From assembly GCA_028681135.1 (NCBI GenBank), contig JAQUJC010000015.1, positions 1 to 51,291 on the forward strand: a DNA stretch of 51,291 nucleotides, given 5' to 3'. A program made the translations under genes and the position numbers. This DNA is from Kiritimatiellia bacterium (GTDB taxonomy: Bacteria; Verrucomicrobiota; Kiritimatiellia; CAIQIC01; Lenti-01). The notes under the pieces were generated by a model. The model ran no database searches, had not been told where the DNA came from, and worked only from the letters and a program-made list of their open reading frames with translations. Positions 1 to 51,291 of this stretch are shown in pieces. Position 1 is the first letter of the stretch, and each line of letters begins with the position of its first letter.

Positions 1-2
1 TT

Positions 3-257
3 GGGAAGTTGCGGGTGCGCGGAAAAAAGAGCGTATTCAACGTGGTACTGCTGAAAGCAACTGGATGGAACATCTTCCGCGCTGCCGACGCCATGGTTTA
101 TAAGACGAAAAGAACGATTCAGACAAGAATCATTGCTCCCAGCGCCACGCTTTCGTTGCTTTTTGACCTTTTGGGGCAGGTTGAATGCCCTCAAGGAGCA
201 CGCTGCGGGTTCCGATCTCATTGGAAAATTAAAACGCCCGAACTTCTCGTCGCATGA
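3..257 (+). pseudogene. possible C-terminal fragment of a DDE transposase, truncated by the window edge
   Basis: Open frame from the window start: GKLRVRGKKSVFNVVLLKATGWNIFRAADAM..., similar in style to C-termini of IS5/IS1182-type transposases (RVRG..N....L..A..N). Tentative. Confidence 0.35.
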
Positions 258-318
258 AAAATAGCCCACATTCTGGTTCCGACGTTTTGTCGGTGGCGTC
301 ACGCTATGGAAAACTTTT

Positions 319-816
319 TTACGATTTTTCCACGCTATGGAAATTCGCCAACCCATCCAGCAGATCCCGAATCACCCGTTTCACGGCCATATGGATGCCC
401 GGTGCTTTGCTGCGGCGCGACCCCGCCACATTCAGCACCCCGTTATCCGGGCAATGCCGCTTAAGCCAGCGGCGCAATTTCGCCACGACCACATCGTGCG
501 GCTGGTTCAGATCCGCCTTCAAACAGGGCTTGCGGTGCTGGCGGGCAAAATCAATGGTGAGCAACGATCCGCCCTCGGGTTTGCCATAGGTAAAAATCAC
601 GGTGCAATCGGAATCGATGACGTTGCGTTCGGTACGCGGCGGATAATGTCGCGACCAATGCTGGCGCATGCGATACTTGGCTGGCACCTTGCCTTTTTCG
701 GAGCGGCGGCCTTTGGGCACCCAGCCTCCATAGGGAAAGGAGCGTTGCACGCAGGCCGCCAAAGCCCCCTGGTCCGCCCCCGTCTGTCCGCCCGACACAA
801 TTTTGCGCAGTTTCAT
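319..816 (-). CDS. putative molybdenum carrier / Rossmann-fold nucleotide-binding protein
   Basis: MKLRKIVSGGQTGADQGAL..., GG-TGADQGAL motif typical of the putative molybdenum carrier family; the C-terminus is encoded by a dyad repeat. Confidence 0.75.
   Translation of the reverse strand: MKLRKIVSGGQTGADQGALAACVQRSFPYGGWVPKGRRSEKGKVPAKYRMRQHWSRHYPPRTERNVIDSDCTVIFTYGKPEGGSLLTIDFARQHRKPCLKADLNQPHDVVVAKLRRWLKRHCPDNGVLNVAGSRRSKAPGIHMAVKRVIRDLLDGLANFHSVEKS
327..343. repeat. dyad TTTCCA-CGCTA-TGGAAA
   Basis: Plus a partial direct copy CACGCTATGGAAA immediately upstream (about 300-312). Confidence 0.8.
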
Positions 817-952
817 GGGGCCATCGTATCGCCCGAGCGCTCATTTTCCAAGTTGGGATTGCGAGAGTTTGGATTGCGATTGGGGCACCATGTGGGTAGT
901 ATGGACCCTTGCATGGAAAACGGCTGCAACCATCCCGGCAGGAGATAACGAC

Positions 953-3900
953 GTGACGACAGTTCCGATCCGGCTTGCCCCCCGCCTCTGGGCTCGTCTG
1001 TGCCTCGGCGCGGTGCTCGTGTCGATTCTGATTCTGGGGGCCCTCGTTGTCCGCTGGGCCATCCGCCGCCAAGACCACGTCTTGCGCACCTACCTCCGCT
1101 ATGACGCCTACGTTGTCGCCAACGCCATTCCTCAGGATCGTCTGGCCGTCCTAGACCGCTTCCATGACCGCGCCCCCCCCCCGCCCGAGACCACGCGGCT
1201 ACACACCCAACTCCGGCGCCTCCTCCAGATCGATCCCGCCTGGAAACGGATCGTCCTGATGGGCCGCGACCCCGACGGCGCGCTTTACATCCAGGTGAGT
1301 TCCCAGGAGGACGGCGAGGAGCTGCGGCTGCCGCTACCGCCAGAACCATCTGCCCAGCCCCCCCCCCAACTGCAGCACGTCTTCGACACGCGCAAGACCG
1401 AAATCGCCGGGCCTTATCGGGATGCCCACGGCACTTGGATGAGCGTATTGACGCCGGTGATCGATGCCGCCACCGGTCGCCTGGTCTCGGTGGCGAGCCT
1501 TGATATTGCGGCCGAGGACTGGCACGCCACGACCTGGCGGGCCGGGCTCATCCCGGGGCTGCTCACCCTGAGTCTCCTGGGACTGGCGCTGCTCGGCACG
1601 GCGCTCCACCACTGTAGCGCGCGCACCGCGGAACACCCCCACCCATACTGGCGCCACCTGGAAGCCAGCCTGGTCCTGGCGCTGGGCACCTTGCTGACCC
1701 TGGGGGGCATGTGGCTGGCTCACATTCAAGAGACTCATCAACAACGGGACACGTTTCTGGCGATGGCCCATATCAATACCCATCAGGTTAGAAACGCTTT
1801 TCACAATCTGCGAAGAATGGAACTCGAGAGTTTGGGCCGCTTTTTTGAAAACAGCGAGGAAGTAACTGCCGACGAATTCCAGGCCTATGTCGATTTTCTC
1901 CATCGGGTTTCCATCGGCCAGGCCTGGGGCTGGATTCCCAGGGTGCCCGCCCCGGCACGCGACACATTTGTCACGCAGGCCCGCCGTGACGTCGACCCCG
2001 ACTTTGAGCTGTGGGAATTCGATGCGGAGGGCGGTCCGACCACGGCACAAGATCGTCCGTTGCATTATCCGCTCCTATTTTGGAAGCCGTGGGATACCCA
2101 CAGCGTAGGCGACCTCCGCCCTGGCTTCGATCTGGCCTCGCTAGAGTCCGTTGCCCGGTCGATTGCTGCCGCTGCCGAGAACCATCTTCCCTTTGCCAGC
2201 CCCCCACAGACGATAGGCGCGGCCACCGCCGCCCCCCCCTTGATGTTCTTCTTCCACCCGGTCTATCGCTCGTTGGCGTCGCAGCAACCGCAGGGCTTCG
2301 TGATGTCAGCACTCCCTCCACATGTCTTTCTTCAGACCGTGCTCAATACCTATTTCGATCAGACCCCCTTGCTTCGCTTGGACCTGCTGGAGATGCGGGA
2401 GCGTGCTGCGTCCATCCCCTTGGCGACCACAACCACGGCCACTCTGCTGCCTCCGGATGCCCCGCCTTTGCAGACTTTGCCCCTGCGCTGGACCCTGCCC
2501 ATTCTGGCCTTTGGCCGCACCTATGCTGTCGAGGCTTCCCCCACCCGCGAGTTCTTTCTCCAGCACCCCATCTATCTGACCTGGATCGCGGGCGTGGGCG
2601 GGGGGGGCATCACGCTCGTATTGACCTTGCTAACCAGTGTCCTTATCCATCGCCGCAAGGACCTGGAACACCTGGTCAAGCAGCGCACCCACGCCCTGGC
2701 TTCCAGCGCTCAGCACTTCAGGCAACTCGCGCGTTTCAGCCGCACCCTCACCTGGGACGTGAACGCCGAGGGCCTCTTTATGGCTATCAGCGATGTCGTC
2801 CACGAGGTCTGGGGCTATACCCCGGACGAATTGATTGGCCAACGCTATATCTATGATCTGCACCCCGAGCACGGGCGCGAGACCTACGTCCAAAAGATGA
2901 TGGCCGAATTTCACGCCCGACGTCCCTTCCGCAACCGGACCACCCCCATCCTATCAAAAAGCGGTCAGACGGTATGGATGATCACGAACGGAATCCCCGT
3001 CTTGGACGATCAGGGCAATCTGACCGGTTACCAGGGATTTGCAACGGACATCACCGCGGCCCATGATGCCCAGCAGGCATTACGCAAAAGCGAACGCCAA
3101 TTGCGCATGTTGGCGGAAAACATGCAGGATGTCGCCTGGGCCATCGATGCCCAGTCCCACCAATTTATCTATGTCAGCCCCTCCATCGAACAGCTTTTGG
3201 GCTGCTCCCCCGCCACCGCGATGGCCCAATCGCTCAAACAGCTCTTTTCCTCTGCTCACTACAGCACCTTTTCACACCTGATCAAAACCTATACATCCGA
3301 CTTCCGCTCCGGGCAGTTAAGTAACAAGCAGTTTTTCACCCACCAGTTCGATCTCCTCCGTGCCGACGGGACGGTGGTGCCCACCGAGACCATCTCGCGC
3401 TTCGTGTGGAATGACGAGACCGGACAGGTGGAAGTCCATGGCATCACCCGGGACATCACGGAACGCAAGCATGCGGAAGACACCCTCCGTGAAAGCCGGC
3501 GTCATCATGCCACACTGCTAACCAATCTGCCAGGCATGGCCTATCGCTGTGCCAACGACCCGGCCTGGACCATGGAATTTGTCAGCGACGGCTGCCGCGA
3601 GCTGACCGGCTACGCCCCCGAGGACCTCATCAACAACCGGACCCTTACCTTCAATGACCTGATTGCGCCCCCCTATCACCACCGACTGTGGGAGCAATGG
3701 CAGGACCAGTTGGCTCGTCATCTGCCATTTGAAGATGAATATGAGATCACGACCCGCTCGGGCAAAACCAAGTGGGTCTGGGAAAAGGGCACGGGCGTTT
3801 ATGACGAGGCGGGCCGCGTCCTGGCCCTGGAAGGCTTCATCATCGACGTCACCGCGCGCAAGCACGCCAACCTGGAACGCGACCGCCTCATGGCGGCCAT

Positions 3901-5413
3901 CGAGCAATCCGACGATGCCGTTGTCATCACCAATGCCCAGGGAACCATCGTCTATGTCAACCCGGCCTTCTGCGCCGTAACCGGCTATTCCCGCCAGGAA
4001 GCCCTGGGTCAGAATCCGCGCATTCTCCAGAGCGGTGTCCAGGACCGCGCATTCTACAAGGCGATGTGGCAAACGCTCATCGCGGGCCGCACCTGGCGGG
4101 GTCAACTCACCAATAAACGCAAAGATGGCACTTTATTCACCGAAGTGGCGTCCATCTCCCCCGTGCGGGATGCCAACGGCGAGATTGTCCAATTTGTGGC
4201 CGTCAAGCGCGACATCAGCCAGCAACTGCGCGACCAGCAGGAGCGCGACACCCTGCACGCACAGCTACTCCAGGCCCAGAAAATGGAATCCATCGGCCGC
4301 CTGGCCGGCGGCATCGCCCACGACTTCAACAACATGCTCCAGGCCATCCTGGGCTATGTCGAATTATGCCTGGAACAGACGCCCCCCGACCAACCGCTTC
4401 ATGCCGATCTGATGGAAATCCAGAAGGCCGCCCAGCGCTCCAAGGCCCTCACCCATCAGCTCCAGGCCTTTGCCCGCAAGCAGCCCATTCGCTCAAAGAA
4501 CCTCGATCTGAACGCGGCCATCGCCAACATGGAGGGTATGGTCAGTTTCATCCTGGGTAAACAAATTCAACTCGAGACGAAACCGGCAGCCGACCTGGGT
4601 CGGATCCAGGTTGATCCCGGCCATCTGGACCAGTTACTCACCAATCTGTGCATCAATGCCCGCGATGCCATTGCCGACCGCGGCACCATTACCATCGAAA
4701 CCCGCAATGTCCATGTGGCCCATCCCATCCGCAACCTGCATGGGGATATCCCGGCCGGGGATTATGTCCGCCTCTCCGTCACCGATACCGGCAGCGGCAT
4801 GACACCCGAAACCCTTAAGCATATCTTCGAACCCTTTTTTACCACCAAAAAAATGGGCCTGGGCACCGGCTTGGGGCTGGCCACCACCTATGGCCTCCTC
4901 CAGCAAAATTCCGCCATTCCCCGAATCCTCAGCCAGCCCGGCAACGGTACGGCGTTCCACGTCTTCTTTCCTCGGCAACCCGCCCCCCCTCCCCCGGCAA
5001 CAATCCCCGACCGCGACGATTCAGCCTGCCCGGTGGAGCCGCAGGTCACCGAAACGATCCTCATTGTCGAAGATGAAACCGCGCTGCTTCAGACGACCCG
5101 GCGCATGCTCGAATCGTTGGGCTACACGGTCCGCACCTATTCATCCGCCACCCAAGCCCTGGCATTTGCCCAGGCCAACCCCGACGCCTTTGATCTTCTG
5201 CTGACGGATGTGATGATGCCCGATCTGGCCGGCCCCGAACTGGTTCAGCGCCTGCAAGCGGTGCAGCCCACTCTGCGCTATCTTTATATGTCCGGCTACC
5301 CCGCCAACCTATTTGGAGAAAAGGGCGACCAGAATCCCCACGTCCAGTTCATCAGCAAACCGTTCAACCGGGCCCAACTGGCCCGAAAAATCCGCGCTGT
5401 GCTCGACGGATAG
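953..5413 (+). CDS. CHASE/multi-PAS hybrid sensor histidine kinase with C-terminal receiver domain
   Basis: GTG start at 953 preceded by AGGAG; TM segments, CHASE-like region, several PAS/PAC repeats, HisKA (ESIGRLAGGIAHDFNNML), HATPase (GLGTGLGLATTYGLL), REC (ILIVEDE...LLLTDVMMP). Confidence 0.9.
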   Translation: MTTVPIRLAPRLWARLCLGAVLVSILILGALVVRWAIRRQDHVLRTYLRYDAYVVANAIPQDRLAVLDRFHDRAPPPPETTRLHTQLRRLLQIDPAWKRIVLMGRDPDGALYIQVSSQEDGEELRLPLPPEPSAQPPPQLQHVFDTRKTEIAGPYRDAHGTWMSVLTPVIDAATGRLVSVASLDIAAEDWHATTWRAGLIPGLLTLSLLGLALLGTALHHCSARTAEHPHPYWRHLEASLVLALGTLLTLGGMWLAHIQETHQQRDTFLAMAHINTHQVRNAFHNLRRMELESLGRFFENSEEVTADEFQAYVDFLHRVSIGQAWGWIPRVPAPARDTFVTQARRDVDPDFELWEFDAEGGPTTAQDRPLHYPLLFWKPWDTHSVGDLRPGFDLASLESVARSIAAAAENHLPFASPPQTIGAATAAPPLMFFFHPVYRSLASQQPQGFVMSALPPHVFLQTVLNTYFDQTPLLRLDLLEMRERAASIPLATTTTATLLPPDAPPLQTLPLRWTLPILAFGRTYAVEASPTREFFLQHPIYLTWIAGVGGGGITLVLTLLTSVLIHRRKDLEHLVKQRTHALASSAQHFRQLARFSRTLTWDVNAEGLFMAISDVVHEVWGYTPDELIGQRYIYDLHPEHGRETYVQKMMAEFHARRPFRNRTTPILSKSGQTVWMITNGIPVLDDQGNLTGYQGFATDITAAHDAQQALRKSERQLRMLAENMQDVAWAIDAQSHQFIYVSPSIEQLLGCSPATAMAQSLKQLFSSAHYSTFSHLIKTYTSDFRSGQLSNKQFFTHQFDLLRADGTVVPTETISRFVWNDETGQVEVHGITRDITERKHAEDTLRESRRHHATLLTNLPGMAYRCANDPAWTMEFVSDGCRELTGYAPEDLINNRTLTFNDLIAPPYHHRLWEQWQDQLARHLPFEDEYEITTRSGKTKWVWEKGTGVYDEAGRVLALEGFIIDVTARKHANLERDRLMAAIEQSDDAVVITNAQGTIVYVNPAFCAVTGYSRQEALGQNPRILQSGVQDRAFYKAMWQTLIAGRTWRGQLTNKRKDGTLFTEVASISPVRDANGEIVQFVAVKRDISQQLRDQQERDTLHAQLLQAQKMESIGRLAGGIAHDFNNMLQAILGYVELCLEQTPPDQPLHADLMEIQKAAQRSKALTHQLQAFARKQPIRSKNLDLNAAIANMEGMVSFILGKQIQLETKPAADLGRIQVDPGHLDQLLTNLCINARDAIADRGTITIETRNVHVAHPIRNLHGDIPAGDYVRLSVTDTGSGMTPETLKHIFEPFFTTKKMGLGTGLGLATTYGLLQQNSAIPRILSQPGNGTAFHVFFPRQPAPPPPATIPDRDDSACPVEPQVTETILIVEDETALLQTTRRMLESLGYTVRTYSSATQALAFAQANPDAFDLLLTDVMMPDLAGPELVQRLQAVQPTLRYLYMSGYPANLFGEKGDQNPHVQFISKPFNRAQLARKIRAVLDG

Positions 5414-5641
5414 GCGCGCGGCGCCATTCGCCATCGCGCCCCCCCGCCTCCATTCTGATTACCCCGCTGCAGCTGATCAATAATGCCTCTTTCGTTGTTC
5501 CCTGTTTCCTGATTTCCAGATTCATTATTTTGAAAATTATGTGGGCTGATTTCCCTGCGCGGCACACCTGCGGGCTCTATGCCGTGGAAAACCCCGAACT
5601 CGTCAAACCTACCCTTGTCCGGTTACTCCGTTTCCACCGCC

Positions 5642-5667
5642 GTCTCGGTTATTATAATATGTGAGAC
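5642..5667. repeat. imperfect palindrome GTCTCGGTTATTATAATATGTGAGAC
   Basis: Same as 5721-5746 except 3 mismatches in the right arm. Confidence 0.8.
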
Positions 5668-5719
5668 AGACTGGAAATTGAGTTCACCTATCGACTTGGG
5701 GATCAAGATAATACAGGTC

Positions 5720-5747
5720 AGTCTCGGTTATTATAATAACCGAGACT
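5720..5747. repeat. perfect 28-bp palindrome AGTCTCGGTTATTATAATAACCGAGACT
   Basis: Left half is the exact reverse complement of the right half. Confidence 0.95.
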
Positions 5748-5899
5748 CGGCCTCTTGCATGGGGATGGGAAGACCCGTTGCACCGTCTATTTCGCTGTCA
5801 GTTGCCATCAGGCGGTTGTGGAATGGGTGTCCCGTTTCGGAAGTCAGGCGACGTGCTCGACAGAGAGGCGCGCAGCGCCATTCGCCCCCCCCCGCCCCA

Positions 5900-6688
5900 T
5901 CAATCCATTCGCGCAACGGGTGGATGGCGCACCGCGATGCCGCGGCCCGCCAGATAGGCCTTCACCTGCTGGACGGTGAAGGTTCCAAAATGGAAGACAC
6001 TCGCCGCCAACAGGGTGCTGGCGTGACCTTCCTTGACCGCTTCCACAAAATGCACCAGTTTGCCCGCCCCTCCGCTGGCCACTGTCGGCAACTGGGTGGC
6101 ATCCACAATCCCCCGAATCAAATCCAGGTCATAGCCATGCTTGGCCCCATCGCCCACTTTACTGGTGGGCAATATCTCGCCCACCCCCACCCCCGCCATT
6201 TGTTTGGCAAATTCAATTGCATCCACCCCGGTCGCCGTCCGCCCACCATTGATAAACACCTCACGGCGGGAAGGCAGCCGGTCATTGCGGTCCGCATCAA
6301 TCGCCAGAATGATCGTCTGGCCGCCGAACTGGTTCACCGCCGCAGCCACAAAGTCGCGGTCACGAAAGGCCGCCGTTGAAATACTGACCTTGGTCGCGCC
6401 CGCGGCCAAGGCCGCCTCGACATCCGCCAGCGTCTGGATTCCCCCGCCGACCACCACGGGGATGTGAACGGCCTCCGTCACCTGCTGCAGCACATCAAAT
6501 ACCGTTCGGCGTTTTTCGATGGTGGCAGTAATATCCAGGAATCCCAGAACATCGGCACCTGATTTCTCATACGCCTGGGCACACGCCACGGGGTCGCCCG
6601 CATCGATCAAATCGACGAAATGAATACCCTTCACAACGCGCCCGCCCTGGATATCCAGGCACGGCATAATCTGTATGGTTTTTTTCAT
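5900..6688 (-). CDS. hisF: imidazole glycerol phosphate synthase subunit HisF
   Basis: IMPCLDIQGGRVVKGIHFVDLIDAGDPV..., TIM-barrel HisF signature. Confidence 0.95.
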   Translation of the reverse strand: MKKTIQIMPCLDIQGGRVVKGIHFVDLIDAGDPVACAQAYEKSGADVLGFLDITATIEKRRTVFDVLQQVTEAVHIPVVVGGGIQTLADVEAALAAGATKVSISTAAFRDRDFVAAAVNQFGGQTIILAIDADRNDRLPSRREVFINGGRTATGVDAIEFAKQMAGVGVGEILPTSKVGDGAKHGYDLDLIRGIVDATQLPTVASGGAGKLVHFVEAVKEGHASTLLAASVFHFGTFTVQQVKAYLAGRGIAVRHPPVARMD

Positions 6689-6929
6689 ATCATTCCCTGT
6701 TTGGGGGGTCAGTCAGGCGAACACATTACGCCGTCCCCCCCATCGTGGCAAGTCCGCGCACCGTCGTTGGTTGTTGGTCGAAGGAATCCAAACCGGGCTG
6801 TTCCGTTCCCGTAGCACGCGCCTCCTGTCGCGTGTCTGCCCAACGTCAAACAACCACCAGAGATCATATACCCCACGGATGCCTTCGGCGGCCCACGGAT
6901 ATGTAAACAGCCAACCAGCCACGGCTCAC

Positions 6930-7160
6930 CCGGAGGGTTCGCCCCCAGCTCTCAAGCCTCAAGTCTCGTCCTCTCTGTGGCCCTCTGTGGTAAACTCTGC
7001 TTCCCTCCTGCCCCCTGTCTCCTCTGCTTGTCCACCATAGCCTTGGCGACGGTGGATGCCTCTGTGATGAATCTGGCTGCCCACTTGAAGATTGGATATT
7101 GAAGATTGAACCATGCCTTCGGCTTGGCCGGTATTGAATATTGTCGTCCTCATTTGTCAA
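6930..7160. repeat. intergenic low-coding segment with repeat-like composition
   Basis: Spurious ORFs on several frames; reverse strand reads ...CATCCACCGTCGCCAAGGCTATGGTGGACAAGCAGAGG...TTTACCACAGAGGGCCACAGAGAGGACGAGACT..., resembling dispersed non-coding repeats. Confidence 0.4.
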
Positions 7161-7660
7161 TGAGGCGGCTGTGCGTTTTTAGGGATACGCGGGGTGCCGG
7201 GGGGAAAGACCACGCAGCGAAGTTTTTTGCGCCCCCAGCGCAGCGCTTCACGGTGGGTTGTGTGAAAGAGGTCGAGGCGGCGACGGCCTTTGATGTCGCC
7301 GCCGCGGTCTTCCACGATGCCATAGCCGTAGCCGGGGATGTAAAAGACGGTGCCCATGGGATAATAGCGGGTATCGGCGGCAAGTGTCCCCGGCTTGGCC
7401 TTGGTGCCGCTGGCCGTAATGCCCACGGCCTTGGGCTTGCCGCGGCGGCGGCCGCTGGCTATGACAGGTTGGCCCTTCCAGTTGAGTTTCCAGCCGCAGC
7501 AGGCACCGCAGGGGCAATAGGCGGTGGTTTCAATTGTGACGGGGCGGCCCCGGATCAGCCCGTCACCGAGCGCGCCATCATCGCGAATGAACAAGCTGCA
7601 GCCGGTGGCGGCCAGCAGAGTTGCCACGGTCAGGCACAGGATGGTCAAGTGGCGATGCAT
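7157..7660 (-). CDS. 3D-domain lipoprotein
   Basis: Start at MHRHLTILCLTVATLLAATGCS (lipobox); TAYCPCGACCGW..., GIVEDRGGDIKGRRRLDLF 3D domain. Confidence 0.8.
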   Translation of the reverse strand: MHRHLTILCLTVATLLAATGCSLFIRDDGALGDGLIRGRPVTIETTAYCPCGACCGWKLNWKGQPVIASGRRRGKPKAVGITASGTKAKPGTLAADTRYYPMGTVFYIPGYGYGIVEDRGGDIKGRRRLDLFHTTHREALRWGRKKLRCVVFPPGTPRIPKNAQPPH

Positions 7661-7739
7661 GGAATTGATAATCATGGCCAGAAGGGGGGCGGATGACAAT
7701 TCCTTTTCTCCGGGGGCCGGGCTGTGGCAGGATGAGGAC

Positions 7740-8381
7740 ATGGAGCAGCAGCACACTATCCGCGTCGAAGAGTGGGCCCGGCCCGGTGAGCCGTTCCGCC
7801 TCGCCGCCGTGGCCATAGGGGCAGCGGATTGGGCCGCCGTGCTGCCGGCGACGGCCCAGGCGCGGGTCGCGCGCTTTGCCGATGGACACGCCCGGGCTCG
7901 GGCCGGGGCGTCGGAATGGATCAAAACCTGCTGGCTCCCGCGCGAATTGGGACTGGCGGCGGTGGAGGTTAGGACGGGCGCAAATGGCAAACCCCTGCTG
8001 GAAGGGGCGGCGGCCGCCTGGGGGTTCAATCTGTCCCATGCCGGAGAGTATGTGGTGGCGGCGCTGGCGCGGGACGCGCAAATCGGCGTGGACCTCGAAT
8101 CGACGTCGCGGAAGGCGGACATTGTGCGGCTGGCGCAGCGAGTCTTCTCTGCCTGCGAACAAGCCGCCGTACAGCAGGGGGGGCGTGCGGCCTTTTTTAC
8201 GCTCTGGAGTCAAAAGGAGGCGCTGGTGAAGGCGGTGGGGTGCGGCTGGGCAGATGAGCGGCTGCAACGCGGTACGGCGCTGGCACCGGTGGGCTTTCAG
8301 TTGGAACCCACGACCGGCGCGCGGGTCTGGTCGCGCCCGGTCATCGATGGCGCCTACTGCCTGGCAGTGGCAATGGTGTGA
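7740..8381 (+). CDS. 4'-phosphopantetheinyl transferase (Sfp-type)
   Basis: FNLSHAGEYVVAAL...IGVDLEST...FFTLWSQKEALVKAVGCG motifs. Confidence 0.85.
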   Translation: MEQQHTIRVEEWARPGEPFRLAAVAIGAADWAAVLPATAQARVARFADGHARARAGASEWIKTCWLPRELGLAAVEVRTGANGKPLLEGAAAAWGFNLSHAGEYVVAALARDAQIGVDLESTSRKADIVRLAQRVFSACEQAAVQQGGRAAFFTLWSQKEALVKAVGCGWADERLQRGTALAPVGFQLEPTTGARVWSRPVIDGAYCLAVAMV

Positions 8382-8457
8382 GTCGAAGAGACGCACGCGG
8401 ACGAAACCCTAATTGGGAGTTGGCGAACCGCGGGAATGGCGGTAACGTAATCTCAGC

Positions 8458-8838
8458 ATGAGAGAATTGGCGCAGCAGATGAGTGTGTTGGGATTGGGCG
8501 TATGTGGGGTGCTGTCGCTGTGGCCGTTTCCCTTTTCCCGTCGCTGGCAGTCCTGGCATCTGTATCTTCCGGTGGCGGGGTTGGCGCTGTATGCGGTGTT
8601 TGAACTCGCGCTGCCCACCGAAGTTGAGTTGGGCTGGCGCATGAGCGCGGTCGTAGCCGTGTTGCTCTTTTTGTGGCTGAACGGTATCGCCAAGGTCGCG
8701 CTATTGGCGGTGTTGATGGAGAAGACCGGCGGGCGCCGTCATCGCCTGCGCCGTGAACCGCAACGACTCTGGCAAGGGCTGCTGGCGATACCCCTTGTGG
8801 CCATTTGCGCTGTTTGGTGCTGGAGATCGCTGGCATGA
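8458..8838 (+). CDS. hypothetical small membrane protein
   Basis: 126 aa with about three hydrophobic segments. Confidence 0.55.
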   Translation: MRELAQQMSVLGLGVCGVLSLWPFPFSRRWQSWHLYLPVAGLALYAVFELALPTEVELGWRMSAVVAVLLFLWLNGIAKVALLAVLMEKTGGRRHRLRREPQRLWQGLLAIPLVAICAVWCWRSLA

Positions 8839-8852
8839 AATCGGAGGTCCCC

Positions 8853-9263
8853 ATGACCCGTGACGAGATCATCGCATTCCTGAATCGCCATCCGGTCTGC
8901 CATTTGGCCACCATGGACAATGGGCAACCGCGGGTGCGCGGCATGTTCATGTATCGGGCGGATGAGACGGGGCTGATGTTCCATACGGGCACGCACAAAG
9001 CGGTGGCCGAGCAGCTTCAGACGGGAATGCCCGTGGAGATATGTTTTAACAACTCGGATGTGCAGGTCCGGGTGGCCGGGGTGGCGGAAGTGTGTGACGA
9101 TGATGCCCTGAAACAGGAAGTCCTCTCCGTGCGCTCCTTCATGCAGCCGTGGATCGAAAAACACGGCCTCGACTTGCTGCTGCTCGTTCGGATCACCCAG
9201 TGCCGGGCCGCGGTCTGGACCCTCGCCGACAATTTCAAGCGGGTGGACTACCAGCCCTTATAG
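8853..9263 (+). CDS. pyridoxamine 5'-phosphate oxidase-family FMN-binding protein
   Basis: MTRDEIIAFLNRHPVCHLATMDNGQPRVRGMFMYRADETGLMFHTGTHK; start may instead be 8835. Confidence 0.75.
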   Translation: MTRDEIIAFLNRHPVCHLATMDNGQPRVRGMFMYRADETGLMFHTGTHKAVAEQLQTGMPVEICFNNSDVQVRVAGVAEVCDDDALKQEVLSVRSFMQPWIEKHGLDLLLLVRITQCRAAVWTLADNFKRVDYQPL

Positions 9264-10127
9264 GTCGGGCTGGCGCTGCGAAGGCGCGCGCAGGTGCAGC
9301 CGCCGCCGCAGCCATCGCCACGGACGACTGGCACCCTGCCGCCAAAACTGGTGTACGCGCCACCAGAAGGCGGTGTTGCGCCCCCCCAGATAGCGGTGAA
9401 GAAAGAGACGTCGCAGCGGCGTGGGCAGGTCCAGGCGACGCAAATCCTTGAGATCGTAGAACTGCTTCACCCCCCCTGCGATGCGCCAGCGGGCGCGATG
9501 GACGTGATCGGTGTCGATCAGATATATCTGGCCATCGTCGCCCTCCAACCAATTTCCGCATGCCAGGTCGTTGTGGCGCAGCCCCTGGCGATGCAGAGCG
9601 GCAACCCGATCGGCCAATTGCCCGGTCAGGTTTTCCAAGGCGCGGGCATTTTCGTCCGGGGGCAGCCCGGTGACGCCGAGCAGATAGTCGCGCAGGGAAT
9701 GGCGGGCCGGAATCTGCGCATAGAGCAGGAAACTGTCGCGCCAACGGCTGTCGCGCCGGGCCTGCCAGCACGCCAAAGGGCGATAGGTCGGCAGGCCCGC
9801 GGCGGCGAGATAGTGCGCACCGCGCAGGGCTCGGCGGGAGGGGTCGCGCAGCCAGTGCGACAGCAGCGCATTCAACCGGCGCAAGGGGCGGAGGGCCGCG
9901 GGAGCGGCGTGGGCCACCTTGAGAATGCAGGGCAGTCGGGAGGGGGGGGGCAGCAAAAAGGAATAGATGGTGTAGCGAAAGTTGCGAGTGGAGACCGGGG
10001 TGAATTCTTGCGTGTCGCGCCAGCGCCCGGACATGATAAAGGCCCGCACGGCATCTGCCTCGGGCTGATCCTGGATAATCAGTAGGCGGTGGATTGGCGG
10101 CAGTCGAGATGTGCGGGAGGAGCTCAT
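9258..10127 (-). CDS. lipopolysaccharide kinase (Kdo/WaaP)-like protein
   Basis: Kinase-like: ADRVAALHRQGLRHNDLACGNWLEGDDGQIYLIDTDHV. Confidence 0.75.
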   Translation of the reverse strand: MSSSRTSRLPPIHRLLIIQDQPEADAVRAFIMSGRWRDTQEFTPVSTRNFRYTIYSFLLPPPSRLPCILKVAHAAPAALRPLRRLNALLSHWLRDPSRRALRGAHYLAAAGLPTYRPLACWQARRDSRWRDSFLLYAQIPARHSLRDYLLGVTGLPPDENARALENLTGQLADRVAALHRQGLRHNDLACGNWLEGDDGQIYLIDTDHVHRARWRIAGGVKQFYDLKDLRRLDLPTPLRRLFLHRYLGGRNTAFWWRVHQFWRQGASRPWRWLRRRLHLRAPSQRQPDL

Positions 10128-10129
10128 GT

Positions 10130-11935
10130 TCAGGTTTCCGCTAATTGGTTAGCTACCCGATCCAAAGCCGGGAGGGGGTGAGGCTGCGCGGCGAGCGCGC
10201 CGCGCAGGTGGCGGGCGGCCACGGGAATATGACGGGCAAACGATGCCAGGCCGGGTTGCTGGCTGAGCACGGCATAGGCGCCGAGGGCCTGGCACAAACG
10301 CTGGATGGCGGCTGCCGGGAAGACGGCCGCAATGGCATCGCCCTGGGGATGATGGCGGGCATAGGCCTCCACCAGGCGGCGTTGGAGGGGGGGCGGCAAG
10401 TCGGCATAGGGATCGCACACGAGACTGGCGAGGTCATAGGCAGCGGGGCCGCGGCGCATGCCTTGGTAATCAATCATGACCGGCTGGGCACCGCGAAAGA
10501 GGATATTGCTGGATTGCCAGTCGCGGTGAATCAAGGCAACCGGGGAGGCCGCAAGAATCTGGGCGATGCCCATTAATTCCGCGGCGACCGCGGCCAGGAG
10601 GGACTCGGAGGCACCCAGGCGCGCGCGAAGGACGTGGTCGCAGAAATACCGATGCTCCCAGGCATAGAGCGCGGGGCCAAATCCGGGCATCAGAGGCAAA
10701 CGGGTTTGGCGCGCCGCCGAAAGACCATCCTGGTGCAGGCGCAGCGTCAGCGAAATCAGACGGCGGTACAGGCGCTGGATGGCCGCGGCATTCATCTGCG
10801 GCAAGCGCGATTCCAGCGTGTCGGGCCCGAGATCCTCGAGGATCAGCACATGGTCGCGCGGAGCATCCAGCAGCAGCCGCGGCACCGGCAGCCCCAGGGT
10901 CTCCAAAAACCGTGTATGACGCGCGTATAAACGATTCTCCGGCCGCTCCGGTGACCAACGGATGAGCATGGCGGAAAGTGCGCGGTTATTATAATAACCG
11001 CGCACTTTGAGGGAGGGCAATGGGAGGCGGAAAAAGGCACGGGCGGAGCCGCGCGGGGGCACTACTTCTACGGGAAAAAGATCAGGGGGGGGGTGCGACA
11101 GGCGGGCGCGGGGCTTCTTGGGGCGGGGCGGAGTGGCGCTGGCGGAGGGCGACGCGAGGCGCCGACGCAGGGCCGCGACCAGGTGTTGCTCGCGGGGAGA
11201 CAGGACCGCCGCGGCGGGCAGGCTGAAGGATTCCCCAGCGTGACCAAGACGCGCCGCAGTATCCCGGTGGGCCTGGACATACTGCGCAGGGGTGCCGATG
11301 TCAGCCCAAAACGACCCCGGAACAACAACCCCGGCAATGGAGTGGCGCTTTTTCTGGGCGCGCTGGTAGGCGGCAATGATCGTGTCAAAACCTTCTGGCC
11401 GGATGAAGGGCAAGATCTGTGGATCGAGCACCTGGACTCCGCAGAAGGTCGCCTGCCCGTTGGCGGGATCATGAAAACTGCGGATGACTCCGTTGCGGCA
11501 GCGCACGGTTTTAGGGCCGGCGTCTTCCGTAAGCCAGCAGGCGGCAAGCGGGCGCTGGCGTTCCCAGGCGCGCAGCAGGGGCCGCGGATCAAGATCAGCC
11601 ACCACATCGGCATTCACCAGCCAGAAGGGTTGATCGAGAAACCAGTGCGCGTGGCGCAAGGCGCCGCCGGTGCCGAGAATGACGGGCTCGAAAATCATGG
11701 CCACACGCACATCGGCAAGGGGTCGGCGGGCGAGATGACGGACAATCGGCCCCGGAGCATGATGCAGATTGATCAGGACCTCTTGCACCCCCCAGCTCGC
11801 CACCTGTTCCAAGGTCCGCTCCAGCATGGGCCGATTCCACAGGGGGAGCATCGGCTTAGGCGTTTCCAGGGTCAGGGGCCGCAGCCGCGTGCCAAACCCG
11901 GCGGCAAGAATAAAGGCTTTGCGGGGCGGGCGCAT
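10130..11935 (-). CDS. nucleotidyltransferase (MurU-like) / aminoglycoside-phosphotransferase-fold sugar kinase (AmgK-like) fusion
   Basis: N-terminus KAFILAAGFGTRLRPLTLETPKPMLPLWNRPM; C-terminus VALIHRDWQSSNILFRGAQPVMIDYQGMRRGPAAYDLASLVCDPY. Confidence 0.85.
   Translation of the reverse strand: MRPPRKAFILAAGFGTRLRPLTLETPKPMLPLWNRPMLERTLEQVASWGVQEVLINLHHAPGPIVRHLARRPLADVRVAMIFEPVILGTGGALRHAHWFLDQPFWLVNADVVADLDPRPLLRAWERQRPLAACWLTEDAGPKTVRCRNGVIRSFHDPANGQATFCGVQVLDPQILPFIRPEGFDTIIAAYQRAQKKRHSIAGVVVPGSFWADIGTPAQYVQAHRDTAARLGHAGESFSLPAAAVLSPREQHLVAALRRRLASPSASATPPRPKKPRARLSHPPPDLFPVEVVPPRGSARAFFRLPLPSLKVRGYYNNRALSAMLIRWSPERPENRLYARHTRFLETLGLPVPRLLLDAPRDHVLILEDLGPDTLESRLPQMNAAAIQRLYRRLISLTLRLHQDGLSAARQTRLPLMPGFGPALYAWEHRYFCDHVLRARLGASESLLAAVAAELMGIAQILAASPVALIHRDWQSSNILFRGAQPVMIDYQGMRRGPAAYDLASLVCDPYADLPPPLQRRLVEAYARHHPQGDAIAAVFPAAAIQRLCQALGAYAVLSQQPGLASFARHIPVAARHLRGALAAQPHPLPALDRVANQLAET
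10975..11008. repeat. perfect 34-bp palindrome AAAGTGCGCGGTTATTATAATAACCGCGCACTTT inside a CDS
   Basis: Exact self-complementarity; shares core CGGTTATTATAATAACCG with 5720-5747. Confidence 0.97.
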
Positions 11936-11950
11936 GCGACAGTCGCGCGA

Positions 11951-13384
11951 CTAGCCCGAATGCGGCGTGTCTTGGACAACGGGAATGGGCAGACGCAACC
12001 CATCGGCCAGGTGCGTCGGTGTGTCGGCGGGATGGCTCAGGTGCACATCGCCTTCGATGCGAATCCCGGCGCCGAAATGGATGTCGCCGTCGACGCGCAG
12101 CGAATCGCAGTGCAAGAGTGAAGGCGCGCCCTTGGCAAAGCGTTGCTCAAAGTCCGTAATGTTTTTATAAAACCGCGGATCGAGTTGAATATCCGGCGGG
12201 GGGCCAACGCGCTGAGGATCGAGAGTCACCTGGTGCTCGCTGCCGAGCCGATACAGGTCGGACCGGATCGCCAGCAGATCGTCAGTGGTTTTGACGGGAG
12301 CAAAGCGGAACCGCGGCACGACGAGCGCGTCGGCACCCTCAAAGCAGGCGATGGCGGAGCCCATGGCCGCCTCGAGCTGCACCACGGCGGGCGAGTCGGG
12401 ACGGGTGGGGTCTACGGTTTTGCGGTTGACGATGAGGGGCAGTTGCGGCAGGCCGTTGGTGGCCTCCAGCATGTCGCGCAGCGCTTCCAGGTTGAGCCAC
12501 AGGTTGTTGGTGTTAAAAAGGCTGTAGGTGCGGATATCCTGAAATGCGTCGGCTTCATCGTCCGGGCACTGAGCGGATTCACGCAGCAGCAGGCGGCCGC
12601 TTTTCTGGCTACGGGCGAGATGCCCGCCCTTGCGGTCGCTGTCGGTGCGCGCCGTGACTTCCATTAGGAACGGGGTGCGCCGACGGGCGATGTGGCCCAA
12701 AATGCCCAGATGCAGGAGCGCGCCGAGGTTGTCGGCGTTGGACACAAAGGCGTAGCGGAAGCCCTCCGCAAGAAGTCGTTCGAGCAGGCCGGTGGTTTGC
12801 AGCGCGTAATAAATATCGGCGTGGCCCGGCGGGCACCATTCCAGAGCCGGATTCTCGGCCCAGCGCACGGGGCCGCGTGTGGCGATATCCAATTTAGGCA
12901 CGCGATGCTGGCAGAAGGCCAGTGGCAAGCCACCCGGATTGCCAAAGCCCGGGTGGTGCTTTTCGATGGCCGCCAGCGAATCGGCATCGGTGGAAAAACT
13001 GTTCATCAGCAGCAGGGGCAGTGGCGCGCGGCAGCGGGTGCGCAAGGCATCAATTTGCTGCACAATAATGTCGAGAAAACTCAGGCCATTTTTAGCAACC
13101 ATCAGCGACTTCGCCTGTTCGAGACCCATGCTGGTGCCGAGACCGCCGTTGAGCTTGATGACCACCGTATGGCGGATGGCCTCTTCGGCGCTCGCATCCG
13201 ATTCGTCCAGGTCCTCGAACCGCGTCAGGGGGCCGAGATCGCCGAGGGTCGCGCCGGGAATGACGCCCAGGTCGCCAGCGTTCCAGCGGCGCATATTGTC
13301 CAGGAAGGCCTCGACAATCAACGATGGCGCGCCATCGGCGGTCATCCGCTCGCGGATGATCCTCTCAGGATTGGGGGCCGCCAC
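11951..13384 (-). CDS. UTP--glucose-1-phosphate uridylyltransferase, eukaryotic-type UDPGP family
   Basis: VIKLNGGLGTSMGLEQAKSLMVAKNGLSFLDIIVQQI...PLLLMNSFSTDADS; GTG start at 13384 with GGGAG upstream. Confidence 0.85.
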   Translation of the reverse strand: MAAPNPERIIRERMTADGAPSLIVEAFLDNMRRWNAGDLGVIPGATLGDLGPLTRFEDLDESDASAEEAIRHTVVIKLNGGLGTSMGLEQAKSLMVAKNGLSFLDIIVQQIDALRTRCRAPLPLLLMNSFSTDADSLAAIEKHHPGFGNPGGLPLAFCQHRVPKLDIATRGPVRWAENPALEWCPPGHADIYYALQTTGLLERLLAEGFRYAFVSNADNLGALLHLGILGHIARRRTPFLMEVTARTDSDRKGGHLARSQKSGRLLLRESAQCPDDEADAFQDIRTYSLFNTNNLWLNLEALRDMLEATNGLPQLPLIVNRKTVDPTRPDSPAVVQLEAAMGSAIACFEGADALVVPRFRFAPVKTTDDLLAIRSDLYRLGSEHQVTLDPQRVGPPPDIQLDPRFYKNITDFEQRFAKGAPSLLHCDSLRVDGDIHFGAGIRIEGDVHLSHPADTPTHLADGLRLPIPVVQDTPHSG

Positions 13385-13388
13385 CCGA

Positions 13389-14273
13389 TTACTCCCTATC
13401 CGGCGGCAGCCGGGATTCGATGGCGCGGCGCAATTGCGCCAGACGATCATCGCGCTGGGCGGTGCGCAATTGGTGGACGCGAATGACTTCGGCGTTCCAC
13501 TGACGCTGCGACAACACCTGCAGAGGGTCCACCGGCAGATAGGCGGCGACGCCGGGGTGCAGTTCGGAGAGCGCATAGGTGGCGCTGCCCCCGGCAAAAC
13601 GAACCGACACTTTGTCGTCATCAATAGCCGTAATTTCGGCGTTCTCGCGCAGGCTTTGGCCTTCGGGCCCCGGCAGTACGGGGAATACAATTTGGCGGCC
13701 GCGGATGCCGCGACCGGGGCCGACATCCGTCAGGACGGGCGCAGCGGGCAACGTGTTTTTGGCGGCTTCAACCACCCGCTTCATATGCTCCCGCAAGAGG
13801 GAGGCGCGGGCCACCGGGCTGTTATCGAGGAAGTTTTTGGCGGCTTCTTCAAATTCGCGCGCCAGGGATTCGGCCTCCTCCATGGCGTCCAGAGCTGCCT
13901 CGGCCAGCGCGGCAGACGACGCAACCTGGGCTTCCTCCACGGCGGTGGTGAGCCGGGCGATAGCGGCCTCTTGCTGCAGGGCGGCAGCCTGTGCGCCCTG
14001 TTGGAATTCGCTAAAGGCCTGTTGCTGGTCCGCGAGTTCTGCGCGCAGGGTGCGGCTGTGGCGAACGAACCAGGCCGTCGTACCAAAGAGGGCCAGCAGG
14101 ACGAGCAGGGTAACGACAGGGAAAATCCAATAACGCCAGCGATGGGAAGGCGGCAGGCCGGGAATTTGCAGCGGGTTGCTGCATTCCGGACACTTGACAA
14201 TGAAGCCCGCGCCGCGTGCGTCCACTTCGAGATTGTGTCCGCATTCGGGGCAATCAAAATTAATCATCGCCAT
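13389..14273 (-). CDS. zinc-ribbon, single-TM, coiled-coil protein of unknown function
   Basis: FDCPECGHNLEVDARGAGFIVKCPECSNPLQIP followed by TM and long helical region. Confidence 0.7.
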   Translation of the reverse strand: MAMINFDCPECGHNLEVDARGAGFIVKCPECSNPLQIPGLPPSHRWRYWIFPVVTLLVLLALFGTTAWFVRHSRTLRAELADQQQAFSEFQQGAQAAALQQEAAIARLTTAVEEAQVASSAALAEAALDAMEEAESLAREFEEAAKNFLDNSPVARASLLREHMKRVVEAAKNTLPAAPVLTDVGPGRGIRGRQIVFPVLPGPEGQSLRENAEITAIDDDKVSVRFAGGSATYALSELHPGVAAYLPVDPLQVLSQRQWNAEVIRVHQLRTAQRDDRLAQLRRAIESRLPPDRE

Positions 14274-14438
14274 ACGTACCTACTTTCCACAGGTCAATGC
14301 TGTATCGCAATACTATAAGCCCCGGTGGCCCGGCTCGCAAGCGAATTGCCCTTGGGACCGGCACGTTGAGAACAGCAGCGGTGAACAGCGGCATGGAAAG
14401 GCGTTGCGCGGCAGGGACGGGAGAGGTATCCTGCATCC

Positions 14439-15032
14439 ATGAAGAAAATTCGTAAAGCCAAGGTGGTGCGGGACACGCGCGAGACACAAATTCGCGTGGA
14501 ACTGGATTTAGACGGTCGCGGGACCTATAGCATTGATACGGGATTGCCGTTTTTGAACCATATGCTCGAACTGTTTGCCAAACATGCGCTGTTCGACCTG
14601 AACCTGACTGCCAGGGGTGATTTAGAGGTGGACTATCACCACACGGTGGAGGATGTCGGCCTGGCCCTGGGCGATGCACTGAACCAGGCCTTGGGCGAGC
14701 GCAAAGGAATCGAACGCTATGGGTTCAGCCTGATGCCGATGGATGAAACACTCAGCCGCGTGGCTCTGGACCTGGGGGGGCGTCCGTTCCTGGTGTTTGA
14801 AATGGCGACCAAAAAGAGGAAAATACTGGATTTTGAGCTGTCGCTGCTGGGAGAATTTCTGCGGGCATTCACGACCCAGGCGCGCATGAATCTGCACATC
14901 CGCCAACTCTATGGAACGGATGCGCACCACGCCTATGAGTCGGTATTCAAAGGGCTGGCGCGGGCGATGAAGACCGCCTGCCAACGCGACCCGCGCGTCA
15001 AGGGCGTACCGTCAAGCAAGGGCGTGCTATAG
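14439..15032 (+). CDS. hisB: imidazoleglycerol-phosphate dehydratase
   Basis: GLPFLNHMLELFAKHALFDL...DYHHTVEDVGLALG. Confidence 0.95.
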   Translation: MKKIRKAKVVRDTRETQIRVELDLDGRGTYSIDTGLPFLNHMLELFAKHALFDLNLTARGDLEVDYHHTVEDVGLALGDALNQALGERKGIERYGFSLMPMDETLSRVALDLGGRPFLVFEMATKKRKILDFELSLLGEFLRAFTTQARMNLHIRQLYGTDAHHAYESVFKGLARAMKTACQRDPRVKGVPSSKGVL

Positions 15033-15113
15033 ATGCCCCCCCCCTCCCCCGGAGGCGCGATTAATGATGCATGGGTATCTGGGCCGCGGGGCCAACGCCC
15101 TGGACAGTCTAAC

Positions 15114-15132
15114 CTGAATAATCCCGGCTAAC
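15114..15132. repeat. CTGAATAATCCCGGCTAAC element
   Basis: Resembles CTGAATAATCCAG(A/G)(T/C)TAG copies at 48375-48444. Confidence 0.5.
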
Positions 15133-15155
15133 CAAGCCCACGAGGATAACCACAT

Positions 15156-15902
15156 ATGATGAACACTGCATTTACCATTTTACCGGCGGTGGACCTGAAG
15201 GGCGGCAAGTGCGTCCGGCTGTGCCAGGGCCGCGCCTCGGACGAAACAATCTATGGCGATAACCCCGCACAACAGGCCCGTGAATGGGCGCGCCAAGGCG
15301 CGACGTGGCTGCATGTGGTGGACCTCGATGGCGCGTTCCAGGGCCACCCGGTTCATCTGGAGGTGATCGCCGAGATGGTGGCGGCAGCGGGCATCCCGCT
15401 GGAATGCGGCGGGGGCTTGCGCACTGATGCAGATATCGAGGCCTTGCTGTCCCGCCGTGTTCAACGCGTCATTTTGGGCACACGCGCGCTGGAACGCGTG
15501 GACGACCTGGCGGCGTTGGCCACCCGATATGGCGATCAACTGGCCGTCGGCATCGATGCCCGCGATGGCTTGGTGCAGGTGAAGGGCTGGACGGAAACGT
15601 CCCGCACAACCGCGATCGACTTGGCCCGGCGGGCGGCCGGCGCGGGGGTCCGTACGATCATTTATACCGACACCGCCACCGATGGCATGTTGCGGGGTCC
15701 CAACTTCGATGGCACTGCCGAACTGTGCGAGGCTGTTGACGCGCACTGCCAGGTCATTGCCTCGGGCGGGATTTCTTCCGCGGACGATATTCGACGCCTG
15801 CGGGCGCGGGGCAACGCCAACCTGACCGGGGCCATCGTCGGCAAAGCACTATACGAAGGCCACGTACAGATGGCCGACTTACTCGCTGCTGCTCAGGAGT
15901 AG
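15156..15902 (+). CDS. hisA: phosphoribosylformimino-5-aminoimidazole carboxamide ribotide isomerase
   Basis: ILPAVDLKGGKCVRLCQG...LHVVDLDGAFQG...IYTDTATDGMLRGPN. Confidence 0.95.
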   Translation: MMNTAFTILPAVDLKGGKCVRLCQGRASDETIYGDNPAQQAREWARQGATWLHVVDLDGAFQGHPVHLEVIAEMVAAAGIPLECGGGLRTDADIEALLSRRVQRVILGTRALERVDDLAALATRYGDQLAVGIDARDGLVQVKGWTETSRTTAIDLARRAAGAGVRTIIYTDTATDGMLRGPNFDGTAELCEAVDAHCQVIASGGISSADDIRRLRARGNANLTGAIVGKALYEGHVQMADLLAAAQE

Positions 15903-15946
15903 CCCGGATGAAAAAAATTGGGCGATTTTAGTTTTGTCGGGGATTA

Positions 15947-16630
15947 TCAGAGTTGGGGCGGCGGGAGCGCAGCGTCGCGCTGGCGCTTGAATTCCGCGGC
16001 CTTGACCAGCACTTCGGCCAGGGAGCCGCACTCGAGCTTGCGCTTGATATTGGCGCGATGGACATCCACCGTCCGCCCACTGAGCCCGAATTTCTCGGCA
16101 ATCTCACGGGTGGTCATGCCCTCGCCGATGGCATAGAGCATTTCGCTTTCGCGCGCGGTCAGGCTGTCGTATCCCGCCAATCCCTTATCGGCGGGGGGCG
16201 CGGGATGTCCGGCCAGCAGCTCGGCGGCTTCCGGGCTCAAATAGGTTTGGCCGGCGCGCACCTGTCGCAGAGCGGCCACCAGCGTTTCCTCGGCCTGATC
16301 CTTCATGACATAGCCCTCGGCGCCGGCCTGCAGGGCTTTCTCGGCATAGAGGCCTTCATCGTGCATGGAGAGCACCAGGATATGGCCCTCGAATCCCCGG
16401 GCGCGCACCTCCCGAATCCAGTCCAGGCCGCTGCGGTCGCGCAACGACAGATCGAGAATGACGCACTCGGGCTGGAACTGGTCCACGGCCGCCAAGCCCT
16501 CGTCGTAGGTGCCCGCTTCCGCGCAAACGCTAAAGTCGACTTCGCTGGCCAGCAGCGCGGCCAATCCCTGCCGCACGATGGCGTGATCATCCACCAGCAG
16601 CAAGGAGGTCTTGCGGGGGGCGCGGCTCAT
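15947..16630 (-). CDS. NarL/FixJ (LuxR)-family response regulator
   Basis: LLLVDDHAIVRQGLAALL...LTARESEMLYAIGEGMTTREIAEKFGLSGRTVDVHRANIKRKL; ATG overlaps gpsA stop (ATGA). Confidence 0.92.
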   Translation of the reverse strand: MSRAPRKTSLLLVDDHAIVRQGLAALLASEVDFSVCAEAGTYDEGLAAVDQFQPECVILDLSLRDRSGLDWIREVRARGFEGHILVLSMHDEGLYAEKALQAGAEGYVMKDQAEETLVAALRQVRAGQTYLSPEAAELLAGHPAPPADKGLAGYDSLTARESEMLYAIGEGMTTREIAEKFGLSGRTVDVHRANIKRKLECGSLAEVLVKAAEFKRQRDAALPPPQL

Positions 16631-17628
16631 GTATCGCGCTCCGGGCGCCGGTCGCGGCGCATCAATTCGAGCACGGCGGCGCGGGGGTGTTGACCGTGAT
16701 GCAAAATAGCATCCACCTGCTCCATCACGGGCACGGCGACGTTCACCTCCCGTGCCAAGGCCAAGGCGGTGGCGCATGTCCAAAGGCCTTCCGCCACCTG
16801 CTCCATTCCGTCTAGAATCTGTTCGAGCGTCTCGCCCCGTCCCAGGCGTTCGCCGACGGTGCGGTTGCGGCTCTGGGGGCTCATGCAGGTCACCATCAGG
16901 TCGCCAATCCCCGAGAGCCCATAAAAGGTTTGCGGATGGGCGCCAAGCGACACCCCCAGGCGCGTCATCTCCGCCAGGCCGCGTGTAATCAGGGCGGCCT
17001 TGGCATTATGGCCAAACGCCAAGCCGTCGCAGACCCCCGCGGCAATCGCGATTATATTTTTGAAAGCCCCGCCCAGTTCGACACCCTGGACATCATCGCT
17101 GGTATAGGCCCGGAAGGTGTCGCCCGTAAAGAGTTCCTGAAACGGGCCGGCCACCGTTTCATCGGTGCTGGCAATGGTCACCGCAGTCGGCACGCCCCGG
17201 GCGGTCTCGGGTGCGATGCTGGGGCCGGAGAGCACGGCGGGGGCCGCCACTCCCCAGATGGCGATTAGCAGGTCGGTCATGCGCTCGTGAGTGGCCTCAT
17301 CAAAGCCCTTGGTGGCGCTCAGAACCGGCGGCCGACCGGCGGCCTGAAAGGCCTCGGCAAAACGCTCGAGCACGGCACGCATGTAGCGCGACGGCACCAC
17401 CACGACCACGGCCTCGGCGTCGGCCAGCACCACGGAGGGATCCGCCGTCCACTCCACGGCCGTAGGAATGTCCACCCCCGGCAAAAACTTGGGATTGCGC
17501 CGGGTGCGGTGGACCTGCGCGACATAGGCTGCATCCGGGCCCCAAACGCACGGCCGATGGCCATTGCGCAGCAGGGTCAGCGCCAGCGCGGTGCCCCACC
17601 CGCCATCGCCCACCACCGCCACGTTCAT
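16627..17628 (-). CDS. gpsA: glycerol-3-phosphate dehydrogenase [NAD(P)+]
   Basis: MNVAVVGDGGWGTALALTLLRNGH...LGGAFKNIIAIAAGVCDGL...GLSGIGDLMVTC; 4-bp overlap with metA. Confidence 0.95.
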   Translation of the reverse strand: MNVAVVGDGGWGTALALTLLRNGHRPCVWGPDAAYVAQVHRTRRNPKFLPGVDIPTAVEWTADPSVVLADAEAVVVVVPSRYMRAVLERFAEAFQAAGRPPVLSATKGFDEATHERMTDLLIAIWGVAAPAVLSGPSIAPETARGVPTAVTIASTDETVAGPFQELFTGDTFRAYTSDDVQGVELGGAFKNIIAIAAGVCDGLAFGHNAKAALITRGLAEMTRLGVSLGAHPQTFYGLSGIGDLMVTCMSPQSRNRTVGERLGRGETLEQILDGMEQVAEGLWTCATALALAREVNVAVPVMEQVDAILHHGQHPRAAVLELMRRDRRPERDT

Positions 17629-18587
17629 GGCGCTTCCTCGCCGCTGTTGTCCACCACGATCTCGTTCGTCAGCTCGGGGGCGCTGGCACCCTTCATATAG
17701 GGCGTGGTGAGATAGACGTGCTTGATCCACGAGTTGAAGAATTCGTTGCGGTTGGCGCGCCAGGTGTTGACCGGGTTTTCGGCATCGAGGTTTTCGAGCG
17801 GGCCGACGTCGGGCCGCCCCCGTTCGCGGTCGCGGCGGGCCTCGGTCAACAGGCGGCTCGAATTATATTCCTGATGCCCCAGGTGCATCAGAAACTGGTG
17901 GTCGCACGTTTCAAAGATGGTGTAGCCGCCCTTATCGGCATGGGCCAGCAGCCGGAGCTGGCCCGCCTGCTCGGCCGCTTCGAGCACGGCGTCATCCACG
18001 CCGGAATGGCGGCTCTGCGGACACCAGAACACGTCATCGAGCCCGCCCATGATCGGATGGTCCGGCACCAGGTTGCGAGTCGGGTAGATTCCAAAAATCT
18101 TTTGCGGGTAGGTTATCTTTTCAAAGCCGAGATACTTGGCCAGGGCCAGTCCGCCCCAGCAGATACCCAGGATGCAGGTGCGGGCGGCCTGGGCCACGCT
18201 CAGGATGCCGCGCAATTCCTCCCAGTAGGTGATCTGCTCCCAGGACAGCTCTTCCACGGGCGCGCCCGTCACAATGAGCCCATCCAGTGCCGCCACCGAC
18301 TGGGCCCAGTCGTAGGGCAGATAATGCTTGTTGAGATGCTCCTGATCCGAGCTGGTATAGGCGTGCTCCCGCAGGCGAATCCAAATGGGAATGATCTGCA
18401 GGATGCTACGGCCCATCGGCGCAAGCAGATTAAATTCATAGTCCTCGGCCTGCGGCATGATGTTGAGAATGCCGATTTGTAGCGGCCGGATATCCTGCCG
18501 TTCCGCGGCCTCTTCGCTGAGCCATGCCACATGATGCCGGTCGAACAGCGGCTTCAGGCGGTGGGTGGGTGACAATCGAATGGTCAC
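17625..18587 (-). CDS. metA: homoserine O-acyltransferase (MetA/HST family)
   Basis: LQIGILNIMPQAEDYEFNLL..., ILGICWGGLAL (Cys nucleophile), LMHLGHQEYNSSRL. Confidence 0.85.
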   Translation of the reverse strand: MTIRLSPTHRLKPLFDRHHVAWLSEEAAERQDIRPLQIGILNIMPQAEDYEFNLLAPMGRSILQIIPIWIRLREHAYTSSDQEHLNKHYLPYDWAQSVAALDGLIVTGAPVEELSWEQITYWEELRGILSVAQAARTCILGICWGGLALAKYLGFEKITYPQKIFGIYPTRNLVPDHPIMGGLDDVFWCPQSRHSGVDDAVLEAAEQAGQLRLLAHADKGGYTIFETCDHQFLMHLGHQEYNSSRLLTEARRDRERGRPDVGPLENLDAENPVNTWRANRNEFFNSWIKHVYLTTPYMKGASAPELTNEIVVDNSGEEAP

Positions 18588-18706
18588 AAATCACTCCTCA
18601 TGGGTTTGGGTTATGCCACGCGCCCGCCCCCCTTGTCCACCGTCAACCGGGACTGGGCGGGCGGCACAAGGCGCTGGGGGCCGGGGAACGTGTCCCGTGG
18701 CCTTCA

Positions 18707-20200
18707 TTAAAAATACAAATCCCGTTCACCGGCGACGATGCGCTGATAGGTTGTCTGGAATGCCGGCCACACCTGCGGCTGCTGCTCGCGAATCGCATCG
18801 AGTTCCTTTGCCAACAGCCCTTCGCCGACGGCCTGCGTGGCAGCGGTGGCAAAGTCATCCAGCCACTCCTTGAAGGTCAGCACGGCATTGAGCTTGCAGA
18901 ACTTGCCTTCGGTACCGCTGCGCAACAGGTCCATGATGCATTTGCCGGTGCGCCCGCAGCGATAGCCCGCGGTGCAAAAACTGGTGATGCAGCCGGCCTG
19001 GGCCCACTCGCGAATGACCTCGTCGAGGCCGCGGGGGTCGCCCAGCATAAACTGCTGGCGCTCGCCCTTCTGCTTCTGCTGGCCGTCGGCATAGGCCCCC
19101 ACGCCGACGTTGGAGGCCGCATCCATCTGCGTCACGCCCAACGGCAATAGCCGCCGGCGCATGGCCGGCGACTCGCGCGCGGTGATGATCAGCCCTGAAT
19201 AGGGCACGGCCAGGCGCGCCAGCACCACGATGCGCTCGAAGTCGTCATCGCTGACCTGCCACTGCGAATTCTCGGCAAAGGGCGTATTCACTGCCGGTTC
19301 GAGCCGCGGAAAGGACAACGTATGCGGTCCGATGCCGCAAAAGCGCTCCATTTCGTGGACATGCGCCTGTTGCGCCAGCAGCTCGAAGCGCCAGTCCGCC
19401 AGCCCATAGAGCACGCCAATGCCGTTGTCATCAATACCCGCATCCTGCGCGCGGTGCATGGCTGTCAGCCGCCAGCGGAAATCGCCCTTGATGGTCCCGG
19501 CGGGATGCACCCGCGCATAGGCGCGGCGGTCGTACGTCTCCTGAAACACCTGGAACGTGCCCAGTCCGCACTCGTGCAGAATCTTCAGCTCGGCGATGCT
19601 CATCGGCGCCGCATTGACATTGACCCGGCGGATTTGGCCTACGCCGCGGCGCGTCTTGACCTTTACCTCATAGACACTGCGAATGCTCTCGACCATGTAG
19701 TCCACCCCCGACTCCGGATGCTCGCCGTACACCACAATGAGGCGTTTATGCCCCAACTGCCCCGCCAGCGCCTCGGTTTCAGCCCGCACTTCGTCCATCG
19801 TGAGCACCCGCCGCTCCATGGCGGCATTCGATCGCCGCAGCCCGCAATATGCACAATCGTTCACGCACCTGCTGCTTAAATACAGTGGCGCAAAGGTCAC
19901 GATGCGATTGTCATAGACCTTGTGCTTGATGGCTCCCGCCGCCTCGCGCATCTCCTCCCAGAGCCCCGCGTCGCGCACCCGCATCAGTTCCGCGACGTCC
20001 TCCAGGGTGAGCGTCTCCACCGCCAGCGCCTTCGCGAGAATGTCCCGCACCCGTGCCGCCGGCGGCTCGCCCTCCACCGCCAGCAGCCGCACAATCTCGG
20101 CATCGGGGATGAAATCGTCTCCGCTCGCGGGAAGATAGCGGTCGATTTCGTCGGGCACGATGCGCGATTTCATCCATTGTGGAATACTGCTGGTGGTCAT
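18707..20200 (-). CDS. HydG-like radical SAM protein (ThiH/HydG family), variant C-terminal cluster motif
   Basis: SSRCVNDCAYCGLRRSN (CX3CX2C); C-terminal SFCTAGYRCGRTGKCIMDLLRSGTEGKFCKLNAVLTF. Confidence 0.85.
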   Translation of the reverse strand: MTTSSIPQWMKSRIVPDEIDRYLPASGDDFIPDAEIVRLLAVEGEPPAARVRDILAKALAVETLTLEDVAELMRVRDAGLWEEMREAAGAIKHKVYDNRIVTFAPLYLSSRCVNDCAYCGLRRSNAAMERRVLTMDEVRAETEALAGQLGHKRLIVVYGEHPESGVDYMVESIRSVYEVKVKTRRGVGQIRRVNVNAAPMSIAELKILHECGLGTFQVFQETYDRRAYARVHPAGTIKGDFRWRLTAMHRAQDAGIDDNGIGVLYGLADWRFELLAQQAHVHEMERFCGIGPHTLSFPRLEPAVNTPFAENSQWQVSDDDFERIVVLARLAVPYSGLIITARESPAMRRRLLPLGVTQMDAASNVGVGAYADGQQKQKGERQQFMLGDPRGLDEVIREWAQAGCITSFCTAGYRCGRTGKCIMDLLRSGTEGKFCKLNAVLTFKEWLDDFATAATQAVGEGLLAKELDAIREQQPQVWPAFQTTYQRIVAGERDLYF

Positions 20201-20253
20201 ATGAATGCCTGAATGCTGTGTTTGTCCGCCGGGTAAAGCGGTTTTTAAACCCA

Positions 20254-20274
20254 ATGTGGTTTACTATACCACAT
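20254..20274. promoter_or_regulatory. dyad ATGTGGT-N7-ACCACAT upstream of the hydG-like gene
   Basis: Perfect 7-bp arms; on the minus strand the spacer overlaps a TATAGT -10-like hexamer. Confidence 0.55.
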
Positions 20275-20324
20275 CTGCGCCACAGACAAGTGATTCCCCC
20301 GTGATTCCCCGCGTTTTTTTCTTG

Positions 20325-20335
20325 CCCCCCCCCCC
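20325..20335. repeat. C11 homopolymer
   Basis: Eleven consecutive C about 48 bp upstream of the ATG at 20383. Confidence 0.9.
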
Positions 20336-20382
20336 TGTTAGGGCCTACACTGCGGCATACTACTATATAAGGAACAACTGTT

Positions 20383-21876
20383 ATGACTGACACCCCCCCC
20401 CCTCCCGCACCGAACAGCAAATGGAAAGCTGTCGCCATTGTTTTTCTCGTACTGCTGGGCATCGCCAGCGCGATCCTCGTCGCCCGGCATGTCAAACCAA
20501 CCGAGAAGAAAGCCGTTACCATCGTGTATACGGAAGACCAGCCCGGCGCCGCCGACATCAATGTTGGCGACATCATCGACGCCACGGACCCGGCCACCCC
20601 GCTGGAACCCAAACTGGGCTACCGCTACAAACTCTTCGTCGAGGATGAAAGCGACGACCGCACCTCCGGGGTCGCCAAAATCGGCGGACGCATTACCTTT
20701 ATTTCCGGCGCGCGCCGCGGGCAAACCATCCTGGCCGATGTCACCCGCGTCCGTGAACGCGTCGTCGATGCCAATCTGGTCCGCGTCCTCTCAGAAATTG
20801 ATATGCCCACCCGTCCGCCACGCCCCGCCTTCGCGCCCCGGGACGGCGACTCTGCCGCCCATGTCGTCGCCGGCGCGGAAATGGACGTCATCATTGCCGA
20901 AGAATCCACAAAGAACCCTGGACTGGAAGGCATCGCCAAGGTTGAAGGCCTGGTCGTCGTGGTCGACGGCATCCCCACCGTGGGCGAGCGTGTCAACGTC
21001 CGCATCACCGACCGTCGCGAGCGCATCGCCTTTGCCGAACCCACCGGCAAGCCCGCGGGGACCGGCCCCCTGCCATCTGCTACGCCCCCCAAGCGAGGCT
21101 TCCAGCCAGACCCGGACGACTCCGCCGCCCATGTCGTCACCGGTGCTGAAATGGATGTCATCATTGCTGAAGAATCCACGAAAAACCCCGGACTGGAAGG
21201 CATCGCCCGTGTCGAAGGATTGGTGGTCGCAGTCGATGGCGTGCCCACCGTCGGCGAACGCGTCAACGTCCGCATTGTCAGCCGCCTGGCCAATATCGCC
21301 TTTGCCGAACCCACCGGCAAACCCGCGGGGACCGACCCCCTGCCTTCATCCGTCAAGCCGGTTCAACGGGTATTCAAACCCCGGGCCGGCGATCCCGCCG
21401 CCCACGTGATCCCCGGCGCAGAAATGGATGTCGTCATTGCCGAAGCATCCGGCAAAAATCCCGGCATCGACGGCGTGGCACGCGTCAAGGGCCTGGTGGT
21501 TTTTGTGGAAGGCGTGCCGACCATCGGCGAGACCGTCCATGTGCGCATCACCCATCGCACAAAACGCGCCGCCAATGCGGTGCCCTCCGGCAAACCCGCC
21601 GGCAGCGGCACCACCCAACCCACCGGCGATATGATCCGCCGCGCCTTCACCCCCGACACTGCCCACGCCGCACTGGCGCATGTCATCGCCGGGGCCGAAA
21701 TGGAGGTCACCATCCTCGAACGCTCAACCAAATTCCCCGATACCGAAGGCGTGGCCAAGATTGACGGGCTCGTCGTCTTCGTGACCGGCGCCACCAATGT
21801 CGGCGACACGGTGCGAATCCGCATTACCGCCCGCCGCGAACGCGTGGCGTTCGCGGACGTCATTGCCGCCCCCTGA
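20383..21876 (+). CDS. membrane-anchored protein with about five tandem TRAM-like repeats
   Basis: N-terminal TM (AVAIVFLVLLGIASAILVA), then repeats such as GLEGIAKVEGLVVVVDGIPTVGERVNVRITDRRERIAFAEP; RBS AAGGA. Confidence 0.75.
   Translation: MTDTPPPPAPNSKWKAVAIVFLVLLGIASAILVARHVKPTEKKAVTIVYTEDQPGAADINVGDIIDATDPATPLEPKLGYRYKLFVEDESDDRTSGVAKIGGRITFISGARRGQTILADVTRVRERVVDANLVRVLSEIDMPTRPPRPAFAPRDGDSAAHVVAGAEMDVIIAEESTKNPGLEGIAKVEGLVVVVDGIPTVGERVNVRITDRRERIAFAEPTGKPAGTGPLPSATPPKRGFQPDPDDSAAHVVTGAEMDVIIAEESTKNPGLEGIARVEGLVVAVDGVPTVGERVNVRIVSRLANIAFAEPTGKPAGTDPLPSSVKPVQRVFKPRAGDPAAHVIPGAEMDVVIAEASGKNPGIDGVARVKGLVVFVEGVPTIGETVHVRITHRTKRAANAVPSGKPAGSGTTQPTGDMIRRAFTPDTAHAALAHVIAGAEMEVTILERSTKFPDTEGVAKIDGLVVFVTGATNVGDTVRIRITARRERVAFADVIAAP
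20866..21876. repeat. about 273-bp coding tandem repeats (TRAM units 2-5)
   Basis: GAAATGGA(C/T)GTCATCATTGC(C/T)GAAGAATCCAC... recurs at about 20.87 and 21.14 kb, with more diverged copies at about 21.42 and 21.70 kb. Confidence 0.85.
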
Positions 21877-21892
21877 CCCCGGAGAGCCCCCC

Positions 21893-22666
21893 ATGGCCAA
21901 GACCCTCACCAACGAACGCAGCCTGGCCGCCCGCCAGAATGAAATTACTCGCGAACTGAACTTGCTTCAGCGTATGCGCCTGCTTGAATGGGGTGCCGCG
22001 GGCCTCTTTCTGGTGGCCGGCCTGAGCTGGAAAGTTCTGGGCGACGGCGGCTGGAGCCTGCTGCTCTTGGGCGGCTTCCTGGCCTTTGTCGCCCTGGGCC
22101 ACGAAGCCCGTCGCCGTGAAAACCAAAAAGAATTCACCGATATGCAGAGCATGCGCGACGCCAAAGAAGAGGTCGCCCGTCTGCTCGACGAGAAACTCGC
22201 CAACGACCACTATGTTCTCAACGATCTGCACCTCAAAGTCGGACGCGAAAAATGTTGGATCGACCACCTGGTGGTCGCGCCCTCCGGCATGTTCGTGATC
22301 GACACCCTCAACTGGAGCGGCAAGATCGTGGGCGACACCGCCAAGCAGGCCTACACGTGGAAAATCCGCAGCCCGGACGGCCAGGTCCGCCCTGCGCGTA
22401 ATCCCGTCGGCCGCGTCCAGCGCGAACGCCGTATCCTCTGCAATTGGCTCAAGGGCACATCCCTGATTTGGGAACGGGTCTATGGCGTGGTCACCCTGGC
22501 CCATCCCGAGGCCGAGATCGTCGTCAGCAATGCCGAACGCCGGGTCATGACCCCCGAGCAAACCATCACCTTCATCAATGACTTCTGCTTCGAAAAGCCC
22601 GTGCTCTCCAATGCCGAAGTCGAGAAACTGGCCCAGGGCCTCCATCGCCAATCCGCTCCGGCCTGA
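21893..22666 (+). CDS. NERD-domain membrane protein, degenerate active-site motif
   Basis: CWIDHLVVAPSGMFVIDTLNWSGKIVGD; two hydrophobic segments; RBS GGAG. Confidence 0.8.
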   Translation: MAKTLTNERSLAARQNEITRELNLLQRMRLLEWGAAGLFLVAGLSWKVLGDGGWSLLLLGGFLAFVALGHEARRRENQKEFTDMQSMRDAKEEVARLLDEKLANDHYVLNDLHLKVGREKCWIDHLVVAPSGMFVIDTLNWSGKIVGDTAKQAYTWKIRSPDGQVRPARNPVGRVQRERRILCNWLKGTSLIWERVYGVVTLAHPEAEIVVSNAERRVMTPEQTITFINDFCFEKPVLSNAEVEKLAQGLHRQSAPA

Positions 22667-22689
22667 TCCGGCCCGCCTGAGGGAATCGC

Positions 22690-23445
22690 ATGGCCCAGAT
22701 ATTGCGTACTGAAACCAGCCTCGAGCAGCGCCAACGCGCCATTGGCCGGGAGTTGTCCCTGCGCAAAATCACCCGCGTGGTGGTCTGGAGCATCGCCCTC
22801 GCTCTGTTTGTGGCCGGGCTGTCGTATTCCGTCCGCCATGCCACCTATGGCGCTGTGATCGCCGGTGCCTTTGCCCTGGTCTGCGCCGCCGGCTACGAAG
22901 TGCGCTTGCGCGAAATCGCGACCGAAAGCCGCCACCTCGAAGGCGGACGCCGCGGCGAACGCAAAATGGCCGAACGCCTGGCCGAGCAACTCGCCGATGA
23001 CCATATCATCCTCAACGACCTGGATTTCAGGATCGCCCACGAACGCTGCCAGATCGACCATCTGGTGGTCGCCCCCTCCGGGCTTTATGTCATTGAATCC
23101 AAGTACTGGGCCGGCACGCTGACGGGCGATGTCCGCGACACCCAATGGACGCAGATTCGTTCCGACGGCAAAACCCGAATCGTGAAGAGCCCTGTGTTAC
23201 AGGTGGAACGCCAGCGCCGCATGTTCATTGCCGGGTTGACCGCGAAAGTCCCCGACGACCGCATTTACGCCCTCGCAGTCTTCACCCACCCCGCCTCCCG
23301 CCTCCGCATCACCGGCGGCGACCACCAGGCCCTATTCATCCGCGACGCCATCCGCTTCATCAACGACCGCTGCTTCGATCCACCGGTCCTGACCCCCAAT
23401 GAAGCCCTCGCACTCGCCCGCCACATCAACGACCGCCAGTCATAG
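22690..23445 (+). CDS. NERD-domain membrane protein (nuclease-related)
   Basis: CQIDHLVVAPSGLYVIESKYWAGTLTGD; paralogue of the upstream gene. Confidence 0.85.
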   Translation: MAQILRTETSLEQRQRAIGRELSLRKITRVVVWSIALALFVAGLSYSVRHATYGAVIAGAFALVCAAGYEVRLREIATESRHLEGGRRGERKMAERLAEQLADDHIILNDLDFRIAHERCQIDHLVVAPSGLYVIESKYWAGTLTGDVRDTQWTQIRSDGKTRIVKSPVLQVERQRRMFIAGLTAKVPDDRIYALAVFTHPASRLRITGGDHQALFIRDAIRFINDRCFDPPVLTPNEALALARHINDRQS

Positions 23446-23515
23446 CTTGGCGGCTGCCCCCCCACCCCAAGATCAGCCCCCCCCACAAACGGGCCATCCC
23501 ACCCGCTCACCCCCC

Positions 23516-23534
23516 GTTTCCACAGTGTGGAAAC
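23516..23534. repeat. palindrome GTTTCCACAGTGTGGAAAC
   Basis: 9-bp perfect arms with 1-bp spacer; same TTTCCA-N5-TGGAAA pattern as 327-343. Confidence 0.85.
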
Positions 23535-23723
23535 ACCTGCCCTTTCCTGTTTTCCTGGGTTTCCTGTTTTCCTGATAAACAGGTCCGCGCCCTTTTCATG
23601 AGTCGTTGGTTGTGGGTGATGACACGCGCAGCGCGGCCGCGCGGAATCCGCTAAAGTTGAAAGTTAAGGGCTGACCCCGCCGGGAGCTCGCGGCCGACGC
23701 TCCGTGAAGCAGGACAGCGGAAC

Positions 23724-24566
23724 TTACTGGTTCAGGCTCACGAAGGGCAGGGCCCCGTCGGTCTCAATGTAATCCCCGCCGCCGTTGCGGGTGCGGTAGC
23801 CGCTCGAAAAATGCGCCACCACCTTTACCGCCGCCGTTTGGCCGGCTTCGCGCAGGGTCTGCACCACGTAATCGCGCTCCACATCAGTATCTTCCGCAAT
23901 CCGGTGGGTGAACTGCCCGGTGAAGAGCGAGAAGCCGACACTCCGGTCGAACGTCGCCGCAGCGATCCAGTCGGCCCGATGCCCGCCGGGCAGCCACCAC
24001 CCCTCCGGCGTGCGCCAGAAGCGTACATGATGGCGGCGGTGGGTGTTGCCGCCGACCTCCTGCTCGAACGCCAGGTCCTGCCGCCGGCTGAACAGATAGA
24101 GCGAACTCACTGGGGCGGCGGGATAGCTGCGTCCGAACAGGGTGCAGCGGACCATTCTCAGCGTGCTGGCCAGCCCCAGGGCGTCGGCCGACACCCAGCC
24201 GGCCGCTTGCATGGCGGACTCCAACTGCTCCCGGGAACCATTGACCGCCAGATTCACGGGATCGCCCAGCAGTCCATCGGCCGTGCGGACTCGTCCGATG
24301 AAATAATCCGGCACATACATCCGCGTCAGCCACCGATGAATCCGCGGCAGCACCAGGTAGGCCGTAAACAGCCACAACGCCAGGAACCCACTGAGATACC
24401 GACGATCGCCGACGATGCTCCGCAGGAGAAATTCGTAGATCGCCAGGGCCGTGCCCGCCAGGATCACGAACAGGATCACCCGCGCCCCCCACAGCAGAAT
24501 CTGAACCGCCCACGGCTGCCGCTTTCCGGGCTTCACTGCCCCGGTCCCGTCTGGGTTCGCCTTCAT
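23724..24566 (-). CDS. LssY C-terminal-domain-like membrane protein
   Basis: DPVNLAVNGSREQLESAMQAAGWVSADALG...SLYLFSRRQDLAFEQEVGGNTHRRHHVRFWRTP; ATGA overlap with the upstream gene. Confidence 0.75.
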   Translation of the reverse strand: MKANPDGTGAVKPGKRQPWAVQILLWGARVILFVILAGTALAIYEFLLRSIVGDRRYLSGFLALWLFTAYLVLPRIHRWLTRMYVPDYFIGRVRTADGLLGDPVNLAVNGSREQLESAMQAAGWVSADALGLASTLRMVRCTLFGRSYPAAPVSSLYLFSRRQDLAFEQEVGGNTHRRHHVRFWRTPEGWWLPGGHRADWIAAATFDRSVGFSLFTGQFTHRIAEDTDVERDYVVQTLREAGQTAAVKVVAHFSSGYRTRNGGGDYIETDGALPFVSLNQ

Positions 24567-25621
24567 GACCGCCCCGGGTCGGCGGGCGGCGAGACCTCGT
24601 CCAGCGTGCTCAGTTCCAGCAGGCTGATAGCGGCCGCGGCCACCACCGGCCCCAGCACCAAGCCCACGAACCCGAACGCCGCTACGCCCCCAAGAATGCC
24701 GATGAACACCACCAACCCGTTCATGGACGTCTTGCCGCTGACCAGCATCGGCCGCAGCACGTTGTCCATTCCGCCCACCAGCAGGACGCCCAACACCAGC
24801 AGAGTTATGCCCTTGCCCCAGGCCCCCGCCGCCAACAGGCCGATCACCGCTGGCACCCAGACCAGGGCCGTTCCAAACAGCGGTAGCAGCGCACAGAACC
24901 CCATCACCGTCCCCCAGAAGACCGGCGCCGGCAGGCCCAGCACGGCGAACAGGATGCCGCCCGCCAGCCCTTGCGTCGCCGCCACTGTCAGCGTCGCCAT
25001 CGTCCCCGCGAAAATCAGCTCGCGGGTCCGGCTGATGAACTCGTCCTTCCATTTCGGCTCGAACGGCAGAATTTTCCGAATCCCCTCCGCCAGCCGCTGA
25101 CCGTCCCGCAGGAAAAAGTATAAGGCGAAGAGCGTAACAAACAACTTGAACAGAAACACCGACGACGCCTGCAGCACGGTGCCCGCCTGCCCCGCCACAA
25201 ACTTCGTCAGCTTCGGCGCCGCCTCCGCCAGCCGCTGCTGGATTTCTCCCGGGGCCGCCTGCGGCACATGCTCCTCGACCCACGACCACACCACCAGGAC
25301 CTTCTCGTTCTCGTGCAGCCGCGTCAGCGCCCCCTCCAGACCGGAAAACGCTGTGGTGATCTCTCCCGCCAGAGCCAGCACCAGCAGCACTGCCGGCACA
25401 ATCAGCACCAGTGCCACTGCCGCCGTCGACAGCAGCGCCGACCCGCCCGGACGAATCCGCGCCGCCAGCCGCCGGTGCAGCGGCTGCGCGCACAGCGCCA
25501 GGATTCCCGCCCAGAGCAGCGGCATCAGGAACGGCTTCACGATTTGATAGGCCAGGCAGCCCAGCAACAGCACCACCCCATAGAAAATCACGTATTGCAG
25601 ACGCTTGCTCTCGGGTTCCAT
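24563..25621 (-). CDS. AI-2E family transporter / permease
   Basis: Multi-TM, PFLMPLLWAGILALCAQPLHRRL..., GLPAPVFWGTVMGFCALLPLFGTALVWVPAVI. Confidence 0.9.
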   Translation of the reverse strand: MEPESKRLQYVIFYGVVLLLGCLAYQIVKPFLMPLLWAGILALCAQPLHRRLAARIRPGGSALLSTAAVALVLIVPAVLLVLALAGEITTAFSGLEGALTRLHENEKVLVVWSWVEEHVPQAAPGEIQQRLAEAAPKLTKFVAGQAGTVLQASSVFLFKLFVTLFALYFFLRDGQRLAEGIRKILPFEPKWKDEFISRTRELIFAGTMATLTVAATQGLAGGILFAVLGLPAPVFWGTVMGFCALLPLFGTALVWVPAVIGLLAAGAWGKGITLLVLGVLLVGGMDNVLRPMLVSGKTSMNGLVVFIGILGGVAAFGFVGLVLGPVVAAAAISLLELSTLDEVSPPADPGRS

Positions 25622-25723
25622 CTCGAATCCTCCTCGGACCTTTCTGCTCCCACTGTACGCAAAGAGGTCAGTCCGCTTTCGGTCAATCAGACTTATCTAT
25701 TATAGGACCCCTTTTCGGGATGA

Positions 25724-25751
25724 AAAATCCCCCGCCGGGGACCGGCGGGGG
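25724..25751 (-). terminator. intrinsic terminator of the 880-aa ORF
   Basis: 10-bp perfect GC stem CCCCCGCCGG/CCGGCGGGGG, 3-nt loop, followed on the minus strand by ATTTTTC. Confidence 0.8.
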
Positions 25752-25770
25752 GGGGTGTGGCACGGGCGAA

Positions 25771-28413
25771 TTAGTCTGGGATTTCGCCGATGCGGATAAT
25801 CATGCGGCCGGTGGCCGTAATGGTTACGACATTGCTCTCGACGGTGTAGTCGGCGGGACTCACGAGCGTCTGCCACTCCCAGTCGCCATCGACCAGCGCG
25901 CAATCCGCCCCCAGGACTGACCCAAGGGTGTAGCCGACGGGCATGGTGAATTGCAGGTTGCCGCCGACCAACACCAGGTCGCCGCCAAAGGGAGGGCCTT
26001 CGGTCGACTCATAGGGGCGAACGGTGTATTCCGCGGTGAGGCCGGTGGCCGCGTTGCTGGCCACAATGGTGGCATCGCCAGCGGTCAGGCTCATGACGGT
26101 GGCGTTGAAGCTCACCGTGGCCTCCGTGCCCACAAAGGTGACACTGGCAGGAACGGTCACCGCGGCTTCGTTGTCGCTCGTCAACACGATGTCGTTATCG
26201 ACGGCCCCCACCCGCGTCAACTCGAAGGGGTAATCGCCCAGGGCGGAGGGATTCCACGTGCCGCCGGTGAAGGTCAGACTCGTGCGCTCCGCGCCCGCGA
26301 TTTGCAGGTCGTTCATGAAAACGGCGAAGTTGACATTATCTGGAGCGAATTCGTTGGTCACATAGCCACCGCAATACATCGACACGCCATTGGCCGACTC
26401 AGGGTTGAGGATGTTGGTTGTGTAGGACAAGTTCGGGGTGCCGTCCACCGAACGCACCAGGCTCATTTGGATACCATCGGCTTGCTGCGTAATTTCCACC
26501 CCCACCACGGCGGCCGGTGAATAGTTGGTCGAAATCGTCTCGCCGTTCACCTTGAAGGTGTTGCCTGGAGAGACGTCGATCAGATTGGCAAACTGACCGG
26601 TGGAGCAGAAAATGTCCACGCCGCGCTGGCCGCCATCATAATTGTAGGTAAAGGTGAAGCTCAGGACATCGTCTTCCTGCAGCGCATCGAACTGCCGCTC
26701 ACCGTTGCACCAGCTTCCCGCGCCATCGCCCATGAACTGGAACGAATAGCCGTTGGTGGAGTTCAGGTCGCCGCCACCGCCAGCGGTGGAATCGCCCAGC
26801 GTGGCCAATGTGTTCCACAGGTTCCACGCTCCGAAGCCGAAGCCCTCGTTGGCGGTGTTGATGAAGGTTGCCGGCGTATAATTGCCCGCTTCATCATAGG
26901 CCAGGATATTCGGGACGTCCGTCACCGTCACGGCCAGTGTCGCGGGTTCGACATCGTCGTTGTCGGCCGAAAGCATCGTACCGCCTACGGCCAGCGCCGG
27001 AGCCTGGAACGTCACCACATCCACCTCAAACGGGAAGGTGACGGTTGTCGGCACGGTCATCACATTGGTGTCGGTGCTGGCCAAATTGACCGTATCGTTG
27101 ACCGGACCGAAGCGCGTAACGGTGTAGGTCTTGGTGTCGTCCACCCACGCCGTCGCGGGGCCGGTCAGTTCCAGCTTTGGTGTGGACACCGTCACATTGT
27201 ACTCGGCAGAAGCGCCGCTGCTCGCATTGCTGGCGGTGAGGGTTGTGGCACCCGTGGCCAGCACGGTGCCGACAAACGTGAGGGTTGGTTCACCGGTCAC
27301 GAAGGTCGCCGAGGCGGGAACAGTCATGACGCCGGTATCGGAACTGGTGAGCACGATCGAATCGCCCACGTCACCGGCGCGCGTCAGGGTATAGGTCTGG
27401 GGACCGGTGACATAAATTTGATAGTCGCCCTCGATAGCGAGGGATGGCGCGACTGGAGTAATCTCATAATCCGTCCAGGCACCCGTCGCAACGTTGCTGG
27501 CAATAATGGTTGCGGGGCCGTCCGTCAGACTGACGACCGTGACGTTGAAGGACACTGAATTAGACACGAAGGTCGCCGTCGCCGGAACGGTCACCGAATT
27601 CGTGTTGCTGCTCGACAGCACAATATCATCGCCCACGGCCCCCTCGCGAGTCAGCTCAAACGCGTAATCGCCAATCGCGATGGGATCCCACCTGCCCGTT
27701 GTGAATGAAAGGCTCAGCCGCGGCTCGCCAAAGATATACATGTCGTTCATGAAAATCGCGTAATTAACGTTCTCGCCCGGATCGCACGTGTAGCCACCGC
27801 AATACATCGACACGCCATTGGCCGGCTCGAGATTGAGGATGTTGGTTGTGTAGTTGAGGTTGATCGTGCCGTTGGTGGAGCGGGTCAACGTCAGCAGCAC
27901 GCCGTTGGTCAGTTGGGTGATGCCCACGTCCACCACGGCGCCGGGTGACCAGTTTGTCGAAATCGTCTCACCATTCACTTTAAAGGTATTGCCCCCGGTC
28001 ACATCGATCACGTTGGCAAACTGACCCGTCGAACAGAACAGGTCCACGCCGCGGCCGCCGCCATCGTAGTTGTAGGTGAAGGTAAAGCTCAGCACATCGT
28101 CCTGCTGCAACTCACCGTCGAAATTGCGCCGTGCGTTGCACCAGCCACCAGCCCCATCGCCCATGAACTGGAACGAATAGCCGTTGGTGGAGTTCAGGTC
28201 GCCGCCACCGCCAGCGGTGGAATCGCCCAGGGCGGCGGGTTCGCCCCACAAATCCCAGGCACCAAACCCTGTGCCCAGATTGGACTGATTCGTGAACGTC
28301 GCCGGCGTGTAATTGCCCGCTTCGTCATAGGCCAGCACTTCCGGCGCCGCCAGCGCCGCTCCTGTCATCAACCCCACGGTGACAAGTACTCCCAGCATCT
28401 TTAACGTTTTCAT
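25771..28413 (-). CDS. secreted, internally duplicated repeat protein of unknown function
   Basis: Signal peptide MKTLKMLGVLVTVGLMTGAALA; two copies of LAYDEAGNYTPATF...GDSTAGGGGDLNSTNGYSFQFMGDG; several Ig-like repeat segments. Confidence 0.85.
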   Translation of the reverse strand: MKTLKMLGVLVTVGLMTGAALAAPEVLAYDEAGNYTPATFTNQSNLGTGFGAWDLWGEPAALGDSTAGGGGDLNSTNGYSFQFMGDGAGGWCNARRNFDGELQQDDVLSFTFTYNYDGGGRGVDLFCSTGQFANVIDVTGGNTFKVNGETISTNWSPGAVVDVGITQLTNGVLLTLTRSTNGTINLNYTTNILNLEPANGVSMYCGGYTCDPGENVNYAIFMNDMYIFGEPRLSLSFTTGRWDPIAIGDYAFELTREGAVGDDIVLSSSNTNSVTVPATATFVSNSVSFNVTVVSLTDGPATIIASNVATGAWTDYEITPVAPSLAIEGDYQIYVTGPQTYTLTRAGDVGDSIVLTSSDTGVMTVPASATFVTGEPTLTFVGTVLATGATTLTASNASSGASAEYNVTVSTPKLELTGPATAWVDDTKTYTVTRFGPVNDTVNLASTDTNVMTVPTTVTFPFEVDVVTFQAPALAVGGTMLSADNDDVEPATLAVTVTDVPNILAYDEAGNYTPATFINTANEGFGFGAWNLWNTLATLGDSTAGGGGDLNSTNGYSFQFMGDGAGSWCNGERQFDALQEDDVLSFTFTYNYDGGQRGVDIFCSTGQFANLIDVSPGNTFKVNGETISTNYSPAAVVGVEITQQADGIQMSLVRSVDGTPNLSYTTNILNPESANGVSMYCGGYVTNEFAPDNVNFAVFMNDLQIAGAERTSLTFTGGTWNPSALGDYPFELTRVGAVDNDIVLTSDNEAAVTVPASVTFVGTEATVSFNATVMSLTAGDATIVASNAATGLTAEYTVRPYESTEGPPFGGDLVLVGGNLQFTMPVGYTLGSVLGADCALVDGDWEWQTLVSPADYTVESNVVTITATGRMIIRIGEIPD

Positions 28414-28541
28414 GATGTCTCCTTCTGGTTTTGGCCTATCGGCTCAATCAAACTAGAGCACTTTCGCATATTTGCCGCGCCGAGGCAATCCCAATAAAAC
28501 ATTTTACCGCGCCAGAAGGCCCCCCCCGCGTTCCGGGCAGC

Positions 28542-28569
28542 AAAAACGGCATCCGTGATCGGATGCCGT
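28542..28569 (-). terminator. intrinsic terminator of the ribosomal protein operon
   Basis: ACGGCATCCG-ATCA-CGGATGCCGT stem followed by TTTT on the minus strand, just after rplQ. Confidence 0.8.
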
Positions 28570-28592
28570 GCAGGCCAACAAAATGGGCCATT

Positions 28593-29144
28593 TCAGGCCT
28601 TTTCGTCGCTTTTTTTAGCCTTTTTATCGGCTTTTTCAGCCTTTTTGGCCTCTTTTTCGGCTTTTTTAGCCTCTTTTTCCGATTTTTCGGCTTTTTTGGG
28701 CTTTTTTTCGGTTTTGGCTGGTTTGGGAGCTTTCTTCGCCTTGGGCGTGGCTTCCTCGGTTTCATTTTTGGCCTTTTTGGCCTTGGGGACAAAATCGACC
28801 CATTCGAGGATAGCCATTTCGCTGCTATCGCTCATGCGTTTACCGAGTTTGACGATACGCGTATAGCCCCCGGCGCGCTCACTCATGGCAAGGGCCACGG
28901 CATCGAACAACTCGGCCACAGCCTTGGGTTGTTTGAGTCGGGACAGGACGTGTCGTCGGGCGGCGACGGATTGCTTTTTACCGAAAGTGACCATTTTATC
29001 GGCCATCGGCTTGGCGGCGCGCGCCTTGGGCAGCGTGGTTGTGATGCGCTTGGCGAGAATGAGGTTGCTGACCAGACTGGCCAGCAGGGCCTCGCGCTGG
29101 GCCGAATTACGGCCGAGTTTGACAGTTTTTTTGCGATGACGCAT
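28593..29144 (-). CDS. rplQ: ribosomal protein L17 with Lys/Ala/Glu-rich C-terminal extension
   Basis: MRHRKKTVKLGRNSAQREALLASLVSNLILAKRITTTLPKARAAKPMADKM; tail KKAEKSEKEAKKAEKEAKKAEKADKKAKKSDEKA. Confidence 0.95.
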   Translation of the reverse strand: MRHRKKTVKLGRNSAQREALLASLVSNLILAKRITTTLPKARAAKPMADKMVTFGKKQSVAARRHVLSRLKQPKAVAELFDAVALAMSERAGGYTRIVKLGKRMSDSSEMAILEWVDFVPKAKKAKNETEEATPKAKKAPKPAKTEKKPKKAEKSEKEAKKAEKEAKKAEKADKKAKKSDEKA

Positions 29145-29156
29145 GGCGGGCTCCTC

Positions 29157-30161
29157 TTACTCTTCGGGCGTGGACATCTGCAGCAGTTCGGCGTCGAAGG
29201 TCATGCCCAGCGACAGCCCTAGCTCAGCTAGCTTCTGCTTGATTTCGTTGAGAGATTTTTTGCCAAAGTTGCGATACTTGAGCATCTCGGCTTCGGATTT
29301 CTGCGTCAGTTCGCCCACGGTCGTGATGTTGGCGTTATTGAGGCAGTTGGCGGCGCGCACGCTGAGTTCGATTTCGTTGACGCTGATGGCGAGTTTCTTG
29401 GCCAGTTCCTCACGCGCAGGGTCTACCGCGTCTTCGCTCTCCTGGAATTCGACGATATCCTTATCATAATTGACAAAGACATCGAGGTGGTGGCGCAGAA
29501 TGGCCGCGGACAGGGTCAGGGCCTCATCGGGATTGATGCGGCCATCCGTCCAGATGTCGAGGATGAGCTTGTCATAGTCGGTCTGACGCCCGACGCGGGT
29601 ATTATCCACGGAATACTTGACCCGGCGCACGGGGGAGAAGAGCGAATCAATGGGGATGAGACCAATTTCCTGATCCGGCTGCTTATTCCAATCGGCCGGC
29701 CAGTATCCGCGGCCAATCTTGACCTCGACCTCGGCATCGAACACCCCATCGGTATCGAGTGTGCAGATGTGCTGCTCGGGGTTGAGCACCTCGACGGCGA
29801 CATCGGTTTGGATATCAGCGGCGGTAACGTCCCCGGGTCCCTTGACCTTAATCCGCAGCATTTTGGGCTGACGGCTGAAGAGCCGGAACAGGACCGACTT
29901 AAGGTTCAGCACGATATCGGTCACGTCCTCGACGCAACCCTTGAGATGGCAGAACTCGTGTTCGGCACCCTGAATGCGAACCGACGAGATGGCGGCTCCC
30001 TCGAGCGAAGACAGCAAGACGCGGCGCAACGAGTTACCGATGGTGCGGCCATAGCCAGCCTCAAACGGTTCGGCTGTGAACCGGGCATAGGTAGCGGTGG
30101 CGGTATCGTCGTCTTTGACGACAAACTTGGGCATTTCAAACCGGCTAAGGCGGTCGTTCAT
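29157..30161 (-). CDS. rpoA: RNA polymerase alpha subunit
   Basis: EPFEAGYGRTIGNSLRRVLLSSLEGAAISSVRI; alpha-CTD LSVRAANCLNNANITTVGEL. Confidence 0.97.
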   Translation of the reverse strand: MNDRLSRFEMPKFVVKDDDTATATYARFTAEPFEAGYGRTIGNSLRRVLLSSLEGAAISSVRIQGAEHEFCHLKGCVEDVTDIVLNLKSVLFRLFSRQPKMLRIKVKGPGDVTAADIQTDVAVEVLNPEQHICTLDTDGVFDAEVEVKIGRGYWPADWNKQPDQEIGLIPIDSLFSPVRRVKYSVDNTRVGRQTDYDKLILDIWTDGRINPDEALTLSAAILRHHLDVFVNYDKDIVEFQESEDAVDPAREELAKKLAISVNEIELSVRAANCLNNANITTVGELTQKSEAEMLKYRNFGKKSLNEIKQKLAELGLSLGMTFDAELLQMSTPEE

Positions 30162-30222
30162 AGGTCTTATCCTTCCAGCCCCGGGCGTTAGCCGGAGCGT
30201 ATGGCGGTTTTGGTTACTTCGA

Positions 30223-30849
30223 TTACTTCGAATACAGTTCGACGATCAGTTGCTCGTCCACCACCGGGGCGATTTCTTCGCGGGTGGGCACGTGATCCAC
30301 GACGGCCTTGAAGTCGGCCTTATCGACCGTCAGCCACGGCGGGAATCCTCGACTCTCGGCGGCATCCAGGTGGTCCTTGGCGTAGTCGCGGCTGCGTTTG
30401 GCATCTCGCGCCTGAATAACTTCGCCGGGCTTGACCTTATAGGAGGGGATATCGACCTTGATGCCATCGACGCGCACATGGCCGTGGCGCACGTACTGGC
30501 GCGCGGCGCGGCGCGACGGAGCCAGACCCATGCGATAGACGATGTTGTCCAGGCGCAATTCCAAGGCTTGCAGCAAAATTTCGCCGGTGACCCCCCGCGC
30601 CCGCAGGGCACGATGGAAGAACAGCCGGAACTGGCCTTCGCGCATCCCGTACATATTGCGCAGCCGCTGCTTCTCCTGCAACTGAATGCCGTAATCCTTC
30701 AAGCGGGGACGGCGGCGGGTGGCCGGTCCCGGAGGCCCATGGCCCTGCTCGACGGGGCACTTGGCCATGTAACAACGGTCGCCCTTCAAAAAGAGCTTCA
30801 TTCCCACCCGGCGGCAACGCTTGCAGGCCGGTCCAATATATCTGCCCAT
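30223..30849 (-). CDS. rpsD: ribosomal protein S4
   Basis: LEL RLDNIVYRMGLAPSRRAARQYVRHGHVRVDG. Confidence 0.97.
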   Translation of the reverse strand: MGRYIGPACKRCRRVGMKLFLKGDRCYMAKCPVEQGHGPPGPATRRRPRLKDYGIQLQEKQRLRNMYGMREGQFRLFFHRALRARGVTGEILLQALELRLDNIVYRMGLAPSRRAARQYVRHGHVRVDGIKVDIPSYKVKPGEVIQARDAKRSRDYAKDHLDAAESRGFPPWLTVDKADFKAVVDHVPTREEIAPVVDEQLIVELYSK

Positions 30850-30876
30850 GGTCGGTTCCTCTCTCTTAAATCAATG

Positions 30877-31698
30877 TTAGACGCGGCGGCGCTTACGTGC
30901 GCGGCAGCCGTTGTGAGCGATCGGGGTGATATCCGTAATGCCCGTAATGGCCAAGCCTGCGGCTTGGACGGCACGGATGGCGGACTCGCGGCCCGACCCC
31001 GGACCCTGCACCCGGATTTCTACTTCGTTGAGACCATGTCCCAGGGCGACCTTGCAGGCTTCCTGGGCAACAATGGTGCCGGCATAGGCCGTGCTTTTGC
31101 GCGAGCCCTTGAAGCCGCACCGGCCCCCATTGCTCCACGAAATAACATTGCCGCGCGGATCGCTGACGCTGACCGTCGTGTTGTTAAAGGACGCCAAAAT
31201 GTGAACCACCCCCACCGGGATGTTCTTGGAGCCCTTGATCCGACGGCGCACAATCTTGGGCTCGCCTTCGGCTGCGTCAGGGGCTGCGGGCTTCTCCGCT
31301 TTTTCCGCGGCGGGTTTAGCGGCGTCAGGGGCCGTGGCCGCTTTGTCGGCGGCGGGCTTAGCCGCATCAGCGGCGGGCTTAGCGGCATCGGCGGCAGGCT
31401 TAGCCGTATCGGCGGCCGCGGGCGTGGCTTCTTTTTTGTCCGGAGACGGTGTCGCCGCCTTTTCCGGAGCCGACGTGGCTGCTTTTTCGGCAGCGGGTTT
31501 CTCGGCTTTTTTCGCAGCGGGTTTGGCCTCTTTTTCCGCGACGGGCTTGGCCTCTTTTTTCACAGCGGGTTTTTCTGTTTTTTCGGCGGCGGGTTTGGCC
31601 GCATCGGCCGCAGCGGCGGGCGCGGTCTTCGGCGTATCGGCCGCACCGTCGGTTGGCTCGATCTGCGGCGTCACTTCATCTTTGCTGTTATCTGCCAT
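30877..31698 (-). CDS. rpsK: ribosomal protein S11 with long Ala/Lys/Pro-rich N-terminal extension
   Basis: Core GVVHILASFNNTTVSVSDPRGNVISWSNGGRCGFKGSRKSTAYA...PHNGCRARKRRRV-like C-terminus; extension AAKPAADAAKPAADAAKPAADKAATAPDAAK. Confidence 0.95.
   Translation of the reverse strand: MADNSKDEVTPQIEPTDGAADTPKTAPAAAADAAKPAAEKTEKPAVKKEAKPVAEKEAKPAAKKAEKPAAEKAATSAPEKAATPSPDKKEATPAAADTAKPAADAAKPAADAAKPAADKAATAPDAAKPAAEKAEKPAAPDAAEGEPKIVRRRIKGSKNIPVGVVHILASFNNTTVSVSDPRGNVISWSNGGRCGFKGSRKSTAYAGTIVAQEACKVALGHGLNEVEIRVQGPGSGRESAIRAVQAAGLAITGITDITPIAHNGCRARKRRRV
31300..31420. repeat. about 21-bp tandem repeats encoding AAKPAAD units of the S11 extension
   Basis: Reiterated GCGGCGGGCTTAGC(C/G)GCATC. 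Confidence 0.8.
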
Positions 31699-31709
31699 GG
31701 TCGTTCCTT

Positions 31710-32111
31710 TTACTTGCCAGCCTTAGCGACTGAGCGGGCTTCCTTGCCACGGACGGCGCCCACCGTTTTGCGCGGCCCCTTGCGGGTACGGGCATTGGTG
31801 CTGGTGCGCTGACCACGAACAGGCAATCCCCGGCGATGACGAATGCCCCGGTAGCAGTTGACGGCAATCAGACGGCGAATGTTGCCGCTGACTTCGCGGC
31901 GCAAATCACCTTCGACCCGATAGTCTTCCTGCAAAATTTTTGCCAATGCGACAATTTGCTCACTGGTGAGATCGTCCGCTTTGGTCGCCGGATCAATTTT
32001 CAGTTTTGCCACCACTTCTTTGGCACGAGTCGGTCCCACGCCATACATATACTGCAGCGCATACTCGACACGCTTTTTACCGGGAATATCAACGCCTATT
32101 ACTCTGGGCAT
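31710..32111 (-). CDS. rpsM: ribosomal protein S13
   Basis: MPRVIGVDIPGKKRVEYALQYMYGVGPTRAKE. Confidence 0.97.
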   Translation of the reverse strand: MPRVIGVDIPGKKRVEYALQYMYGVGPTRAKEVVAKLKIDPATKADDLTSEQIVALAKILQEDYRVEGDLRREVSGNIRRLIAVNCYRGIRHRRGLPVRGQRTSTNARTRKGPRKTVGAVRGKEARSVAKAGK

Positions 32112-32127
32112 GGTTTTTCTTCTCCTC

Positions 32128-32241
32128 TTAACCTTGGCGCTGCTTATGGCGCAAATTTGTGCAGATGACCCGCACCACTCCTTTGCGCCGCACAATCTTG
32201 CAGCGGTCGCAAATTCTCTTTACTGATGTTCGTACCTTCAT
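32128..32241 (-). CDS. rpmJ: ribosomal protein L36
   Basis: [37 protein letters not shown] (zinc-type). Confidence 0.95.
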
Positions 32242-32251
32242 GTCTCTCGCC

Positions 32252-32476
32252 TCACTCTTCGCTACACTCCAGCATTTCGCCGCGGGACATGTCAAACGGC
32301 GACATCGCCACGCGAATGCGCGTACCCGGTTCACACGGTTTTGCTAACGCGGATGCTTTCTCCCGCGGAACAAAAGCCGTAAATTCATGTCCGTTGCCCA
32401 GTCGGGCACGGGAAACGCGTGTGTCTATCACAGCCACGACCTCCGCGTCCAGCAGAATTATTTCACTTCCGCGCAC
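32252..32476 (-). CDS. infA: translation initiation factor IF-1 (divergent)
   Basis: 74 aa, [26 protein letters not shown]...[20 protein letters not shown]; syntenic position. Confidence 0.85.
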
Positions 32477-33216
32477 GTGAGAACCTCCGCTGGCCCGTCA
32501 TCCACGATCAGGACGGTGTGTTCCACGTGAGCAGAGCGCTTACGATCCCGGGTGCGCACAGTCCAGTCATTGGCCATTGTTTCAACCTGGAACGTCCCCT
32601 GGTTGATCATCGGCTCAATGGCCAACGTCATGCCCGCCTTCAAGATCGGGCCCTTACCGGGGCGTCCAAAATTGGGCACTTGGGGCTCTTCATGCAACTG
32701 GCGCCCAACGCCGTGCCCGCAGAAATCGCGGACGACCGTATACCCGGCCGCCTCGGCCACGGTCTGGACGGCATGGCCGATATCGCTCAGGCGGTTGCCC
32801 GCCCGGGCCACGTCGATAGCCGCCGCCAAGCTGGCCTCCGCCACCTGGCACAAGCGCTCGCTTTCGGCATCCACCGTCCCGACGCGCACCGTGACCGCAT
32901 TGTCGCCAATGAACTCTTCGGCCGCAACGCCCACATCCAGGCTGACCAAGTCACCCTCATTGATGACCTTCATGCCGGGAATGCCATGAACCACCTCGTC
33001 ATTCAGCGAGATACACGCCTGCCCGGGAAATCCTCCATATCCAAAGAACGCACTCACGAGGCCACGCTGCTTGAGCCAGTCCCGTGCAAAATCATCAAGC
33101 TCGCCGGTCGTCAGTCCCGGGCATACTCGGGCAGCCATGGCCGCTAATAATTCCGCAGATAAGCGACAAGCCACGCGCATGTGCTGCAAATCGTCTGCCG
33201 TCTTAATCGGAATCAT
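32458..33216 (-). CDS. map: methionine aminopeptidase type I
   Basis: ACISLNDEVVHGIPG...CGHGVGRQLHEEPQVPNFG. Confidence 0.95.
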   Translation of the reverse strand: MIPIKTADDLQHMRVACRLSAELLAAMAARVCPGLTTGELDDFARDWLKQRGLVSAFFGYGGFPGQACISLNDEVVHGIPGMKVINEGDLVSLDVGVAAEEFIGDNAVTVRVGTVDAESERLCQVAEASLAAAIDVARAGNRLSDIGHAVQTVAEAAGYTVVRDFCGHGVGRQLHEEPQVPNFGRPGKGPILKAGMTLAIEPMINQGTFQVETMANDWTVRTRDRKRSAHVEHTVLIVDDGPAEVLTCAEVK

Positions 33217-33233
33217 CAGCCGCCGCCCCACCC

Positions 33234-33878
33234 CTACGCCAGTTTTGACAGCAATTCAGCCGTCGCGTCCTGGGGGGTTGTCCCGGCATTGATACGGACC
33301 AACAGGCCCTTCGTGTCGTAAAATTCGATCAGGCTGGCCGTCTGGCGCAGGTAGACATCCAGCCGGTTGAGGACGGTCGCCTCGCTGTCGTCAGGACGCT
33401 GATACAACGGCCCGCCGCAGTGGTCGCAGACCCCTTCGACCGTGGGGGGAATATTGGTGACGTGATAGACGGCCCCGCAACTCTTGCAAATGCGCCGGCC
33501 ACTCAAACGGCTGACAATCACCGGCGTGGGCACCTCCAACAGGAAGACCTGATCCACATGGCCCCCCAGGCGGCCCAGGGTATCATCTAAGCGCCGCGCT
33601 TGTTCAAGCGTGCGCGGGAATCCATCAAACATATACTGGTCTGTGGCCTGTCCCTGGGCCAAGCGTTCGCTCACCAGACGCAGGATGACATCGTCCGGGA
33701 CCAGCTCGCCCTTGTCCATCCAGGCCTTGGCTTCGAGCCCGGTGGGGGTGCCGCCCTTGATGGCGGCACGCAGCATGTCCCCGGTCGACACATGGATGTA
33801 GCCTGTGGCACTGCGAACGCCTTCCGCAAGCGTTCCTTTGCCGGCACCCGGCGCACCTAGAAGAATGATGGCTTTCAT
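33234..33878 (-). CDS. adk: adenylate kinase with zinc-type LID
   Basis: AIILLGAPGAGKGT...YMFDGFPRTLEQA...CKSCGAVYH...CDHCGGPL. Confidence 0.96.
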   Translation of the reverse strand: MKAIILLGAPGAGKGTLAEGVRSATGYIHVSTGDMLRAAIKGGTPTGLEAKAWMDKGELVPDDVILRLVSERLAQGQATDQYMFDGFPRTLEQARRLDDTLGRLGGHVDQVFLLEVPTPVIVSRLSGRRICKSCGAVYHVTNIPPTVEGVCDHCGGPLYQRPDDSEATVLNRLDVYLRQTASLIEFYDTKGLLVRINAGTTPQDATAELLSKLA

Positions 33879-33903
33879 GAGCTGGCGTCCTTTCCCGGCG
33901 GCC

Positions 33904-35256
33904 TTAACGGCGGCTGCGCAAATGCCCCTTGCGGAGGAATCCATCGTAATGGCGGGTAACCAGGTGCGATTCGACCTGGCGCATGGTGTCCAGCATGACC
34001 CCCACAATGATCAGCAGGCTGGTGCCGCCAAAGAACTGGGCCACCATCGGTGGAATCCGGAATGAACTGGACAGGATCATCGGCAGCACGGCGATGCCGG
34101 TCAGAAATACAGCACCCGCCAGCGTGATGCGGGTCATGACCCGATCCAGGAATTCAGCCGTCGGCTTTCCGGGGCGGATACCGGGGACATAGCCGCCGTA
34201 CTTTTTCAGGTCGTCGGCAATCTGCACCGGGTGGAACTGGGTGGCCACCCAGAAGTAGGAGAAAAACAGGATCATCAGCGAATACAGCGTCATGTACAGC
34301 GGCCCATAGTCGCGCAGATAGACCTCGGCGAAGGTTTTGACCGCCTGGACGGGCACCATCAGCAGCAAGCGCTGGGGGAACATCAAAATGGCCTGGGCAA
34401 AGATGATCGGCATGACGCCCGAGTAGTTCACGCGCAGCGGCATATAGGTGCTTTGCCCGCCGTAGGTCTTGCGCCCGACCACCCGCTTGGCATATTGCAC
34501 CGGAATTTTACGTTGGGCCTGGGTGACGGCCACCACGGCTCCAATCACCAGGAACACCAGCACCAGCATCGTCACCAACGTGAAGATATTGGCCGAGCCT
34601 TCGCGGAACATATTGACCGCCTGCTGGACCGCGCCGGGCAGACGCGAGACAATGCTGATGGTGATGATCAGCGAAATGCCGTTACCAATGCCGCGCGCGG
34701 TGATCTGCTCCCCCAGCCACATCAGCATCATGGTCCCCGTGGTCATGGTCAGGATCGTCAGTAGAATGAACGGCCAGTGGGCCATGCTGACAATCTGCTC
34801 GCCCTCCAACACCTGCAATCCCATAGCCCCCGGGTTCAGCAGCATCGAGGCCATGGCATACCCTTGCACCAAGCACAGCGCCACCGTTAAATAACGGCCG
34901 TATTGAATGATCTTCTGGCGGCCGGCATCGCCTTCACGCGCCAGTTTCTCCAGCGATGGCACCACCGCCGTCAATAACTGTAGGATAATCGAGGCGCTGA
35001 TGCTGGGCATGATACCCAGGGCGCCGATCGCCGCCTGGGTGAGCGCACCACCACTGAACAAGTCCAACATGCCCATGAAGCCAATGTTGCCCGTTCCCGC
35101 CACCATCCGGTCCACGATCTCGCGCAACGTGGCCGCGTCAACCCCCGGCGTCGGAATGACGGCAATCAGACGGCAGACGAAGATTATCGCCACCGTAAAC
35201 AGGATGCGCTGGCGCAGCTCGGGAATTTTCAGACTATTGGCAAAAGCGGATAGCAT
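33904..35256 (-). CDS. secY: preprotein translocase subunit SecY
   Basis: Multi-TM, GISLIITISIVSRLPG, IRPGKPTAEFLDRVMTRITLAGA. Confidence 0.96.
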   Translation of the reverse strand: MLSAFANSLKIPELRQRILFTVAIIFVCRLIAVIPTPGVDAATLREIVDRMVAGTGNIGFMGMLDLFSGGALTQAAIGALGIMPSISASIILQLLTAVVPSLEKLAREGDAGRQKIIQYGRYLTVALCLVQGYAMASMLLNPGAMGLQVLEGEQIVSMAHWPFILLTILTMTTGTMMLMWLGEQITARGIGNGISLIITISIVSRLPGAVQQAVNMFREGSANIFTLVTMLVLVFLVIGAVVAVTQAQRKIPVQYAKRVVGRKTYGGQSTYMPLRVNYSGVMPIIFAQAILMFPQRLLLMVPVQAVKTFAEVYLRDYGPLYMTLYSLMILFFSYFWVATQFHPVQIADDLKKYGGYVPGIRPGKPTAEFLDRVMTRITLAGAVFLTGIAVLPMILSSSFRIPPMVAQFFGGTSLLIIVGVMLDTMRQVESHLVTRHYDGFLRKGHLRSRR

Positions 35257-35281
35257 GGGATCGCCTTTCAGTTATACGCGG

Positions 35282-35719
35282 TCAGAGCATTATTTCGCAG
35301 GTGCCCCCGGCCTTTTCGATCTTGGCCCGGGCCGCCGCGCTGAACGCGTGGGCCTTGACGGTGCGGGCTTCGGATATCTCGCCGCCGGAGAGAATCTTGA
35401 TGGGCAACTTGCCATCCACGCGGCCCGCCTTGATGAGCGCCTCGGGAGTGATGTCGCCCTTGATCGACTGGGCCAACTCGCCAATATTCAGCGCGTCATA
35501 GGCCACACGGTTGGGGCTGGTAAACCCACGCTTGGGCACGCGCCGGATCAGCGGCATCTGCCCGCCCTCAAAGTGCGCCTTGCGCTTGTGGCCCGTGCGG
35601 CTCATCTGGCCCTTGTTGCCCTTGCCCGCAGTCCGGCCCTTGCCCGAAGATTCGCCCCGGCCCACGCGCATCCGGCGTGTCTTGGCGCCGGGAGTATTCG
35701 ATAACGTATGCAAATTCAT
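35282..35719 (-). CDS. rplO: ribosomal protein L15
   Basis: MNLHTLSNTPGAKTRRMRVGRGESSGKGRTAGKGNKGQ. Confidence 0.96.
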   Translation of the reverse strand: MNLHTLSNTPGAKTRRMRVGRGESSGKGRTAGKGNKGQMSRTGHKRKAHFEGGQMPLIRRVPKRGFTSPNRVAYDALNIGELAQSIKGDITPEALIKAGRVDGKLPIKILSGGEISEARTVKAHAFSAAARAKIEKAGGTCEIML

Positions 35720-35721
35720 GT

Positions 35722-36231
35722 CTATACTTCCTTCGCCACCTGGCGTAGCGCCTCGGTCTCCTCGCGGGACCGCAACTGCATCAATCCATTCATGGTCGCC
35801 TTGACCACATTGAGCGCGCTGGTGGATCCCAGCGATTTGGCCAGGACATCGCGCACCCCCGAGAGATCCAACACCGCTCGCGCTCCGCCGCCGGCAATCA
35901 CGCCCGTTCCCTTGGAGGCGGGTTTGAGCATGACGCGCGAGGCCCCACAACGACCAATCACCTCGTGGGGGATCGTGCGGTCCTTCATCGTCACCTTCAC
36001 CATGCTGCGCCGCGCCATCTCAGTGGCTTTGCGGATGGCATCGGCATTTTCGCGGGCCTTGCCCAGCGCATAGCCGACCTGGCCGTCGCGATCGCCCACC
36101 ACCACCAGCGCGGAAAAGCTGAAGCGGCGTCCGCCCTTGACAACCTTGGCCGTCCGGTTGATTTGCACCACCCGTTCCATGGCCTCGCCGGGGCTCTTCT
36201 GTGTGTCGTTTCTCTTAAATCCTGGTTTCAT
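35722..36231 (-). CDS. rpsE: ribosomal protein S5
   Basis: [34 protein letters not shown]. Confidence 0.96.
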
Positions 36232-36255
36232 CCGAATGTCCTCTGGTTGGTCGGC

Positions 36256-36612
36256 CTAAAAGTTCAGCCCGCCCTCGCGGGCAGCGTCAGCCAGTGCCTT
36301 CAAGCGGCCGCCATAGGCGAATCCGCCACGATCAAATGCCACCGTGCGAATCCCCTTGGCCTGGGCCACCTCGGCGGCCAGCGCGCCCAGTTTTCGGGCG
36401 GTTTCCACATTGAGCAAGGCACCCTTGAGGGGCCCCGCCACCGTGGAAACGGCGGCCAAGGTCTGGCCGGCGGCATCATCAATAAATTGCACAACCAGAT
36501 GTTGGTTGGACTTGAACACGCTCATGCGCGGACGCGCGGCGGTGCCCTGCACCTTACGGCGCAGGCGCAAATGCCGACGGACTCGATAATCTTTTTGGGT
36601 TTTCATTTTCAT
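36256..36612 (-). CDS. rplR: ribosomal protein L18
   Basis: [35 protein letters not shown]. Confidence 0.95.
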
Positions 36613-36614
36613 GG

Positions 36615-37151
36615 CTACGCTACCGTCTTGCCTGCTTTCCGGCGCACATGTTCGTCCTTGTAACGGACGCCCTTGCCCTTGTAGGGCTCCGGCGGCCGGA
36701 AAGAGCGAATGCGCGCACTCACTTGTCCCACCAGTTGCTTGTCAATTCCACTGACCTTGATCTTCGTGTTGTCCACCACCTCCACCGTCACCCCCTCGGG
36801 GACGGTATATTCCACAGGATGGGAGAACCCCACATTGAGGGTCAGGGTTGTATCGGCGATGGCCGCTTTGAAGCCCACGCCATGAATTTCGAGTTCACGC
36901 GTAAAGCCCTGGGACACGCCCACAGCCATATTGCCGAGCAGCGAGCGAATCGTCCCGTGGGACGCCCGGCTCTGCTTATCTTCGGCCTTGCGGGTGACCG
37001 TCAAGATGTCCCCCGCGACCGCCACCTCAATCGCGTCGGGCAGCGGCAGGCTCAACTCTCCCTTGGGACCGGTCACGGTCACCGCCTGGTCGGCCACCTG
37101 TGCACTCACCCCAGCGGGCAACGTCAACGGTTGTTTACCAATTCTGGACAT
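36615..37151 (-). CDS. rplF: ribosomal protein L6
   Basis: MSRIGKQPLTLPAGVSAQV...PEPYKGKGVRYKDEHVRRKAGK. Confidence 0.97.
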   Translation of the reverse strand: MSRIGKQPLTLPAGVSAQVADQAVTVTGPKGELSLPLPDAIEVAVAGDILTVTRKAEDKQSRASHGTIRSLLGNMAVGVSQGFTRELEIHGVGFKAAIADTTLTLNVGFSHPVEYTVPEGVTVEVVDNTKIKVSGIDKQLVGQVSARIRSFRPPEPYKGKGVRYKDEHVRRKAGKTVA

Positions 37152-37167
37152 AGTCGTCGTCTCCGGT

Positions 37168-37566
37168 TTACCAAATCTGGCAGAGCACTTCGCCGCCCAC
37201 GTGGGCCGTGCGGGCCTCGCGGTCGGTCATAATGCCACGGCTGGTGCTCAGCAATGCTGTGCCCAAACCGCCCTTCACGCGTGGAATCGCCGCGGCGGCC
37301 ACATAGCGGCGCAGACCCGGTCGGCTCACACGCTGGAGCTGCTGGATGATGGGTTTTTCATTGTAATCATATTTCAAGACCACCCGCAGGACTTTTTTAC
37401 CGTCCTCGGCGGTCTCGGCCACGTCCGTGACGTAGCCTTCTTTCTTCAGAATCTGGGCAATCTCGGCCTTGAGGCGCGAATGGCCCATCTCGACAGCCGG
37501 CAACCCGGCCCTGCATGCGTTGCGGATTCGCGTCAGCATGTCCGCAATGGGATCAGAACAACTCAT
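37168..37566 (-). CDS. rpsH: ribosomal protein S8
   Basis: MSCSDPIADMLTRIRNACRAG...LLSTSRGIMTDREAR. Confidence 0.96.
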   Translation of the reverse strand: MSCSDPIADMLTRIRNACRAGLPAVEMGHSRLKAEIAQILKKEGYVTDVAETAEDGKKVLRVVLKYDYNEKPIIQQLQRVSRPGLRRYVAAAAIPRVKGGLGTALLSTSRGIMTDREARTAHVGGEVLCQIW

Positions 37567-37580
37567 TGATTTCCTCCGTC

Positions 37581-37766
37581 CTACCAGCTCGCCTTGACGA
37601 CCCCGGGGATTTTCCCCTCGGACGCCAGCTCGCGGAAACAAATACGGCACAGTTGGAACTTCCGAATATAGGCACGCGTACGCCCGCACCGGCGGCAGCG
37701 CTGATATCCGCGCACGGCAAACTTGGGTTCGCGTGCTGCTTTCACCATCCAGGATGTTTTAGCCAA
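37581..37766 (-). CDS. rpsN: ribosomal protein S14 (zinc-binding type)
   Basis: [26 protein letters not shown]. Confidence 0.95.
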
Positions 37767-37797
37767 GGTCTTTCCTCCCTACTTCAATTCACTAACA

Positions 37798-38337
37798 TTA
37801 TGCATTCGCAAACGGCATCCCCAGCAGCTTCAACAGCTCCTTGGCATCCTCGTTTATCTTTGCCGTGGTTACAATGGTGATGTCCATGCCCTGGACACGC
37901 TTGACCTTATCGGCCTCAATTTCCGGAAACAGCGTCTGCTCCTTCAGCCCCAGGCTGTAGTTGCCGTGTCCATCGAACGACTTCAACGGAACGCCGCGGA
38001 AGTCGCGAATACGCGGCAACGTGGCGTGCAGCAAGCGCTCGAGGAACTCATACATCTGTTCGCCGCGCAGCGTCACCTTCGCGCCAATTTCCATTCCTTC
38101 GCGCAGTTTGAAATTCGACACACTCTTGGTCGCCTTCGTAATGACGGGGCGCTGCCCGGTAATTTTGCCGAGGTCCTCTGCGGCCTGTTTAAGCGTATCG
38201 CGATCCACCAGGGCATTGACGCCCATATTCACAACCACCTTGGACAGACGCGGGACGTCCATCGCGGAGGGGAACCGCCCAGTCGCCTGGAGGGCGGGTA
38301 CCACTTCTTTGGTATATTTGTCTCTCAACATCGACAT
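37798..38337 (-). CDS. rplE: ribosomal protein L5
   Basis: KYTKEVVPALQ...KVVVNMGV...ITGQRPVITKATKSVSNFKLREG. Confidence 0.96.
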   Translation of the reverse strand: MSMLRDKYTKEVVPALQATGRFPSAMDVPRLSKVVVNMGVNALVDRDTLKQAAEDLGKITGQRPVITKATKSVSNFKLREGMEIGAKVTLRGEQMYEFLERLLHATLPRIRDFRGVPLKSFDGHGNYSLGLKEQTLFPEIEADKVKRVQGMDITIVTTAKINEDAKELLKLLGMPFANA

Positions 38338-38349
38338 GGTTTCCTCCCC

Positions 38350-38616
38350 CTATTCCTTTTCTGCCTTCTTGGCCGACGTCACCACCGCCAGATTGGAGGC
38401 CGCCATAGGTGCCTCCCTGGAGACGATCCCGCCGTTGGGGTTGTCCTGCGATTTGCGCAGATGCTTTTTGACAAAGTTGAACCCTTCCACCAGCGCGCGA
38501 TTCTTCGCCGGGTACACCTTCAGGACTTTGCCGGTCTTCTTGCCATCGGCATCCTCGCCCGAAATCGCTTTGACGATGTCGCCGCGACGGATGTGCATTT
38601 TGATTTTGGCCATCAC
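38350..38616 (-). CDS. rplX: ribosomal protein L24
   Basis: [48 protein letters not shown]. Confidence 0.94.
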
Positions 38617-38978
38617 AACACCTCCGGTGCCAACGAGATCACCTTCATATAGTTGAGTTCACGTAACTCACGGGCCACGGGCCCAAAGATACGGCTGCCG
38701 CGAGGATTTTTCTGGTCGTCGAGCAGCACCACCGCATTGTGGTCAAACCGGAGCGTCGAGCCATCGCGGCGCCGAACCGGGGCCGCCGTCCGCACAATCA
38801 GGGCCTTGTGGACTTCGCCCTTCTTGACCATGCCGCCGGGCTGCGTTTCGCGAATGGACACCTTGATGATGTCGCCAATGCGCGCGGTGGTCTTGCCCTG
38901 GCCCAGCACCTTGATGCACTTGACCAGCCGGGCACCCGTATTATCGGCAACCGGAATCTCGGATTCCATTTGAATCAT
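38613..38978 (-). CDS. rplN: ribosomal protein L14
   Basis: [28 protein letters not shown]. Confidence 0.97.
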
Positions 38979-39256
38979 GGGGACACCTCACTCCCCGCCG
39001 CCCTGGCCACGATCTCCACCAAGCGCCAGCGCTTGGTCTTGCTCAGGGGCCGCGTCTCGACAATCCGAACGCGATCGCCCTTGTGGGCCTCGTTCTTTTC
39101 ATCGTGCGCCGCATACGCCTTGTGACGGCGAATGACTTTGCCGTACAGGGGGTGGGCCATACGGCGTTCCACCTGCACCATCACCGTCTTGTTCATCGCG
39201 TCGCTGATCACGACGCCGTTGCGCTCTTTGCGCGAATGTCTTACTTCAGTCGCCAT
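38975..39256 (-). CDS. rpsQ: ribosomal protein S17
   Basis: [38 protein letters not shown] overlap with rplN. Confidence 0.95.
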
Positions 39257-39261
39257 ATTCC

Positions 39262-39459
39262 CTACCTCGCGGCTTTCGCCGTATTCATAACCGTCTTGAT
39301 GCGCGCAATGTCGCGCCGGACCGTCCGCAGTCGGTCGGGCTTCTCGAGTTGGCCCGTGGCCTGCTGAAGGCGCAGGTTAAACAGTTCCTTCTCGGCCTCG
39401 GCCAGCTTTTGCGCTTGCTCGTCGGCGGTCCAATCCCGAATTTCTCGTCCCTTCATCAC
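39262..39459 (-). CDS. rpmC: ribosomal protein L29
   Basis: [36 protein letters not shown]. Confidence 0.93.
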
Positions 39460-39474
39460 TGCTCCTCCGCTCCG

Positions 39475-39897
39475 TTACAGGGATATCTCGTCGCGCCGCA
39501 CAAATACTGTGCGAATGGGCAGTTTAGTCGCCGCCAGACGCATACATTCGACTGCCATCGGATCGCTCACACCGTCGATTTCAAACAAAATACGTCCCGG
39601 ACGCACCACGGCCACCCAGCCTTCGACGGAGCCTTTCCCCTTGCCCATGCGCACTTCGATGGGTTTCTTAGAATAGGACTTGTCGGGAAAAATCCGAATC
39701 CACAATTTGCCTTTGCGCTTCATTTCGCGGTTCATAGCCACGCGGCACGCTTCAATTTGGATGTTGGTGATCCAGGCACGCTCCATGGCGCGCAGGCCGT
39801 ATTCGCCAAACGCCAAGGTATTGCCAGACATCGCCATGCCCTTGCGCGAGCCGCGCTGGCTTTGGCGGTATTTCACACGTTTAGGCATGAGGGCCAT
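39475..39897 (-). CDS. rplP: ribosomal protein L16
   Basis: [20 protein letters not shown]...[22 protein letters not shown]. Confidence 0.96.
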
Positions 39898-40552
39898 ACG
39901 AACGTTCCTTTCTGGGCGCACGCGCGACCGTATCGGGGTTTTGGCAAATCCAGCACTTCACGCCGACCTTGCCCGCCAGGGTGTTGGCTTCGGCAAAGCC
40001 GTACTGCACATCCGCGCGCAGGGTTTGCAAGGGCACCTTGCCCATCATGTAGTGCTCCACGCGCGCCAGTTCTGCGCCGCCGAGACGGCCGCCGGCCTGA
40101 ACCCGGATGCCCAGGGCTCCCATGTCCATCGCCAATTGCAGCGCGCGTTTCATCGCCCGCCGGAAGGCCACCCGCCGTTCCAACTGCAACGCGATGTTCT
40201 CCGCCACCAGTTGCGCCGTCGCGTCCGGATTGCGCACTTCTTTAATTTCCACATATACTTCTTTACCGGTCTTGACGCTCAACTCTTCGCGCAGCCGGTC
40301 GATGCCTTCGCCCTTGCGCCCGATCACCACACCCGGACGCGCCGAATAGACCGTCACCCGCGCACGCTGTGCATAGCGCTCAATCAGTACATCCGCCACG
40401 GCCGCGTCTTTCAATTTCGCACGCACCATGTCCCGGATCACATTATCTTCGTTCAGCAAATCGCCGAACTCTTTTCTCTCCGCATACCAGCGACTCTTCC
40501 ACTGCTTGTGGACTGCTGTGCGGAACCCGATCGGATTGACTTTTTGGCCCAA
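39881..40552 (-). CDS. rpsC: ribosomal protein S3
   Basis: [33 protein letters not shown]. Confidence 0.97.
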
Positions 40553-40582
40553 CTTGCGCCTCCTCTTTCCGGCTCTCGCCGC

Positions 40583-40933
40583 TTACTTCTTGCCCGACGG
40601 CTTCTCGTCCGTCAGTGTCACGCGAATGTGGCTCGTCTTCTTGCGGATGGGCGATGCCGATCCGCGCGCTCGCGGCCAATAGCGTGCCATCGTCGGCCCG
40701 TTCTCGATGACCGCCTGCGCCACCCACAGCTTGTCCGCCGACAGCTCCGCATTGTTTTCCGCGTTGGCAATCGCCGACTTCAGCGTTTTGCCGATACACT
40801 CCGCCGCCTTGCGCTTGTTCACTTCGACCACTTGCAGCGCCTCACCTACACGCTTGCCTTGGATGGCCCGCGCGAGGTCGCGCGCCTTAGTCGGCGACAA
40901 CCGCACGTATTTTGATACTGCTATGATTTCCAT
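40583..40933 (-). CDS. rplV: ribosomal protein L22
   Basis: SKYVRLSPTKARDLARAIQGKRVGEAL...PRARGSASPIRKKTSHIRV. Confidence 0.95.
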   Translation of the reverse strand: MEIIAVSKYVRLSPTKARDLARAIQGKRVGEALQVVEVNKRKAAECIGKTLKSAIANAENNAELSADKLWVAQAVIENGPTMARYWPRARGSASPIRKKTSHIRVTLTDEKPSGKK

Positions 40934-40943
40934 ATCTTATTCC

Positions 40944-41699
40944 TCAGGGACCGGTCGACCGAATCAGCACCGCTCGATCCCCTGTTTGGGGGTGGTCGCC
41001 ACGCGCCGTCTCCTCGACCGCTGCGCCCGCAACTCTCTCTCTCACATCCACTACACGAATCCGCGCCACCGGCTGTCGGTTTCGCAAGACGGTCAACGGC
41101 AAGCCGTACCTCACGCCCTGCCGGGCACCGTGGTCAATCACCACCAGGCCCAGCTCCGGATTGGCATCCACGATCCGGGCCTCAAGGGGCGCATCCGGCA
41201 CTGGCGCCGTCCTCTCGCTCGCCGCCTGCGCCCGCCAGACCTCCTGATGGTCCAACGCCGCCTGCGCCTCGGCCAAGGCTTCGCTCAGCTTTCGTATCCG
41301 TGCCGCGCGGTCGTCCTGGCCCCGGCGCAGCTCGGCAATTTCCTTCGCCAACTGCGTCGTCACCAGCCGCGACTCGCTCGTCACCAGCTCCAGCAATTCG
41401 TCATGTGGGCCATCCGCCGCGCCTCCCACGGCCGCTGCTGCTGGCCCGTCCACGCGGATGGGAGTGAACTCCTCATTCCTCGCGGACTGCACCGACTGCT
41501 CGGCCGTCTCCGCCTCGTCCAAAGGCGCGGGTTCACTCCCGCGCTCTTCATTCAGGCGGGCCGGCGCGGACGCCGGCTCCGTCATCAAAGAACAATGTGC
41601 CATCCAGCAGGAGTTGGCGACCCAACCCGCACTGATGGCGACTCCCAGGCCTACCGCAACCCCGAGGGGTCGCCACCTGCGCCAGAAGCCAACTCTCAT
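40944..41699 (-). CDS. membrane-anchored coiled-coil protein of unknown function within the S10/spc-type operon
   Basis: 251 aa; TM near N-terminus; heptad-rich TTQLAKEIAELRRGQDDRAARIRKLSEALAEAQAALD; C-terminal small beta domain (LGLVVIDHGARQGVRYGLPLTVLRNRQPVARIRVVDVRERVAGAAV). Flanked by rpsS stop (6 bp) and rplV start (10 bp). Confidence 0.85.
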   Translation of the reverse strand: MRVGFWRRWRPLGVAVGLGVAISAGWVANSCWMAHCSLMTEPASAPARLNEERGSEPAPLDEAETAEQSVQSARNEEFTPIRVDGPAAAAVGGAADGPHDELLELVTSESRLVTTQLAKEIAELRRGQDDRAARIRKLSEALAEAQAALDHQEVWRAQAASERTAPVPDAPLEARIVDANPELGLVVIDHGARQGVRYGLPLTVLRNRQPVARIRVVDVRERVAGAAVEETARGDHPQTGDRAVLIRSTGP

Positions 41700-41705
41700 T
41701 CAACG

Positions 41706-41990
41706 CTACTTCAAGGCAGCGGTCTTGTCCGTTGCAGAACCATGGCGGCGGAACGTCCGCGTGGGCGCAAATTCGCCCAGCCGATGCCCCACCATGTTTT
41801 CCGTCACGAACACACTCGTAAACACCTTGCCATTATGCACATTAAACGTGTGCCCTACAAAATCCGGCAGGATCATACTGCGGCGCGACCACGTCTTGAT
41901 CGGACGCTTGGCCCCGCTGACCTTGAGCGCTTCCACCTTTTTCATCAGGTGGGCTTCCACATACGGACCCTTTTTAATTGAACGCGTCAT
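41706..41990 (-). CDS. rpsS: ribosomal protein S19
   Basis: [22 protein letters not shown]...[23 protein letters not shown]. Confidence 0.97.
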
Positions 41991-41993
41991 GAG

Positions 41994-42824
41994 TTACTTC
42001 TTCCTGCGCTTGACAATAAATTTACCCGATGGCTTGCGCTTACTCCGCGTGCGCTTGCCCTTCGTCAACTGACCCCATGGCGTCACCGGATGCCCGCCGC
42101 CCGAGCTGCGGCCTTCGCCACCGCCCATTGGGTGGTCGATCGGGTTCATCGCCACGCCGCGCACGGTCGGGCGAATCCCCTTCCAGCGCTTGCGACCGGC
42201 CTTACCCAGTGATATGCCTTCGTGCTCCAGATTACCCACCTGGCCAATCGTTGCGTAGCAGGCAACGTTGATCTTGCGAATCTCGCCCGAGGGCATCTTG
42301 ATCTGCGCATAGTCATCATCGCGCGACGCAATCCGCGCCAACATGCCGGCACTGCGCGCCAGCTTGGCACCGCCGCCCGGGACCAACTCGATCGCATGCA
42401 CCGCCATGCCCATCGGAATCGCCGACAGCGGCATCGCATTGCCGTTCTCAGGCTCCACCTTGGGACCGGCCATGACCGTCATTCCTTCCTTCAACCCGTT
42501 GGGCGCCAGAATATAACGCTTTTCACCATCGGCATAGGCCAGCAAGGCCAGCCGTGCCGAGCGGTTCGGGTCATACTCAATCGCCTGGACCGTCGCCGGT
42601 ATCCCCAGCTTGTCGTACCGGCGGAAATCCACTTTACGTAAAAATCGCTTGTGCCCGCCGCCCCGGTGCCGGACCGTAATCCGACCCTGCACGTTGCGCC
42701 CAGCTTTGCCCTTTTTGATCGTACGCAGCTTGCGCTCGGGGCGCTTTTTGGATACGCCCTCGAAATCCGACAGTGTCGTAAAACGCAGGCTCTGCGATCG
42801 CGGTTTATATGACTTCAGACCCAT
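41994..42824 (-). CDS. rplB: ribosomal protein L2
   Basis: [18 protein letters not shown]...[30 protein letters not shown]. Confidence 0.97.
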
Positions 42825-42836
42825 GATCCATCCTCG

Positions 42837-43115
42837 CTATGCCATATCAATGGACTGGCCGTCCTGCAATGTGACCACCGCGCGCTTCCACGTCGGGGTC
42901 CGGCCATACGAGGCCGTCCGCAGACGCTTGGCCTTGCCAGGCCGCGTCATGGTGTTGACATCCTTGACCTTGACGCTGAACTGCTGTTCCACCGCACGGC
43001 GGATTTCCAGCTTGTTGGCACCCCGGTCGACTTCAAAAATATACTGGTTGGCCCCTTCTTTCAGGCGGGTGCCCTTTTCCGTCACCAACACTTTCTTGAC
43101 GATGGTGTGACTCAT
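42837..43115 (-). CDS. rplW: ribosomal protein L23
   Basis: VLVTEKGTRLKEGANQYIFEVDRGANKLEIRRAVEQQFSVKV. Confidence 0.95.
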   Translation of the reverse strand: MSHTIVKKVLVTEKGTRLKEGANQYIFEVDRGANKLEIRRAVEQQFSVKVKDVNTMTRPGKAKRLRTASYGRTPTWKRAVVTLQDGQSIDMA

Positions 43116-43750
43116 GCCTCCACCCCTTCCGACAACCGCTGTTGTAAAACGTCCAGCCCGGCCGCATCGGTCACGATCACCGCATAACGCAATATCTGAT
43201 AGGTCGTCGCCTGCGCCGCCGTGGTCACCTCGACCTTCTGGCGGTTGCGCGCTGCCCGATTCAGGTTCTGGCTCGATTCCCCAGTCAGCAACAACGCCGA
43301 TCGACCACCCGCCACCGCCTTCAGCAGCGGCGTCAACGCCTTGGTCTTGGGCTCTGTCTCGCCCAACCCCTCGGCCACCACCACAGCGCCCGCCGCCAGC
43401 TTTTCGCTCAAGGCCCGACGAAAGGCCAACGCGGTCACCTTCTTATTAACCTTCTTACTAAAATCCCGTGGGTGCGGCCCAAATACCACGCCGCCACCGC
43501 GCAAAATCGGCGAACGGATGGACCCCTGGCGGGCACGCCCGGTTCCCTTTTGCCGGTACGGCTTGCGGCCACCGCCGCTCACCATGGCCCGGGTTTTGGT
43601 CGACGCCGTCCCCGCGCGAATTCCCGCCCGGTACGCCGTTACCACATCCTGCACCGCCTGGTTGCCGCGCTTGCGCTCCAGCAACTCGTCGGCGATTTGG
43701 GCCTCGCCGGCGGTCTCGCCAGTCAACTTGTATACCTTCAGCTTGCTCAT
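43112..43750 (-). CDS. rplD: ribosomal protein L4
   Basis: VSGGGRKPYRQKGTGRARQGSIRSPILRGGGVVFGP. Confidence 0.96.
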   Translation of the reverse strand: MSKLKVYKLTGETAGEAQIADELLERKRGNQAVQDVVTAYRAGIRAGTASTKTRAMVSGGGRKPYRQKGTGRARQGSIRSPILRGGGVVFGPHPRDFSKKVNKKVTALAFRRALSEKLAAGAVVVAEGLGETEPKTKALTPLLKAVAGGRSALLLTGESSQNLNRAARNRQKVEVTTAAQATTYQILRYAVIVTDAAGLDVLQQRLSEGVEA

Positions 43751-43755
43751 GACGC

Positions 43756-44382
43756 CTATGCCTTTTTGATCGCTTTTCGCACTAGCACAATCCCACCCGC
43801 CGGACCCGCCACTGCGCCTTCCAGCAACAGAGCGTTCTCATCGGCCAGTACCTTGACCACCCGCAAATTCTGGGTCGTAATGTCGACCGAGCCCATCTGT
43901 CCCGGCATCGTTTTGTTTTTGATAATGTTGGCCGAATCAATGCTGCCCGTGGAGCCCGCCCGACGGGTCCAGGCCCCCCCGTGACTCGCGCGGCCACCGC
44001 GCATCTTGAACTTCCGGATCACCCCCTGAAAACCTCGGCCCTTGGTATGGCCCAGCACATCCACATACTGCACCCCTTCAAATATCTTGGCGGTCAGCAC
44101 ATCGCCGGGCGCGGCCTCTTCATCGGCCTCCAGCCGTACCTCGCGCACCACCTTCTGCGGCTTCGCGCCGGCCTTCTTGAAATGACCCTGCTGCGGCTTG
44201 GTCACGCGCGATTCTTTTTGCTCTTCAAAACCGAGCTGTACCGCTTCGTAGCCATCGGTCGCCGCCGTCTTGCGCTGCACCACTGTGCACGGGCCCACTT
44301 GCACCACCGTCACTGCCACTTGCACCCCGTCGTCATCATAGACCCGGGTCATGCCTGTCTTTTTACCAATTAATGTCTGCAT
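43756..44382 (-). CDS. rplC: ribosomal protein L3
   Basis: MQTLIGKKTGMTRVYDDDG...GHTKGRGFQGVIRKFKMRGGRASHG. Confidence 0.96.
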   Translation of the reverse strand: MQTLIGKKTGMTRVYDDDGVQVAVTVVQVGPCTVVQRKTAATDGYEAVQLGFEEQKESRVTKPQQGHFKKAGAKPQKVVREVRLEADEEAAPGDVLTAKIFEGVQYVDVLGHTKGRGFQGVIRKFKMRGGRASHGGAWTRRAGSTGSIDSANIIKNKTMPGQMGSVDITTQNLRVVKVLADENALLLEGAVAGPAGGIVLVRKAIKKA

Positions 44383-44395
44383 GGACGTCGTTTCC

Positions 44396-44704
44396 CTAAA
44401 TTCGGATTTGAATATCCACACCCGCCGGCAGATTCAGCTTCTTCAGCTCATCCACCGTCTTTGCCGTGGGATCAATAATATCCAGCAAGCGCTTGTGCGT
44501 GCGAATCTCAAATTGTTCCATCGATTTCTTGTCCACATGGACGCTGCGATTGACGGAATAGCGCTCGATGCGTGTTGGCATCGGAACGGGGCCAACCACC
44601 TGCGCACCCGTGCGCTTGGTCGTCTCCACAATCTCGGCCACTGATTGGTCCAGCACCCGATGATCGAATGCCTTTAACCGTATTCTGATTCGTTGTCCGC
44701 TCAT
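44396..44704 (-). CDS. rpsJ: ribosomal protein S10
   Basis: [57 protein letters not shown]. Confidence 0.97.
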
Positions 44705-44717
44705 AGTCTCTTCTCTG

Positions 44718-46814
44718 TCAACAATTCATCAACTCCTGGCCCAGACTGTCGGGCACCTCATCAAACCGGGTCGGTTCCATCGTGTACCCGGCGCGTCCAC
44801 GTGTCAAAGAACGCAATGTTGTCGCGTAGCCAAACAGCTCCGCCAAGGGCACCGAGGCCTCAATCACCCGCGTTCCATCTCGCTGCACCACGTCTTTCAC
44901 CTGGCCGCGGCGCATGGTCACATCGCCCAGTACGTCGCCGAGGTGTTCCTCAGGCGTCACAATCTCGAGCGCCATGATGGGCTCCAGAAGGACCGGACGG
45001 GCTGCACGCACCGCCTCGCGCAGCGACATCGACGCCGCTGATCGAAACGCAATCTCCGACGAATCAACGGGGTGCCATTGGCCATTCACCACCGACACCC
45101 GAACATCGACTAGAGGGAAATTTCCCAGCACTCCCGTGCTCAATCCGTCGCGGATTCCTTCCTCCACTACGGATCGAAAATCGTGCGGAAGTAAATCAGA
45201 TGAGATTTTGAAGTCAACACTATTTCCACTGCCGCGCGCATTTTTTTCCACGGCCATGCCTAGCATCGCAAAATGATGCTTGCCGCCCAGCTCACGATCG
45301 AACGTGAAATCGGCTCGCGCCGCCTCACGAATCGTCTCCCGATAGGCCACCATTGGCCGGCCGGCATTGGCTTTTACATTGAATTCGCGCAGCATCCGGT
45401 CACGCAGAATCTCCAGGTGCAATTCGCCCATGCCCTGGATGATCGTCTGCCCGGTCTCCACATCCTTCGCTGTGCGGAATGTCGGGTCTTCCTCGGCTAA
45501 ATCCGCCAGAGCCTCCAATAATTTTTCTTTATCCGCCTGCGTCTTGGGCTCGATCGCCATTGAAATCACCGGCTCCGGAAATTCAATTCCCTCCAACACA
45601 ATCGGTTTCTGCTCCGCGCACAGCGTATCGCCCGTCGCCACCCCTTTGATGCCGGCAATCGCCCCGATCTCCCCCGCGTACAACGTGTCCACTTCTTCGC
45701 GCTGATTCGCATGCAGCCGAATCAACCGCATCACGCGCTCACGCTTTTGGGTGCGCGGATTAAAAACATTCGCGCCCTTAATCAACTGACCCGAATAGAC
45801 CCGCATAAACACCAAACGCCCGACGAATGCATCCGTTGCCACTTTGAATGCCAGCGCGCACAGCGGAGCCCGGTCACTGGTCTCGCGCACCAGCTCTTCC
45901 CCCGTCTTGGGATGCCGCCCCACCACCGGCGGCACATCCAGCGGCGTGGGCAAATAGTCCACCACCGCATCCAGCAATGGCTGAATCCCTTTATTACGCA
46001 AACTCGTGCCGCACAATACCGGCACCATCCGGTTGCAAAGGGTGGCCCGACGAATCCCGCCCGTCAAGGCCGTCTCGTCCAAATCCCCTTCATCCAAATA
46101 CGCATTCAACAGCGCCTCGTCCGACTCCGCCACCGCCTCCAGCAACGCCTCGCGCGCCGCCTGCGCCTCCGCCTCCAATTCGGGCGGAATCGCCGTCACC
46201 GCCACCTTCACCCCCAGCGCCCCTTCATCGAACGTCCGCAGCTTCATCTTTACCAGATCGACCACGCCCTTGAAATGATCTTCGCTCCCCCACGGAATTT
46301 GCACCGGCACGACTGGTGCATGCAGCTTGTCCCGCATCTCCTGCACCACGCGCATGAACTGCGCCCCCGTCCGGTCCATCTTATTGATGAAGGCGATTCG
46401 CGGCACGCGATACTTCTGCGCCTGCCGCCACACCGTTTCCGACTGCGGCTGCACCCCCCCCACCGCGCAAAACGCCCCCACTACCCCATCCAGCACCCGC
46501 AACGCCCGCTCCACCTCTGCCGTAAAATCCACATGGCCCGGCGTATCAATGATATTGATCTGCTGGTCCCGCCAAAAACACGTCGTCGCCGCGCTGCTGA
46601 TTGTAATCCCCCGCTCCTGTTCCTGCGCCATCCAATCCATCACCGCGGTACCGTCATGCACCTCCCCCATCTTGTACACCCGACCCGTATAGAACAACAT
46701 GCGCTCCGTCGTGGTCGTTTTGCCCGCATCAATATGCGCCACGATACCGATATTACGGATCGTCGCCAGCGCGTGCTCGCGCTCTGCTGCTTCGATGGTG
46801 CTGTTCTTGGCCAC
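44718..46814 (-). CDS. fusA: elongation factor G
   Basis: [26 protein letters not shown]...[10 protein letters not shown]...[10 protein letters not shown]. Confidence 0.96.
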
Positions 46815-47029
46815 GGGAAATCGTCCTCTTTCTTCGAATTAAAAACAAGCCGTACATCCTACCACGCCCTCCCCTCTCCGCCAAGCAAAAGCCCATGTGA
46901 AATCACCGCAAATTAGTGGTCTTGAATATCGGACTTTATTAAGTCCGGTATAATTGAGAGACGAGTTCGTGCCTGATCCTGGTGAAATTCCTTTGTTCCC
47001 GCCCCCCCCCTACGCTACGATCCAAGCCC

Positions 47030-47791
47030 ATGAAGGCCATGTGTCGATATCTGTGCCGTATCCTCCACGGAGTTGTCCTGCTGGCAGGCGTGGTGGCGCT
47101 GCTCGGCGCGGCGCTGCAATTCACTCCCTGGCCCTGGCGGGCCTATCGCGGGTTGGGCACCACCGCCAATCTGTCCGCGCGCCCGCCCACCCATATCCTG
47201 GTCATGGGCGGCAGCGGCATTCCCGGGGAATCCGGCCTGATGCGCACCTTCTATGGTGCCCTGGCCGCCGCCGAGCACCCCGAGGCCGAACTCCTGGTGG
47301 CCATGCCACGGGCCGCTTCCGAATCCGAAGCCTCGCAAGCCTACCTCGATGAATTGGCCCGACGCGGCGTTGCCCCCCACACCATGCGCATCCTGGATCG
47401 CGGACGCAATACCCGCGAACAAGCGTTGCGCCTGGCCGACTATTTGGGCGACTCCATTGGTGACGCGACCGTGCTCATCGTCAGCAATCCCGAACACATC
47501 CGCCGGTGCGCGGCGGCCCTGCGCAAAGCCGGCATCCGCCATCTGGCCGTCATGCCCGCCCATTCGCTCTCCATCGAGGATGCCCTGCCCTGGCGTGCCG
47601 CCGATCTGGAGGCGCCCATCACCGGCTCCGCCCCGGCGGCGGCTGCGTCAACGGCTGTGGCCAAGTGGGTTCCCGATGTTGGCGGGTCCATGGTCCTCCG
47701 CTACAATCTCTGGGCCCATTTGGGCTATACGCTGGATGTGGCGCGCGAATGGACCGCTCTGGCTTACTACCGTCTACGCGGCTGGATCTAA
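47030..47791 (+). CDS. YdcF/ElyC (DUF218)-like membrane protein
   Basis: HILVMGGSGIPGES...RGRNTREQALRLADYLG...VLIVSNPEHIRRCAAALRKAG. Confidence 0.7.
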   Translation: MKAMCRYLCRILHGVVLLAGVVALLGAALQFTPWPWRAYRGLGTTANLSARPPTHILVMGGSGIPGESGLMRTFYGALAAAEHPEAELLVAMPRAASESEASQAYLDELARRGVAPHTMRILDRGRNTREQALRLADYLGDSIGDATVLIVSNPEHIRRCAAALRKAGIRHLAVMPAHSLSIEDALPWRAADLEAPITGSAPAAAASTAVAKWVPDVGGSMVLRYNLWAHLGYTLDVAREWTALAYYRLRGWI

Positions 47792-47833
47792 CCGGGACGC
47801 CCCCAATCGCCCCCCCCCCTCCACTAGGCTGAA

Positions 47834-48292
47834 CTACGACGCGCCTTGCTCTGCCGCGCAGTCGGCTTCTTCGCCATAAAACATCAAGTCCACCCGCTGC
47901 ACCTGTCCGTGTTCTCCCGATACCCGTTTGCACAGCGCGCTCACGTCACCGGCCTCGATATCCATGATCTTGCCACAGCGCTCGCACAAAAAATGCGCAT
48001 GGGCGACGACATGGCCATCGTAGCGCGCATGGCCCTTCCACGTCGTAACGCGCCACACCAGCCCCGCCTCCTCGAGTGCATTCATTGTCCGATAGACCGT
48101 AAATACCGAAATCTTGCGGAGTTTGGGCTGCACTGCCCGAAACAGCATGTCCACGTCTGGGTGGTCATAACGCCCCGTCAACTCGCGGTAAATTGTCAGG
48201 CGCTGGCGCGTCAACCGTAATCCCGCCGCATGAAACGCGGCGCGTATCTTCGTTTTTGTTGGACGGGCTCGGGTGGGGGTGGTTTTTTTCAT
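47834..48292 (-). CDS. Fur-family transcriptional regulator
   Basis: LRLTRQRLTIYRELTGRYDHPDVDMLF...KISVFTVYRTMNALEEAGLV...HAHFLCERCGKIMDIE. Confidence 0.9.
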   Translation of the reverse strand: MKKTTPTRARPTKTKIRAAFHAAGLRLTRQRLTIYRELTGRYDHPDVDMLFRAVQPKLRKISVFTVYRTMNALEEAGLVWRVTTWKGHARYDGHVVAHAHFLCERCGKIMDIEAGDVSALCKRVSGEHGQVQRVDLMFYGEEADCAAEQGAS

Positions 48293-48375
48293 GGATTCCA
48301 ATATCGGGTGGGGCCAATGGAAAAAATACACTACCTTATTTTTCCCCAGGACCTCAACCCTTATTCCCATTGAGC

Positions 48376-48443
48376 TGAATAATCCAGATTAGCGCCGCGG
48401 GCGTTAACCGGCAATTTTCAGCACTCCTAGCCTGGATTATTCA
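48376..48443. repeat. inverted repeat element TGAATAATCCAG(A/G)(T/C)TAG ... complement
   Basis: 17-bp arms at 48376-48392 and 48427-48443 with 2 mismatches. Confidence 0.7.
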
Positions 48444-48564
48444 CGCGACAAGTCCGGCCCAGATGTCCCGACCTCTCCCAGAGTGTCGGGAGAGTGAAGC
48501 CGTATAGGCATACTGCGAACCCCCGCGCAACAAAGCAGATGGGCTGGAATCGTCGCGCCCTTGG

Positions 48565-48649
48565 TCAACATGGATGAAAACTGACTTTTTGTGCGGTTGT
48601 CCATATCAAACCACGCTGCATTATGGTACGGCGTTTTCATCCATGTTGA
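48565..48649. repeat. 85-bp element with 17-bp perfect inverted repeats TCAACATGGATGAAAAC / GTTTTCATCCATGTTGA
   Basis: Exact inverted copies at 48565-48581 and 48633-48649. Confidence 0.85.
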
Positions 48650-48662
48650 TGAATAATACAGG

Positions 48663-49298
48663 CTACGCCCCTTCCGGGACCGGCCGGCCATCGGCCGCAA
48701 AGCGCGGGGCTATTGCCACCGCCGGGTGCAGATAAATCGGCTGGCACGCTTCGCTGGCCAGGCCCGTGCCATACAGACGCCCCACCCATTCCGCCTGCGG
48801 AACACGCCGAGGGTCGACCCAGGGCAGGTCCGGCCATTCTCCCCCGCGCGCCTCCGCCGCCAGCAGCTTCCAGTCGCTCGTGCGGCACCCCCCCCCGCCC
48901 GCTTGCGGCTCAAACACGGCCGCCCAGATCGTATCGCGCCGGGCCGATCCGGACACCACCACCGGCCCCGGTGTCGGCTGCTCCGCGAACCATTCCGCGG
49001 CCACTGCCGCGGCACTGCTGACCGTCCAGACCGGTTTGTGTCCCGGCAAGGCCCAGCCCTGCACCGCCGTCAAACTAACCCGCAACCCCGTATACGCCCC
49101 CGGCCCCCGACCAACCGCAAATGCCTCGACATCCTCCAGCGTCCACTCCGCGCGTGACAACAACGTCTCCACCCCGACAAACAATCCCTGACTGCGTCGG
49201 CGTCCACCCGCCACCGCCTCGGTTGCCACGACGGTTCCGTCCAATAACAGCGCCAGGCTCGCCTGCTCCGTCGAGCCCTCCACGGCCAGCACCTTCAT
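48663..49298 (-). CDS. tsaB: tRNA threonylcarbamoyladenosine biosynthesis protein TsaB
   Basis: MKVLAVEGSTEQASLALLLDG...AFAVGRGPGAYTGLRVSLTAVQGWA. Confidence 0.88.
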   Translation of the reverse strand: MKVLAVEGSTEQASLALLLDGTVVATEAVAGGRRRSQGLFVGVETLLSRAEWTLEDVEAFAVGRGPGAYTGLRVSLTAVQGWALPGHKPVWTVSSAAAVAAEWFAEQPTPGPVVVSGSARRDTIWAAVFEPQAGGGGCRTSDWKLLAAEARGGEWPDLPWVDPRRVPQAEWVGRLYGTGLASEACQPIYLHPAVAIAPRFAADGRPVPEGA

Positions 49299-49310
49299 CG
49301 GCACCCCCCC

Positions 49311-50195
49311 CTATTGTTTGTCTTCCGCCCGCAGGCGGTCCCAAATCGCATCCATATCCGCCAAGGTGCAATCCTTCATCCGCCGCCCGCTGGCCACAAT
49401 TTCGTCTTCGACGGTGCTAAAGCGGCGCAAGAACTTTGCATTCGTCAACTCCAGCGCGTAGGCCGGGTCCACCTTCATGAAGCGCGCCACATTGACCACC
49501 GAGAACATCACATCGCCCAACTCTTCGATCACGCTTTTGCGATCCCCCGTGGCAACCGCCGCCTTCAGCTCGGCCACTTCCTCGTCGAGCTTGGCATACA
49601 CATCGGCGATATCGCTCCAGTCAAATCCCACTCGCGCGGCACGCTTTTGGAGCTGATAGGCCCGATGCAGCGGCGGTACGTGCTTGGGCACACCGTCAAG
49701 CGCCGATTTCCGCGCTTTCTTTTCGGTCTGTTTGATCGCATCCCAATTGCGCAGCACCTCCTGGGTATCAGCGACGGTCTCATCGCCAAAAATATGCGGA
49801 TGCCGCCGCACCAGCTTGTCCGAAATCCCCTGGGCCACTGCCGCAAAATTGAAGCTGCCCTCTTCTGCTGCAATTTGCGACTGGAACACAATCTGCAACA
49901 GCAAGTCGCCCAATTCTTCGGCGAGATGCTCGCGATTACCGCTTTCCATCGCATCGAGCGCCTCATAGGCTTCTTCCATCAGGTTGGTCTTGATCGTGTC
50001 CAACGTCTGCTCGAGATCCCACGGACAGCCATCGCCGGGCCGCCGCAAGCGAACCATGATCTGCAGCAAGCGCTCTATCTGTTCCACCCCCGCGCGCTGC
50101 GCCGCCGGCCCCGTGGTGCCTTTCGTTACCGGGGCCTGCTCTGCCGCCGGCGGGAGGTGGGATAGGCTAGAAGCTGATTTCTTCGAAGAACACAC
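49311..50195 (-). CDS. mazG: nucleoside triphosphate pyrophosphohydrolase MazG
   Basis: RRPGDGCPWDLEQTLDTIKTNLMEEAYEALDAM...EELGDLLLQIVFQSQIAAEEG...RRHPHIFGD. Confidence 0.93.
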   Translation of the reverse strand: MCSSKKSASSLSHLPPAAEQAPVTKGTTGPAAQRAGVEQIERLLQIMVRLRRPGDGCPWDLEQTLDTIKTNLMEEAYEALDAMESGNREHLAEELGDLLLQIVFQSQIAAEEGSFNFAAVAQGISDKLVRRHPHIFGDETVADTQEVLRNWDAIKQTEKKARKSALDGVPKHVPPLHRAYQLQKRAARVGFDWSDIADVYAKLDEEVAELKAAVATGDRKSVIEELGDVMFSVVNVARFMKVDPAYALELTNAKFLRRFSTVEDEIVASGRRMKDCTLADMDAIWDRLRAEDKQ

Positions 50196-50880
50196 TGGGC
50201 TTTACTTTCTTTAATTCGGCACAGACGAGATTGGCGCCGCAAAAATCCTGGTATTCGGTAAATTCATCCGGCACGGCCACCACATTCATCATCGCTGCCA
50301 AGGCGGTCTTGGCCGCAAACATGCTGCTGACGAGCGCCAGGCTGCGCGTCGGCGTGCGGTCAATCGCTTTGATGATACGCAACCAATGCTCGGCGCGCGG
50401 AAAACTGCGATCATCCACATGCGGCAGGGCAGAATAGACCTGTATGTCCCATCGCTCAAATCCCAGATGGGCCGCCACGGCATCCGCCGATTCCTGAGGC
50501 AACATCGATACGCAGGCCACCGCCGCGCCACGGCTGACCGCCGTCTCAATCCATTGGATCAAGCCATCGTTGACCACCGTGGTCTTTTGCATCAAGCGCG
50601 AAACGGTTTCGCCCATCATGCGCTCGATCACCTGCTTGGGCGGTGACGCCGTATACGCCATCTGCTTGAGAAAACTCGCCATGAATGCCGACGGCGACGG
50701 ATGCAGGCAATAGCGGGAAAATAATATCGGTGACAACTCGATCTTCTGTTCCTTCAGAATGCTCGCGAGCACCTCATAGCGAATCTGCCGGGCACCCAAT
50801 GCCACATTGTCCATCTCAAAAATTAACGCACTCTTGGCCGAGGTGCCTTCTGCTTCTTTTTTCTTCTTCGCTGCTGCCAT
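50167..50880 (-). CDS. HAD-like hydrolase-fold protein
   Basis: ALIFEMDNVALGARQIRYEVLASIL; HAD-like layout, motif I changed (FEMDN); Lys-rich N-terminus MAAAKKKKEAEG. Confidence 0.55.
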   Translation of the reverse strand: MAAAKKKKEAEGTSAKSALIFEMDNVALGARQIRYEVLASILKEQKIELSPILFSRYCLHPSPSAFMASFLKQMAYTASPPKQVIERMMGETVSRLMQKTTVVNDGLIQWIETAVSRGAAVACVSMLPQESADAVAAHLGFERWDIQVYSALPHVDDRSFPRAEHWLRIIKAIDRTPTRSLALVSSMFAAKTALAAMMNVVAVPDEFTEYQDFCGANLVCAELKKVKPSVFFEEISF

Positions 50881-50975
50881 GCTATCTCCTGGGGTTGGGA
50901 CGTAAAAATCCGGGACAGTCTAGATGGCCCGTCCCAGGCCGTCAATGGTTTCCTGTAAGCGCTCCGGCGCCAAAT

Positions 50976-51290
50976 CTAATCGCTTGGTTCGCGCCTCTCG
51001 CCGCTCGGGGGGGGGCCGTGGTCGGGAGGGCGTTTCTTCCACACCGGGCGCGGCCCCTCCTGGCGCGGCTTGCGGGGGCCGTACGGCTTGCGGGGGCCGT
51101 ACGGTTTGCGCGGACCGTAGGGTTTGCGCGGGCCGTAGGGTTTGCGGTCGCCCTCGCCCTCGCCTTCGGCCCGTGGTCCATAGGGCTTGCGGGGTCCATA
51201 CGCTTTGCGCGGGCCATAGGGTTTGCGCGGGCCATACGGCTTGCGGTCGCCCTCGCCCTCGGCCCGTGGTCCATAGGGCTTGCGAGGTCC
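50976..51290 (-). CDS. C-terminal low-complexity tail of a protein truncated by the window end (possibly a pseudouridine synthase)
   Basis: Frame absent from the ORF track because it has no start in the window: GPRKPYGPRAEGEGDRKPYGPRKPYGPRKAYGPRKPYGPRAEGEGEGDRKPYGPRKPY...PVWKKRPPDHGPPPSGERREPSD*. Confidence 0.6.
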   Translation of the reverse strand, partial: GPRKPYGPRAEGEGDRKPYGPRKPYGPRKAYGPRKPYGPRAEGEGEGDRKPYGPRKPYGPRKPYGPRKPYGPRKPRQEGPRPVWKKRPPDHGPPPSGERREPSD

Positions 51291-51291
51291 A
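51060..51291. repeat. about 18-bp tandem repeats encoding GPRKPY units
   Basis: Reiterated CCGTACGG(T/C)TTGCG(C/G)G units. Confidence 0.9.

Follow-up and report, generated by a model that had tools for sequence, protein, structure and literature searches.

Palindromes in the window and their copies in the genome

The window, the 51,291-nucleotide stretch of DNA that was analysed, encodes a MurU-AmgK fusion protein whose amgK part carries the longest perfect palindrome detected within the window, while a pair of related palindromes occupies the gap between two convergent genes (Table 1). The position, exact self-complementarity and in-frame reading of the amgK palindrome were correctly described in the first-pass annotation, and its translation, KVRGYYNNRAL, constitutes residues 310-320 of the fusion protein. 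The annotation had also located these residues where the APH N-lobe would have its beta-hairpin, and the AF2 model agrees, placing them in a low-confidence loop which separates two N-lobe strands (loop at 52-65, flanking strands at 46-49 and 67-70 of the modelled N-lobe piece). Given this location, the extra peptide in AmgK is probably tolerated rather than functional. Alignment with homologues shows that the loop is 11 codons shorter in relatives with a palindrome-free amgK (G007, G015, G006 and G009) and intermediate in length in G001 and G011.

Table 1. Features of the window discussed in the text
Feature	Position	Strand	Remarks
Gap with class B pair	5414..5899		Between a convergent histidine kinase gene (803-5413, +) and the gene for a His_biosynth protein (5900-6688, -)
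Imperfect palindrome GTCTCGGTTATTA^TAATATGTGAGAC, left half of class B pair	5642..5667		79 bp centre to centre from its partner
Perfect 28-bp palindrome AGTCTCGGTTATTA^TAATAACCGAGACT, class B, right half of pair	5720..5747		Cognate regulator G000:C46:9354-9896 (L011)
MurU-AmgK fusion ORF (601 aa)	10130..11935	-	Pfam NTP_transferase + APH
Perfect 34-bp palindrome AAAGTGCGCGGTTATTA^TAATAACCGCGCACTTT in amgK part, class A site	10975..11008		Matches palindromes flanking regulator gene G000:C43:18034-18579 (L010)

The 18-bp core CGGTTATTATAATAACCG, which had been reported as common to the two perfect palindromes of Table 1, is indeed found in both (5725-5742 and 10983-11000; 0 expected in the window), and the 3.05-Mb genome of the window (G000) contains 15 copies, against none of the reversed control. 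Three main classes of arms surround the core in this genome, namely A (GTGCGCGG), B (GTCTCGG) and C (AACCGC[CT]), and a fourth class (TATCGGAGTTTA) matches the paralogue L267 of the regulators described below. All G000 copies examined, other than that in amgK, are intergenic. The exact core had no matches in viral contigs, and among 85,488 species, a set from which the window's own genome may have been left out, it occurs in one contig of G001, which belongs to the same genus (JAHDSS010000393.1), and in 12 scattered contigs of other organisms. Two class C palindromes 16 bp apart overlap at L016:967-983, and similar tandem palindromes are present in G013 (L156, L164). Runs of six or more C or G are common near gene ends in the window's genome, both in the window (5435-5450 and 5886-5894) and at many other loci.

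A covariance model built from 12 palindromes was searched against the 17 genomes of the window's family, all of them draft assemblies with G015 and G014 only 66-69% complete, and detected such elements in 12 of them, all in genera g1, g6 and g7, with none in genera g2-g5. The arm sequences are private to each genome, and the palindromes often occur as doublets at near-constant spacing in extragenic space (77-79, 87 and 113 bp, among others), with some sites inside genes. The spacing is 77-78 bp in G015, 78-79 bp for class B of G000 and 87 bp in G002, and overall the values cluster at 66-68, 75-79, 85-91 and 98-100 bp. The best period of approximately 11-11.25, which was picked after the fact, is only suggestive of helical phasing. 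One G014 contig ends at the amgK palindrome and a G002 contig in the same loop (L042, L044), and the palindromes thus probably break short-read assemblies. A separate family of hairpins, whose arms read GGGCTGACCCC, adjoins Y1_Tnp genes of G010 and G002 (L132:1909-1956, L146:1372-1419 and L347:1469-1516) and is also present in G000; in contrast to the palindromes described above, it resembles a true REP/IS200-type element. Diverse Y1_Tnp matches are unusually numerous in G000, G001, G010, G012 and G016 (9-17 per genome), many of them in open frames of approximately 340 aa.

Tandem-ArsR regulators and their cognate palindromes

All-against-all comparison of the genes around the palindromes revealed a protein of approximately 190 aa which is encoded next to them in many genomes. 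It comprises two ArsR-like winged helix-turn-helix (wHTH) domains in one chain (AF2 pLDDT 93), with HTH_5 (Pfam) and NF033788 (NCBIfam) matched in ten out of ten sequences each, while no recognisable catalytic domain and, in the alignment, no conserved cysteine pair were observed. No convincing tandem equivalent was found in the PDB, whose good matches each align to a single half of the protein, and among open-licence papers none dealt with tandem ArsR proteins or with such palindromes in Kiritimatiellae. A profile search of the window's family found the protein in all 12 palindrome-bearing genomes, at two to ten paralogues per genome, and in none of the five palindrome-free ones; another 33 genomes from the order and class also encode it.

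Palindromes scoring 8 or more within 200 bp upstream were found at 71 of the 94 regulator genes, compared to 0.6% of dinucleotide shuffles, and at 24 of 29 regulators outside the window's family; set A2 was seeded with genes adjoining palindromes, which was not the case for the out-of-family set. Only one of the 94 regulators had such a palindrome in its own coding sequence, as did one of 28 Y1 genes upstream. Relative to the regulator genes, the sites lie between -10 and -160, and some of the 23 regulators without a strong upstream palindrome have a downstream one. In G000, palindromes of class A adjoin the regulator L010, those of class B L011 and those of class C L021. The core of the palindrome preceding L010 includes TATAAT at 15 bp after TTGACA, an arrangement that would fit an autorepressor. 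In G002, one regulator gene (L240:1325-2229) is flanked on each side by a complete 87-bp palindrome pair, in a RAYT-like or composite-like arrangement.

Sites away from the regulator genes can also be matched to a regulator of the same genome. All 25 dispersed sites of G000 match one of its regulators at no fewer than 10 of 12 positions. Of 119 dispersed sites in total, 99 come from genomes other than G015, and for 82 of these the best or equal best match is to a regulator of the same genome; for most sites of G015 and G014 a cognate was not detected, and L293 of G012 had been removed by a length filter. A scan of 400 kb of G000, open to all classes and including several contigs already known to carry sites, gave a regulator match for 13 of 14 long palindromes. 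A 400-kb scan of G018, which belongs to a different family, yielded 13 long palindromes, eight of which match an own regulator at 0.92 or better, and the pairs there are likewise 77-78 bp apart.

The recognition helices of the two domains vary with different parts of the arm. Across 62 regulators, the five arm bases nearest the centre are correlated with helix 1 (r=0.32) and the outer seven are not significantly so (r=0.06), while helix 2 correlates with the outer arm (r=0.37) and not significantly with the inner arm (r=0.04), although the Mantel p-values are only partly corrected for phylogeny and relatedness inflates such correlations. Of the 17 regulators in which Pro-Arg precedes the conserved Ala-Ser of helix 1, 16 go with a TAA^TTA centre, as opposed to none of 54 without the pair, and as the class B clade contains both states, this link does not stem from shared descent alone. 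G014_L234 is a partial exception to the rule; G008_L310 (GR, TTAA centre), which was scored under another palindrome, is an exception outside the count; and the class B site G000:C1:24308 has the TAA^TTA centre although its regulator lacks Pro-Arg. In two recent duplicates of G002, L240 and L283, the palindromes at -161 and -74 have been kept, while their sequences are new and recognition helix 2 differs.

Palindrome positions in other species

Palindromes of different sequence occupy the same place in amgK, with the same codon and centre phase, in G016, G013, G012, G010 and G014, and by our own count a distance of 37 nt separates the centre from the end of the conserved TGG codon that follows it in G000, G016, G013, G012 and G010. 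In G000 and G012 the amgK palindrome is an exact member of the species' own palindrome family, in G013 it shares a 20-bp identity with another gene, and those of G010, G014 and G016 were assigned to own-species families by similarity. The cognate regulators of the amgK sites belong to three different clades in different species. Ownership may have passed from one paralogue to another after duplication, or the same position may have been captured repeatedly. The MurU-AmgK tree has too little resolution to separate independent from ancestral insertion at amgK.

While the amgK loop is 11 codons longer than in palindrome-free relatives, no difference in length is apparent in two other genes. Palindromes are found at one position of a flavodoxin-ferredoxin gene in G012, G013 and G010, its length being unchanged relative to G014, and in a radical-SAM gene the G012 palindrome substitutes for a sequence of equal length. 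Insertion is therefore not the general rule for palindrome gain. At orthologous intergenic positions in G007, G015 and G012, the palindromes have been kept while the interior and flanks of the gap have diverged, which suggests that selection acts on the occupancy of the position and speaks against operators of the usual promoter type. The dispersed sites are located preferentially at the 3' ends of genes: 28 of the 62 intergenic sites away from regulators lie between convergent genes (30 tandem, four divergent), compared to six of 55 in the window baseline, with gene contexts taken from a home-made gene caller.

Proposed function, alternatives and known systems

In presence, sequence and position, the palindromes follow a family of DNA-binding proteins whose recognition helices covary with the arms, and the palindromes are thus very probably binding sites for these proteins. 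For the amgK palindrome, there is a strong likelihood that it is the predicted site of a tandem-ArsR homodimer and one of many private sites of a single paralogue; cognate pairing, covariation and context are read from sequence, and physical binding, dimer stoichiometry, autoregulation and an effect on amgK are inferred from them. Each chain of the dimer would read one arm, with wHTH1 contacting approximately 5 bp beside the centre and wHTH2 approximately 7 outer bp, and the two-fold symmetry of the dimer would call for a long perfect palindrome. Each paralogue would own an arm sequence that is placed at its own gene, probably for autoregulation, and often also dispersed, in many cases as pairs with a spacing of 66-100 bp and for the most part at the 3' ends of genes. 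The putative owner of the amgK site is the paralogue at C43:18034-18579, and that of the pair at 5642-5747 the paralogue at C46:9354-9896. As the recognition helices change, the sites of a paralogue would change along with them, so that orthologous positions would come to carry different palindromes in different species. It is possible, if somewhat doubtful, that the protein, when bound in amgK or at the end of a gene, serves as a roadblock, bridge or boundary.

The first-pass annotation had viewed the amgK palindrome as a mobile or dispersed sequence tolerated inside a protein and had likened it to the Rickettsia palindromic elements. Dispersal, the in-frame position and the approximately 11 additional codons relative to relatives were upheld, and four of the six members of the G012 palindrome family, that in amgK included, are located inside genes, as would be expected of a selfish in-frame element. 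The likeness itself found no support, since unrelated palindromes occupy the same amgK position in relatives, the flavodoxin-ferredoxin and radical-SAM genes are unchanged in length, the palindromes persist amid diverged flanks and a covarying DNA-binding protein is linked to them; with the remaining G000 copies examined all being intergenic, a selfish insert is very improbable. Mutational palindromisation by template switching at quasi-palindromes would account for the length-preserving gain within genes, but hardly for the recurrence of one sequence, matched to a regulator, at unrelated loci of a genome, and is the most far-fetched of the explanations considered.

A further alternative is a REPIN/RAYT-like mobile doublet, in which the linked protein disperses pairs of approximately 110 bp and the palindromes form the ends of a non-autonomous element. 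The near-fixed spacing, the homologous interiors in G002, the doublets on both sides of the L240 gene and the REPIN-like assignment of a single class to each paralogue (PMC3116915) are all compatible with this model, which is nevertheless unlikely, given that the linked protein has no recognisable catalytic domain, that interiors diverge while palindromes stay at orthologous positions and that perfect symmetry provides no strand discrimination. Y1/RAYT proteins were rejected as the driver, with none of 30 scanned Y1 loci flanked by this type of palindrome and Y1 genes also present in palindrome-free genera. In some lineages, mobility may be a secondary property. The position between convergent genes, the strong stem potential and the covariation of the arms could also point to an RNA hairpin or bidirectional intrinsic terminator. 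Such a role is highly implausible, as there is no consistent T-tract, sites are located at -10 to -160 of regulator genes and the arms track protein recognition helices in a manner that RNA folding does not require; an Rfam search likewise gave no match at the gathering threshold and only chance-level matches at a relaxed one.

If the palindromes are indeed binding sites of tandem-ArsR proteins, an apparent selfish insert becomes part of an uncharacterised protein-DNA network in a fast-diversifying family, and thereby a natural record of DNA-binding proteins and DNA sites changing together. The network would supply dozens of naturally occurring pairs of paralogue and palindrome, with a modular code in which helix 1 stands for the inner arm, helix 2 for the outer arm and Pro-Arg for the TAA^TTA centre, and the joint change in specificity of a regulator and all its sites could be tested directly using short oligonucleotides and small proteins. 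A further question is why bacteria retain protein-binding sites at gene ends and within coding sequences. A tentative extension, which falls short of an even chance, is that these are class-wide, self-diversifying chromosome marks of the Kiritimatiellae, in which a proliferating tandem-ArsR family would use private long palindromes at fixed gene-end and intragenic positions while sequence and owner change, selection preserving the position and not the sequence.

Elements of this arrangement have counterparts in several known systems. The ArsR/SmtB repressors, which a ligand releases from their palindromic DNA, share the wHTH fold of each half and the palindromic sites at their own promoters, but are single-domain homodimers of approximately 100 aa, whereas here two domains are joined in one chain, the perfect palindromes are longer and many sites are dispersed at gene 3' ends. 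MatP (with matS), Noc and SlmA are site-specific chromosome-organising proteins whose dispersed palindromic sites, some within genes, are conserved in sequence, while in the present case each paralogue and species has a site sequence of its own. The Rickettsia palindromic elements are stem-loops of 105-146 bp with terminal inverted repeats (PMC2229807) and are likewise translated in frame inside conserved proteins, but the palindromes described here are approximately 33 bp long (34 bp in amgK), preserve length in two of the three genes compared and are linked to a DNA-binding protein. The REPIN/RAYT systems have in common a linked protein and dispersed, mostly intergenic palindrome doublets with one class per paralogue (PMC3116915), and differ in that the protein here is a tandem wHTH protein without a nuclease domain, and not an HUH transposase, and in that the palindromes are perfect and their positions are conserved across species with changed sequence.
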